From contig CAISWQ010000041.1 in assembly GCA_903889245.1 (NCBI GenBank), positions 1 to 43,237 on the forward strand: a DNA stretch of 43,237 bases, written 5' to 3'. Below the pieces are notes generated by a model. The model had not been told where the DNA came from and searched no databases. It saw only the letters and a list, made by a program, of their open reading frames with translations. This stretch comes from an uncultured Lentisphaerota bacterium (GTDB taxonomy: Bacteria > Verrucomicrobiota > Kiritimatiellia > CAIQIC01). Positions within the stretch are counted from its first letter, which is position 1, and each line of letters begins with the position of its first letter. The position numbers and the translations under genes are program-made. Positions 1-43,237 of the stretch are shown piece after piece.

Positions 1-53
1 AAACAGGGCCGAAGCGCACAGCGAACAGCGCAGGCTGGCCATACCAACAGCGC

Positions 54-118
54 GGGAGGGCGAGCGTACTCGCGAGCCGTTCAGCGTGAATCCGGATCGC
101 GAGTACGCTCGCCCTCCC
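54..118. repeat. REP-type inverted repeat, 22-bp arms
   Basis: A perfect 22-bp inverted repeat has arms at 54-75 and 97-118 separated by 21 bp. The arm core GAGGGCGAGCGTACTCGCGA recurs near 26614-26672 as an inverted pair in the opposite order. As RNA it would form a long GC-rich hairpin. It is a dispersed REP/BIME-like element; no gene is associated with it here. Confidence 0.85.
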
Positions 119-153
119 GGATCGTTGCGCAACAGCACGCCGATATTTGTAGG

Positions 154-170
154 CCGGGTCTCCGACCCGG
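154..170. repeat. Short hairpin repeat CCGGGTC-TCC-GACCCGG
   Basis: A perfect 7-bp stem (154-160 and 164-170) with a 3-base loop sits in the intergenic stretch before the DksA-like gene. From memory it resembles a short dispersed hairpin common in PVC genomes. No T-run follows, so it is not a clear terminator. A second small palindrome, GTTGCGCAAC, lies at 124-133. Confidence 0.55.
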
Positions 171-182
171 CGGGCAAAAAGT

Positions 183-292
183 TTCCCAGCCTTGGAAAGT
201 GGAGCCGGCGACTTTTCCAGGCACAGGAAAATTTCCCAGCCTGGTTTTCCAAGGCTTGGAAAAAATCAACCCCGGTTTTCCAAGCCTTGGAA
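183..292. repeat. Palindrome array A (four copies, 31-32 bp period)
   Basis: Copies of the TTCCAAGSCTTGGAA palindrome lie at 183-197, 215-229 (degenerate), 247-261 and 278-292, with centres 32, 32 and 31 bp apart. A degenerate extra half copy lies at 233-244. The array is about 180 bp upstream of the DksA-like start codon, further than the other arrays are from their genes. The stretch 1-471 holds no convincing gene, only repeats and a promoter. Confidence 0.9.
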
Positions 293-392
293 ACGGGCGA
301 TTTTCGGGCGCGCAACATGGGCGGTTATTTACCCAAAACCAGCGGGCGGCGCAATGCCGGTTACGGGCATAAAAAAAAGATTGGTGAAGTCG

Positions 393-421
393 TTGACGCA
401 GGGGTGGGGTTCTGTTACAAG
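393..421 (+). promoter_or_regulatory. Sigma-70-like promoter for the DksA-like gene
   Basis: TTGACG (393-398) and TACAAG (416-421) are 17 bp apart, and TGT directly precedes the -10, an extended -10 feature. Transcription would begin near 428, leaving a leader of about 44 nt that contains a GGAGGG ribosome-binding sequence at 453-458. Predicted by eye only. Confidence 0.5.
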
Positions 422-471
422 CCGCGGCCCTTTTTGCGGACGGTGGTGCGCAGGAGGGCGGGGATGGGTTT

Positions 472-924
472 ATGATGAGCAAAAAAGTGCTGAAGAAAAC
501 CAAGCCGGCGTCGGTGAAAAAAATGGCGGCCAGCGCCAGATCGCCCGTGGCGCAGGCCGACGAGGTCGTGGCGCTCAAGCAGGTGAAATGGTCGGCAGCG
601 GAGAAAAAAGAATTTCAGGTGCTGCTGACGACCCTGCGCGACCGCGCGGAAAAGGGCGTCCAGTTTCTGGCGCACGACAACCTGCAACTGGTCAGCACCG
701 GCCAGGCCTCGCTGAACGAACTGGTGGCCGCGCTGCACCGGCTGGAACTGGGCACCTACGGCGCGTGCGAGCTGTGTCACGAGTTGATCGCCAAGGCCCG
801 CCTGCAGGCGCACCCCTGCGCCAAGCTCTGCATCAAGTGCCAGTCGCAGTCGGAGAAGGACAAGCTGCGCTACCGCCCGGCCGGCCGGACGCTGACGCAG
901 ATCGAAGAACTCTCCGAGGAGTGA
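472..924 (+). CDS. DksA/TraR-family zinc-finger protein
   Basis: A 150-residue cytoplasmic protein with a Lys/Ala-rich basic N-terminus (residues 1-40), a helical middle with a coiled-coil look (about 41-90) and a C4 zinc finger near the C-terminus: C99-x2-C102-x17-C120-x2-C123, preceded by YGAC as in DksA. DksA/TraR proteins insert a coiled coil into the RNA polymerase secondary channel and modulate initiation with ppGpp. It lacks the canonical acidic DxxDxA tip of E. coli DksA as far as I can see, so the exact role is unclear, and many PVC paralogues are simply annotated as TraR/DksA zinc-finger proteins. Two adjacent ATGs (472 and 475) are possible, with GGAGGG 13-16 nt upstream. It converges on the neighbouring sulfatase gene with only 10 bp between the stop codons. 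Confidence 0.85.
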   Translation: MMSKKVLKKTKPASVKKMAASARSPVAQADEVVALKQVKWSAAEKKEFQVLLTTLRDRAEKGVQFLAHDNLQLVSTGQASLNELVAALHRLELGTYGACELCHELIAKARLQAHPCAKLCIKCQSQSEKDKLRYRPAGRTLTQIEELSEE

Positions 925-934
925 TCCGGAGCGG

Positions 935-2368
935 TTATTTCCCGCCAGCGGGCAGCCGTTGTGGTTTGGGCTGATCCACCGTGCCGGCGGGACGCTGATT
1001 CTTTCCTGCCCGCTCGCCATCGCCAAGGTCGGCGCGCGCGGCTTCCGCCAGCGCGGTCAGGCGGGCTATCACATCAGGATGCGTGGCGGCGCATTCGTTC
1101 GTCTCGCCAAGATCGGCGCGAACATCGAACAGGCGTAGCGGCGCTTTCGCCGCGCCCTGTTTGCCTTTCCCGATTTTCTTTTCAAGCGGCAGATAGAGTT
1201 TCCACGCCCCGGCGCGGACGGCCTCCAGTTGTCCCATCCGGTAGAAGAAGAAACCGGTCTGGTCGTAGCGTGAGGTTGCGCCTGTCTCGCCGCAGAGCAG
1301 AGCGCGGATGTCGTGACCATCCACGATGCGGTCGCGCGGCGGTTCGGCGCCGGCCAGCTTCGCGCAGGTCGGCAGCCAATCCATCATCGTGCAGAGTTCG
1401 TCGCCGACCTTGCCGGCGGGCACGCGGCCGGGCCAGCGCACGAGGCACGGCATCCGCATCGCGCCCTCGGAGGTGTCGTAACCCCAGCCCGTGAGCGGCG
1501 CGTTGCTGCCCTGCGGTGGGACGCGCCGCACCGCGCCGTTGTCGGAGGTCCAGACCACGAGCGTCTTTTCGTCGAGGCCGAGTCGCTTGAGCGCGGCGAG
1601 AATTTCGCCGACCGCCCAGTCGAGTTCCTCGATGCTATCGCCATAGGGGCCGTTTTGGGAACGGCCTTGGAACGCGGGACTGGCGAACGGGCGCGCGGTG
1701 CTGCCGGGCACCGCCGGCGCAAAGTAGAGGAAGAACGGCCGCGCGGTGTTGGTGGCGATGAAGCGGAGCGCCTCCGCGGTGCAACGCTGGGTGAGCAGGT
1801 CGCGATCCACCGGGGCCTCGATGACGGTTTCGTCGCGCATCAGCGGCAGCGGCGGCGCGCGCGGGCGCTGCGGGCCGGGCACCATGTCCTCGCTGTAAGG
1901 GATGCCGAAGAATTGCCCGAAGCCGTGGCGCGTCGGCAGGAACGACGGCTGGTCGCCAAGGTGCCATTTGCCCAGGCACAGCGTCGCGTAACCGCGCCCG
2001 GCGAGCAGTTTGGCGATGGTGCTCTCCTCCGGGTTAAGCCCCTTGCTGTCACCCGGCATGAGCACAAGTTTGCCCTCGCCGCTGACGTGCATATTGATGC
2101 GCCGCGGGTAGCAGCCGGTCATCAGCGCGGCACGCGACGGCGTACAGACGCCGCTCGCGCTGTAGAAACTGGTCAGGCGCAGCCCCTCGGCCGCCATGCG
2201 GTCCAGATGCGGCGTGCGGTGCAGCTTCGAGCCATAGCAGCCGAGGTCGCCGTAGCCGAGGTTGTCGGTGAGGATGAAGATGATATTGGGCGGCGCCGGC
2301 TTCCCGGCCGTCGCGCTCAAGACTGGCAGCGCCAGTGCGACGAAACCGGCGAGCAGTTTTTTATTCAT
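935..2368 (-). CDS. Secreted sulfatase (Cys-type, formylglycine-dependent)
   Basis: A 477-residue S1-family sulfatase that hydrolyses sulfate esters, probably on a glycan, outside the cytoplasm. A Sec signal peptide covers about residues 1-22. The alkaline-phosphatase-fold start NIIFILTDNLGYGD carries D35 and N36; many family members have a second Asp where N36 stands, so one metal ligand is changed. The maturation motif is C75-T-P-S-R, where Cys becomes formylglycine. GKWHLGD and SDNGA motifs follow. Length is typical. Its ATG overlaps the end of the upstream isomerase gene by 8 bp, indicating translational coupling, and no clear Shine-Dalgarno sequence is seen. It is the last gene of a three-gene operon with the isomerase and the propeller/cytochrome protein. 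The substrate cannot be told from sequence. Confidence 0.93.
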   Translation of the reverse strand: MNKKLLAGFVALALPVLSATAGKPAPPNIIFILTDNLGYGDLGCYGSKLHRTPHLDRMAAEGLRLTSFYSASGVCTPSRAALMTGCYPRRINMHVSGEGKLVLMPGDSKGLNPEESTIAKLLAGRGYATLCLGKWHLGDQPSFLPTRHGFGQFFGIPYSEDMVPGPQRPRAPPLPLMRDETVIEAPVDRDLLTQRCTAEALRFIATNTARPFFLYFAPAVPGSTARPFASPAFQGRSQNGPYGDSIEELDWAVGEILAALKRLGLDEKTLVVWTSDNGAVRRVPPQGSNAPLTGWGYDTSEGAMRMPCLVRWPGRVPAGKVGDELCTMMDWLPTCAKLAGAEPPRDRIVDGHDIRALLCGETGATSRYDQTGFFFYRMGQLEAVRAGAWKLYLPLEKKIGKGKQGAAKAPLRLFDVRADLGETNECAATHPDVIARLTALAEAARADLGDGERAGKNQRPAGTVDQPKPQRLPAGGK

Positions 2369-3215
2369 GGGCTTGGGTCAGGCTGCGGACCTGCTGCTCG
2401 AAAAATTTCCCGCATTGTGCGATGTCGGGCGAGTTGTTCTCCCACTTCGATTCATACTCGATACCGAACAGCGCCGGCTTGAGCTTGAGCCGGTGCAGCA
2501 TCTGGAAAAGGTCAACCATGTTGCCCTTGCCGGTGCCCCACGGTGTGTCGTGCTTGGCATCGTCGAGGTCCTTGACGTGCAGCGCGAGCAGGCGGCTGCC
2601 GAGCAGTGGCACCATCTCCGAGGGCTTGAGGCCGGAGCGCAGCCAGTGGCCGGTATCGCCGCACGCGCCGATGCGCGGCCCGCGGCCCGCGCAGGCCTTG
2701 AGCACCTCGCGCGGATGCCAGTAGCGCGACTTGCCTTCCGGATGATTGTGCAGCGCGAGGTTGATCCGGTATTCCTCGCAGAACTTCTCGATCAGCGGCA
2801 ACGCGTCCGGCGCGGGTTCCGAGACGATGAACTCCACGCCCAGCTTGCGCGCGAACTCGAATGTTTTGTGGCACGCGGCCTCGTCGCCGGGGATGTTGTG
2901 GATATAGATGCTGGTGAGCTTGATCTGCGCGGTGTCGAGCTTGACGCGGATGCCGGCGAGGGCCGCGTCGGAAATTCCGGCGTTGAGCTTGGCGTCGTTC
3001 TCCTTGCTGACGCGCTGGCCCTCGAACGCCTCGAGGTAGCGCATGCCGAGCGCGGCGGTTTTCTCGATGGCCTCGTGGAAGGTGAAGATGCGGAAGCTCC
3101 ACGCGGTGGGTCCCACGCGCCAACCCAGCGGCGGCTCGGCGGGCGCGTTCGCCGCGCCGGCGGTGGTGCCGATGAGCAGGGCGGTGAGCAGGCTGAGGGT
3201 GTTTTTTATTTTCAT
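2361..3215 (-). CDS. Secreted TIM-barrel sugar isomerase/epimerase (AP endonuclease family 2 fold)
   Basis: A 284-residue member of the xylose-isomerase-like TIM-barrel family (PF01261). An N-terminal Sec signal (about residues 1-22, ending near TAGAANA) makes it extracytoplasmic, as in many PVC homologues. Family landmarks include an early WSFRIFTFHEAIEKTA strand/helix, an ALHNHPEG segment and IGACGDTGHWLRSG, which supply the usual metal-binding Asp/His/Glu residues, then LLALHVKDL near the end. Family members isomerise or epimerise sugars, and some relatives catalyse beta-elimination of 3-keto-glycosides. It lies 4 bp after the propeller/cytochrome gene and overlaps the sulfatase, so the three are very likely one operon. 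The precise reaction is unknown. Confidence 0.85.
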   Translation of the reverse strand: MKIKNTLSLLTALLIGTTAGAANAPAEPPLGWRVGPTAWSFRIFTFHEAIEKTAALGMRYLEAFEGQRVSKENDAKLNAGISDAALAGIRVKLDTAQIKLTSIYIHNIPGDEAACHKTFEFARKLGVEFIVSEPAPDALPLIEKFCEEYRINLALHNHPEGKSRYWHPREVLKACAGRGPRIGACGDTGHWLRSGLKPSEMVPLLGSRLLALHVKDLDDAKHDTPWGTGKGNMVDLFQMLHRLKLKPALFGIEYESKWENNSPDIAQCGKFFEQQVRSLTQAHE

Positions 3216-3219
3216 GGGT

Positions 3220-5520
3220 CTACTCTAAAGCTGGGCCGGCTATGCGTTCGCCACGCTGCTGGCGCGCCTGGGCGGCGACATCGAATGTTCCGTAAAACAG
3301 CGCGGTGGCGTCCATCCACGTGGCGAGCCGCTCGAAGTCGGCCGGCTGGAGCGCGACATCATGGTGGCCGCGACGCAGCATCTTCATCAGCGGGCTGCCG
3401 CGCGCGCCGAAGAAATCGGGCTGCGTCAGTGGCTCGCTGTTGGTCACACGGAAGTCGCCGGGCTTGCCGCCCCACGCGGCGAACGCGACGCGCGGCGCCA
3501 GCACATTGTAGGAAACCGTGTAGCGGCCCTGCGGCGCGCCGGTCATCGCGAGGCCGCCGCGCGGTTTCGCGCCGCCGTGGCAGGCGATGCAATGCTTATC
3601 GAGCACGGGCTGGACGAGCAGCGGATAGCTCAACGGCCGCGAGCCATCGGGGCCGGGCGTGATCTCCGCAGGCGGCCGTTGCAGCGCGAGCGCGGCGGGC
3701 CGCGCCGCCGGCGCGCTCGCGCGCGGCTCGTGACAGCCAATGCACGACACGTTCTCGCCGGGTTGCAGATAGGTGACGCTGCGCATCGTCTGGACTGCCT
3801 GGTCCTGTGCGTCGAGCGCCTGGAAGGCGAGGGCGATGTTGGCGGGTGCGCGGAAGAAGGCAGAGCCATCGCGCTCGACCGGCACGGTGCCGAGCACCTG
3901 CTTGCCGGGCGAGGCATTCGCGAGGCCGACCATCGGCGCGTTGGCGTGCGGCGTGGTCTTGGGCAGCACCTGCAGAATGCGCAACTTGGTGATTGGCGTC
4001 TCCGGCAGATACGGCCACGCGGCCCGGACGTTTTGCAGGAAGAACGTGCCGTTGGTCGTGGCGGCGGCGGTGGTGGGACAGACCGGCGGCCGTGGCCGCG
4101 CGCGCAGCGGCACCGGCCACAGGCTGCTGATTTCCGCATCGCGGTAGAGCAGTTCCTTGTTGCCGAAACAATCCACGAGGTAGAGCCCGAACTGGTTGGC
4201 GGGATTCGCGCTGGGCTCGCCGATCAGCGGCGCGTAGCTGTAGGCGGCGAGGAAATATTTTTCCGAGAGCGGACACGGCGAGCGGTAGCAGTGGCCCGGC
4301 CAGCGCGCGGCCTCCGGCGGCACCGCCGGCGGCGTTGCGACGCCGGCCGGCGCATGCCAGACGCTTTTTCCCGTGCTGCTGTGCAACACCGGCGCCTCGC
4401 TCTCCGGGAAGAGCGCATCGGGCGTCAGCCGCGTGATGGGTGCCGCACCATCCACGCCGCGCGTCGTATCCAGCAGGATGATCGAGCCCGCGGTCATCGC
4501 GTGGTGCGCCGCGGCGGTGGCCATGACGCGCGGCGAACCGGGAACCGGCCGCGCCTCCCACACGCCGACCGGGTTGAGCGTGTGGTTGCCGTAGAACGCG
4601 CGCACATGGCTCCCATCGGGATGGACGCTCCACAGTTGCTGATAGTGCACCGCGTTGCGGTCCACGTAATCCCAGCGCGTGTAGATGACGCGTCCATCGT
4701 TGAGCACCGCCGGATCCCACTCGTGCGTCTCGTGGCACGAGATCGGGTGCGGCTGGGAGCCATCGCTGTTGGCCGTCGCCAGCGTATAGGTGGGACATGG
4801 CCCGCGCCCGCAGCGATGAAAACCGCCGCGCCGCGTCGAGATGAAAACCAGCTTCCCATCGGGCAGATAGCGCGGCGCGAAGTCGTCGAACGCGCCGCTG
4901 GTGAGCTGTCGCAGTCCACTGCCGTCGGCCGCCATTTCGTAGAGGTGATAGAACCGGTCGAGGTGCGTCTCGCGGTTCGCGGGCGCGGAATCGGCCTGGC
5001 AATAGGCGAACAGCACACGCCGGCCATCGAACGAGACTTCGGGATGCTGGAAGCTACCGCGCGGCAGTTCCGTGGCAAGCTGGCGGCAGCGCATGGAGAC
5101 ACCCGGCTCTTCCAGCACGAAGACGCCGCCGCCGGGCCGCGCGCAACTGCCGTAATACTGCGTGAGCTGGTGGCTGAAACAGCTCGGCACCTGCTTGATG
5201 AACAGCAGCGGGCCCGTGCGCGCCAGTGGATTCGCCAGCGCAATACGCCGGCGCAGTTGATGCAGTTGCCGCCACGTCACCTCGTCCGGCGCGGCGCGGC
5301 GCAGGCGCTCCCATTCGACCACATCGTCGCCTGTCGCGCGCAGATCGGCGATCAAGGCATCGCCGCGCTGGAGCAGCAGCTTGATGGCGGCGGCATAGGT
5401 GCTCGGATGGCGCTCGGTCCCGAGGCCGTCCTGCATCCGCCAGTCGCGCTCGACCGCGTCCTCCGCCAGGCACGGCGCGAGGCAGAGCAGGGCGGCCACG
5501 AGTGACGCGCGCAGGTTCAT
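3220..5520 (-). CDS. Secreted beta-propeller/c-type cytochrome protein (hydrazine synthase alpha-like)
   Basis: A 766-residue exported protein resembling the middle region of hydrazine synthase alpha subunits and the PD40-type proteins abundant in Planctomycetes and Verrucomicrobia. A Sec signal spans about residues 1-19. Residues about 100-500 hold propeller-like repeats such as DDFAPRYLPDGKLVFIS and NDGRVIYTRWDY. The C-terminal part has two heme-attachment motifs, CIGCH (593-597) and CIACH (644-648), followed by LLRRGHHD-like and WMDATALFYG segments. The frame is open further upstream to 5685, but that extension only translates palindromic repeats, so I start at ATG 5520, directly before the signal peptide. 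A redox or binding role in polysaccharide use is inferred; the family is functionally poorly known. First gene of the operon with the isomerase and a sulfatase, directly downstream of array B. Confidence 0.85.
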   Translation of the reverse strand: MNLRASLVAALLCLAPCLAEDAVERDWRMQDGLGTERHPSTYAAAIKLLLQRGDALIADLRATGDDVVEWERLRRAAPDEVTWRQLHQLRRRIALANPLARTGPLLFIKQVPSCFSHQLTQYYGSCARPGGGVFVLEEPGVSMRCRQLATELPRGSFQHPEVSFDGRRVLFAYCQADSAPANRETHLDRFYHLYEMAADGSGLRQLTSGAFDDFAPRYLPDGKLVFISTRRGGFHRCGRGPCPTYTLATANSDGSQPHPISCHETHEWDPAVLNDGRVIYTRWDYVDRNAVHYQQLWSVHPDGSHVRAFYGNHTLNPVGVWEARPVPGSPRVMATAAAHHAMTAGSIILLDTTRGVDGAAPITRLTPDALFPESEAPVLHSSTGKSVWHAPAGVATPPAVPPEAARWPGHCYRSPCPLSEKYFLAAYSYAPLIGEPSANPANQFGLYLVDCFGNKELLYRDAEISSLWPVPLRARPRPPVCPTTAAATTNGTFFLQNVRAAWPYLPETPITKLRILQVLPKTTPHANAPMVGLANASPGKQVLGTVPVERDGSAFFRAPANIALAFQALDAQDQAVQTMRSVTYLQPGENVSCIGCHEPRASAPAARPAALALQRPPAEITPGPDGSRPLSYPLLVQPVLDKHCIACHGGAKPRGGLAMTGAPQGRYTVSYNVLAPRVAFAAWGGKPGDFRVTNSEPLTQPDFFGARGSPLMKMLRRGHHDVALQPADFERLATWMDATALFYGTFDVAAQARQQRGERIAGPALE

Positions 5521-5534
5521 GCGGCAGTCCCGTT

Positions 5535-5642
5535 TTCCAAGGCTTGGAAAAAATGGCGCGGAATTTTCCAGGGCTTGGAAAAAAACCGTAGAAAAGTTCC
5601 AAGCCTTGGAAGTTTTGCGGCGAGATTTTCCAATGCCTGGAA
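5535..5642. repeat. Palindrome array B (four copies, exact 31-bp period)
   Basis: Copies lie at 5535-5549, 5566-5580, 5597-5611 and 5628-5642, with centres exactly 31 bp apart. The 16-bp spacers are unrelated to one another. The array begins 14 bp upstream of the start codon of the propeller/cytochrome gene, so it either lies in its leader or overlaps its promoter. Confidence 0.95.
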
Positions 5643-5755
5643 TCCCGACCGCGAAGCGCGTCGGGACCAATCCTTGGAACCGCAAATGGCGCCAATTACG
5701 CGAATGAAGACGTATCTGGAATTCGCGCTATTAGCGTAATTCGCGGTAGACATGC
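5643..5755. repeat. Two further intergenic inverted repeats
   Basis: TCCCGAC (5643-5649) pairs with GTCGGGA (5660-5666) in a small hairpin. After it, AATTACGC (5694-5701) and GCGTAATT (5734-5741) form an interrupted inverted repeat, with AATTCGCG-type words repeated inside. Both look like members of dispersed PVC repeat families. They fill the gap between array B and the end of the ceramidase-like gene and could act on its transcript end. Confidence 0.6.
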
Positions 5756-5767
5756 CGCAGTACGCAG

Positions 5768-7198
5768 TCATGGCTTGGCGGTCCAGAGGCTGTTGATCAG
5801 TTCGACGGTGCGGTCGACGAGCAACTGGCCGCCGGTGGGGCCGACCTTGCTGCTCTGGACGACGGCGCTATAACCGCCGCCCTCGACCGCGCGCTGGGTG
5901 GGGAGGTAGCCGGAGGAACTCGCGGTCAGTTGCACGACGATCGTCTGCAGCGCGCGGCTGCGGCCCTGGATCTGGTCACCGTATTCGTGGAAAAGCTCGA
6001 AGGGGTTCGTGGCGATGACGATATCGCCGAGGCGCACGACGTGGATTTCGGTCGGCCACGTGGGGTGCTGGTCCTGGGTCTGGAAGCGATCCACGGTGGC
6101 CTGATACCAGTTGCCGCGGCGGCCGGTGTCGCCGCTGGCCTTCAGCTTGGCGATCTGCTTGCGGGCGTCCTCGACTTCCTGCTCGGTGACGCGCCGCACC
6201 GGCAGCTCCAGTTCCGCGACGCGATGCGCGAAGGCGGGATTGGTCTGCACATCGCGCCGCGCGAGCGCGAACAGGTCGGCGGCCTCGGCGGCGATGCGGC
6301 GGCCGATATCTTCCACGGCGGTCAGGCCGCGCAGCTTGAGCATGCGATCCTCGGCCGCCTTGCGGAGCATGCGGTGCGGCGAGACATCGCCGCCCGCGCC
6401 GGGCCAGCCGAGGATGATGAGGTCATTGGTGAGCGCGGCGCGCAGGCGCAGCCGCGCGGGATGCCAGTAGTCGGCGTTGATCGCGTTGAGGTGCTCGACT
6501 TCCTGCGCGGGGCAGGGGACGTGGATGCAGGCGGCGAGCGGCTGGCCGTCGCGCTTCCAGAAGAACAACGTCTGCAGGGCGTGATCCTCGCCGTTTTCCA
6601 GGCCGCGGAATTCATTTGAGCTTATGCTGCCGTACATCGTGGCCTTGCCGCTGGCGTAGAGGGCGCGGCGGTTGTGCGCGATCGCGGCGCTGCCGAGCGC
6701 CCAGCTCACACCGCCGGGCTGGCGGCTGTTCCACGCCTGCGCGATCATCCCGGCGACGCGGTCGGCGAGGAAGGCGACGTACTCGGGCGGCTGCATCACG
6801 TTGTTCGTCGGGATGAGATATTTGCCGGTCTCCGTCACCGGCGCGGTGTGCGTGTGTGTTGCGGTCAGCACGAGCTTGCGTGGATCGAGCTCCGGCACTT
6901 TCTCGCGCAGGCGTTCGCGCACCGCCGTGAGGACGGGCGGACGGATGGCGACGATATCGAGCGAGACGAGCACGGCCTGGTCGGTGGCGCGGCCGCCCTC
7001 GCGCGCCTCGATGGCGACGGCGGAGGCCGTCAGCGGCGTCTCCACCTTGCGCGAGATGCGGGTATTGAACTGGCCGTCGAGCGCGACGGGCCGGTCGGGG
7101 GTGATGTCGGTGGTGGCCGCGCCGAGCCAGAGTTCCGCCGCGGAGACGCTGGCACCGAGCCAGACGAGGCCGAGGGCAACAACTGCTATCTGCTTCAT
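5768..7198 (-). CDS. Neutral/alkaline ceramidase-like hydrolase with intact catalytic Ser motif
   Basis: A 476-residue exported PF04734-type protein; signal peptide about 1-20. Domain start GAATTDITPDRPVALDG is typical. TATHTHTAP places probable zinc ligands at H115 and H117; IHVPCPAQ carries another probable His ligand at about 226; GGDVSPH has Ser273 where characterised ceramidases have the catalytic Ser (GDVSPN); NPFELFHEYG and SGYLPT...GGGYS match the C-terminal Glu and Tyr ligand regions. Characterised members hydrolyse the amide bond of ceramide. Here the catabolic-locus context makes another N-acyl or ester substrate possible. A good AGGAG ribosome-binding site stands 6 nt before the ATG. 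Last gene of the seven-gene run. Length is shorter than two-domain ceramidases (about 650 residues), so only the catalytic domain is present. Confidence 0.88.
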   Translation of the reverse strand: MKQIAVVALGLVWLGASVSAAELWLGAATTDITPDRPVALDGQFNTRISRKVETPLTASAVAIEAREGGRATDQAVLVSLDIVAIRPPVLTAVRERLREKVPELDPRKLVLTATHTHTAPVTETGKYLIPTNNVMQPPEYVAFLADRVAGMIAQAWNSRQPGGVSWALGSAAIAHNRRALYASGKATMYGSISSNEFRGLENGEDHALQTLFFWKRDGQPLAACIHVPCPAQEVEHLNAINADYWHPARLRLRAALTNDLIILGWPGAGGDVSPHRMLRKAAEDRMLKLRGLTAVEDIGRRIAAEAADLFALARRDVQTNPAFAHRVAELELPVRRVTEQEVEDARKQIAKLKASGDTGRRGNWYQATVDRFQTQDQHPTWPTEIHVVRLGDIVIATNPFELFHEYGDQIQGRSRALQTIVVQLTASSSGYLPTQRAVEGGGYSAVVQSSKVGPTGGQLLVDRTVELINSLWTAKP

Positions 7199-7245
7199 GG
7201 TGGCTCCTGCAATGAACGGCCGGCCGCCACCGTCACAGCGTGCGC

Positions 7246-7926
7246 TTACAGCGCGCGGAGCTTCACGTTGCGCCAGCGCACGGAGAACGGGCCGGTACCT
7301 TTCTTGATCCCGTGGACCTGAAAGCCGATGTGGCCTTCCGGATCGTTGGGCTGTTTGAAATCAGCGGCGGTCACATCGTTGACCCAGCTCTGGTAATGGT
7401 CGCCCTTGACGACGATGCGGTAGTGGTTCCACGCGCCCTTCTTGAAGGCGTCCTTGGCGGCGGAGGTGCGCACGCTCTCGGTCTTGGTCAGGATGCTCCA
7501 CCAAGTGCCGCGGCGCGCCTCGTCATAGAAATCGCCGGCCGTGCCGTTGACGGCAATCTCGCACTGCGGGCCAAACATGCGGCCGGCGGGCAGCGGCTTG
7601 TTGTTCTTGGAGCCTTCGGGCGCCTGGTCGCCTTCCTTGGCGAGGTGGCTGCGGACCTGCACGCCGGAGTTGAGCTGGTCATCCACCTTCACCTCGAACT
7701 CCAGCTCGAAATCCTTGTACTGCTTCACCGTGGCGAGGAACGTGTTCGGGCTGCCCTCGACGGTGGTGCCGATCAGAACGCCGTCCTCGACCTTGTAGGC
7801 GGCGGTGCCGCTGACGACCTTGAAGCCCTCGAGCTTGCCGTTGGCGAACCAGTTCTCGACGTCGCCGGCGGCGCGGGCGGTGGTGACCGACGCGATCAGG
7901 AGGGCGGTGAAGAGCATGGTTTTCAT
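7246..7926 (-). CDS. Secreted DUF1080 / 3-keto-disaccharide hydrolase-like protein
   Basis: A 226-residue protein of the PF06439 family, a concanavalin-like jelly-roll fold. Signal peptide about 1-19 (ATG at 7926, preceded by AAGGA at good spacing; an in-frame ATG at 8028 would add 34 residues before the signal and is rejected). Family features: VENWFANGKLEGFKVV, YKVEDGVLIGTT, YKDFELEFEVKVDDQLNSGV and the closing GHIGFQVHGIKKGTGPFSVR followed by WRNVKLRAL. Studied members cleave 3-keto-glycosides made by Gfo/Idh-type dehydrogenases. Two such dehydrogenases lie in this window, supporting that role here, although binding-only functions are also possible. Lies between the sialidase-like gene and a ceramidase-like gene, with a 98-bp upstream gap that contains a conserved 41-bp element. 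Confidence 0.88.
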   Translation of the reverse strand: MKTMLFTALLIASVTTARAAGDVENWFANGKLEGFKVVSGTAAYKVEDGVLIGTTVEGSPNTFLATVKQYKDFELEFEVKVDDQLNSGVQVRSHLAKEGDQAPEGSKNNKPLPAGRMFGPQCEIAVNGTAGDFYDEARRGTWWSILTKTESVRTSAAKDAFKKGAWNHYRIVVKGDHYQSWVNDVTAADFKQPNDPEGHIGFQVHGIKKGTGPFSVRWRNVKLRAL

Positions 7927-7969
7927 GAGCTGTCCTTGCTGTTGGTTGGTTGTTTGCATCACAGGTCGG

Positions 7970-8010
7970 GCGGAGGTTACGCCAGCGCCCCGCGGCGCAC
8001 AAGCGGGAAG
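7970..8010 (-). promoter_or_regulatory. Conserved 41-bp upstream element, copy 1
   Basis: On the + strand GCGGAGGTTACGCC (7970-7983), then 15 bp, then ACAAGCGGGAAG (7999-8010). The same two boxes with the same 15-bp gap occur at 9709-9749 before the sialidase-like gene, differing at one position in each box. It lies 44 bp upstream of the DUF1080 start codon. A shared promoter, operator or remnant repeat are all possible. Confidence 0.5.
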
Positions 8011-8024
8011 CTCGTGCCGCTGTT

Positions 8025-9641
8025 TCATTCGGAGGTCCCTTTCGCCTTGTTCACCAGCAGGCGCAGCCGGGAGCCGGGGGACACGAGGCGGCGGGCGAGG
8101 ACATCGGCCTCGGTGAAGCGCGCCATGAGGATTTCCTTGGCGCCGGTGCGCTCGTGGTCATAACCGATGAAGATGCGACCATCGCCACCCTGGAAACCAT
8201 CCGGGTAACTGCAAGACCGGTCGCGGGCTTCGAGTTCCAACCCCCCGCTCCAGGTCTGGCCCTCGTCGTCCGACAGAAAGGCCATCAGTTGGCGCCGTCC
8301 GACATCCTTGGTCGGCGGGCCGTTCTTGACCAGCAACAGCCGGCCGGATTGCAGGCGGCGGATGAAGTGGCGCGTGGAGTCGTTCACGATGGCAGCCGGC
8401 TTCGGCTTGTTCCAGGTTTTCCCCTGATCGGTCGAGAAACATTCGTAGATGCCTTTACGGGTGCGCGCCGTCAGCCAGAGCCGGCCATCCCGAAGTTCGA
8501 CCACCATGTGTTCGTCATAGTTGAAATTCGGAAACCGGACACCGCCCTGCTTATGCCAGCTCCGGCCTTCATCGGTGCTGGCGAACAGCCAGGCCTTGCG
8601 GTCGGGGTCCAACTCCTCAAAGCGACCCGCGCCGGGAAAGTTCCAGAGCGAAATCGGCAGCAGCCATGCCCCGGAAGACAGCACGAGCGGTTTCTGCAGC
8701 AGCGCCCCGTGCCAGATGCGTTCCGGTTTTGTCCACACGGGGGCGGCGGCGTCCGGATTCTCACACCGGATGAACCAGGTGCCCGCGCGCCCGTCGAAGT
8801 AATACATGGACTGATCGAAGAACAGCCACAGGCGGCCCTTGGGGTCGGTCCAGAAATTGCCCACCAGCGCGCGGCGGCGCATGCCCGCGGGGTGATCCGC
8901 GGGATCGAGCACCAGGCGCGGTGGGGTCCAGGTTTCCCCCTCATCGTTGCTGCTGGCGGCCACGATATATCCTTTTTCGCCATCGGCGCCGGAAACCCAC
9001 GCCGCCCAGATGCGCCCACCCGGCGTCCGGTCGGCGCCGAGGAACATGTTCATCGCGCGGTTTTCATCGGCATAGCGGGCGTCCGGCGCGCAGTTGACCT
9101 CGGGTGGTTGCAGCGCCAGGGCCTGGATTTCCTGGTGTGGCGCCGATACGAGCTCCGCGCGCCGGAAACCCGTGAGCACCACCCACCGCGAGTCCGGGAA
9201 GCGGAAGCGTTCGCCCTTGACCAGGTGCTTCTGGTACAGCGCCACGCGCACGCTGCGCACCAGTTCGAACGGCGGCGTCTTGAGACGAACGAACCCGGAC
9301 CGCAACAAGTCCTCGGCCCGCGAGATGCGGGCCGCGAAGGAACCGTGTTTGTCCGGTGCGGGCGTCAGGACCGTCACCAGACCGTCCTCGACGCACTCGA
9401 AGATATCGTCCTCGATGTGGTCGCGAACGAACGCCAGGCCCTTCAGCGACTCGGGGCATTCGACCATCTCGAAACCGCGCCGGCCGGAAAAAATCTTCTC
9501 GCCCACGGCGAACCGGGCCACCTCCGCATCCACGCCCCACACCTTGATGACCGCGCCCTGCGGCGCTCCATCCACCGGCGCACCGGCCTGGCCGCGCGCC
9601 GCAACCGCCCAGAGAAGAAGGGCTATCAGCAAAGGCTTCAT
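8025..9641 (-). CDS. Secreted BNR/Asp-box sialidase-like protein
   Basis: A 538-residue exported six-bladed-propeller-type protein. Start ATG 9641 precedes the signal peptide (MKPLLIALLLWAVAARGQAG); the frame is open to 9764 but that adds only a non-signal extension. At least four Asp-boxes (S-x-D-x-G-x-T/S-W) are visible: SSNDEGETW, STDEGRSW, STDQGKTW and LSDDEGQTW. The N-terminal 170 residues lack them and may be a separate beta domain. Family members cleave terminal sialic acids or act as other exo-glycosidases. The usual FRIP motif and Arg triad are not obvious, so sialidase activity is not assured. Sits between a sulfatase and the DUF1080 gene in the same direction and preceded by a 41-bp conserved element. 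Confidence 0.8.
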   Translation of the reverse strand: MKPLLIALLLWAVAARGQAGAPVDGAPQGAVIKVWGVDAEVARFAVGEKIFSGRRGFEMVECPESLKGLAFVRDHIEDDIFECVEDGLVTVLTPAPDKHGSFAARISRAEDLLRSGFVRLKTPPFELVRSVRVALYQKHLVKGERFRFPDSRWVVLTGFRRAELVSAPHQEIQALALQPPEVNCAPDARYADENRAMNMFLGADRTPGGRIWAAWVSGADGEKGYIVAASSNDEGETWTPPRLVLDPADHPAGMRRRALVGNFWTDPKGRLWLFFDQSMYYFDGRAGTWFIRCENPDAAAPVWTKPERIWHGALLQKPLVLSSGAWLLPISLWNFPGAGRFEELDPDRKAWLFASTDEGRSWHKQGGVRFPNFNYDEHMVVELRDGRLWLTARTRKGIYECFSTDQGKTWNKPKPAAIVNDSTRHFIRRLQSGRLLLVKNGPPTKDVGRRQLMAFLSDDEGQTWSGGLELEARDRSCSYPDGFQGGDGRIFIGYDHERTGAKEILMARFTEADVLARRLVSPGSRLRLLVNKAKGTSE

Positions 9642-9708
9642 GCTGATGAACCCGTTGCGTGCAGTTCTTTCATGGATGGTTGCTCCAGTTGTGTGTTGCT
9701 TGATGCGC

Positions 9709-9749
9709 GCGGAGGTTGCGCCTGCCTCATGGGCCAGACAAGTGGGAAG
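9709..9749 (-). promoter_or_regulatory. Conserved 41-bp upstream element, copy 2
   Basis: On the + strand GCGGAGGTTGCGCC (9709-9722), 15 bp, then ACAAGTGGGAAG (9738-9749): same boxes and same gap as 7970-8010. It overlaps the last codons of the sulfatase gene and lies 68 bp upstream of the sialidase-like start. Confidence 0.5.
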
Positions 9750-11265
9750 TGGGCTCCCCGTCACTTGGTGGGCTGTTGTCCTCCGCCTTGCCTAGTTGTT
9801 TGAACAGGTTGGTCAGACGCGCGACGACCTCCCTATGTTTGCGATAGAGGTTGCGCGTCTCGCCGGGATCGGCGGCCAGGTTGTAGAGTTGCGCCGCAGG
9901 TGCATTGGTGTTGAGTACCCCTGCGGCGGAGAAATCGCTGTTGGTCATCCCCACCTCATGAAAGCGCAACTGCACGCCTTTGCTCGGAGTGGTCGAAGAG
10001 CCTGCTCCTTGGCCGAGAATCAGCTTCCACTTACCCTCGCGCACCGCCCAGAGTTCCACGGCCTTGTCGCCTTTCTTGTTGGCCATCGTGTTCTTGCCGG
10101 ACTGCACGATCAGGTTCGGACGGGTATGGACAACAGGCGTTGTCTGCAGCAGGGCCGGCAACTGGTTGCAACTGTCCGGCCCGGCGCCAGCCGGCAGGGC
10201 TTGCCCAGTCACCGCGGCGAAGGTGGCCAGCAGGTCGGTGATGCACAGCAGTTGGGCCGACGTGGTGTTCGTGGGGATGTGTCCCGGCCAGCGGGCCAGG
10301 AATGGCACGCGGTTGCCGCCTTCCCAGATGTCGGCCTTCTGGCCGTTGAACGGCGCGCAGCAACGATGACCCGCCGCGAGCGCGTTTTTCTCATACACGC
10401 CGCCATTGTCACTGGTGAAAATGACGAGCGTGTTGGTGGCCAGGCCCAGGCGGTCCAGCGTGGCGAGCAACCCGCCCACCGACCAATCGAGTTCCTTGAT
10501 GAAGTCGCCGTAGACTCCGCACTGGCTGGTGCCTTGAAAGCGCTTGTTCGGCGTCAGGGGCGTATGGATGTTGTTGGGCACGTAGTGGAGATAGAAGGGC
10601 CGGTCCTTGTTCTTTTCGATGAAGGCGATGGCCTTTTCGTGCAGCACGGTGGCGTTGTCTTCGTTGACCATGGTGAAGGCCGCCCTGCCGCTGACGGGTC
10701 TTTTCGCGCCTTCCTTGAAGCGGATGGTTTCGCCTTTTTTCAGGCCGAGAATCCGATGGTTCTCCACATAACAACCCCAGCGGTTGGCCACGTCGCCGAA
10801 GAAATAATCGAAGCCCACCTCGAGCGGGCCGGGCTTGAGTTCGCTGCTCCAATCCACGGGCTTCTCTTTGGTGCCAAAACCCAGATGCCATTTGCCCACG
10901 ATGCCGCTGACATAACCGGCCTGCTTGAGCAGCGAGGCCGTCGTCATCCGGCCCGGTTCGATCAGCAGCGCCGCGCCGGGAGAAGCCCACGTGTTCAGGC
11001 TGTCACGTCGCCACGGATAGCGTCCCGTCAGTACGCCGTAGCGGGAAGGCGAGCACAAACCCGCCGGGGTGTGCGCATCCGTGAACCGCATGCCCTCCTG
11101 GGCCAGCCGGTCGATGCCGGGCGTGGTGACCTTGGTCGCGCCCTGGCAGGAGAGGTCGTTGTAGCCGAGGTCATCGGCGAGGATGAGGACGATGTTGGGA
11201 GTCGCCGCCATCGCTGACGAGTGCAGGCTGATGAATGACGCGAGGATCAGGGGCAAGAGTTTCAT
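9727..11265 (-). CDS. Secreted sulfatase (Cys-type)
   Basis: A 512-residue arylsulfatase-like S1 enzyme with Sec signal about 1-21. NIVLILADDLGYNDLSC supplies the first metal-binding Asp pair (D31, D32), and C71-S-P-S-R is the formylglycine motif, followed by LTGRYPWR. GKWHLGFGTKEKPVDW and FTSDNGG are further active-site segments. Residues about 120-250 match sulfatases acting on small sulfated sugars or aryl sulfates, but the substrate is not predictable by eye. ATG 11265 overlaps the stop of the ceramidase-like gene (ATGA), so the two are translationally coupled. Its last codons overlap the 41-bp element. Base composition seems slightly less GC-rich than the neighbours. Confidence 0.93.
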   Translation of the reverse strand: MKLLPLILASFISLHSSAMAATPNIVLILADDLGYNDLSCQGATKVTTPGIDRLAQEGMRFTDAHTPAGLCSPSRYGVLTGRYPWRRDSLNTWASPGAALLIEPGRMTTASLLKQAGYVSGIVGKWHLGFGTKEKPVDWSSELKPGPLEVGFDYFFGDVANRWGCYVENHRILGLKKGETIRFKEGAKRPVSGRAAFTMVNEDNATVLHEKAIAFIEKNKDRPFYLHYVPNNIHTPLTPNKRFQGTSQCGVYGDFIKELDWSVGGLLATLDRLGLATNTLVIFTSDNGGVYEKNALAAGHRCCAPFNGQKADIWEGGNRVPFLARWPGHIPTNTTSAQLLCITDLLATFAAVTGQALPAGAGPDSCNQLPALLQTTPVVHTRPNLIVQSGKNTMANKKGDKAVELWAVREGKWKLILGQGAGSSTTPSKGVQLRFHEVGMTNSDFSAAGVLNTNAPAAQLYNLAADPGETRNLYRKHREVVARLTNLFKQLGKAEDNSPPSDGEPTSHLSGP

Positions 11266-12638
11266 GGCTTCGCGATTTCCTTGAGCAGTTTCACCGCTGC
11301 ATCCACAAACATTTCGCCGCTGCCCTCGGCGCAGCGGGCGCTGACGACCTCGTAGTTGCCCTCGGCATAGGCGGACTTGTTCGGGACATAACCGATGCTG
11401 CCGTTGGCCAACTCGGCGATGAAGGTGTGCTTGAACGGCGACGCCTTCTTGATGGCGAGACCCAACTCGACGAAAATTTCGCCGGGCAGCGACACGATCG
11501 CGAGGTCGTCGCTGAACGCGATCACCTGCACCTCGGCCTCCAGCGGCTTGTCCTTGTTGGCCTGCGTCTCCAGCACGCAGACGGCGTTGGCCAGCACCGG
11601 GATGGCGAACTTTTTTCCCTTCTCCATCTGAGAATAAAGCTGGCGCGCCTGGGTCACTTCCTCGTCGGTGATTTTCCGGCGCGGCAGTGTGAAGGTTTCC
11701 GCGCGGGCGCGCGGCGCGAAAGTGTGCAGCGGCTGGAGCTGCGGCCAGTCACGGAACACGGCGGCGGCGAGCACGGTGCCGATACGCTCGGCCTCCTGCG
11801 GACCGTGGCCCTGCGCGGGCCAGCGCGGATTGATCTGGTTGACGTTGCCGCAGCAGCCATTGGCGAACAGCGTCACCAGGTTGGTGCCCTTGAACTCGGC
11901 GAAACGTTTCGCGATGGCGGCCGGATAATCACCCGAACACTTCGTGCCGCCGACAACCGTGGCGTGCATGGCGAAGTTCACGTAGGCGGCCAGCGGCGCG
12001 GGCTCATCGCCCGTGCCGGCAAAGAAACACGCGCCGACATCGGGATCAATCGGGCCGGCGGGGCGCACGGCGTTGGGGCTGCGTCCCGCCATCCAGCCGA
12101 GCGTGCCATCCTTCATCCAGTAGCGGCGGTTGAAACTGGTGTGCCCCTCGCGCGCCATGAGGGCGGAGGCGCGTGCTGGAACGAGCTTGGCATTGGCTTC
12201 GGCGACGGCGCGCGCGATGAGTTCGGGCAGTCCGGCGGTGAACTCCTGCGCGAGCGGCCGCGTCGCGCCGGTGATCTCGTCCATCAGGTTGCCGCGCGGC
12301 TGCACCGGCCCGCTATGCGTGTGCGTGGCGGAGATCATCACGCGTTCCGGCGCGATGCCGGTCTGCTCCGCGATCAGCTTACGCGCGGCGGTGACGGCGG
12401 GCCGCGTCGTCGTGACGATGTCGAGCCCGACCAGCGCGGCCTTCGCGCCATCCTGTTCGACGACGATGGCCTTGGCCAAGAGGTCATCGAGGACGCCATT
12501 GGAGACGCGCACCTTATAGGAGCCCGCCAGCGGCGTGCCGACCGGCGGCGTGATCTTGACCTGCGCCGCGCCGATCTTGAGCTCGCCGGCGTGGGCCAGC
12601 GGAAACGACAACAACAGAAAAAACATGATCTTTTTCAT
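11262..12638 (-). CDS. Ceramidase-like hydrolase lacking the catalytic Ser
   Basis: A 458-residue exported PF04734-type protein, signal about 1-17. IGAAQVKITPPVGTPLAGSY opens the domain; SATHTHSGPV holds the His pair; FAMHATVVGGTK carries the next probable His ligand; LPGEIFVELG and IGYVPNKSAYAEGNYEV match the Glu and Tyr ligand regions. Where characterised ceramidases have GDVSPN with the nucleophilic Ser, this protein has CCGNVNQINP, so Ser is replaced by Asn. Metal binding thus looks conserved but the ceramidase mechanism does not. Such Ser-less members are common in PVC genomes and remain uncharacterised. Coupled to the following sulfatase by a 4-bp ATGA overlap. Confidence 0.85.
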   Translation of the reverse strand: MKKIMFFLLLSFPLAHAGELKIGAAQVKITPPVGTPLAGSYKVRVSNGVLDDLLAKAIVVEQDGAKAALVGLDIVTTTRPAVTAARKLIAEQTGIAPERVMISATHTHSGPVQPRGNLMDEITGATRPLAQEFTAGLPELIARAVAEANAKLVPARASALMAREGHTSFNRRYWMKDGTLGWMAGRSPNAVRPAGPIDPDVGACFFAGTGDEPAPLAAYVNFAMHATVVGGTKCSGDYPAAIAKRFAEFKGTNLVTLFANGCCGNVNQINPRWPAQGHGPQEAERIGTVLAAAVFRDWPQLQPLHTFAPRARAETFTLPRRKITDEEVTQARQLYSQMEKGKKFAIPVLANAVCVLETQANKDKPLEAEVQVIAFSDDLAIVSLPGEIFVELGLAIKKASPFKHTFIAELANGSIGYVPNKSAYAEGNYEVVSARCAEGSGEMFVDAAVKLLKEIAKP

Positions 12639-12663
12639 GGTGCCTGCCTTGAGTGTAAGGGTT

Positions 12664-13917
12664 TCATCGGGTCTTCAGTGGAACAAGCTGGATGGTGGGC
12701 GGCGTGGTGCTGCGGAGGCGTAGTTCATCGCCCACGCTCAGGGACCATTCGCGGTCGGTCCCCTTGCCGAGGTCGAGCTGCCGGCCACCGCGTACCAGCG
12801 TCACGCCCTCGACCGCGCCACCCGACCAGCGCAGCGTGGCCGGATAGAGCCGCTGGATATGTGCGAAGTTGCTGCCGACGTTTTCCAGTTTCCGGAACGG
12901 CAGTGGCGGGCCGGTCCACGTGAGTTGATTCGAGGGCACGCGTGCGTGGTCGGTGAGGATCGTGTGTGGATCGTCCAGTTCGGCGTCCGCGAGGTTGATC
13001 TGGTTGCCCTCGGCGGTTTCCGTGAGGATCAGCGCGCGGCCTTGCGGGAAGCGCTGGTTACAGCCGCGCTTGCCCAGCTCGATGGTGTTGCGCTGGCCGC
13101 CAAGGACCACGCCGGTGACGTTCTTCGCGCCCTGATCCACACCGAGCGTGAACTGCATCCGGTTGCCGAACGCTTTTTCGCCGACGACCAACAACGTGCC
13201 GTTGTCGGCGTTGCTGTGCAGGTGTGGAATGCGGAGGTCGTTGAAGCTCACGGTGCCTTTCACTTCGACGCAGGTCTGGAAGTTCAGCACGCTGGCAAAA
13301 CAAAAGTCGCAGCACTGGATCGCCGTGTCGCTGCCATCGAACACGACACCTGTGCCCGCCTTGCGTTCGCCGGCCCGGAACGGCTGCGGGTCGGCCATGC
13401 CTTGGGAAAACACCTGTGTCTCGATCCACGCGGGGAAACCATCGAGCGGCACCGGCTTTTCCGCGCGTAGGCGCAGCGCTGCAGCCTTGCCGCCATAGAC
13501 CAGGATGCCGAGGCGATACTCGCAGTTCATCGCCGAGTCGAGCACGAGCAGATCCTTGTCGGGCGGCCCTTCCCAGTTGAGCACATACACGCCGCCCGTG
13601 ACGCGAAAATCCTGCGCGGCCGGAAAGCGGATCGTTTCGCGGATGTGATAGACGGGCTTGCGCCCGCCGAAGCCGCCCAGCACATGGAGATCGCGGGCTT
13701 CGCGTACGCAGCAGTCGAGCGCCTCCTGCCAGCCATCCGTGCGCGTACCCGGCGTCCGTGGTCCAAAGTCGCCCGAGCCATCGAACGCCAGCAGCACGGC
13801 AGCGGCGCGTTCCGCCCGCGCGCCGGCCGGCGGCGCCGCGTTGGCTGCCGCGCCTAGCGCGGCCAGCAACAGGATACTGGTCAGGATGGCCCGGCTGCGT
13901 GTGAGCGTTTCGTTCAT
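12664..13917 (-). CDS. Secreted protein with probable parallel beta-helix fold (unassigned)
   Basis: A 417-residue exported protein. ATG 13917 overlaps the stop of the upstream gene (ATGA) and starts a signal peptide of about 28 residues; the open frame reaches 14217 but that stretch is antisense-like and low quality. After the signal, LLAFDGSGDFGPRTPGTRTDGWQEALD resembles the opening of pectate-lyase-superfamily beta-helix proteins. Regular short strands with Asn/Gly turns follow (VSFNDLRIPHLHSNADNGTL, VVLGGQRNTIELGK, EGNQINLADAEL). No catalytic residues can be named. Its coupling to a toroid lyase-like protein suggests a role in polysaccharide binding or cleavage. Other beta-rich folds cannot be excluded. 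Confidence 0.7.
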   Translation of the reverse strand: MNETLTRSRAILTSILLLAALGAAANAAPPAGARAERAAAVLLAFDGSGDFGPRTPGTRTDGWQEALDCCVREARDLHVLGGFGGRKPVYHIRETIRFPAAQDFRVTGGVYVLNWEGPPDKDLLVLDSAMNCEYRLGILVYGGKAAALRLRAEKPVPLDGFPAWIETQVFSQGMADPQPFRAGERKAGTGVVFDGSDTAIQCCDFCFASVLNFQTCVEVKGTVSFNDLRIPHLHSNADNGTLLVVGEKAFGNRMQFTLGVDQGAKNVTGVVLGGQRNTIELGKRGCNQRFPQGRALILTETAEGNQINLADAELDDPHTILTDHARVPSNQLTWTGPPLPFRKLENVGSNFAHIQRLYPATLRWSGGAVEGVTLVRGGRQLDLGKGTDREWSLSVGDELRLRSTTPPTIQLVPLKTR

Positions 13918-15836
13918 CGCAAGATTTCTCCACCAGAGCCAAAGACGAGGGGTTGCGCGTGGCCCGCACCCGGCGGGTAGGCAGGCGTGATGGGACCGCG
14001 CACGGTCTTTTGCGGATTCCGCGGATCGCTGAAGTCCAGCTTCAGCGTTTCGTCGCCTTTGCGGATATACACCACGCCGCTGTCCCAGGCGGAGCGGATG
14101 AACGGCGAATCGTTCAAGAGCGCAGGCGCAAGGCCCACAGGCTGCCCGCTGATCTTGCCAGGCTTCAACGCGCCTTCGTGCGTGATGGTGGCGAACTGCA
14201 GCACACCCGCCGTCCACGTCACGGGCTGGGCCATCAGGGCCTGCTGGAAGGCGCGGAAGTCCCCGTTGTAGTCGGCGGCGTCGTTGATGACGGTGATGAC
14301 CGGGGCCTCTTCCCGCAGCAGCCGGACGAAACTTTTCGGACGCATTTGATCGCTATGTTTCCAGGGAGTCACCCACGCGTGGCCACCCACGATGTTGACC
14401 GCGGCAAAGGCCCCGCCGGATTTGACGAAGATCCAGCCTTGCGCTTCCTCCACCGTATCCAGCGCGGCGCTGAAGTAAATCCAGAGCTTGGGATCAACCT
14501 TCTCGTCGGCGACCGGCCCCCATTTCGTGGTGACCATGATGTTGCGGTCCTGGATGGTCTTGAAGGGATGGCTGATGTAGCCGGACTTGATATCGGCAGC
14601 GCTCTTGCCATCCATGCTGATGCGCGCCAGCGGGTGGTTGGCAAAGATGACGCCCTGCCACCGCTGCTGCCGGCTCTGCCATAGGACCTTGGCCGTGGCA
14701 TCGAACGCGTGCGAGCCCAGATGGAACTGGGCCGTGGCAAACCCGTTCCGGATTAGCGAGTGCTCCCGGTCAAGGGCGCGCCATTCCGGGGCAGCATCCT
14801 CCTGGGCCAGGGCGTTGAAGCCCGGGCAGCGCTTCGACCAGGCATAGGCGCCGCGCCCACCGGCCTCGCGGGCGAGCGCGACGATGGCCGGCGCGGGGTA
14901 ATAGCTGCTGGTGGCGCAGAAGTAGTTGGCGCGCGCCCGGAAGCCCGCGCCTTGGTTGAAGAGCAAGCCGTAGTAGATGGCCTCGAAGCCCTCCTCCTTG
15001 GTGCGGCTCTTCGGCCCGCCGCGCACCGAGCCGAGCGTTTCCTCGGCGAAGTTGGCGAAGACAAGGTCCAGGAACATATCCGCCTTGCGGCGCAGGACCG
15101 GGTCCTCGGCAAAGTCCCGCAGGTTGAGGAGGGCCTCGATGGTGTAGTTCTCGTAGCTGGAGCCATCCTCCGTGAACAAGCCCCGCCGGGCGCGCTGGTC
15201 GAGCCATTGATGCCAGTAGTCCCGGCGGGTTTCGTACTGCTGCCGCAGCGTCGAGCCATCGTCGTAGCGCAGCCCGGCGTAGGCGGGGAGGTCCTTGAGG
15301 AACTGGGCGACGAGAAAGTCGGACACCTTGCTCGTGACGTGGTGGTTCTCGGAACCCTCCGACATCCACACATCGCGCTGCGCCTCGGTGAGCTTGCCGT
15401 AGACCTTGGCGCACGCCCAAAAGGATTTTTCCAGGTTCGCCTGCGCCTGCGGCGCGAGCCGCCCCTTCAGCACGCCGGTACGGTCGTTGAAGAGCGCGTA
15501 GAGCCGCACGAAGGCTGACGAGAACAGGCTGAAGCCAAACTTCTCGTTCGACTTCCACCCGAAGCCATCCACCGCGAAGCACGCGTTCAACGCCTCGACG
15601 TGCTGCCCCAGTGCCAGGCCGGCGATCCCGACGCGCACCTTGATCACGTCGGCTTGCTTGAATCTGGCGCTGCCGAATTCATCGGCGGCGAGCTGGAGGG
15701 CGTGCCGCAGACGCTCCAGATAATCGGCAGGTAGCTGCTTCATCTCCGGCGGTGGCCACGGCGCATCATCGGCGGCGCGCAGCGCGGCTGCTGCCGCGAG
15801 CGACAGTACTGCGAGACATGTGAGGATCAGCTTCAC
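13914..15836 (-). CDS. Secreted (alpha/alpha)6-toroid protein, heparinase II/III- or lyase-like
   Basis: A 640-residue exported protein with Sec signal about 1-22. The N-terminal two-thirds is helical, with SEGSENHH at 159-166 (E163-N164-H165), a motif seen in toroid polysaccharide lyases, and SSYENYTIEALLNLRDFA, where Tyr may be catalytic. The C-terminal third (about 370-640) is beta-rich like the sandwich domain of heparinase II/III families. I infer an extracellular or periplasmic uronate-glycan lyase; the family is not certain. The start codon is GTG with no obvious ribosome-binding site; an ATG 13 bp upstream is out of frame. First gene of the seven-gene run; its leader begins next to a palindrome split by a MITE-like insert. 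Confidence 0.75.
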   Translation of the reverse strand: MKLILTCLAVLSLAAAAALRAADDAPWPPPEMKQLPADYLERLRHALQLAADEFGSARFKQADVIKVRVGIAGLALGQHVEALNACFAVDGFGWKSNEKFGFSLFSSAFVRLYALFNDRTGVLKGRLAPQAQANLEKSFWACAKVYGKLTEAQRDVWMSEGSENHHVTSKVSDFLVAQFLKDLPAYAGLRYDDGSTLRQQYETRRDYWHQWLDQRARRGLFTEDGSSYENYTIEALLNLRDFAEDPVLRRKADMFLDLVFANFAEETLGSVRGGPKSRTKEEGFEAIYYGLLFNQGAGFRARANYFCATSSYYPAPAIVALAREAGGRGAYAWSKRCPGFNALAQEDAAPEWRALDREHSLIRNGFATAQFHLGSHAFDATAKVLWQSRQQRWQGVIFANHPLARISMDGKSAADIKSGYISHPFKTIQDRNIMVTTKWGPVADEKVDPKLWIYFSAALDTVEEAQGWIFVKSGGAFAAVNIVGGHAWVTPWKHSDQMRPKSFVRLLREEAPVITVINDAADYNGDFRAFQQALMAQPVTWTAGVLQFATITHEGALKPGKISGQPVGLAPALLNDSPFIRSAWDSGVVYIRKGDETLKLDFSDPRNPQKTVRGPITPAYPPGAGHAQPLVFGSGGEILR

Positions 15837-15861
15837 GTGCTGTTCATCTCGTTTCGATCAG

Positions 15862-16046
15862 TTCCAAGGCTTGATGGCACCGACAAAAGGCGAAGCGGAC
15901 GCGACGGAGCGCGTCCCTCCACGAACAAACAGGCCGTTTTGCTAAGCTTTCTGGAGGGCCACGCTCCGTCGTGGCCGGGATTCCGGACTTTTATCGGAGT
16001 CGTCAAGGCTTGGAAAATTTCGCAGCCCAGTTTCCAAGCCTTGGAA
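15862..16046. repeat. Palindrome array C, interrupted by an insertion
   Basis: The left part TTCCAAGGCTTG (15862-15873) and right part CAAGGCTTGGAA (16004-16015) are the two halves of one palindrome plus a 9-bp duplication, separated by a 130-bp insert. A second intact copy lies at 16032-16046, centred 31 bp from the rejoined palindrome. The array is between the toroid protein start (15836) and the oxidoreductase stop (16063). Confidence 0.85.
15874..16003. mobile_element. MITE/REPIN-like 130-bp element with TIRs and 9-bp target duplication
   Basis: The insert is flanked by direct copies of CAAGGCTTG (15865-15873 and 16004-16012). Its ends are imperfect inverted repeats: ATGGCACCGACAAAAG on the left and, reverse-complemented, ACGACTCCGATAAAAG on the right, 12 of 16 identical. 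Inside are two inverted REP arms, 15897-15920 and 15953-15976. Each can fold on its own (GGACGCG/CGCGTCC and GGCCACG/CGTGGCC around the loop ACGGA/TCCGT), and the stem differences are compensatory. No coding capacity. Confidence 0.8.
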
Positions 16047-16062
16047 ATTCGTACTCGCGATG

Positions 16063-17400
16063 TCATGCGATCTTCCAGCCATTGTGCATCGGCCGGTCGA
16101 GCAGCTTGTTCGCCTCGTCGTCGTTGAGGAAGCTCTCCTGCGCCGGGTCCCAGCGGAGTTTCCGGTTCAGCTTGATGGCGATCTGCTCGAGGTTGCACAG
16201 GATATCCGAACACACGGCGCTCTCGATCGGCGCCGCCGGCTTGGTCAGGCCCCGGACGGCATCGATGAAGTTGACGTGGTGGTTGGTGCTCTTGAACAGA
16301 TGCAGTTCATCGGGCCCGGTCTGCAATTTGATCAGCGACTTGGGCTCGGCATCCATGCCCTGGCGGTCGACGTGGATCCAGCCCTCGCTGCCGAGGAACA
16401 GCACGCCATGGCCGTGACCGTTCTTCTGGAGCGGATGTTTCCGGGCAGTCGCATCGTCCATGTGGATCAGCGTGACGCCGTTGGCGTAGCGGTTCTCGAC
16501 CTGCCAATGCGTGGCGCAGTCGGTGAGCATGTCCTTGGGGAACATGCCGCTGCCCGCGATTTCCGTCGGGCCGCTCACATCGGTGTTGTTGCCCCACTGC
16601 GCGATGTCGAGGTGATGCACGCCCCAGTTGCCGATCATGCCGAGGCAATAATCGGAGATGCAGTACCAGATGCTGTAGCCGCCCCAGCCCTGGCCCTTGC
16701 TATACGGCCGGCAGCGCTGGTAGCAGTAGGGCGCCAGCGGCGCAGGGCCGAGCCACATCGGATAGTCGAGCTCCTTCGGCACCGGCTCGGCGTCCTGCTT
16801 CGGATAGGTCCAACTGCCCGGCACGCCGACGAGGATCGTCTGCAGCTTGCCGATCTTTCCGTTGCGGACCAGCTCGCACGCGCGCCGGAACTGGCCGGTG
16901 GAGCGCTGCTGCGTGCCGAACTGGAACACGACGTTGCTGGCCTTGACCGCCTTGCGCAGCGCCTGCGCCGCGCGGACGCTCCAGCCGACGGGCTTCTCGC
17001 AATACATGTGCTTGCCGCGCCGCACCGCCTCCAGCGCCATCAGCACGTGCCAGTGATCCGGCGCGGTGATCTGGACGGCGTCGAGGTCCTTGCGCTGCAT
17101 CAGCTCGCGGAAATCCTTGAACGTGGCGCAGTCCTGGTTGCCGTAGAAATCGTCCACCGCCTTCTTGCCGCGGGCGAGCTGCGCGTCGTGGACATCGCAG
17201 ACCGCGACAACCTTCACGTCCGTATTGCCGCGGAACGTCTGCATGTTGCCCATGCCCTGGATGCCGAGGCCGACGCAGCCGAGGGTCACCTTGTCGTTCG
17301 CGCCGAACGCCGTGGCGGGAATGATGGTCGGCAGGCTGACCGCCGCGGCAGCCGCGGCGGAACTCTTCAGGAAATCACGGCGACTGATCTGCTTGTTCAT
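16063..17400 (-). CDS. Tat-exported Gfo/Idh/MocA oxidoreductase
   Basis: A 445-residue NAD(P)-dependent sugar dehydrogenase-type protein. The N-terminus MNKQISRRDFLKSS is a twin-arginine signal, so the folded, cofactor-loaded enzyme is exported. The Rossmann motif GCVGLGIQGMGNM follows, then VVAVCDVHD, and the family hallmark CEKPVGWS with the conserved Lys of EKP. GNWGVHHLDIAQWG provides the usual Asp/His pair. AAGG-type ribosome-binding sequence (AAAGGAA) stands 8 nt before ATG 17400. Members oxidise or epimerise sugar hydroxyls; exported PVC versions are numerous and mostly uncharacterised. It lies behind the second oxidoreductase gene, separated from it by array D. Confidence 0.93.
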   Translation of the reverse strand: MNKQISRRDFLKSSAAAAAAVSLPTIIPATAFGANDKVTLGCVGLGIQGMGNMQTFRGNTDVKVVAVCDVHDAQLARGKKAVDDFYGNQDCATFKDFRELMQRKDLDAVQITAPDHWHVLMALEAVRRGKHMYCEKPVGWSVRAAQALRKAVKASNVVFQFGTQQRSTGQFRRACELVRNGKIGKLQTILVGVPGSWTYPKQDAEPVPKELDYPMWLGPAPLAPYCYQRCRPYSKGQGWGGYSIWYCISDYCLGMIGNWGVHHLDIAQWGNNTDVSGPTEIAGSGMFPKDMLTDCATHWQVENRYANGVTLIHMDDATARKHPLQKNGHGHGVLFLGSEGWIHVDRQGMDAEPKSLIKLQTGPDELHLFKSTNHHVNFIDAVRGLTKPAAPIESAVCSDILCNLEQIAIKLNRKLRWDPAQESFLNDDEANKLLDRPMHNGWKIA

Positions 17401-17439
17401 AGAATATTTCCTTTCCCAAAATCATGCGCGCGCCGGCTT

Positions 17440-17547
17440 TTCCAAGGCTTGGAAAATAAAACCGCCCTTTTCCCAGGCATTGGAAAAACTCGCGGAAATT
17501 TTTCCAGGGCTTGGGAAAACCGGACCGAAATTTTCCAAGCCTTGGAA
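17440..17547. repeat. Palindrome array D (four copies, about 31-bp period)
   Basis: Copies lie at 17440-17454, 17470-17485, 17502-17517 and 17533-17547; two have one extra base in an arm. Centre spacings are 30.5, 32 and 30.5 bp. The array fills the gap between two oxidoreductase genes and ends 39 bp upstream of the start at 17400. Confidence 0.93.
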
Positions 17548-17572
17548 AAGTGGCGCATGATGGAGGCGATTA

Positions 17573-18862
17573 TCACAGCTTCCAGCCGTTGTGCAGTTGG
17601 CGGGTCAGGCGCGCGTTGGCCTCGTCGCAGCCGGTGAACTTCTCCGCCTTCGGGTCCCACTTGAGCTTCTTCTCCAGCCGCGCGGCGATCTCGGCAATGA
17701 GGCCGAGGTAGCTGGCCACGTGCGTCGCATCAATATCGGAGACCGGGTCCTGGCGGCTGCGGACGCTCGTGAGGAAGTCGTCCTGGTGGTGTTTGGAGGC
17801 GTGCAGGTGCAGCTCGTGCTCCTTGAGCTCGGTCTTCAGCAGCGACTCCGGCTCCGACCAGATGCCGGCGCGGTCCACGTGGACCCAGCCCTTGTCGCCG
17901 ATGAAGCGCGTGCCGGTCTTCTGCTTCTGCGGGTCGGTGAAGATCATCTTGAGCCCGCTGGCGTAGGTGAACTCCGCGCGCCAGCTCTCGATGTTGTCGG
18001 TGAAGCCTTTCTTGCGATAGACGCCCTGGCACTCGACCTCGAAGGGCTCGGTGCCGAGCTGCGGGCAGCCCCAGTTGGCGATGTCGAGGTGGTGCACGCC
18101 CCAGTTGCAGATGAAGCCCGCGCAATAATCCCAGATCAGGTACCAATCGGGCCATGCGACGCGGCCGGGGTTATAGGGTTGCGTGGACGCGGGGCCGCGC
18201 CACATGTGCCAGTCAAAACCTTCCGGCACCGGCTGCGGGTCCATGGAGCCCTCGTACTTCGGCTGATATTGCGGGCCGGGCGCGGAGACCTGCACCTCGC
18301 GGAGTTTGCCGATGTAGCCGTTGCGCACCAGTTCGCACGCGTGGCGGAACTTGACCTGCGAGCGCTGCCACGTGCCCGCTTGGAAGACGCGCTTATGGTC
18401 GCGGATGGATTTGCGGATCAACTGGCACTGTTCAATCGAAACGCCCAGCGGCTTCTCGCAGTACATGTCCTTGCCCGCGGCGGCGGCGGCGGTCGCGATC
18501 AGCGCGTGCCAGTGGTCCTGCGCCGCGATCATCACGGCGTCCACATCCTTGCGCGCGAGCAGCTCGCGGTAGTCGCCGTACATGGCGCACCCTTGGTCGC
18601 TGTAGCGGCCGTCCACCCGCTGCTTCGCCTTCTCGCGGTTCTCGGCGTAGGTGTCGCAGACGGCGACGACGCGGCAGGCGTCATCGAGACCGAGGAAGTT
18701 CTGCATGTTCTGCGAACCCATGCGGCCGACGCCGATGCAGCCGATGGCGATCTTGTTGTTCGCGCCGAAGGCGGTGGCGGGGATGATGGTCGGCAGGCCG
18801 AGGGCGGCCAGCGCGGCGGTCGAGCTTTTCAGAAAACCGCGGCGGTTGAGCTGCTGCTTCAT
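17573..18862 (-). CDS. Tat-exported Gfo/Idh/MocA oxidoreductase
   Basis: A 429-residue paralogue of the neighbouring oxidoreductase. The start at 18862 is supported by a twin-arginine signal (MKQQLNRRGFLKSS) and GAGGA 8 nt upstream; the longer open frame to 19501 is an artefact overlapping the sulfatase. Motifs: GCIGVGRMGSQNM (Rossmann), VVAVCDTYAENR, AAQDHWHAL, CEKPLGVS (catalytic Lys) and GVHHLDIANWG. Substrate unknown; oxidation of a sugar hydroxyl, possibly at C3, is a reasonable inference. The ATG overlaps the sulfatase stop (ATGA), so expression is coupled to the sulfatase operon driven from 24537. Confidence 0.93.
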   Translation of the reverse strand: MKQQLNRRGFLKSSTAALAALGLPTIIPATAFGANNKIAIGCIGVGRMGSQNMQNFLGLDDACRVVAVCDTYAENREKAKQRVDGRYSDQGCAMYGDYRELLARKDVDAVMIAAQDHWHALIATAAAAAGKDMYCEKPLGVSIEQCQLIRKSIRDHKRVFQAGTWQRSQVKFRHACELVRNGYIGKLREVQVSAPGPQYQPKYEGSMDPQPVPEGFDWHMWRGPASTQPYNPGRVAWPDWYLIWDYCAGFICNWGVHHLDIANWGCPQLGTEPFEVECQGVYRKKGFTDNIESWRAEFTYASGLKMIFTDPQKQKTGTRFIGDKGWVHVDRAGIWSEPESLLKTELKEHELHLHASKHHQDDFLTSVRSRQDPVSDIDATHVASYLGLIAEIAARLEKKLKWDPKAEKFTGCDEANARLTRQLHNGWKL

Positions 18863-20505
18863 GGTTGAATTCCTCGTGGGTTTGGGTTGTTCTTTTTGGG
18901 TTTGGAAACGGGACGTTGAGCAGAAGCCGCGCGTGGCCGCGCGCCGCACCGGTCGGCCCACTGCTGCCACTTGGCGGTAAGGTCTTTCACGATGTCGGGA
19001 ACTTGGGCGGCGCGATTCTGCGACTCGGCGCGGTCGGTGGCGAGATCGAAAAGTTCCCACGGCCCGCCCTGGCCGGCGACGAGTTTCCAAGGCCCCTCGC
19101 GGATGGCGCGGCTCCCACCGGTCGCCCAGCAGAGCGTCGGGTGGCCGTCGCGCGCGCCGCCTTTGAGGACGGGCAACAGGCTCTTGCCCTCGAGCGGCAA
19201 CACGCGGCGGCCGTTGAACTCGGCCGGATACGCCACGCCCGCCGCGTCGAGGCACGTGGCCGTGATGTCGGTGATGTGGCCCACCTCGTGCGTGATGGCG
19301 CCGGCTTGTTGAATGACGCCCGGCCACCACGCGATCAACGGCGTCGCGATGCCGCCCTCGAAGTTTGTTTGCTTGTGTTCGCGGAACGGAGTGTTCGAGA
19401 GGCAGGCCCAGGCCGGGCCGCCGGTCACGAACGTATCCGGCCCACCCGGCGGAATGTCCGGCGTGTTCCCGACGCGCGTGGGCGTGCCATCGAGCCGCCA
19501 CGGTTCGCCCGGCTTGTCCAGCGCTCTGCCCATCGCCTGGTCCGACGCGCCGTTATCAGAAAGGAACAGCACCAGCGTGTTCTTGTCCGCGCCCGCGCGC
19601 CGCAGCGCCTCGACGATGCGGCCGATGCTCTGGTCGAGCGAATCCACCTGCGCGGCGAACGCGGCCATGCGCGCGGCCTCCCAGTCCTTGTGCGGCGCGG
19701 CCGCCCACGCCGGCGCGCGCGCGTCGCGCGGCGCGAGCGGGCAAGCCTTGCTGATCAGGCCGAGTTCGATCAGGCGCTTGTGGCGTTGCGCCCGCGCCTC
19801 GTCCCAGCCGAGCCGCCGGTAGAGGTCGCGATACTTCGCCATGTCCTGCTCCTTCGCATGCAACGGCCAGTGCGGCGCGTATTCAGCGACGTAGAGGAAG
19901 AACGGCTGCGGTTTCGTCGCCGCCTCGGCGATGAACTGCACCGCGAAGTCGGTGATCAGGTCGGTCTTGTAGCAATTTTCCGGCAGCGTGAACGGCTGGC
20001 CGTCCCTGAAGTTTTTCATAGTGCGCACGGCTTTGAAATAATGCCCCGGCCCGCCGCCGCCCGCGTTGCCGAGGAAGCGGTCCACGTAGCGCGCCACGCA
20101 CACCGGGTCCTGCCAGTCCTCCGCCGTCACCATGTCCAGCCGGCCCACCGCGCCTGTCCGGTAACCCGCGCGCTTGAGCAACTCGAACAGCGTCACGCAA
20201 CGGTTGTTCAGCTTGCCCGTCCAGTTGAACATCCCGACCTGGCTCGGATGCAGTCCCGTCATCAGCGCCGAGCGCGATGGCCCGCAGAGCGCGCAGTTAT
20301 AGAACTGCGAGAAACGCAGCCCGCCCGCCGCGAGCCGATCCAAGTTCGGTGTCTGGATTTCGCTGCCGTAGCAGCCCGCATCCGAGAACCCCATGTCATC
20401 GGCGAGGATGAGGACGAGGTTCGGCCGCGACGGCTCGGCGGCAATCCCGGCGCACGCCATGACGAGCGCAGCAACACAGACCCGCACTTGCCGCGTCACG
20501 CTCAT
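18859..20505 (-). CDS. Secreted sulfatase (Cys-type)
   Basis: A 548-residue S1-type sulfatase, signal peptide about 1-23. NLVLILADDMGFSDAGCYG supplies the metal-binding Asp pair (D36, D37); the formylglycine motif is C74-G-P-S-R, with Gly at the variable position; SDNGASDQAMGR follows the second metal site. The presence of long inserts and a C-terminal Lys/Pro-rich tail (about 515-548) resembles the arylsulfatase subfamily of Bacteroidetes and PVC. AAGGGAG stands 8 nt before the ATG. The ATG overlaps the stop of the ceramidase/LamG gene and its stop overlaps the next oxidoreductase, so it sits in the middle of a tightly coupled operon. Confidence 0.93.
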   Translation of the reverse strand: MSVTRQVRVCVAALVMACAGIAAEPSRPNLVLILADDMGFSDAGCYGSEIQTPNLDRLAAGGLRFSQFYNCALCGPSRSALMTGLHPSQVGMFNWTGKLNNRCVTLFELLKRAGYRTGAVGRLDMVTAEDWQDPVCVARYVDRFLGNAGGGGPGHYFKAVRTMKNFRDGQPFTLPENCYKTDLITDFAVQFIAEAATKPQPFFLYVAEYAPHWPLHAKEQDMAKYRDLYRRLGWDEARAQRHKRLIELGLISKACPLAPRDARAPAWAAAPHKDWEAARMAAFAAQVDSLDQSIGRIVEALRRAGADKNTLVLFLSDNGASDQAMGRALDKPGEPWRLDGTPTRVGNTPDIPPGGPDTFVTGGPAWACLSNTPFREHKQTNFEGGIATPLIAWWPGVIQQAGAITHEVGHITDITATCLDAAGVAYPAEFNGRRVLPLEGKSLLPVLKGGARDGHPTLCWATGGSRAIREGPWKLVAGQGGPWELFDLATDRAESQNRAAQVPDIVKDLTAKWQQWADRCGARPRAASAQRPVSKPKKNNPNPRGIQP

Positions 20506-23126
20506 CGAGGCACTCCCTTGGCCGCGCGGTACAGTTGCGCGGCCTCGGCGGCGCCGAGCGCGCGGTCGAACAACGCGAACTCGGCGAGCCGTCCTTCCAG
20601 CGGCGCAAACTGGTCGCAGCGCGCGCCGACGAAGAAGGTGGCCGCGCCGCCGGTCGTCACCTCGGCCTCGCCATCAAACGCCGGCGCGTCCGCGCCGTTC
20701 AGATAGGCCGTCACGCGTTGGCCCGCGCGGACCAGCACCACATGGTTCCAACTGCCGACCGTCATCGCGCCGGCGCTGGCCACGACCTGGCCGCGCTGAT
20801 TGCCGTTGAAGAAGAAGAGGCGCCCCATGTTTTGCCTGTGCTTGCCGCCGATGCCGAGATGATCGCCGGGCGCGGCCTGATCGCCGGCGGGACCGCGCGA
20901 GAACAGATAGGCCGTCACCGGGCGGGCGTCGAGGGGCAGGTCGTTGCGGAACCAGAACGCCACGCTGTAATTTCCGCCCACTTGTTCGGAGCGCGCCCTG
21001 GCATCCGCCGCGACGACCGGCAGATAGACCCGCGGTTTCATGGCCCGGACCGCGCCGGCGTAATCGCCGGCGAATTGCAGCGGCTGCGTGCGCTCCGCGA
21101 GTACCGCCTCCCGTTGCTCGGCGGCGCGCGCGCCCTCGATGCCCGACACCCGCCAGTGCGTCGCGATATCCGTGGCTGCAAGCGCATGGTCATAGATGGC
21201 AACTTCGTCGAGCTTGCCCTCGAAGCCGGCGGCGAGTGTGATGTTCCCCGGCGCGGCGGGCAAGGAACCGGTGATGACCTCGGGTGCGAGCGTGCCATCC
21301 AGCCACGTCGTGACGCGGTCGCCGTCGCGGATCAACACGAGATGTTGCCAGGTCTTCGGTGCGGCGGGCTTGAGCGAGACCGGCCGGCCATCGAGTTCGA
21401 GCAGGTGGCCCGTTCCCGGCATACCATCCCAGAACCACAACTCGATCGTGTAGCTGTCCTTCAGTCCCTTCAGCGTCGCGCTCAACCTGCCGCCGGCGAA
21501 ATGCGGGCAACGGTTGACTCCGACCTCGCCGGCAAACTTCGGCCCGTCGAGCCAGCGCGCCACGCCCGGTGCATACGACGCGTCGCGGCCCGCGCCCGTG
21601 GCGTCGCGCGCGATGGGGCCACTCCACTCATCGAGCCGCCAGTAGGCGAGCGGCTTGGAGGCCAGCACGATTTCCGCATAGGCGCCGGGCGTCGCGGCGA
21701 CTGCGCGACGGCGCTGGCCGCTGACGTCTTCGAGCAGACCGAGCAGCGCGTCCACGATCTGCGGCTCGGCGTTGGTCTCCAGCCCGGCGCTGCGGCAGGC
21801 CCAGGTGTTGTAGCCGCCGAGCGGGAACAGCTCCGGCGGCGGGATATAGCCTTCCTCGGCATTGGCCAGCTCGATGTTCATCAGCGGCCGGAGCGGGCTC
21901 TGGAGTTTGACCTTGAGGCCGGAGAGGGCGAAGACCTCGCACGGCCAGGTGGCGATGCCGAGGTCGCCGACGCGCACCGCCTGCAGTTTCACGTCGCGGA
22001 TGGGATGGTCCTTCAGCCAGAGCTGCTCGCGCGCGTACACTTCCGGTTGCGATTTTGGCGGCCGGTCGCCCATCTTCGCCACGAGGTCACGCGCCCACGC
22101 GAGGCGCTGGGCATCGGGCTGGCGCGTGGCGATCCGCAGCGTCTTCTCGCGCATCGCCAGCGGCGGCGCAGCCTCGAACACAATCGTCTTATAAGCGTCG
22201 GCCGCGATCCCCGCCAGTTCGCCGGCATAATCCTCCAGCTTGCGGACGCTCTTCGGCTGGCTGTAGTCCATCCAGTGCTGGTCGCCGCTGGTGCCCTGGC
22301 TCATGAGGCCGACGAAATCCTCCCGCGCGCCCAGCAGCGGGCCGAGCTTCTCCGCGACCGCGCCGCAGTAGTCCGCCGAGAGCGCCGGCGCGCCAAAGTA
22401 GTGCATCGCAAAATTCGCAAGCACCGCGCGCGGCCGGCCGTCGGGCGACTGCACGGCGAGCAGCGTCAGTTCCGGATCGGATGGCCCGCTGGGCCCGAGG
22501 GCGTCGGGATTTTGGTGGCCGGGGTGCATGTTGGCGCGGACGCTCCGCTCGCCAAACGGATCGGTCAGCATCCGGTCGGGCCGGCGGATCCAGACGCGCG
22601 TATGCGTGTGCTGCGGCGCCGGCACCGTCGCCCAGCCGACGCGCGCCGGCGCGAGGTTGTCCACGGCGCGCTGGAGGCCCGCGATGATGCGCGGCAACAC
22701 GAAGGCGACATAGTTCGTGTCCGGCGGTGTGCCCAGACACTGCATGAGCGAGGGCGTGCTGTGCGTGTGGGTGGCCGAGAGCATGATGCGATCCGACGTG
22801 AGGCCGGTCAGTTTTTCTGCCTGTGCTTTCACGGCGTCGGCGAACTCGGCGGGGATCAGGCATGTATCGAGCACGCCGAGCGCGACGCGCGTCCGGCCAT
22901 CGTCGAGCACCAACCAGCGCGCGTGCAGCCGGTCATGCACCTTGTCGGCCGTCTTGGCGAGGAAGCCGCCGTTGACGATGACCGGGAAATTCGTCGGCGT
23001 GACATCGGTGGCACTGGCGCCGGCGCGGAACCCCGCCTTTGCATCTATCGTTTGCAGTGCGACGGTCGCACAAACAACAGCCAGCACCGGCCAGCTTCGG
23101 TAATGCAGAACCCTGTTGTGGCTCAT
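20502..23126 (-). CDS. Ceramidase-like protein fused to two LamG/ConA-like domains
   Basis: An 874-residue exported protein. Start ATG 23126 precedes a signal peptide of about 30 residues; the upstream extension to 23195 is antisense-like. Residues about 35-470 form a PF04734-like domain: GASATDVTPTNFPV, SATHTHSTPS, FAMHYFGAPALSADY, WPCEVFALSG and EEGYIPPPELFPLGGYNTW match the metal-binding regions, but the catalytic-Ser region reads SQGTSGDQHWMDY and lacks the GDVSP motif. Residues about 505-660 and 690-865 are two LamG-type jelly rolls with repeating KFAGEVGVN/KLDEVAIYDHAL and RLAEFALFDRAL ends, probably carbohydrate- or surface-binding. Lies 7 bp after a sulfatase and overlaps the next by 4 bp. 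Confidence 0.85.
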   Translation of the reverse strand: MSHNRVLHYRSWPVLAVVCATVALQTIDAKAGFRAGASATDVTPTNFPVIVNGGFLAKTADKVHDRLHARWLVLDDGRTRVALGVLDTCLIPAEFADAVKAQAEKLTGLTSDRIMLSATHTHSTPSLMQCLGTPPDTNYVAFVLPRIIAGLQRAVDNLAPARVGWATVPAPQHTHTRVWIRRPDRMLTDPFGERSVRANMHPGHQNPDALGPSGPSDPELTLLAVQSPDGRPRAVLANFAMHYFGAPALSADYCGAVAEKLGPLLGAREDFVGLMSQGTSGDQHWMDYSQPKSVRKLEDYAGELAGIAADAYKTIVFEAAPPLAMREKTLRIATRQPDAQRLAWARDLVAKMGDRPPKSQPEVYAREQLWLKDHPIRDVKLQAVRVGDLGIATWPCEVFALSGLKVKLQSPLRPLMNIELANAEEGYIPPPELFPLGGYNTWACRSAGLETNAEPQIVDALLGLLEDVSGQRRRAVAATPGAYAEIVLASKPLAYWRLDEWSGPIARDATGAGRDASYAPGVARWLDGPKFAGEVGVNRCPHFAGGRLSATLKGLKDSYTIELWFWDGMPGTGHLLELDGRPVSLKPAAPKTWQHLVLIRDGDRVTTWLDGTLAPEVITGSLPAAPGNITLAAGFEGKLDEVAIYDHALAATDIATHWRVSGIEGARAAEQREAVLAERTQPLQFAGDYAGAVRAMKPRVYLPVVAADARARSEQVGGNYSVAFWFRNDLPLDARPVTAYLFSRGPAGDQAAPGDHLGIGGKHRQNMGRLFFFNGNQRGQVVASAGAMTVGSWNHVVLVRAGQRVTAYLNGADAPAFDGEAEVTTGGAATFFVGARCDQFAPLEGRLAEFALFDRALGAAEAAQLYRAAKGVPR

Positions 23127-23133
23127 ATATCTT

Positions 23134-24537
23134 TCAATAATCCCGGAAGGGGCCGCGCGGTTCGGCCCGATCCATCTCCTGCCGCCAGGCGGCAAACCGG
23201 TCCTGCAAGCGCTTCAGCGTCTGCGGTTCCGCCGCCGAGAGATCGCGGGCCTCGCCCGGATCGGCCGCGAGATCGAACAGGCCGCGGCCTTTCTCCGACT
23301 CGACCCATTTCCACCGGCCCACGCGCGCCGCCTTGTCGCCGCGCCGCTGCCAGAACATCTCCGTGCGCGGCGATTTTTTCCCGTCGCGTAGCACGGGCAG
23401 CAGATCGAAGCCATCAAGCTTCACGGCCGCGGGCAGCGGTGCCTGCGCGGCGGCGGCGAACGTCGGCAGGATTTCGAGCGTGGTCAGGAACTCATCGCTG
23501 ACCCGGCCCGCCGGCAACTGCCCCGGCCACCACGCGAGGAACGGTACGCGCAGGCCGCCCTCCCACAGCGTGGTCTTGCCGGCCTTGAGCGGCGCATTGC
23601 CGCCGTTGCCCGAACCGCCGTTGTCGGAGAGGAACAGCAGCAGCGTATTCTCGCCGGCACCCGCCTGCTTGAGGTCCGCGAGGATTTCGCCGATCGCCTC
23701 ATCCATGCAGGTCACGGCCGCATAATATTTCGCGAGCCGCTCGTCCTTCACCTGGTCGCGATACAGCGCGACGTACTTCTCCGGCGCCTGCACGCCCTCC
23801 CGTGTCTTCTTGTCGGCGGGATCGCTGCCGAACGACGACGCGCTGTGCGGCGCCGTGAACGCGAGGTAGAGGAACCACGGCTGCCCCTGGCTTTCGCGGA
23901 TGAAACGCAGCGCCTCGCGCTTGAAAACATCGGTGACATAGGTCCCCTTGTCGGCCTGCGTCCGCTCGTTGCCATGGAACATCGAGGGGATGCCGTAGCG
24001 TTCGTGCGTGTAGTAATCAATGCCGTTGTTGCCGATGCCGTGGAAGAAATCGAACCCGCGCTGCAGCGGCAGGAACCGCCGCGCCTGGCCCATGTCCCAC
24101 TTGCCGACGACGCCGGTGCGGTAGCCCGCGCGCTTGAGCACGTCGCCGAGCGTCTGCTCGCGCGGGTCGAGGCCGAGCGTCATCTCCGGCGAGAGCGCGT
24201 ATTCCTCCGGCGTGTAGCGGTGGCCGTAGTTGGTCATGTCGTTGCGGACCATGTCGAAGAGCCCGTTGCGCTGCGGGAAGCGTCCCGTCAGGATGCTGCC
24301 GCGCGAGGGCGTACAGGCCGGCCACGTCACATAGAAGCTCGTCCCGCGCACGCCCTCGGCCGCGAGCCGGTCGAGCGTCGGCGTGCGCACCGGCTTGAGG
24401 CCCAGGCAGCCGAGGTCGGGATAACCCTGGTCATCGGAAATGATCAGCAGGAGGTTGGGGCGCTGTGACCCCGCCGCCGCGCTGATGCCCAGCAGCGCAC
24501 CCGCCACGACCAGCCTCATGCCGTGCAACGGTGTCAT
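23134..24537 (-). CDS. Secreted sulfatase (Cys-type), first gene of an AraC-linked operon
   Basis: A 467-residue S1-type sulfatase. NLLLIISDDQGYPDLGCLG carries the Asp pair (D35, D36); C75-T-P-S-R is the formylglycine motif, followed by LTGRFPQRNGLFDMVR; GKWDMGQARR and LSDNGGSGNGG are further active-site regions. A signal peptide covers about 1-24. The first ATG is 24537; a TTG at 24546 and an internal ATG at 24519 are alternatives. No Shine-Dalgarno sequence precedes 24537, and a TATAGT -10 ends 8 nt before it, which points to a nearly leaderless transcript. Divergent from the AraC-family gene and likely controlled by it. Confidence 0.92.
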   Translation of the reverse strand: MTPLHGMRLVVAGALLGISAAAGSQRPNLLLIISDDQGYPDLGCLGLKPVRTPTLDRLAAEGVRGTSFYVTWPACTPSRGSILTGRFPQRNGLFDMVRNDMTNYGHRYTPEEYALSPEMTLGLDPREQTLGDVLKRAGYRTGVVGKWDMGQARRFLPLQRGFDFFHGIGNNGIDYYTHERYGIPSMFHGNERTQADKGTYVTDVFKREALRFIRESQGQPWFLYLAFTAPHSASSFGSDPADKKTREGVQAPEKYVALYRDQVKDERLAKYYAAVTCMDEAIGEILADLKQAGAGENTLLLFLSDNGGSGNGGNAPLKAGKTTLWEGGLRVPFLAWWPGQLPAGRVSDEFLTTLEILPTFAAAAQAPLPAAVKLDGFDLLPVLRDGKKSPRTEMFWQRRGDKAARVGRWKWVESEKGRGLFDLAADPGEARDLSAAEPQTLKRLQDRFAAWRQEMDRAEPRGPFRDY

Positions 24538-24545
24538 GGGGCGCA

Positions 24546-24551
24546 ACTATA
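24546..24551 (-). promoter_or_regulatory. -10 element of the sulfatase operon, leaderless type
   Basis: On the minus strand TATAGT lies 8 nt before ATG 24537, so the predicted start of transcription falls 1-2 nt upstream of the start codon. No good -35 hexamer is present at 16-18 bp, as expected for an activator-dependent promoter. Confidence 0.55.
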
Positions 24552-24581
24552 GCCGAAACCATCCCGCAAGCCAGAGCGCAT

Positions 24582-24609
24582 AGTCTCAAAAACTGGCACG
24601 CCAGTCTCA
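24582..24609. promoter_or_regulatory. Direct-repeat operator candidate for the AraC-type regulator
   Basis: AGTCTCA occurs at 24582-24588 and again at 24603-24609, exactly 21 bp apart (two helical turns), the arrangement used by AraC-family dimers or tandem HTH motifs. Between and overlapping them is an inverted repeat ACTGG/CCAGT (24592-24596, 24601-24605). The site lies about 30 bp upstream of the sulfatase -10 and 68 bp upstream of the regulator's start codon, so it could act on both genes. Confidence 0.55.
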
Positions 24610-24676
24610 CCGCGCCAACGGTCGCTTGCCGCCCCGCCGCCCGCGTGCGACACTCACCGCGGTTTGAGGCGCGGCC

Positions 24677-25558
24677 ATGACCATTCACATCGAGACCATC
24701 ACGCCGCCGGCGGGCCTCTCGTTCCGGCTGTTGCGCTGGCGCGATAACCTGCGCGACGTCGAGCAGTTCACCGCCGAGGGGCGCTGGGTGCCGTTCGTGG
24801 GCGCGGGCGACCACTGGCATCTGCACCGCGAGATGGAACTGACCTTCGTCGCGCGCGGCGGCGGGCAGCGGCTGGTGGGCGATCATATCGAGCGCTTCCG
24901 CGGGCCGGAGTTGGAACTGCTGGGTCCGCACCTGCCGCACTGCATCCAGGGCTTGCGGCGCTCGACCGGACTCTCCGCGCAGTTCCACTGGCCGCTGGAA
25001 CATCCGCTGCGCGCCCTGCCGGAATTTGCGCAACTGACCGCGCTGTGGGAGCGCGCCCGGCGCGGGCTGGTCTTTGGGCCGCCCGTCTGCCGCGCGCTCG
25101 GCCCGCGCCTGCTGGCGTTGCCCCGGCTCCCGGCTGCGGCCCGGCTCGGCGCGCTGCTGGAAATCCTGTCGGCCCTCGCCGCGCTGCCGGTGGCGCAGAG
25201 CAAGGTGCTGTCGCACCTGCCGTTCAGTGTGCGGGAAGGCGAGCGCTATCAGGCCGGCATCGAGCGCGTCATCCGGCATGTGTTGGAAAAATACGCCGCG
25301 CCGCTGCCGCTGCGCGAGGCGTTGCGCCTGGCCGGCATGAGCAAGGCGAGCTTCGAGCGGCAGTTCCCGCGCTACACCGGCTGCACGCTGACGGCCTTCC
25401 TCAACCGCGTGCGGCTCGACCATGCGCGCCGCCGGCTCCTCTCCAGCCGCGAGCCCATCAGCGCCCTCGCCTATGCCGCCGGCTTCAACCATCTCTCGCA
25501 TTTCAACCGGCTCTACCGCCGCGTCTATGGCCGCCCGCCCAGCGCCGAGCGCCGGTGA
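24677..25558 (+). CDS. AraC-family transcriptional activator
   Basis: A 293-residue cytoplasmic regulator. Residues about 30-110 form a cupin-like sensor domain (HLHREMELTFVARGGGQRLVGD, a metal- or sugar-binding beta barrel). Residues about 190-293 are the double helix-turn-helix: HVLEKYAAPLPLREALRLAG, then MSKASFERQFPRYTG for the first HTH, and RRRLLSSREPISALAYAAGF NHLSHFNRLYRRVYG for the second, ending close to the C-terminus as usual. A GAGG lies about 10 nt before the ATG. Divergent from the sulfatase operon with a 139-bp gap carrying a direct-repeat operator candidate, so a sugar-responsive local activator is likely. It converges with the ThuA-like gene, 9 bp apart. Confidence 0.93.
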   Translation: MTIHIETITPPAGLSFRLLRWRDNLRDVEQFTAEGRWVPFVGAGDHWHLHREMELTFVARGGGQRLVGDHIERFRGPELELLGPHLPHCIQGLRRSTGLSAQFHWPLEHPLRALPEFAQLTALWERARRGLVFGPPVCRALGPRLLALPRLPAAARLGALLEILSALAALPVAQSKVLSHLPFSVREGERYQAGIERVIRHVLEKYAAPLPLREALRLAGMSKASFERQFPRYTGCTLTAFLNRVRLDHARRRLLSSREPISALAYAAGFNHLSHFNRLYRRVYGRPPSAERR

Positions 25559-25567
25559 TGGCAAACA

Positions 25568-26479
25568 TCAGTCCGCCACGCGCGCGCCGCGGAGCACCAG
25601 CGGATCAAGGCGATAGACGTCGCCGCCCGCCGCCCACGCGATGCCGCGCAGGAGCAGCAGGCGGAACCACGGATCATCGAACGTCCACGTGTAGTGCCCC
25701 GGCACGCAGCCGAAGACGCGGCCGCGTCCGGTTTCGGCCGTCCAGAACATCGGTTGCACCGCGGTCTGCTTTGTCGCGGCGTCTTCCTCCTGCGAGGTCG
25801 CCAGTGCCTGCACGCGGCCCGCGACCGGCGGTGGGGTGGGCGGCCAGTACGGTTCGTCGAGGAACGTCAGCCGCTGCGGCAGGCCACGGCAGATGGGATG
25901 AGCGGTCGCGGCGATTTCGAGTTTCAGTTCACCGTGCCGCCAGCGCGTGAAGCCGCCGACGCCGACCAGCGCGGCGACGTCGGGATCGGCCTTGGGCTTG
26001 GTCCACGTGGCCGAGTGGATCAGCACCAGCCCGCCGCCGCGTTCGAGGTAACGCCGCAGCTCCTGCTTGTGCGCGTCATTCCACGGGAGATAGCAAAATG
26101 CGACAATGACGTTGGCCTTCGCGAACTGCTCCGCCGTCGGCCAGGTGGTGGCGCGCAGCACCTCGACCTGCTCCGCGTCGGCGACGGCCTGCGCGTCGGC
26201 GATGGCGTCGCCGAACAGATTGACCTGCTTCGCCTCCGACGCCGCCCGACCGCCGAGCAGCAGCGCCCAACGATCCTGCCACAGCGGATAATCGTGTTCG
26301 TTGACCTTGTGGTCCTTCTTATCGGCGAGCAACACGACGCACAGCTTGTTCGTGATCGCCTGCGGTTTCACCAGTGCGGCCGCGACCTGCGCGCGCGGCG
26401 GCGCCGGCGGCGGCTGTGGCGCGGCATGGCAACTCACCGCGAACAGCAGCGCAACAACGATCTCACGCAGAATAGTCAT
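25568..26479 (-). CDS. Secreted ThuA-like (trehalose-utilisation) protein
   Basis: A 303-residue exported protein with signal about 1-19 followed by a Pro-rich linker. The domain has a class-I glutamine-amidotransferase-like fold: VVLLADKKDHKVNEHDYPLW, NVIVAFCYLPWND, YLERGGGLVLIHSATW, a CVPGHYTWTFDDPWFRLLLL block and GIAWAAGG near the end, all typical of ThuA. The HKVNEHDYPLW segment is shared with PVC members found beside Gfo/Idh enzymes. The biochemical function is not firmly known; a role in sugar metabolism is presumed. GAGGGAG precedes the ATG by 8 nt. Array E begins 20 bp upstream of the start codon. Confidence 0.88.
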   Translation of the reverse strand: MTILREIVVALLFAVSCHAAPQPPPAPPRAQVAAALVKPQAITNKLCVVLLADKKDHKVNEHDYPLWQDRWALLLGGRAASEAKQVNLFGDAIADAQAVADAEQVEVLRATTWPTAEQFAKANVIVAFCYLPWNDAHKQELRRYLERGGGLVLIHSATWTKPKADPDVAALVGVGGFTRWRHGELKLEIAATAHPICRGLPQRLTFLDEPYWPPTPPPVAGRVQALATSQEEDAATKQTAVQPMFWTAETGRGRVFGCVPGHYTWTFDDPWFRLLLLRGIAWAAGGDVYRLDPLVLRGARVAD

Positions 26480-26499
26480 GGCATTACTCCCTCAATATT

Positions 26500-26608
26500 T
26501 TCCAAGGCTTGGAACTTTCCCCGTCCGTTTTTCCAAGGCTCGGAACTTTTTATCGCCAACTTTTCCAATGCTTGGAAAAACCGCCCAACATTTTTCCAAT
26601 CCTTGGAA
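26500..26608. repeat. Palindrome array E (four copies, 31-32 bp period)
   Basis: Copies lie at 26500-26514, 26531-26545, 26563-26577 and 26594-26608; centre spacings 31, 32 and 31 bp. The outer copies are cleanest. It fills the gap between the ThuA-like start and the REP hairpin. Confidence 0.95.
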
Positions 26609-26613
26609 CGGCG

Positions 26614-26672
26614 CGCGAGTACGCTCGCCCTCCTGCGGCTGTTTGGTTTTGGGGAGGGCGAGCGTACCCGCG
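26614..26672. repeat. REP-type inverted repeat behind the FGE-fusion gene
   Basis: CGCGAGTACGCTCGCCCTCC (26614-26633) pairs with its complement at 26653-26672 with one mismatch. The arms are the same sequence family as at 54-118. The hairpin starts 7 bp after the stop of the 26679-30005 gene and could terminate or stabilise that transcript. Confidence 0.85.
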
Positions 26673-26678
26673 AGCCGG

Positions 26679-29600
26679 TTATTTCACGTCTTCGCAGACG
26701 ACACGGAAGCCGATGTTGAACACCGGCTGCCACGCGGGATAGGCGAAGCGATAGGAACTGGTCGCGCGCTGCGGGCGGTCATAGAACGAGCCGCCGCGCG
26801 CCACCTTGAGGCCGGCGTCGTCGCCGCGGTCGCGGCCGTCGTCGGCGTAGGGATAGGGTTTGTAGGTGGTGCGCGTCCATTCGGCGGCGTTGCCGTGCAG
26901 GTCGCACAGGCCCCACGCGTTCGGCGCGTAGCTGCCGCAGTTGGCGGTGACCATCGCGCCATCGTTGATGCTGGCGATGTGCGGAATCCATTTGGGCGAG
27001 TCGCGGGTGGTGAGGCCGCAGAGGCGCTCGTCGGCGAGGTTGGCGAGCTTGGTGAAGTCGGCGGCGGGCGCGCCGTAGCTCATCGGCGTGGCGGCGCCGG
27101 CGCGGCAGGCCCACTCCCACTGCGCCTCGGTCGGCAGCGCGAACTGCTTGCCGGTCTTTTTCGTCAGCCAGTCGCAGAAGGCCTGCGCGCGGTTCCACGC
27201 GAGGCGGACGGCGGGCTGGCGATCCTGGCGGACGGGGAACCCGGCGGTGCTGTGGTCCTTGTTGAACTCGGAGATGAAGCCGCTGTCGTGGGCAGGATCA
27301 AACAGGCCGTATTGCGCGTTGCTGATCTCGAACTTCGCCATGTAGAACGGCTTCTGGATTTTGACGCGGCAGGTCGGCTGCTCGTCGCGCGCGCCGCCGG
27401 CGTTGCCCATGATGAATTCGCCCGCAGGCACGAGCACGAGGTCCAGCTTCTGCGTCGCGTTCAGTTCCACGCTCATGGTCTTGGGCAGCCCGGCGCTGGC
27501 CTGCTTCTTCTGCGCCTCGGCGGCGTCGAAGGGCCAAACATTGGCGATGGCGGATGGCAGATTGTTGATTTGTGGTGGTGGCGCCGGTTTCACAAACGCG
27601 ACGGGGGCGGGCGGCGGAGTGGGGTAGGCTTCGGGGTCGAGGTCTTCGTAGGCGTACTTGGTGCGCGCGGCGATGCGCTTGGCGTGATAGTCGTTGGCGA
27701 TCTGGCGGTGCTCGCCCCAGGTGCCGTGGTCGGGCACGTTCAAATCAATCCACGTGATCAGGCGGTCCCACGCCTCGGCGTCGAGCTGCACGCCGTGGTG
27801 GCCCTTGCGCAGCATCTGGACGAGTTCGGAGGTCTCGGCGGAAAATTCGAGCGGCATCTGCATGTAGTAGCTGCTCTCCGGGCCGGGCCGGCGGACGTAG
27901 GGATGGAGCGCGAGGTAGGCCACGTCGAACGGCAGCACGCGCTTCTTCTTGCCGCCGAGTGCCGCTTCTTCGCGGCCGGGCGAGAAGTTCGGCAGCACCC
28001 GGCCATCGGCCCGCGCGGCGCCGCTGTGACAGCCGACGCAATACTTGTCCAGCACCGGCTGGACCTCGCGCGGGAAGCTGAAGCCGCGGCGCGAGCCGTG
28101 CCACGGCGTGATATCGGCCGGCGCGGAACGCGCGGCGAGCGTGCTGCGCGGCGCGGGGGTCTCATCCATCTTCTCGTGGCAGCCGACGCATGAGAGGCGC
28201 TCGCCGGGCTGCGCGCTGAACCAGCTCCGCATGATCTGCAAGGCACGGCCCTCGCCATCGAGCGGCTGGACGGCGAGCGGCGTGTTCGCCGGCACCTTGA
28301 AGAACGCGGAGCCGTCGGTGTTCACCGGCACCGTGCCGATGACGCGGTGCACGTCCCACGGACCGTCCACGCCGATGTTGATGTGGCCGCCCATGCGGCG
28401 GTAGGCAAAGTGATACTCGAACACGCGCAGGCTCTTGACCGTGCCGGGCGGCACGCCGGCGAGCCCGCGGCCCGCGTAGATGTCGGCGAGATAGACCGTG
28501 GCCTCGCGCTCGCCGGGCTTGACGCGGTCGGGGATGATCGGCGGGCGCGGCGTGGCGCGCAGCGGGACCGGCTCGAAGAGCGCGGTGCCGGGCTGCTCCA
28601 GCAGCGGCACGAAGTTGTCGAACACGTCCACGAGGTAGAGACCCCACGGCGACTGCGGCGTGGGCTTGCAGGAGACGAGGATATATTTCTCGCTCAACGG
28701 GAACGGGTGCAGGAATTTCGGCCAGCTCGCGTTGACCAGCCCGTCCTGGATGATCGGCTCGACTTTTTTGCCGCGGCCGGGGATGCGCTGCACCGCGCCC
28801 TCGGCCTCGAAGCGGCCCTTGGCCACATCGAACACGATCAGCTCGCCCATGCGCGGCACGCCGTGGTGGCCGGAGATGACGCCGACGAGTTTGGTCGCGT
28901 GGTTCGGCACCGGCCGCGCGTAGAAGACGCCGTTCGGCCAATGCGAGTTGCTGCCATAGACCGCGGACTGCGCGGTGCCGTCGGGATTCATCGCGAACAG
29001 CAGGCGCGTGAAGTAATGCGGCGTGTCGGTATATTCCCAGCGCGAGTAGAGGATGCGGCCGTCGTTCATCATGCGCGGACACCAGTTGTGCTCCTGGTCA
29101 TAGCAGAGCATGCGGATCGCGCCGTTGGTCTCCATCAGGTAGAGGTTGCCCACGTCGTTGCCGCCGCCGACGCACGGCACGCCCTGGAAGCCGGCGGTGG
29201 AATCGAACACGATGCGGCCGTTCGGCAGATAGCAGGAGTCGTAGTGGTCAATGTCGTCCTCGTCCGGCGTCACCTGCCGCAGGCCGGAGCCATCGGCGCG
29301 GACTTCCCAGATATGCCAGCGCTCGGGGCCCATCTGCACCTGTTTCTTGCCCTTGGCGTTCTCCACCACATTGGTTTTCCGCACCGGCATCGTGAACATC
29401 AACCGATCGGCATCGAAGTGCAGGCAGATATCGCCCAGGAAGACGCTGTCGGACGGACGGAACAGCGGTGTCAGTTTGCCCTCGGGCCGCACCGGCGAAA
29501 GCACGGCGATTTCGTTATCGAATTTGCCGCGCAGGACGTCATCGCCCTGCCAGTTCTGCGGCAGGCCGAGGCCGCCGCCCTGCGAATTGTTCGGATCGGC

Positions 29601-30005
29601 GCGCCGGATGAGCATCAGCTTGTCGAAATCCAGCAGCGGATTTTCCAGCAGCGCTTGCTTGCGCAGCGCCAGCAGCGGCGCGCGCAGCTCCTCCGCCGGT
29701 GAGCCGGCGAGGAATTTCTTCTCGAGCGCGTCGAGCTGTTTCAGGTAGCCCGCGCCCTGCGGATATTTATCGGGGAACGACTTCGCCAGGTCCTCGAGCG
29801 CCAGCCGTAGCGCGACGAACGCGTTGGAGTTGACGCCGCTGACGATGTCGCGTGCCTCGGCCGCGTTCGCCAGCGCCGCCGGCGCGGTGATCATTTTTTG
29901 CGCCTTGGCTTCCTTGTTCGGCTTGGCTCTTTCCGGCGCGGGATTCTTCGCCGCGCTCGCCGCCAGCGCCAGCATCAGGCTCACCATCAGGATCAAAGTC
30001 CGCAT
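26679..30005 (-). CDS. Propeller/c-type cytochrome protein fused to an FGE-like domain lacking catalytic Cys
   Basis: A 1108-residue exported protein, signal about 1-19. Residues about 120-500 are PD40-type propeller blades like those in the 3220-5520 product, to which it is paralogous along residues 180-780. Two heme motifs, CVGCH at 606-610 and CVGCH at 656-660, and a GHHGVQLDAEAW segment follow. Residues about 853-1105 are an FGE/SUMF1-like domain (LVLVPAGEFIMGNAGG, LPTEAQWEWACRAG, GLCDLHGNAAEW, VARGGSFYDRPQRA, NIGFRVVCED). The Cys pair that active aerobic FGE needs, just after RGGS, is absent. Start at 30005, AAGGA 7 nt upstream; the extension to 30086 only translates array F. Role unknown; binding or electron transfer is possible. 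Confidence 0.85.
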   Translation of the reverse strand: MRTLILMVSLMLALAASAAKNPAPERAKPNKEAKAQKMITAPAALANAAEARDIVSGVNSNAFVALRLALEDLAKSFPDKYPQGAGYLKQLDALEKKFLAGSPAEELRAPLLALRKQALLENPLLDFDKLMLIRRADPNNSQGGGLGLPQNWQGDDVLRGKFDNEIAVLSPVRPEGKLTPLFRPSDSVFLGDICLHFDADRLMFTMPVRKTNVVENAKGKKQVQMGPERWHIWEVRADGSGLRQVTPDEDDIDHYDSCYLPNGRIVFDSTAGFQGVPCVGGGNDVGNLYLMETNGAIRMLCYDQEHNWCPRMMNDGRILYSRWEYTDTPHYFTRLLFAMNPDGTAQSAVYGSNSHWPNGVFYARPVPNHATKLVGVISGHHGVPRMGELIVFDVAKGRFEAEGAVQRIPGRGKKVEPIIQDGLVNASWPKFLHPFPLSEKYILVSCKPTPQSPWGLYLVDVFDNFVPLLEQPGTALFEPVPLRATPRPPIIPDRVKPGEREATVYLADIYAGRGLAGVPPGTVKSLRVFEYHFAYRRMGGHINIGVDGPWDVHRVIGTVPVNTDGSAFFKVPANTPLAVQPLDGEGRALQIMRSWFSAQPGERLSCVGCHEKMDETPAPRSTLAARSAPADITPWHGSRRGFSFPREVQPVLDKYCVGCHSGAARADGRVLPNFSPGREEAALGGKKKRVLPFDVAYLALHPYVRRPGPESSYYMQMPLEFSAETSELVQMLRKGHHGVQLDAEAWDRLITWIDLNVPDHGTWGEHRQIANDYHAKRIAARTKYAYEDLDPEAYPTPPPAPVAFVKPAPPPQINNLPSAIANVWPFDAAEAQKKQASAGLPKTMSVELNATQKLDLVLVPAGEFIMGNAGGARDEQPTCRVKIQKPFYMAKFEISNAQYGLFDPAHDSGFISEFNKDHSTAGFPVRQDRQPAVRLAWNRAQAFCDWLTKKTGKQFALPTEAQWEWACRAGAATPMSYGAPAADFTKLANLADERLCGLTTRDSPKWIPHIASINDGAMVTANCGSYAPNAWGLCDLHGNAAEWTRTTYKPYPYADDGRDRGDDAGLKVARGGSFYDRPQRATSSYRFAYPAWQPVFNIGFRVVCEDVK

Positions 30006-30017
30006 TGTCAGTCCTTT

Positions 30018-30095
30018 TTCCAAAGGTTGGAAAACTGCGGCGCGGATTGTTCCAAACCTTGGAGAAAAGAGCCACTGCTTTTCCAAGCCTTGGAA
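30018..30095. repeat. Palindrome array F (three copies, 31-32 bp period)
   Basis: Copies lie at 30018-30032 (TTCCAAAGGTTGGAA), 30050-30064 and 30081-30095; centre spacings 32 and 31 bp. It starts 12 bp upstream of the start codon of the FGE-fusion gene, and the ribosome-binding AAGGA abuts its nearest copy. Confidence 0.93.
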
Positions 30096-30147
30096 AACTA
30101 CCGCGCCGCGAAGTCCCTCCGATAACGGCAGTCGTACAGTTTTATTT

Positions 30148-31692
30148 TCAGGGCTGCTTGACGTAGATCATCTTGTCGGCGACCTCGGCCCAGAGTTGAT
30201 TGATGGCGTCGGTGCCGGCCTTCGTGTGATGCACGCCGTCCTTGGCCAGCGCGGTCGCCCGGTGCTTCCGGGTGCAGGTCCAATAGTCGGCATAGGGCCG
30301 TTGGGTGGCGGGGTCGAAGGCGTAGGGCGTGCGCGTCCGGCAGAAGACATCCACCCCGCCGAGGTTCACGGCCAGCGAGTTGACGAAGATGTTGCCGCGG
30401 GCCGGCTCCAGCGTGGCGGGATCGAGGTAGCTCGTGGCATACTCGATGCGGACGGGCACCATGAACAGGCCGTTGCTCGCGCACAGCGCGCGCGCGGCTT
30501 CATAGCTTTTGATGAGGTGCGCGCCGAGGCCCAGGCTGCCGCCGACGCCGACATCGTTGAACCCGGTTTCCCAGCAGACGAGGGTGCCGGTCGGCGTCCG
30601 GGTCCCGTTGACGGGCGACACCACCGGCAGCAGGCTTTGCACACGCGGCAGCGTGTCCTTCAGCATCTCGCCGCCGCGGCCGGCATGCACGACGATGGGA
30701 TAACGGTCGGGATGCTGTCGGCGCACCAGATCGCTGAACCAAGCGCGGCGTTCTGGGTCCGCGCCGCCGGGCAGATCCTGAACGACCAGGCTATCGCCGA
30801 CGAAAAGCCAGTAGTCGTTGCGCTGGCCCGCCGGCGCAGCGCGGAAAATATCCAGGCGGCAGAGGAGGAGATCGCCCGGATGCAACCGCTTGTCCGTCGC
30901 CGCCGGCACGGCGTCTTTGGCGCCGTACGCGCTGCGGATGCCCAGCCACTTCGGCTTGTGATTCGGCAGGACGATCACGCCATCGAGCAGTGTGTTGGTT
31001 CCCGACGCCAGCACTTGCCACGAGCCGTCTGCCCCGTTCGTTGAATCCGTGCTTTCGCTGATGACATAGTTCCGCAGCGTCCGCGCGAACTTGTCGTTGG
31101 ACCACTCCGCCGGTCCGCAATCCGTGCGGAAGTGCAGCAGCAAATATTCCGCGTCCGCCAGAGCAGCGGCGGGGTCGAGCTTGATTTTCAGCTCGCAGTT
31201 GCGCCGGAGCCGGCAGCCGGTGGCATCCGAGCCATCCACGAGCGCCGCCAGTTTTCCCGTCAGCGGCGGCTGGCTGCTCACGACCGTGGCGCCGAGCGAG
31301 ACGCACATGTTCTTCGCCACGCGGACGGGAAACGGCGCGCCCGCGCACGGCGTCGCCGTGAAGCCCAACACCGGGGCCGAGGGCGCGCTTACGCCGGCCG
31401 CGGTGACGCCCGCTACCTTGTAGAAATTCGTCACGCCGGCGGTCAGGTTGCTGTGCGTCGCCGTCCGTTCAGCAACCGTGGCCCAGCGCGTGAAGACTCC
31501 GCCGGTCGAGGTGCTGGAGAACACTTGATAGGCCGTGACGTTCTCGTTGGAGCCGCGGTACCACGCCAACGTGATGCTGTTGCTGGAGTGGGCCACCATC
31601 GCCAGGCCCAGTGGCGCGGGGGCGGGCACGGCGGCTCCAGCCAGAGCTGGCGTCGCCAACAGAAGAACCATTCCGGTGGCCATCAGTTTCAT
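30148..31692 (-). CDS. Secreted SGNH hydrolase with FN3 and discoidin-like domains
   Basis: A 514-residue exported protein; ATG 31692 precedes a signal of about 20 residues. Residues about 26-115 are a fibronectin type III domain (APLGLAMVAHSSNSITLAWY). Residues about 120-290 resemble a discoidin (F5/8)-like beta sandwich. The C-terminal SGNH domain has FVGDSLV (Ser301 of GDS), HAGRGGEML (block II Gly), ETGFNDVG (N379) and KDGVHHT (D485, H488), the four family blocks. Such enzymes are carbohydrate esterases or lipases; acetyl-xylan or related deacetylation is plausible. No Shine-Dalgarno sequence is seen; a palindrome (31728-31742) directly abuts a TTGACG (31722-31727, minus strand), which may be a promoter -35. 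The hybrid kinase gene lies immediately upstream, in the same direction. Confidence 0.82.
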   Translation of the reverse strand: MKLMATGMVLLLATPALAGAAVPAPAPLGLAMVAHSSNSITLAWYRGSNENVTAYQVFSSTSTGGVFTRWATVAERTATHSNLTAGVTNFYKVAGVTAAGVSAPSAPVLGFTATPCAGAPFPVRVAKNMCVSLGATVVSSQPPLTGKLAALVDGSDATGCRLRRNCELKIKLDPAAALADAEYLLLHFRTDCGPAEWSNDKFARTLRNYVISESTDSTNGADGSWQVLASGTNTLLDGVIVLPNHKPKWLGIRSAYGAKDAVPAATDKRLHPGDLLLCRLDIFRAAPAGQRNDYWLFVGDSLVVQDLPGGADPERRAWFSDLVRRQHPDRYPIVVHAGRGGEMLKDTLPRVQSLLPVVSPVNGTRTPTGTLVCWETGFNDVGVGGSLGLGAHLIKSYEAARALCASNGLFMVPVRIEYATSYLDPATLEPARGNIFVNSLAVNLGGVDVFCRTRTPYAFDPATQRPYADYWTCTRKHRATALAKDGVHHTKAGTDAINQLWAEVADKMIYVKQP

Positions 31693-31727
31693 AAGCGACC
31701 CATGCCCGAAACACCGGTTGGCGTCAA

Positions 31728-31742
31728 CCACGGAATCCGTGG
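31728..31742. promoter_or_regulatory. Palindrome CCACGGAATCCGTGG upstream of the SGNH gene
   Basis: A 7-bp-arm palindrome with a 1-base centre, ending next to a TTGACG on the minus strand (31722-31727), 35 bp upstream of the SGNH hydrolase start codon. An operator is possible, but the match to a -10 downstream is weak. Confidence 0.35.
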
Positions 31743-31853
31743 GCAGGGTGCCAAATACACTGCTCTTGCTCTCCTGGTAAGCTTTGACTACAGGCCTTGC
31801 GTGGAGGACAAAAACTGCAACCCCGGCGTATGCCTCCGTTGCCCTGGCCGGCG

Positions 31854-34800
31854 TCAATTGGGTGGTGCGGCGAGGGTCTGGCGAAGGGCCTGCAGGAGGG
31901 TGGAGGCGGGATAGGGCTTTTGCAGGTAGTTGAATTTTTTCTCGGCGATGGAACTCCAGCGCGACCGTTCGTCGCTATAGCCGCTGCACAGCAGGACGGG
32001 CAGGGTGGAGCGCCGCGCGCGGAGTCGCTCGGCCAGTTCGATGCCGGTAAAATCGGGCAGGACGACATCGCTAAAGAGCAGATCAAACGCGCCCCCGGTT
32101 TGTTCCCACTGGTCCAGCGCCTCCTGTGCGTTGACACAAAGAGTGACCTTGTAACCGGCCTTGAGACACACCCGGTGGGCCAAGGCGCGGACACTGGGCT
32201 CATCCTCCACAAGCAGCAGGCGCTCGCCTTGGCCGCGTTCCAGGGCGGTACCCGTGCCCCGCGCTGGCCGGACAGCCACGGCAGGCTCAACCATGTGAGC
32301 AGGCAGATAAATCTTGAAAGTACTGCCCAAGCCTTCCTGACTATAGACATGAATCCAACCCTGGCTCTGCTTGACAATGCCATAGATTACGGCCAAGCCC
32401 AGACCGGTGCCCTTGCCAAGGCCCTTGGTGGTGAAGAAGGGTTCAAAGATGTGTTCCTGAATTTCACGGCTCATGCCTTGGCCGGTGTCGGATACCGCCA
32501 GGCATACATAATATCCCTGCTGGGTCTCGGGCATGGCGGAGAGATCATGTTCATGGAATTCGATTCCGCTGGTACGGAAGGTCAAGTCGCCACCGTTGGG
32601 CATGGCATCACGCGCGTTGACCGCCAGATTCATGATGATCTGGTGGACCTGTCCGGGGTCGGCTACGGTGCGCGGCAGGGCCGGGTCCAATTGCATATGA
32701 ATATGGACATCCTCGCCCAGCAGGCGGCGCAACATTTTTTCGGAGTCGGCCAAGATCTTGTTCAGATCGAGTACGCGTGGCGTGATCATCTGCTTGCGGC
32801 TGAAAGCGAGCAACTGGTGGGTCAAGTCGGCGGCATGTTGGCCGGCCTTCTGGATTTCCAGCAGGTCGCTGTGGCGTTTGTCTTCCACGGGCGTAGCGGT
32901 CAACAGCAGGTCGGTGAAGCCAAGGATGGTCTGCAACACGTTGTTGAAATCGTGGGCCACGCCACCCGCCAGCCGGCCGATGGAGTCCATTTTCTGCGTC
33001 TGTCGCAATGATTCTTCCAGGGCCCGCCGTTCGGAAACATCCTGCTTGATGGCGATGAAGTGGCTGACCTCGCCCTGCTTATCCTGGACGGGCGTGATGG
33101 TCATCTCCTCGGTGTAGAGCGTGTCATCCTTGCGTTTGTTGATCAGTTCACCATGCCAGACTTCGCCGGCGAGAATGGTTTCCCACAGCTTTTGGTAAAA
33201 AAGGTTCTCGTTTTGGCCGGATTTAAGCACCCGCGGATTCTGACCGATGGCTTCGGCTGCGCTGTAACCGGTCAGCTTGGTGAAAGCCTCGTTAACCCAC
33301 AGCATCTGTCCCTTGCGATCTGCTATCACGATGCCATTGGCCGCGGCCTGTAACATGGCCGATTGCAAGCGCAGTTGTTCCTCGGCTTGACGGGTTTGAG
33401 TGATATCGCGCATGACACAGTGAGTCTGCTTGAAACGCCCGTCCATATCATGGGTAATGAGGCCATCGAAAGAGGCCAGCAGTAACGAGCCATCCTTGCG
33501 CTGCAATTTGAATTCAACGCCATGTGCTTCGCCCAGTTCCATGAATTTGGCAAAGCGTGCAGGAAACAACTCGCGGCTTTCCGCTGTCAGGAAGTCACCG
33601 AGCCAGTGTCCAATGATTTCCTCACGGGAATAACCGGTCATGGCCAACCATGTCTGGTTGACATCGAGGAAGCGACCTTCGTTGTCCAGCGACTGGTAGC
33701 CAATGGGTGCTTGGTCGAAGAGTTGGCGAAAATGCTCGCGGCTCTCGCGGAGGGCGGTATGGGCCAGAATCCGTTCCGTGATGTCTTCAAAAACCGTTGC
33801 AAAGAAACCTTTCTGCGGGGCATATACCTTGATACGGAAATGTTTCTTCAGCGGCGCAAAATATTCCTCAATAGTGAGAGCTTCCTGGGTTTGAGCAACC
33901 TTTGCATAGTTTTCCAGATAGGGTGCCGCCGGGATTCCATAGGCTTCTGTTGCTCGTTTGCCGATGACGGCAATGCGTGATAGTCCGGTCTGGGTTTCAA
34001 AGGCAGGGTTGACGTCCAAAATAACATAGTCCTGCGGTTGACCGTTCGCGTCATAGATCATGCGGTGTACCGCCATGCCCTCGGTCATGGTGGTAAAAAG
34101 TGAGTGGAATCGGACCTCGCTCTCCCGCAGAGCGTCCTCGGTTTTTTTGAGGTCGGTGATGTCAATCAGGAAGCCTTCCGCCCCCGTGATCCGTCCCTGC
34201 TCCCTGACGGGGTTGGCCGAGAACGTGTGATAGCCGGTGGCACCGTCCCGGCCTCTGCGGGAGAAGGTGCCGGTGGTGATGACCTCGCCGGCCATCAGGC
34301 GTTCGAAGATCTGCTCCGCGGCTGGCAGATCCTGGGGGAGTTGTGTCAGGGCAAAAGGCTGGCCGACCACCTCTTCCGGGGCTGTAAACCCATGCATGCG
34401 CAACCAGGCGCTGTTCACCTGGGCGAACCGGCCCTGCTGATCCAGGCGGAAGTAACCACTCGCGGCGTGTTCAATGGTGGTCCGGAAGTGTGCCTCGCTT
34501 TCCTGCAGCGCTTTTTCCGTTTGTACCCGCAGTTGCTCACTGGCCAGATGATCCAAGGCAAAGGAAATATCCAGGGCCGCTTCAACCAGGAGCGCCACTT
34601 CCTTTTCTCCAAAGAAATTTGGCTCACTGGCATAAACCTGCACAGCGCCCACGACTTCGTTAGCCAGGCGGATCGGCAGCGAAACCGAGGCGCCAAAGCC
34701 GGCGGCCGCCGCGGCCTCACGCCATGGCAGGGTGCGCGGATCGTGCGCGAAGTCGTTGCAAATATAGGCGCGGCCCTCACGGATCGCCGTGGCGCCGGGC

Positions 34801-36446
34801 CCCTGCCCCTCGGGGCTTGCGTCCATGGCGACGCGGATTTTACGGACATAACCGGTGTCATCGCCATGCGAGGCTACCGGCTCGATCAGGTGGGTCTGAC
34901 GATTCCACCAACCAACCCACGCCATTTTGAATTGGCCGAACTCAATCAGCACCCGGCAGACTTCCCGGAACAGTTCGTCGCGGGACCGTACGCGCACAAT
35001 GGATTGATTGACTTGGCTCAAGGCGGCATAGAGCCGGTTCAGGCGCGTGATTTCCTGCTCATGGGCCTTGCGTTCCGTGATATCGCGGATGATCGCCTGG
35101 TAGTATTTCACGCCCTCCACCTCGATCAGCCGCATGCTCACTTCCACCGGGAAGGTGGTCCCATCCTTGCGCTGGTGCAGGGTTTCCAGCAGCAGGCCGT
35201 TGGTCAGGTTTGAGCCCTGAAGGGTTCTCTCCAAATCATGGCGGGCGGCCGCTGCGCGCAGTTCAAAGACATGCAAACGCAGAAACTCCTCGTGGGCATA
35301 GCCATAGAGTGCGCACGCCCGCTCGTTGACCTCCACAAACTTCAGGTCGGCGTTGGCGAGGGTGATGGCGTCATTCGCAAAGCGGGTCAGGTATTCGAAA
35401 TGGCGCACCAAGGCCTGGCGCTCGCGTTCGAGGGCCAGTTGCTGTTTATAGAAGTTGGAGTGGGACCGGCTGCGCCAGATGAACAGGCTGGCACCGAGAA
35501 TGAGGATCAGCAGCAGGCCGGCGAAACCAAACTGGCGCGAGCGCATTTGCAGGGGGGCGAAAATCTCGTCCGCATCCACCTTGGCCACCAACGCCCAAGT
35601 GGCGTCCGGCACGGGGCGGAAGGAAGAAAGCACCTGCCGGCCGCGATAGTCCAGCCCTTCCAAAGTGCCACTTTGCCCCAGCACGGCCAGCGCTGCCGGC
35701 AGATTGGTCTGGGCCAGCGGCAACCGCAAGGTCAGGGCCGTGTTGGTGTAGTGGCGCAGTTCGTTCAGATAGACGACCTCCTCACCCTCGCGGCGTACCA
35801 GCAGGGTTTCCGCCGTGGGACTGGGCAACGGCCACGACTGGAGCAACGGGTAAAGGAAACGCCCCGGATCCATGTGCAGGACCAGCACGGCCAGACAGTC
35901 CGCTGTGGGCGGGAGCGACTCGGGTTGTAGGATGGGGACCAGCACGGCCAGATGAATGCTGCCTGTGGGCGAGGAACGATGAAGGTCGGCGAAGACCACC
36001 TCCCGGCGCTGCCGGGCTTGGGCCAGGTTGCTTTGCAGGCAAACTTCCGCCGCATCCAGGCAGTGACCCTCGGCCAAGAGCACCCGGCCCTGCGGGTCGG
36101 TCAGCGCGAGGCCCTCATAGGCTCCCTGCCGGCACCAAGTCTGCAAGAAGCGCACGAGTGGCGCACGGTGTTCCAAGGCTTGCGGATCGCGCAAAAATTG
36201 CTGCACCTGGCGGGCGAGGAGGGGATCCTGATGCAGGAACTGACCGTCGGCGCGGCGCTCCTGCCGCCAGGACGTCAACTCGTGCACTTTGAGTTCGGCT
36301 ATGGCCGCCAGCTCGGCCGTGATCTCGGCGCGCGCGGATGCCATCTGCTGCCGGTACACCTGCCAGAGGAGTGAGCCCAAGATCAACAGCGCCACGCCAA
36401 AGGCGAGGCTCATTCTTCCTACCATGCGGCGTGGCTGGTCATTCAT
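31854..36446 (-). CDS. Multi-PAS/GAF hybrid sensor histidine kinase
   Basis: A 1530-residue inner-membrane hybrid kinase. TM1 about 12-32, an extracytoplasmic sensor region about 35-300 (Cache-like in length), TM2 about 307-325. Cytoplasmic part: PAS about 345-455, GAF about 470-635, PAS about 645-770, PAS about 770-890, PAS about 895-1015, PAS about 1020-1140, then HisKA with the phospho-acceptor H1165 in GGVAHDFNNV, an ATPase domain (VNARDAMPNGGDL, DTGQGMS, GTGLGLAV) and a C-terminal receiver (about 1408-1528) with D1460 in FSDVVLPDFTG. Start at 36446 is backed by AAAGG upstream; an open frame to 36521 adds 25 residues before TM1. No DNA-binding domain is fused, so it must signal to a separate regulator. 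Base composition appears lower in GC than the glycan genes. Confidence 0.95.
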   Translation of the reverse strand: MNDQPRRMVGRMSLAFGVALLILGSLLWQVYRQQMASARAEITAELAAIAELKVHELTSWRQERRADGQFLHQDPLLARQVQQFLRDPQALEHRAPLVRFLQTWCRQGAYEGLALTDPQGRVLLAEGHCLDAAEVCLQSNLAQARQRREVVFADLHRSSPTGSIHLAVLVPILQPESLPPTADCLAVLVLHMDPGRFLYPLLQSWPLPSPTAETLLVRREGEEVVYLNELRHYTNTALTLRLPLAQTNLPAALAVLGQSGTLEGLDYRGRQVLSSFRPVPDATWALVAKVDADEIFAPLQMRSRQFGFAGLLLILILGASLFIWRSRSHSNFYKQQLALERERQALVRHFEYLTRFANDAITLANADLKFVEVNERACALYGYAHEEFLRLHVFELRAAAARHDLERTLQGSNLTNGLLLETLHQRKDGTTFPVEVSMRLIEVEGVKYYQAIIRDITERKAHEQEITRLNRLYAALSQVNQSIVRVRSRDELFREVCRVLIEFGQFKMAWVGWWNRQTHLIEPVASHGDDTGYVRKIRVAMDASPEGQGPGATAIREGRAYICNDFAHDPRTLPWREAAAAAGFGASVSLPIRLANEVVGAVQVYASEPNFFGEKEVALLVEAALDISFALDHLASEQLRVQTEKALQESEAHFRTTIEHAASGYFRLDQQGRFAQVNSAWLRMHGFTAPEEVVGQPFALTQLPQDLPAAEQIFERLMAGEVITTGTFSRRGRDGATGYHTFSANPVREQGRITGAEGFLIDITDLKKTEDALRESEVRFHSLFTTMTEGMAVHRMIYDANGQPQDYVILDVNPAFETQTGLSRIAVIGKRATEAYGIPAAPYLENYAKVAQTQEALTIEEYFAPLKKHFRIKVYAPQKGFFATVFEDITERILAHTALRESREHFRQLFDQAPIGYQSLDNEGRFLDVNQTWLAMTGYSREEIIGHWLGDFLTAESRELFPARFAKFMELGEAHGVEFKLQRKDGSLLLASFDGLITHDMDGRFKQTHCVMRDITQTRQAEEQLRLQSAMLQAAANGIVIADRKGQMLWVNEAFTKLTGYSAAEAIGQNPRVLKSGQNENLFYQKLWETILAGEVWHGELINKRKDDTLYTEEMTITPVQDKQGEVSHFIAIKQDVSERRALEESLRQTQKMDSIGRLAGGVAHDFNNVLQTILGFTDLLLTATPVEDKRHSDLLEIQKAGQHAADLTHQLLAFSRKQMITPRVLDLNKILADSEKMLRRLLGEDVHIHMQLDPALPRTVADPGQVHQIIMNLAVNARDAMPNGGDLTFRTSGIEFHEHDLSAMPETQQGYYVCLAVSDTGQGMSREIQEHIFEPFFTTKGLGKGTGLGLAVIYGIVKQSQGWIHVYSQEGLGSTFKIYLPAHMVEPAVAVRPARGTGTALERGQGERLLLVEDEPSVRALAHRVCLKAGYKVTLCVNAQEALDQWEQTGGAFDLLFSDVVLPDFTGIELAERLRARRSTLPVLLCSGYSDERSRWSSIAEKKFNYLQKPYPASTLLQALRQTLAAPPN

Positions 36447-36624
36447 GGCTGCCTTTCTGCCGCCGGCTCGATGAGGCCGCACCCGCCCCTGCGCATTCTG
36501 CTGCGCCTGTCTCCGCACCATGCCGTGCGCAATTGCCGCGTAAAATACGGGCTGACGGGCTGTGGGTCAACCGTGATGCAAAAAATCTTTGGCGTGTCTT
36601 CAGGTCCGCGAGCGTCGCGCTGTC

Positions 36625-36652
36625 TTGACTGCGCGGGTTGTGCGGCTACCAT
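36625..36652 (+). promoter_or_regulatory. Sigma-70-like promoter, leaderless architecture
   Basis: TTGACT (36625-36630), 16-bp spacer, TACCAT (36647-36652). Transcription is expected near 36659, only 2-3 nt before ATG 36662, and no ribosome-binding sequence is present. Confidence 0.6.
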
Positions 36653-36661
36653 GCGCGCGTG

Positions 36662-38476
36662 ATGTCCAACCGATTAGTCTGGGTCCTGCTGTTGGCCGCG
36701 GGGCTGCTCGCCACCCTGCCGGTCGCGGCGGTGCCGCAGCCCGGCCAGAAACTCGCGCCGGCGGATTTGCTGCGCGCGACCGAGCAGGCGCTCGCGAGCG
36801 GCCAGTTCGCGCCGCACATGGACTACCTCGATAACCTGCTGCTGACCCACTTCAAGCCGGCGCCGAACCTGGCCGGCATGGCCGCGTGGGAGAAGGTGCT
36901 GGCCGACGAGGTCGCCCTGCTCGCCATCGCGCAGTCGGCCGTGATCCACCAGGTGACGCCGGACACGCTGGCCGACCTGGCCAAATCTGACTCCAAAATG
37001 CCAGCGTTCCTGAAATGGTTTCTCGGCGACCGCGAGGCGCTCGAAGCCTACCTCATCACCATCAAACCGGAGAACGAGCCGGCCAAGGTGTTCCCGATCT
37101 GGAGCCGGCTCTGGAACAAGGACCCCGCCGACGGCGCGAAGTATAAGCACCTCGCGCTGGCCTGCGCGGTGGTCTTCGATAAACCGCTGCGCGTCTCGCG
37201 CGAGCTCGATCCGCGCGGCGCGGTGGACGTGGACGAGCGCTATGACTACTACCGGACCCAGGACAAGGCGAACAAGCTCAAGACCGACCTGGCCAAGCTG
37301 CCGGCCAGCGAACTGATCTGGGTCGTGGACGCGCCCGTGCCGACCTCCGAGCTGGAGTGGGCGCTCAAGAACGTCCGCCTCCCGCGCGACGGCTGGGGCC
37401 GCGCCTACAGCATGATCGAATATCGGATGGCGAAGATCGCGCAGGGCGGCGACTTCTATGACAACTACACGCTGGCGGAAATCCTCAAGAAGGGCGGCAC
37501 CTGCGGCGACCAGGCCTACTTCGCCGCGCTGACCGCGAAGGCCAGCGGCATCCCCGCGATCATGCTGGTCGGCGAGGGCCAGCGCGGCGGCCACGCCTGG
37601 TTCGCGTTCAAGGGGACGCAAAAATGGAACATGAACGCCGGCCGCTACCAGAGCGACCAGTACGTCGCCGGCTACGCGACCGATCCCCAGACGCGCCACG
37701 CGCTCAAGGACCACATGCTCAACTTCCTCGCCGACAGCCAGCGGCACACCTCGCTCTATGACAAGGCCAACCGCCTCGCCTGGCTCGCGGGCCTCCAACT
37801 CGCGCGCGGCCAGACCGCGCCGGCCGGCGCGCTGCTCGAACTCGCCGTCGTCACCGGCCCGCGCAACATGACCGCGTGGAACGCCTACCTCGACTTTCTC
37901 GAACAGACCAACGCGCCCAAGGAGCGCTGGAAGGCCGTCGTGCAGCAGGCGCGCTACAACTTCCGCGGCTACCCCGACATGCTCACCCGCCTCGACAAGC
38001 TGGAGACCGAGACCGTCCTCGATGCGAACAAGATTGATGACATCCTCAAGTCACTGCGCACCCAGGTCCGCAAACTCGAGGCGCGCAGCAGCGCGCGCAG
38101 CGACCTGATCCTCGAAACCGTCGAGCGCCACATCAAGCTCCTGCGCGCCGCCGATGGCGCCCCGGCCGCGTTGACCATCTACGACAAGACGCTCAAGGAA
38201 TTCGGCGACGAGGTCCCCGTCTTCGAGGCGCTCGCCGTCCGCTACTTCAAGTGCGCGCAGGAAAACAAGGCGACGAAGAAGGCCCTCGACACCATCGAGG
38301 CCGTCTTTCGCAAGAACTACAGCACGGCCAAGGGCGATTTCTTCTCGCGCCAGACGCAGGTCAAGCTGTTCAGCCTGCTCGCGGGTTTCTTTCAGGCCGA
38401 CGGCCAGGCCCAGAAGGCCGCCAGCTACCAGAAGAAAGCCGCCGACCTCGACAAGCGCAACGTCCCGCGCGGCTGA
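36662..38476 (+). CDS. Secreted transglutaminase-like protein with TPR-like C-terminus
   Basis: A 604-residue exported protein, signal about 1-23 (ATG 36662; the frame opens earlier at 36638 but the signal starts here). A transglutaminase/papain-like core has GGTCGDQAYFAAL with Cys281, and GGHAWFAF with His311, spaced as in the bacterial transglutaminase-like superfamily; the third residue is not assignable. Residues about 360-600 are helical with TPR-like repeats (ALTIYDKTLKEFGDEVPVFE, ALDTIEAVFRKNY). Likely a protease or peptide-modifying enzyme acting outside the cytoplasm. Followed after 112 bp, across array G, by a C39-like protease gene in the same direction. The promoter architecture suggests a leaderless transcript. 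Confidence 0.78.
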   Translation: MSNRLVWVLLLAAGLLATLPVAAVPQPGQKLAPADLLRATEQALASGQFAPHMDYLDNLLLTHFKPAPNLAGMAAWEKVLADEVALLAIAQSAVIHQVTPDTLADLAKSDSKMPAFLKWFLGDREALEAYLITIKPENEPAKVFPIWSRLWNKDPADGAKYKHLALACAVVFDKPLRVSRELDPRGAVDVDERYDYYRTQDKANKLKTDLAKLPASELIWVVDAPVPTSELEWALKNVRLPRDGWGRAYSMIEYRMAKIAQGGDFYDNYTLAEILKKGGTCGDQAYFAALTAKASGIPAIMLVGEGQRGGHAWFAFKGTQKWNMNAGRYQSDQYVAGYATDPQTRHALKDHMLNFLADSQRHTSLYDKANRLAWLAGLQLARGQTAPAGALLELAVVTGPRNMTAWNAYLDFLEQTNAPKERWKAVVQQARYNFRGYPDMLTRLDKLETETVLDANKIDDILKSLRTQVRKLEARSSARSDLILETVERHIKLLRAADGAPAALTIYDKTLKEFGDEVPVFEALAVRYFKCAQENKATKKALDTIEAVFRKNYSTAKGDFFSRQTQVKLFSLLAGFFQADGQAQKAASYQKKAADLDKRNVPRG

Positions 38477-38477
38477 C

Positions 38478-38524
38478 TTCCAAGCCTTGGAAAAACCGGC
38501 CGCTCCGCTTTCCAATCCCTGGAA
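38478..38524. repeat. Palindrome array G (two copies, 32-bp period)
   Basis: Copies lie at 38478-38492 and 38510-38524, centres 32 bp apart. It begins 1 bp after the transglutaminase-like stop and ends 30 bp before the -35 of the next gene, the only array here in front of a plus-strand gene other than array A. Confidence 0.88.
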
Positions 38525-38554
38525 GAGGGCCGTGTGGTCACCCGCAAAATTTTT

Positions 38555-38582
38555 TTGCGCTATGTCAGAGGGCTGCTATCAT
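38555..38582 (+). promoter_or_regulatory. Sigma-70-like promoter, leaderless architecture
   Basis: TTGCGC (38555-38560), 16-bp spacer, TATCAT (38577-38582), then 6 nt to ATG 38589, so transcription would start at or within one base of the start codon. Same arrangement as at 36625-36652. Confidence 0.6.
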
Positions 38583-38588
38583 ACGGCC

Positions 38589-39632
38589 ATGAAAAAACAT
38601 CTGCTCCTCGCCGCCGTCGCCGGCTGCTGGCTGACCGCCGCCGCCGCGCCCACCCCCGCGTTGCCGTCCAGCCATTTCATCGCCAACGTGCCCTGGCACG
38701 AGCAGATGAACGGCCTGTTCTGCGGGCCGGCGTCCCTCCAGATCGTCTTCGATTACTGGGGGCCGGCGCCCGCGCAGAAGGCCATCGCCAATGTCGCGCG
38801 CAGTTCCTCCATCGGCACCTGGAGCTACGACATCCAGCGCGCGGGCCACTTCAGCCTGTTGAGTGCTGCGCAAGGCAGCTTCTTCCCCAACGAGGTCCCG
38901 ACCGCCGGCTTCCCGGAGCGGCCGCTGGGCTACGCCTCCTTCTCCTATGCCGCGCCGACGTTCTGGCTCGCTGAACTCAAGGCGCTGATCGCGGCGGATA
39001 TCCCCGTCATCATGCTGATGCACTACGCTCCCGACGGCACGGGCGGCGGCCACTACCGCGTCGCCATCGGCTACGACGACGCGCAGGGCGTGCTCTACTT
39101 CAGTGACCCGTGGGGCCGCGACCTGAAATATCTGCCCGGCCTGCCCGGCGTCATCGCGTGGACCTATGCCGAGGTGGCCACGGGCTGGAACTATGTGGCC
39201 TACGGCACGCCGCAGCCGTTCTTCGGCGTCGCGCTCATGCCGTGGAAAGTGGACGTGCAGACCAAGGGCCAGATGAAGGTTGGCAACACCATCACGGTGA
39301 CGGCGAGCGTGACCTATCCGTGCCCGGCGCCGTTCAGCCCTCTGCAATTTCCAGCCAGCGACGCGAGCGCAAGCCTCGCGCTGCCCGCCGGCCTGTCGCT
39401 GCTCGGCGCGCAGACGGTCGCGCTCGGCAATATGGGCGCCGGCACGACGAAGACCGTGTCATGGCAAGTGCGTGTGGATCAGGTGCCCGCCGCGGGCGCG
39501 GCGCTCACCGTGCAGGCGGGCGGCTTGGTTTCCGGTGCCGTGCCGGAAGCCAACTGGACCGGCCAGAGCCAGTCCTATCCGCCCTACAGCTACACCGACC
39601 TGATCGGCGGCTCCGGTTCGCTCAAGTTCTGA
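38589..39632 (+). CDS. Secreted C39-like cysteine protease domain protein
   Basis: A 347-residue exported protein with signal about 1-20 (ATG 38589; the upstream frame to 38487 only translates palindromes). The peptidase_C39-like core has LFCGPASLQIV with Cys45, GGGHYRVAIGYDD with His155 and SDPWGRDL with Asp173, in the right order for the papain-like triad. Residues about 230-345 are a beta domain with repeats reminiscent of cell-surface adhesion modules (VGNTITVTASVTY). No transporter domain is fused, unlike bacteriocin-export C39 proteins, so a secreted protease is more likely. Followed by a Rho-independent terminator. Confidence 0.82.
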   Translation: MKKHLLLAAVAGCWLTAAAAPTPALPSSHFIANVPWHEQMNGLFCGPASLQIVFDYWGPAPAQKAIANVARSSSIGTWSYDIQRAGHFSLLSAAQGSFFPNEVPTAGFPERPLGYASFSYAAPTFWLAELKALIAADIPVIMLMHYAPDGTGGGHYRVAIGYDDAQGVLYFSDPWGRDLKYLPGLPGVIAWTYAEVATGWNYVAYGTPQPFFGVALMPWKVDVQTKGQMKVGNTITVTASVTYPCPAPFSPLQFPASDASASLALPAGLSLLGAQTVALGNMGAGTTKTVSWQVRVDQVPAAGAALTVQAGGLVSGAVPEANWTGQSQSYPPYSYTDLIGGSGSLKF

Positions 39633-39656
39633 TGTGTGTTTCTTTGGTTCAGTGAT

Positions 39657-39688
39657 GAGGGGCGGCGATGAACCGCCCCTCTGCTTTT
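39657..39688 (+). terminator. Rho-independent terminator
   Basis: GAGGGGCGG (39657-39665) pairs with CCGCCCCTC (39673-39681) around a 7-base loop, followed by TGCTTTT. It lies 24 bp after the C39-like stop and marks the left edge of the AT-richer toxin module. Confidence 0.85.
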
Positions 39689-39747
39689 GCCAGTAGCCGC
39701 ACTCGTGAGAGCGGCGGAGGAGAAAACGGTTCCCGATTGCGGACAAT

Positions 39748-40188
39748 TTATGAGGCAGGAGCCGAGCCTGTTGGCTCAAGCAAGCGGAGAATCGTAGCGC
39801 ATAATTCTCCGTATTCGCGCTCTTCCTGGCCGTACAGGCGGACGGCCAGACTGAAATTGATGGCAACATTGTTAAAGACACGCATGATTGGCATTTCATC
39901 CGTCCCGACAACAGGCGCGAAAGCTCCGAAAGCTGACGCAATAATTTGGGCCGATATACCATCGGGAGCGATCACGTCGAGATAGCTCATAACCGTATTG
40001 CCACCCTGTGCCATGGAACAATGCTTGTTTGCTAGCGTGCCAGGCTCATTAGCGGTCACACGCTCAATGTCTGCCGCCGTCCAAGCTGACGTGACGTGAT
40101 GCGCCTGAAAACCTTGGAGGTACAGAAACGCATTGATGCCGGTTTCTCCGGTTTCCTGCCGCGACACTCGATGTGCTGTTGCGTACAT
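39748..40188 (-). CDS. Unassigned 146-residue protein, third gene of the toxin-like module
   Basis: A soluble 146-residue protein with no signal or membrane segment. I do not recognise the family. It has an alternating hydrophobic pattern (ITAEQIIASAFGAF-like helix near the middle; VAINFSLAVRLYGQEE) and Cys at about 57 and 131. A GTGAGG sequence, partly formed by the stop codon of the previous gene, stands 8 nt before ATG 40188, so the two are linked with a 7-bp gap. As the last gene of a probable toxin operon it could be an immunity protein or a partner subunit. The local GC content is lower than in the surrounding genes, consistent with transfer. Confidence 0.6.
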   Translation of the reverse strand: MYATAHRVSRQETGETGINAFLYLQGFQAHHVTSAWTAADIERVTANEPGTLANKHCSMAQGGNTVMSYLDVIAPDGISAQIIASAFGAFAPVVGTDEMPIMRVFNNVAINFSLAVRLYGQEEREYGELCATILRLLEPTGSAPAS

Positions 40189-40195
40189 CTCAGCC

Positions 40196-40468
40196 TCACG
40201 CAGCTACCAGATGACGTGCGGGGATGCGTTCGTTCACGTTCACTTTATTATCCCTCAATAAGGCTTGGGCAAGCAAACCCACAACATCCTCCTTGGGTGC
40301 AGGCTCGGCCGAAAGCATGGCCTGTTCTGCATCGCTCAAGGCCTGCCATGCGGCGTCCATTTCATCAAGAACGCGCCGTTCTTCCTCGGATGGTTTGCCA
40401 AAGTGAATCAACCGCACCCATGTCAAGCGGACGTCAAGCGCCCGATACATTTCCAAAGCTCTACTCAT
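40196..40468 (-). CDS. Small conserved-type protein, candidate antitoxin/immunity partner
   Basis: A 90-residue all-helical protein starting MSRALEMYRALDVRLTW, with a GKPSEEERRVLDEMDAAWQA segment followed by LSDAEQAMLSAE. This pattern, an L-x2-x2-W-x2-LS-x3-E motif, is found in many small bacterial hypothetical proteins. ATG 40468 overlaps the stop of the Tse2-like gene (ATGA), and AGGTGG lies 6 nt upstream, so it is coupled to that gene. Its pairing with a toxin-like gene suggests an antitoxin or immunity role, but no function has been shown to my knowledge. Confidence 0.6.
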   Translation of the reverse strand: MSRALEMYRALDVRLTWVRLIHFGKPSEEERRVLDEMDAAWQALSDAEQAMLSAEPAPKEDVVGLLAQALLRDNKVNVNERIPARHLVAA

Positions 40469-40848
40469 ATGTCCACCTGTTCCCAATGAACTCTTGTCTC
40501 ATGCAGATTCGATTGATAGTCGTCGAACTGACACTGCTGCGCGGGCTCAATACTACCATGATACCTGCGATCTGCGGCGTAAAATAACGTCTTAGGCAGT
40601 ACAGCGCAACTGATTCTGAACACCGGATTGTCGCTGCGGCCCCCAAGTGTTTTTGGTTTGGTATGTCGTGGAAGACGATTGATGTCGTCCGGTGTCACGG
40701 ACATGCCACCCGTCCCCGGCAGGACGGTGCCTGTTGCTAACACTGGGATGTCATAGTCAGGTCTTGCGCCAAGAGTATCGCCACGCGCGCCGCATACCGG
40801 TTTGCCGTCCCCCGCCGCCATCATACCTCTATACAACCACTGTTCCAT
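40465..40848 (-). CDS. Tse2-like ADP-ribosyltransferase toxin candidate
   Basis: A 127-residue cytosolic protein. LYRGM (R7) at the N-terminus resembles motif I of R-S-E-type ADP-ribosyltransferases; GTGGMSV (46-51) resembles the second Ser-containing motif, and LPRHTKPKTLGG, DNPVFRIS, IEPAQQ and DYQSNLHETRVHW follow the pattern of the Tse2-type toxin family. The match is from memory of family style, not an alignment. No secretion or T6SS adaptor domain is present, so it would be a free-standing toxin domain as in toxin-antitoxin or immunity pairs. The ATG (40848) has no clear ribosome-binding site. GC content is lower than in the flanking genes. Confidence 0.5.
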   Translation of the reverse strand: MEQWLYRGMMAAGDGKPVCGARGDTLGARPDYDIPVLATGTVLPGTGGMSVTPDDINRLPRHTKPKTLGGRSDNPVFRISCAVLPKTLFYAADRRYHGSIEPAQQCQFDDYQSNLHETRVHWEQVDI

Positions 40849-40993
40849 GAGAATTCACGCTGACGTGTTTTAGATCACCCATTCACATATTCTTTTGAAA
40901 CAGCATAATTTTGATGAACGCGCCCGTCACGCAGGGAGCTTTTATCAGAAAAAGATTTGCATGCAAGACCATGCTGTGTAGGGCAGAAGGTGC
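40849..40993. other. AT-rich intergenic region of the toxin module
   Basis: The 145 bp upstream of the toxin-like gene are distinctly AT-rich against the GC-rich flanks. They hold a 10-bp palindrome, TTGCATGCAA (40957-40966), and several weak -10-like words but no confident promoter. No gene or terminator is seen. Confidence 0.5.
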
Positions 40994-43024
40994 TCACGGT
41001 TGTACGTTGTGCGGATACATGCGCGGGAAGTTTTCCTGCAACGGTTCCTGGTAGCGGTAGAGTTCGGGATAGCCGTTCGGCGTGTGCGTGGGTGGCGGCG
41101 GCTCGCCGCGCAAATGCGCGCGCAGCACGCGCAGCCGGTCGCGCGTCGCCTCCAGCCCGATGAAGCGCTCACCAAAATACCAGCCGCTCCACTTGCCCTT
41201 CTCGGCCGCGTGCAGTGCGGCGAAGACCTTCTCCAGCGCCTCCAACGCCCGCTCGGTTCCGTTGATGGCATGGTCCTGCTGGCCAAGGCCAAACTCGGTC
41301 AGCGCCGCGCTGTAGGCCTCCAGCATCTCCAGCGAATGGAGATGGATTTGGAGCGGCGTAAGCAAGTGCGCCTGCAAAAAATCACGGCGCGGCGGCGGCA
41401 CGCGCGCCGCGGACCGCTGCGCATCGGCCGCGAGTTTGGAAACATAGGCGAGGTTGCTGACGGCGAAGGTCTGCATCGCGCGCGCCTTGCCGAGCGCGTC
41501 CTTGGAGAGCGGTTCGCCCTTGGCGATTTGCGGCGCGGCGGCGCGGTCGAGCAGGCGTTGCATCGTGTTCAGCCGGTTCTCGCCGTGGCGTGTCTCGCGC
41601 CGCTGGTAGGGGATGGCGTAGTAGCGCGCATAGAGCGCGGCGAGCTCGTCCGCCAGCGGCGCGCCGTACATCCGCCCGCACCAGCCGGCGAGAAACGCGT
41701 CCATGTTCTCCTGATCGCTCTTGCCCGCCTGCGGCGCGGCGTTCCAGACAAAACGCATCGCGCACTCGGTCGAGAGCGGCACGGGCCGGACATCGCTCAC
41801 GTTGACCAGGAAGAAATTCGTCGCCCCGGCGCGCACGAAGCGGCCGACCTCGTCATAGATGCGGCCGGGGTTGACCATCTCGCTCAACTGGTTGGCGCTG
41901 CCGTTGAGCATCGCGGTGTGATAGTAGATGCCCTGTCCGGCCTGCACCGTGCCGTTGTCGCGGATGATCCCGCTGCCATCGTCGGGCCAGACCTGTACGA
42001 CACTGGCGGGCAGCTTGAGGTGCCCCGCGTGCATCATCTCCGCGCCCTCCATCCAGAGGTTGGCGATGATCATCGCGTTGGGGTCGGCCGCGCGGATCAG
42101 CTCGACCTGCTTGGCGATCGCGGCGGTGATCACCGCGCCGCGCGCCTCGGGCGTCTTCAGCTCCGGCTCGTCGGCCCAGAACGGCCGGTCGTGCTTGCCG
42201 CGATAACCCACCGTCCACACCACCTCGCGGCCCTTATAGGCGGCGATGCAGTCGCGCCAGTAGCGCTCCATGATGTCGGGGTGTTTCGAGTAGGAGAACG
42301 GCACGTCCTTCGGCCAGCGATAGGTGTTCAGGCCCACGACGAGGATGTGGTGCATGTTCAGCGCCAGCCCGCGCCGCGCCGCCAGTTCCCAGCAGCGCTC
42401 GTCGGGATAGTTGAACGTGCCGGGCACCAGCATGTTGCCGCGCAGCCGCAGCAGCGTCTCGCAAATCCGGTCGAGCATCTCCAGCGAGAACACATTTTCG
42501 CGCAGCGGATCGGGCGCGCTGCCGCCGAGCAGGTCCTCATCGTTGATGAACCAGCCGCGGTAGCGGAACGTCGCCGGGCCGTATTCCTTTTTCAGGTCGC
42601 GCGCGATTTCGATCTTGTCGCGCCGCGCCGGCTCGTGATCGGCCCAGAACCACCACGGGTCCACGCCGAGGATTTCCTCCGAGAACGCGTACGCCGCGTA
42701 GATCGCGCCGCGCACGTCCGCGCCCGTCGCCGTTAGCCGATTGCTCTCCACGCACAGCGCGAAGCTCTCCGGCGCGCCGCCCGCGCCCGCCAGCCCGAAG
42801 CGCACCAGCGGCCCAGCCCAGTCCTGCGGCGCCTCCGCCAGAATCACCGGCCGGTGACCGAACACCTTGTACCAGTCGCGCTCGACATCGGAGAGCGCCC
42901 GTTGCAGAGCTTCCGGCTGGTTTGTCGCCACCAACCACGGCGTATCCGCCGTCAGCTTGAGACTGCCGCCCGGCGCGGTCAGCGCGCTTCCGAGGACCAC
43001 CACCGCCAATATGATCTGTTTCAT
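40994..43024 (-). CDS. GH115-like glycoside hydrolase (alpha-glucuronidase type)
   Basis: A 676-residue exported enzyme, signal about 1-18. The N-terminal domain has AYAFSEEILGVDPWWFWAD, then a YRGWFINDEDLLG block that is the GH115 hallmark region, and WTVGYRGKHDRPFW, VQVWPDDGSG and FFLVNVSDVRPVPL follow. GH115 enzymes remove 4-O-methyl-glucuronosyl or glucuronosyl side groups from xylans or arabinogalactans. Typical GH115 proteins are around 800-1000 residues; this one lacks the usual C-terminal accessory domain but reads through without a stop. AAAGG precedes ATG 43024 by 9 nt; an in-frame ATG at 43033 is an alternative. Array H lies 12 bp upstream. Confidence 0.8.
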   Translation of the reverse strand: MKQIILAVVVLGSALTAPGGSLKLTADTPWLVATNQPEALQRALSDVERDWYKVFGHRPVILAEAPQDWAGPLVRFGLAGAGGAPESFALCVESNRLTATGADVRGAIYAAYAFSEEILGVDPWWFWADHEPARRDKIEIARDLKKEYGPATFRYRGWFINDEDLLGGSAPDPLRENVFSLEMLDRICETLLRLRGNMLVPGTFNYPDERCWELAARRGLALNMHHILVVGLNTYRWPKDVPFSYSKHPDIMERYWRDCIAAYKGREVVWTVGYRGKHDRPFWADEPELKTPEARGAVITAAIAKQVELIRAADPNAMIIANLWMEGAEMMHAGHLKLPASVVQVWPDDGSGIIRDNGTVQAGQGIYYHTAMLNGSANQLSEMVNPGRIYDEVGRFVRAGATNFFLVNVSDVRPVPLSTECAMRFVWNAAPQAGKSDQENMDAFLAGWCGRMYGAPLADELAALYARYYAIPYQRRETRHGENRLNTMQRLLDRAAAPQIAKGEPLSKDALGKARAMQTFAVSNLAYVSKLAADAQRSAARVPPPRRDFLQAHLLTPLQIHLHSLEMLEAYSAALTEFGLGQQDHAINGTERALEALEKVFAALHAAEKGKWSGWYFGERFIGLEATRDRLRVLRAHLRGEPPPPTHTPNGYPELYRYQEPLQENFPRMYPHNVQP

Positions 43025-43036
43025 CGCTCGCATCCT

Positions 43037-43082
43037 TTCCAAGGATTGGAAAATTTTCCGCCGGTTTTTCCAAGGTTTGGAA
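43037..43082. repeat. Palindrome array H (two copies, 31-bp period)
   Basis: Copies lie at 43037-43051 (TTCCAAGGATTGGAA) and 43068-43082 (TTCCAAGGTTTGGAA), centres 31 bp apart. It starts 12 bp upstream of the GH115-like start. The probable IS end begins 17 bp further on. Confidence 0.9.
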
Positions 43083-43099
43083 CTTTTCGACAAACTTTT

Positions 43100-43164
43100 G
43101 GCGCTACTGGGTTAATGAGGGGAATATTTCGAGCAAAAGGTGAGGATTCAGGTAGGATGCAGGC
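43100..43164 (+). mobile_element. Probable left end of an ISL3-type insertion sequence
   Basis: The sequence from GGCGCTACTGGGTTAATGAGG (43100) to the transposase ATG is AT-richer and unlike the palindromic array beside it. I take it as the left terminal region; the right end lies outside the window, so the inverted repeat and target duplication cannot be confirmed. Confidence 0.45.
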
Positions 43165-43237
43165 ATGAAAGACACTTCCCTTTATCAGCAGATTCTTGGC
43201 GAGACGAGTCCGTGGTCCGTCAGCGAGGTGCAGCTGA
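43165..43237 (+). CDS. ISL3-family transposase, N-terminal fragment (runs off the window)
   Basis: 24 codons are visible: MKDTSLYQQILG followed by ETSPWSVSEVQL. The LYQQILGxxSPWxVxxV pattern is typical of the N-terminus of ISL3-family transposases. The rest lies beyond the window end. TAGGAT (43153-43158) stands 6 nt before the ATG, similar to the leaderless promoters elsewhere in the window. Confidence 0.75.
   Translation, partial: MKDTSLYQQILGETSPWSVSEVQL

Follow-up and report, generated by a model that had tools for sequence, protein, structure and literature searches.

A probable MITE-like insertion with a REPIN interior in a palindrome array of an uncultured Lentisphaerota bacterium

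In the genome of an uncultured Lentisphaerota bacterium (GenBank assembly GCA_903889245.1; here G000), a short palindrome is interrupted by 130 bp of DNA. The window analysed here is the whole stretch of 43,237 nucleotides of contig CAISWQ010000041.1 (C41), and its + strand at 15862–16015 reads TTCCAAGGCTTG / ATGGCACCGACAAAAG...CTTTTATCGGAGTCGT / CAAGGCTTGGAA. The locus raises the question of whether a mobile element split a palindrome that already stood there and, if so, which unit moved. The original prediction was that a MITE-like element of 130 bp had inserted into an existing palindrome, splitting it and producing a target duplication of 9 bp, a claim that is backed here by other copies of the element and by empty orthologous loci.

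Results

Structure of the insert

The features of the element and its surroundings are listed in Table 1. The two copies of the direct repeat CAAGGCTTG are identical (9/9), and removal of the insert together with one of them gives TTCCAAGGCTTGGAA, a perfect 15-bp palindrome. The 130 bp contain neither a transposase gene nor any other gene. Inside lie two REPs, inverted and 85% complementary over 26 nt, whose stems carry compensated pairs (GGACGCG/CGCGTCC in one REP versus GGCCACG/CGTGGCC in the other). The CTCCA/TGGAG tags are conserved on both of these inverted REPs, which identifies the interior as a REPIN, and about 40 further REP/REPIN matches were found in the genome. All base-level details of the original prediction (the 9/9 repeat, the 12/16 ends, the inverted REPs, the compensated stems and the restored palindrome) proved right.

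Table 1. Features at the insertion locus (window positions) and the other paired copies in the same genome (contig positions). TIR, terminal inverted repeat.
Feature	Position	Strand	Remarks
640-aa ORF	13914–15836	-	Starts 26 bp from the element site; no Pfam family
Left part of split palindrome, TTCCAAGGCTTG	15862–15873	+	Read from the sequence; same split point in other copies
9-bp duplication, left copy, CAAGGCTTG	15865–15873		
Left TIR, ATGGCACCGACAAAAG	15874–15889	+	18/19 versus consensus GATGGCACCGACAAAAGTC
TIR-REP linker	15890–15895	+	Common to the G002:C188 and G002:C125 copies (pairwise alignment)
First REP of REPIN	15896–15921	-	Hairpin, CTCCA tag pointing inward; inverted repeat I2
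REPIN spacer	15922–15951		Part of it (TTTTGCYAAGCTT) common to the G002:C188 copy
Second REP of REPIN, inverted	15952–15977	+	Two compensated stem pairs versus first REP
Right TIR, CTTTTATCGGAGTCGT	15988–16003	-	12/16 inverted match to left TIR; 15/19 versus family consensus
Right part of split palindrome, CAAGGCTTGGAA	16004–16015	+	Read from the sequence
9-bp duplication, right copy, CAAGGCTTG	16004–16012		
Intact neighbouring palindrome, TTCCAAGCCTTGGAA	16032–16046		31 bp from right part of split palindrome (array register)
Gfo/Idh/MocA oxidoreductase with TAT signal	16063–17400	-	Pfam PF19051, PF01408, PF10518; upstream gene, 3' end toward the array
Paired copy	C122 10906–11056		
Paired copy	C103 about 44829–44966		
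Paired copy	C16 about 99632–99818		

As a small, gene-free element with TIRs (12/16 here and near-perfect in the C122 copy), the insert has the form of a MITE. A plain REPIN would move alone, with neither TIRs nor a duplication; because the 130-bp unit has both, while most other REPs have no TIR, it is not classed as one. It also differs from a REP-targeting insertion sequence, since no transposase gene is present in the 130 bp and the 15-bp palindrome that was hit is unlike REPs. The oxidoreductase gene next to the element has very many paralogues: 87 Gfo/Idh/MocA-type matches were counted in the genome.

A 9-mer repeat by itself is not rare in the window, where 187 direct repeats 60–220 bp apart were counted versus about 81 per shuffled window, and a repeat that restores the palindrome is rare. 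Two repeats in the window restore a perfect 15-bp palindrome, compared with none in 10 shuffles; the second of them, at 28013, consists of G and C only. Inverted matches of at least 12/16 occurred in 37 of 200,000 random pairs. Taken one at a time, the duplications are weak evidence because the target is almost self-complementary, a duplication being distinguishable from an inverted repeat of the ends only at the central base of this near-perfect palindrome, and it is the empty sites described below that bear the argument.

The target palindrome and its arrays

Sequences of the type TTCCAAGSCTTGGAA with at most three mismatches occur 28 times in the window, versus 0.7 expected, and with at most two mismatches about 2,130 times in the 5.26-Mb genome, versus 7–9 for the reversed control. 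In a 1.24-Mb sample of the genome, which also served for the counts of TIR surroundings and of TIR-bearing REPs below, neighbouring palindromes stood 31 or 32 bp from each other in 395 cases, a distance equal to three helical turns, and formed arrays of one to five. This helical phasing suggests that a protein may bind the arrays from one side of the helix. Arrays with the 31–32-bp spacing stand in the window at 247–292, 5535–5679, 17440–17547, 26500–26608, 30018–30095, 38478–38524 and 43037–43082. A variant array at 14648–14914 of locus L088 (G000:C28) has seven palindromes exactly 42 bp apart, so that four helical turns, not three, separate them. No clear preference of the arrays for gene starts was seen in a crude ORF-based test, and our literature search returned no description of TTCCAAGSCTTGGAA-type palindromes.

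Other copies with the same ends

Searches with the end patterns detected four paired-TIR copies in G000, namely the one in the window and those on C122, C103 and C16, and more in relatives, a dispersal that is typical of a MITE. The original prediction had named a search for further copies with the same TIRs and 9-bp duplications as its check and their lack as its refutation; three more paired copies are thus present. Copy lengths ranged from 120 to 165 bp, and the approximately 18-bp TIR consensus of the family is GATGGCDCCGACAAAAGTC. All four copies are located in a TTCCAAGSCTTGGAA palindrome, which is split at the identical point on both sides in C41, C122 and C16; one side of the C103 copy has decayed. 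The CAAGGCTTG duplication is exact at C41 and C122, matches at 8/9 positions at C16, and is imperfect or one-sided at C103, G002:C188 and G003:C41. A degenerate one-sided copy was also noted on C103 near 41.2 kb.

Ends and target go together beyond the paired copies. In the 1.24-Mb sample, TIR matches of at least 15/19 adjoined CAAGSCTT in 7/7 cases, counting a decayed form at one C103 end, and matches of 14/19 did so in 0/5. About a dozen one- or two-ended copies, many of them truncated on one side, were found in four of the five genomes of relatives in the family, and nearly all adjoin CAAG(S)CTTG, intact or decayed. No copy with these TIRs was detected in 22 other genomes of the order.

Empty sites and the order of events

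Orthologous sites were sought with flank pieces of the C122, C103 and C16 sites as queries, and orthology was judged by matching flanks in draft genomes. The empty sites in relatives that the original prediction had proposed to look for were found for C122 (in the congeners G003 and G002) and for C16 (in G003). The C122 site corresponds in G003:C49 to an uninterrupted palindrome in a two-palindrome array with both flanks collinear, and in G002:C158 to an uninterrupted palindrome with a matched left flank, where the array and the following intergenic sequence could be aligned. The second palindrome of this site follows 32 bp on in both relatives, versus 31 bp in G000. The C16 site corresponds in G003:C173 to an uninterrupted array of three palindromes, and there the gene on the far side differs. 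In the reverse direction, the G000 array on C100 has no counterpart of the element that stands in its G002:C57 orthologue. An exact 9-bp duplication (C41 and C122) combined with empty orthologous sites (C122 and C16) is the trace that insertion of a MITE leaves.

For the window locus itself, no close empty site was found in the genus, where the flanking oxidoreductase gene has no orthologue and only paralogues of at most 49% identity. A distant homologue of the locus (L207, VGWF01000022.1) carries a 79%-identical oxidoreductase gene and, behind it, two intact palindromes with a spacing of 32 bp; the next gene after that array differs from the one in the window, and L207 is supportive only. No clear orthologous site could be read for C103, for which the query contained one flank. 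Because uninterrupted arrays occupy the orthologous loci that have no element, the palindrome arrays are, as judged from these alignments, older than the insertions at the sites that could be compared, in agreement with the original prediction.

The same sites bear on a reading in which the half-palindromes are the true ends of an inverted-repeat element of about 154 bp with TTCC...GGAA termini, and no target was duplicated. The inverted match does continue through the palindrome (28-nt arms, 82%), as this reading would have it, but relatives have a single intact palindrome, in array register, at the insertion points of C122 and C16; furthermore, the central base is identical on both sides at C41 and C122, that is, direct and not inverted, and the outer flanks resemble ordinary palindrome flanks. 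We regard this reading as extremely improbable.

Very unlikely as well is that a cassette spread between palindromes by recombination or gene conversion, with the 12-bp half-sites as homology, a duplication carried over from the donor and no transposase. A homology of 12 bases is very short for RecA-type exchange, and TIRs that are conserved around divergent interiors look like the recognition sites of an enzyme. In favour of such exchange are the extreme abundance of the palindromes and the G003:C41 copy, whose halves correspond to palindromes at two separate G000 loci, but that join may be an error of the draft assembly.

The G003:C41 copy (L185) has flanks that map to two G000 contigs, each with its own uninterrupted palindrome (position 16826 of L124, on C16, and position 365 of L098, on C47). 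The join may reflect either recombination between copies or a draft-assembly misjoin. The repeats of this copy were rejected as evidence for a duplication because its two flanks lie on different G000 contigs.

The unit that moves

The copy in the window can be aligned with that of the congeneric G002:C188 from end to end, REPIN spacer and TIR-REP linker included, and the TIR-REP junctions are common to C122, C103 and G004:C249, the last from another genus. The unit of inheritance is therefore the TIR, the linker and the REPIN together, and such whole units, with their spacer, turn up again at unrelated loci, in other species and in another genus. The REP cargo varies, being of the GGAG type in C41, of GTAG types in C122 and C103, and of others in C16 and G002. 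In the 1.24-Mb sample, a TIR stands outside the REP in 2/33 type-A REPs and in 2–3 of about 40 (up to 3/42) for each type-B form; with so few TIR-bearing REPs, movement as TIR units is not a property of the REP families in general. The proposal in the original prediction that the REP family moves as a TIR-bearing unit is thus not supported, given that few REPs have TIRs, that the TIRs enclose several REP types and that the RAYT genes have none.

Two Y1-transposase genes are present in the genome. The RAYT on C113 (L241, G000:C113:1362–1595) has GTAG REPs on its flanks and scores above the NCBIfam cut-off for REP-associated tyrosine transposases, while that on C91 (L240, G000:C91:33535–33840) has a different REP, GGTGGAACGCGACCTCCGGGCGCGTT, on its flanks and scores just below the same cut-off. 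Hairpins like the REPs of the C91 RAYT stand between palindromes 84 and 94 bp apart, respectively, at two other G000 loci (4669–4767 of L111, on C65, and 15739–15847 of L119, on C102), with neither TIRs nor a 9-bp repeat.

These genes make it conceivable, although we consider it unlikely, that a RAYT system moves the whole unit, in which case a special class of REPINs would have the TIRs as its outer tails, by analogy with TIRYTs, and the 9-bp repeat would be incidental. REP hairpins are enclosed by every paired copy, the GTAG REPs inside C122 and C103 also flank one of the two RAYT genes, and TIRYTs (TIR-flanked RAYT-like genes) and composite REP-TIR structures are on record (PMC3733652). However, no TIRs were found at either RAYT gene, the TIRs are common to several REP types, and REPs are generally without TIRs. 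To our knowledge, moreover, IS200/IS605-type HUH transposases are not expected to produce target duplications, which counts against a RAYT as the mover. The RAYT or transposase gene with matching ends that the original prediction had suggested looking for was not found, and neither six draft genomes of the family nor a search at the order level yielded a TIR pair at insertion-sequence distance that could mark an autonomous parent. The parents of MITEs are often lost, and a transposase source with matching TIRs is supportive of a MITE without strictly defining it.

Discussion

As a whole, we conclude with a probability of roughly 0.78 that the 130-bp insert is a copy of a small, non-autonomous, MITE-like family with TIRs of about 18 bp, a REPIN interior and a palindrome as its target. 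The 9-bp repeat is symmetric about the dyad axis of the palindrome and the insertion point is precise. A DDE-type transposase would act in trans on the TIRs and cut the two target strands 9 nt apart, symmetrically about the dyad, and the duplication would arise when the gaps were repaired. The palindrome, or a protein binding it, would direct the choice of target, so that insertions would stay intergenic. REPINs would ride inside as cargo, and most REPs would spread separately, presumably via RAYTs. A bolder, rather doubtful version would nest one transposition system inside another: a TIR element homing to genome-wide arrays of palindromes, regulatory or structural, would have its interior filled again and again by REPINs from several RAYT lineages, and the protein that binds the palindrome would steer the transposase toward safe sites between genes.

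The locus and its relatives are a clear example from nature, complete with empty sites, of a mini-transposon that enters an abundant palindrome at one symmetric position. They also place the repeat layers of one genome in order, the palindrome array coming before an element that itself carries a REPIN, and make testable whether the palindrome arrays bind a protein that recruits a transposase. In the literature searched, we found no description of a MITE with a REPIN inside and a separate palindrome array as its target.

Three known systems are close to it. REPINs have been described (PMC3116915), as have GTAG REPs (PMC3733652), and the present genome resembles those systems in the REPIN cargo and in its two REP-flanked RAYT genes; known REPINs have no such TIRs or target duplication, and only a few percent of the REPs in this genome lie inside a TIR unit. 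MITEAba12 of Acinetobacter (111–114 bp, 9-bp target duplication, proposed parent ISAba12; PMC6382973) is likewise small and gene-free, with imperfect TIRs of about 16–18 bp, a 9-bp duplication and inferred movement in trans (PMC6382973), but it has no recognisable target motif and a parent has been proposed for it, whereas the present family has one palindrome as its target, a REPIN interior and a parent that was not found. ISRm22 (IS4 family, 6-bp repeats) and ISPsy8 (IS3 family, 3-bp repeats) insert at the axis of REP palindromes (PMC1525189), and copies of REP-targeting insertion sequences with unmatched repeats have been ascribed to recombination (PMC1525189). Like the present family, they enter an abundant intergenic palindrome at its axis of symmetry and duplicate the target, but these insertion sequences are autonomous and have REPs as their targets, whereas here a non-autonomous carrier of REPs is found in an array of non-REP palindromes, with a duplication of 9 bp.
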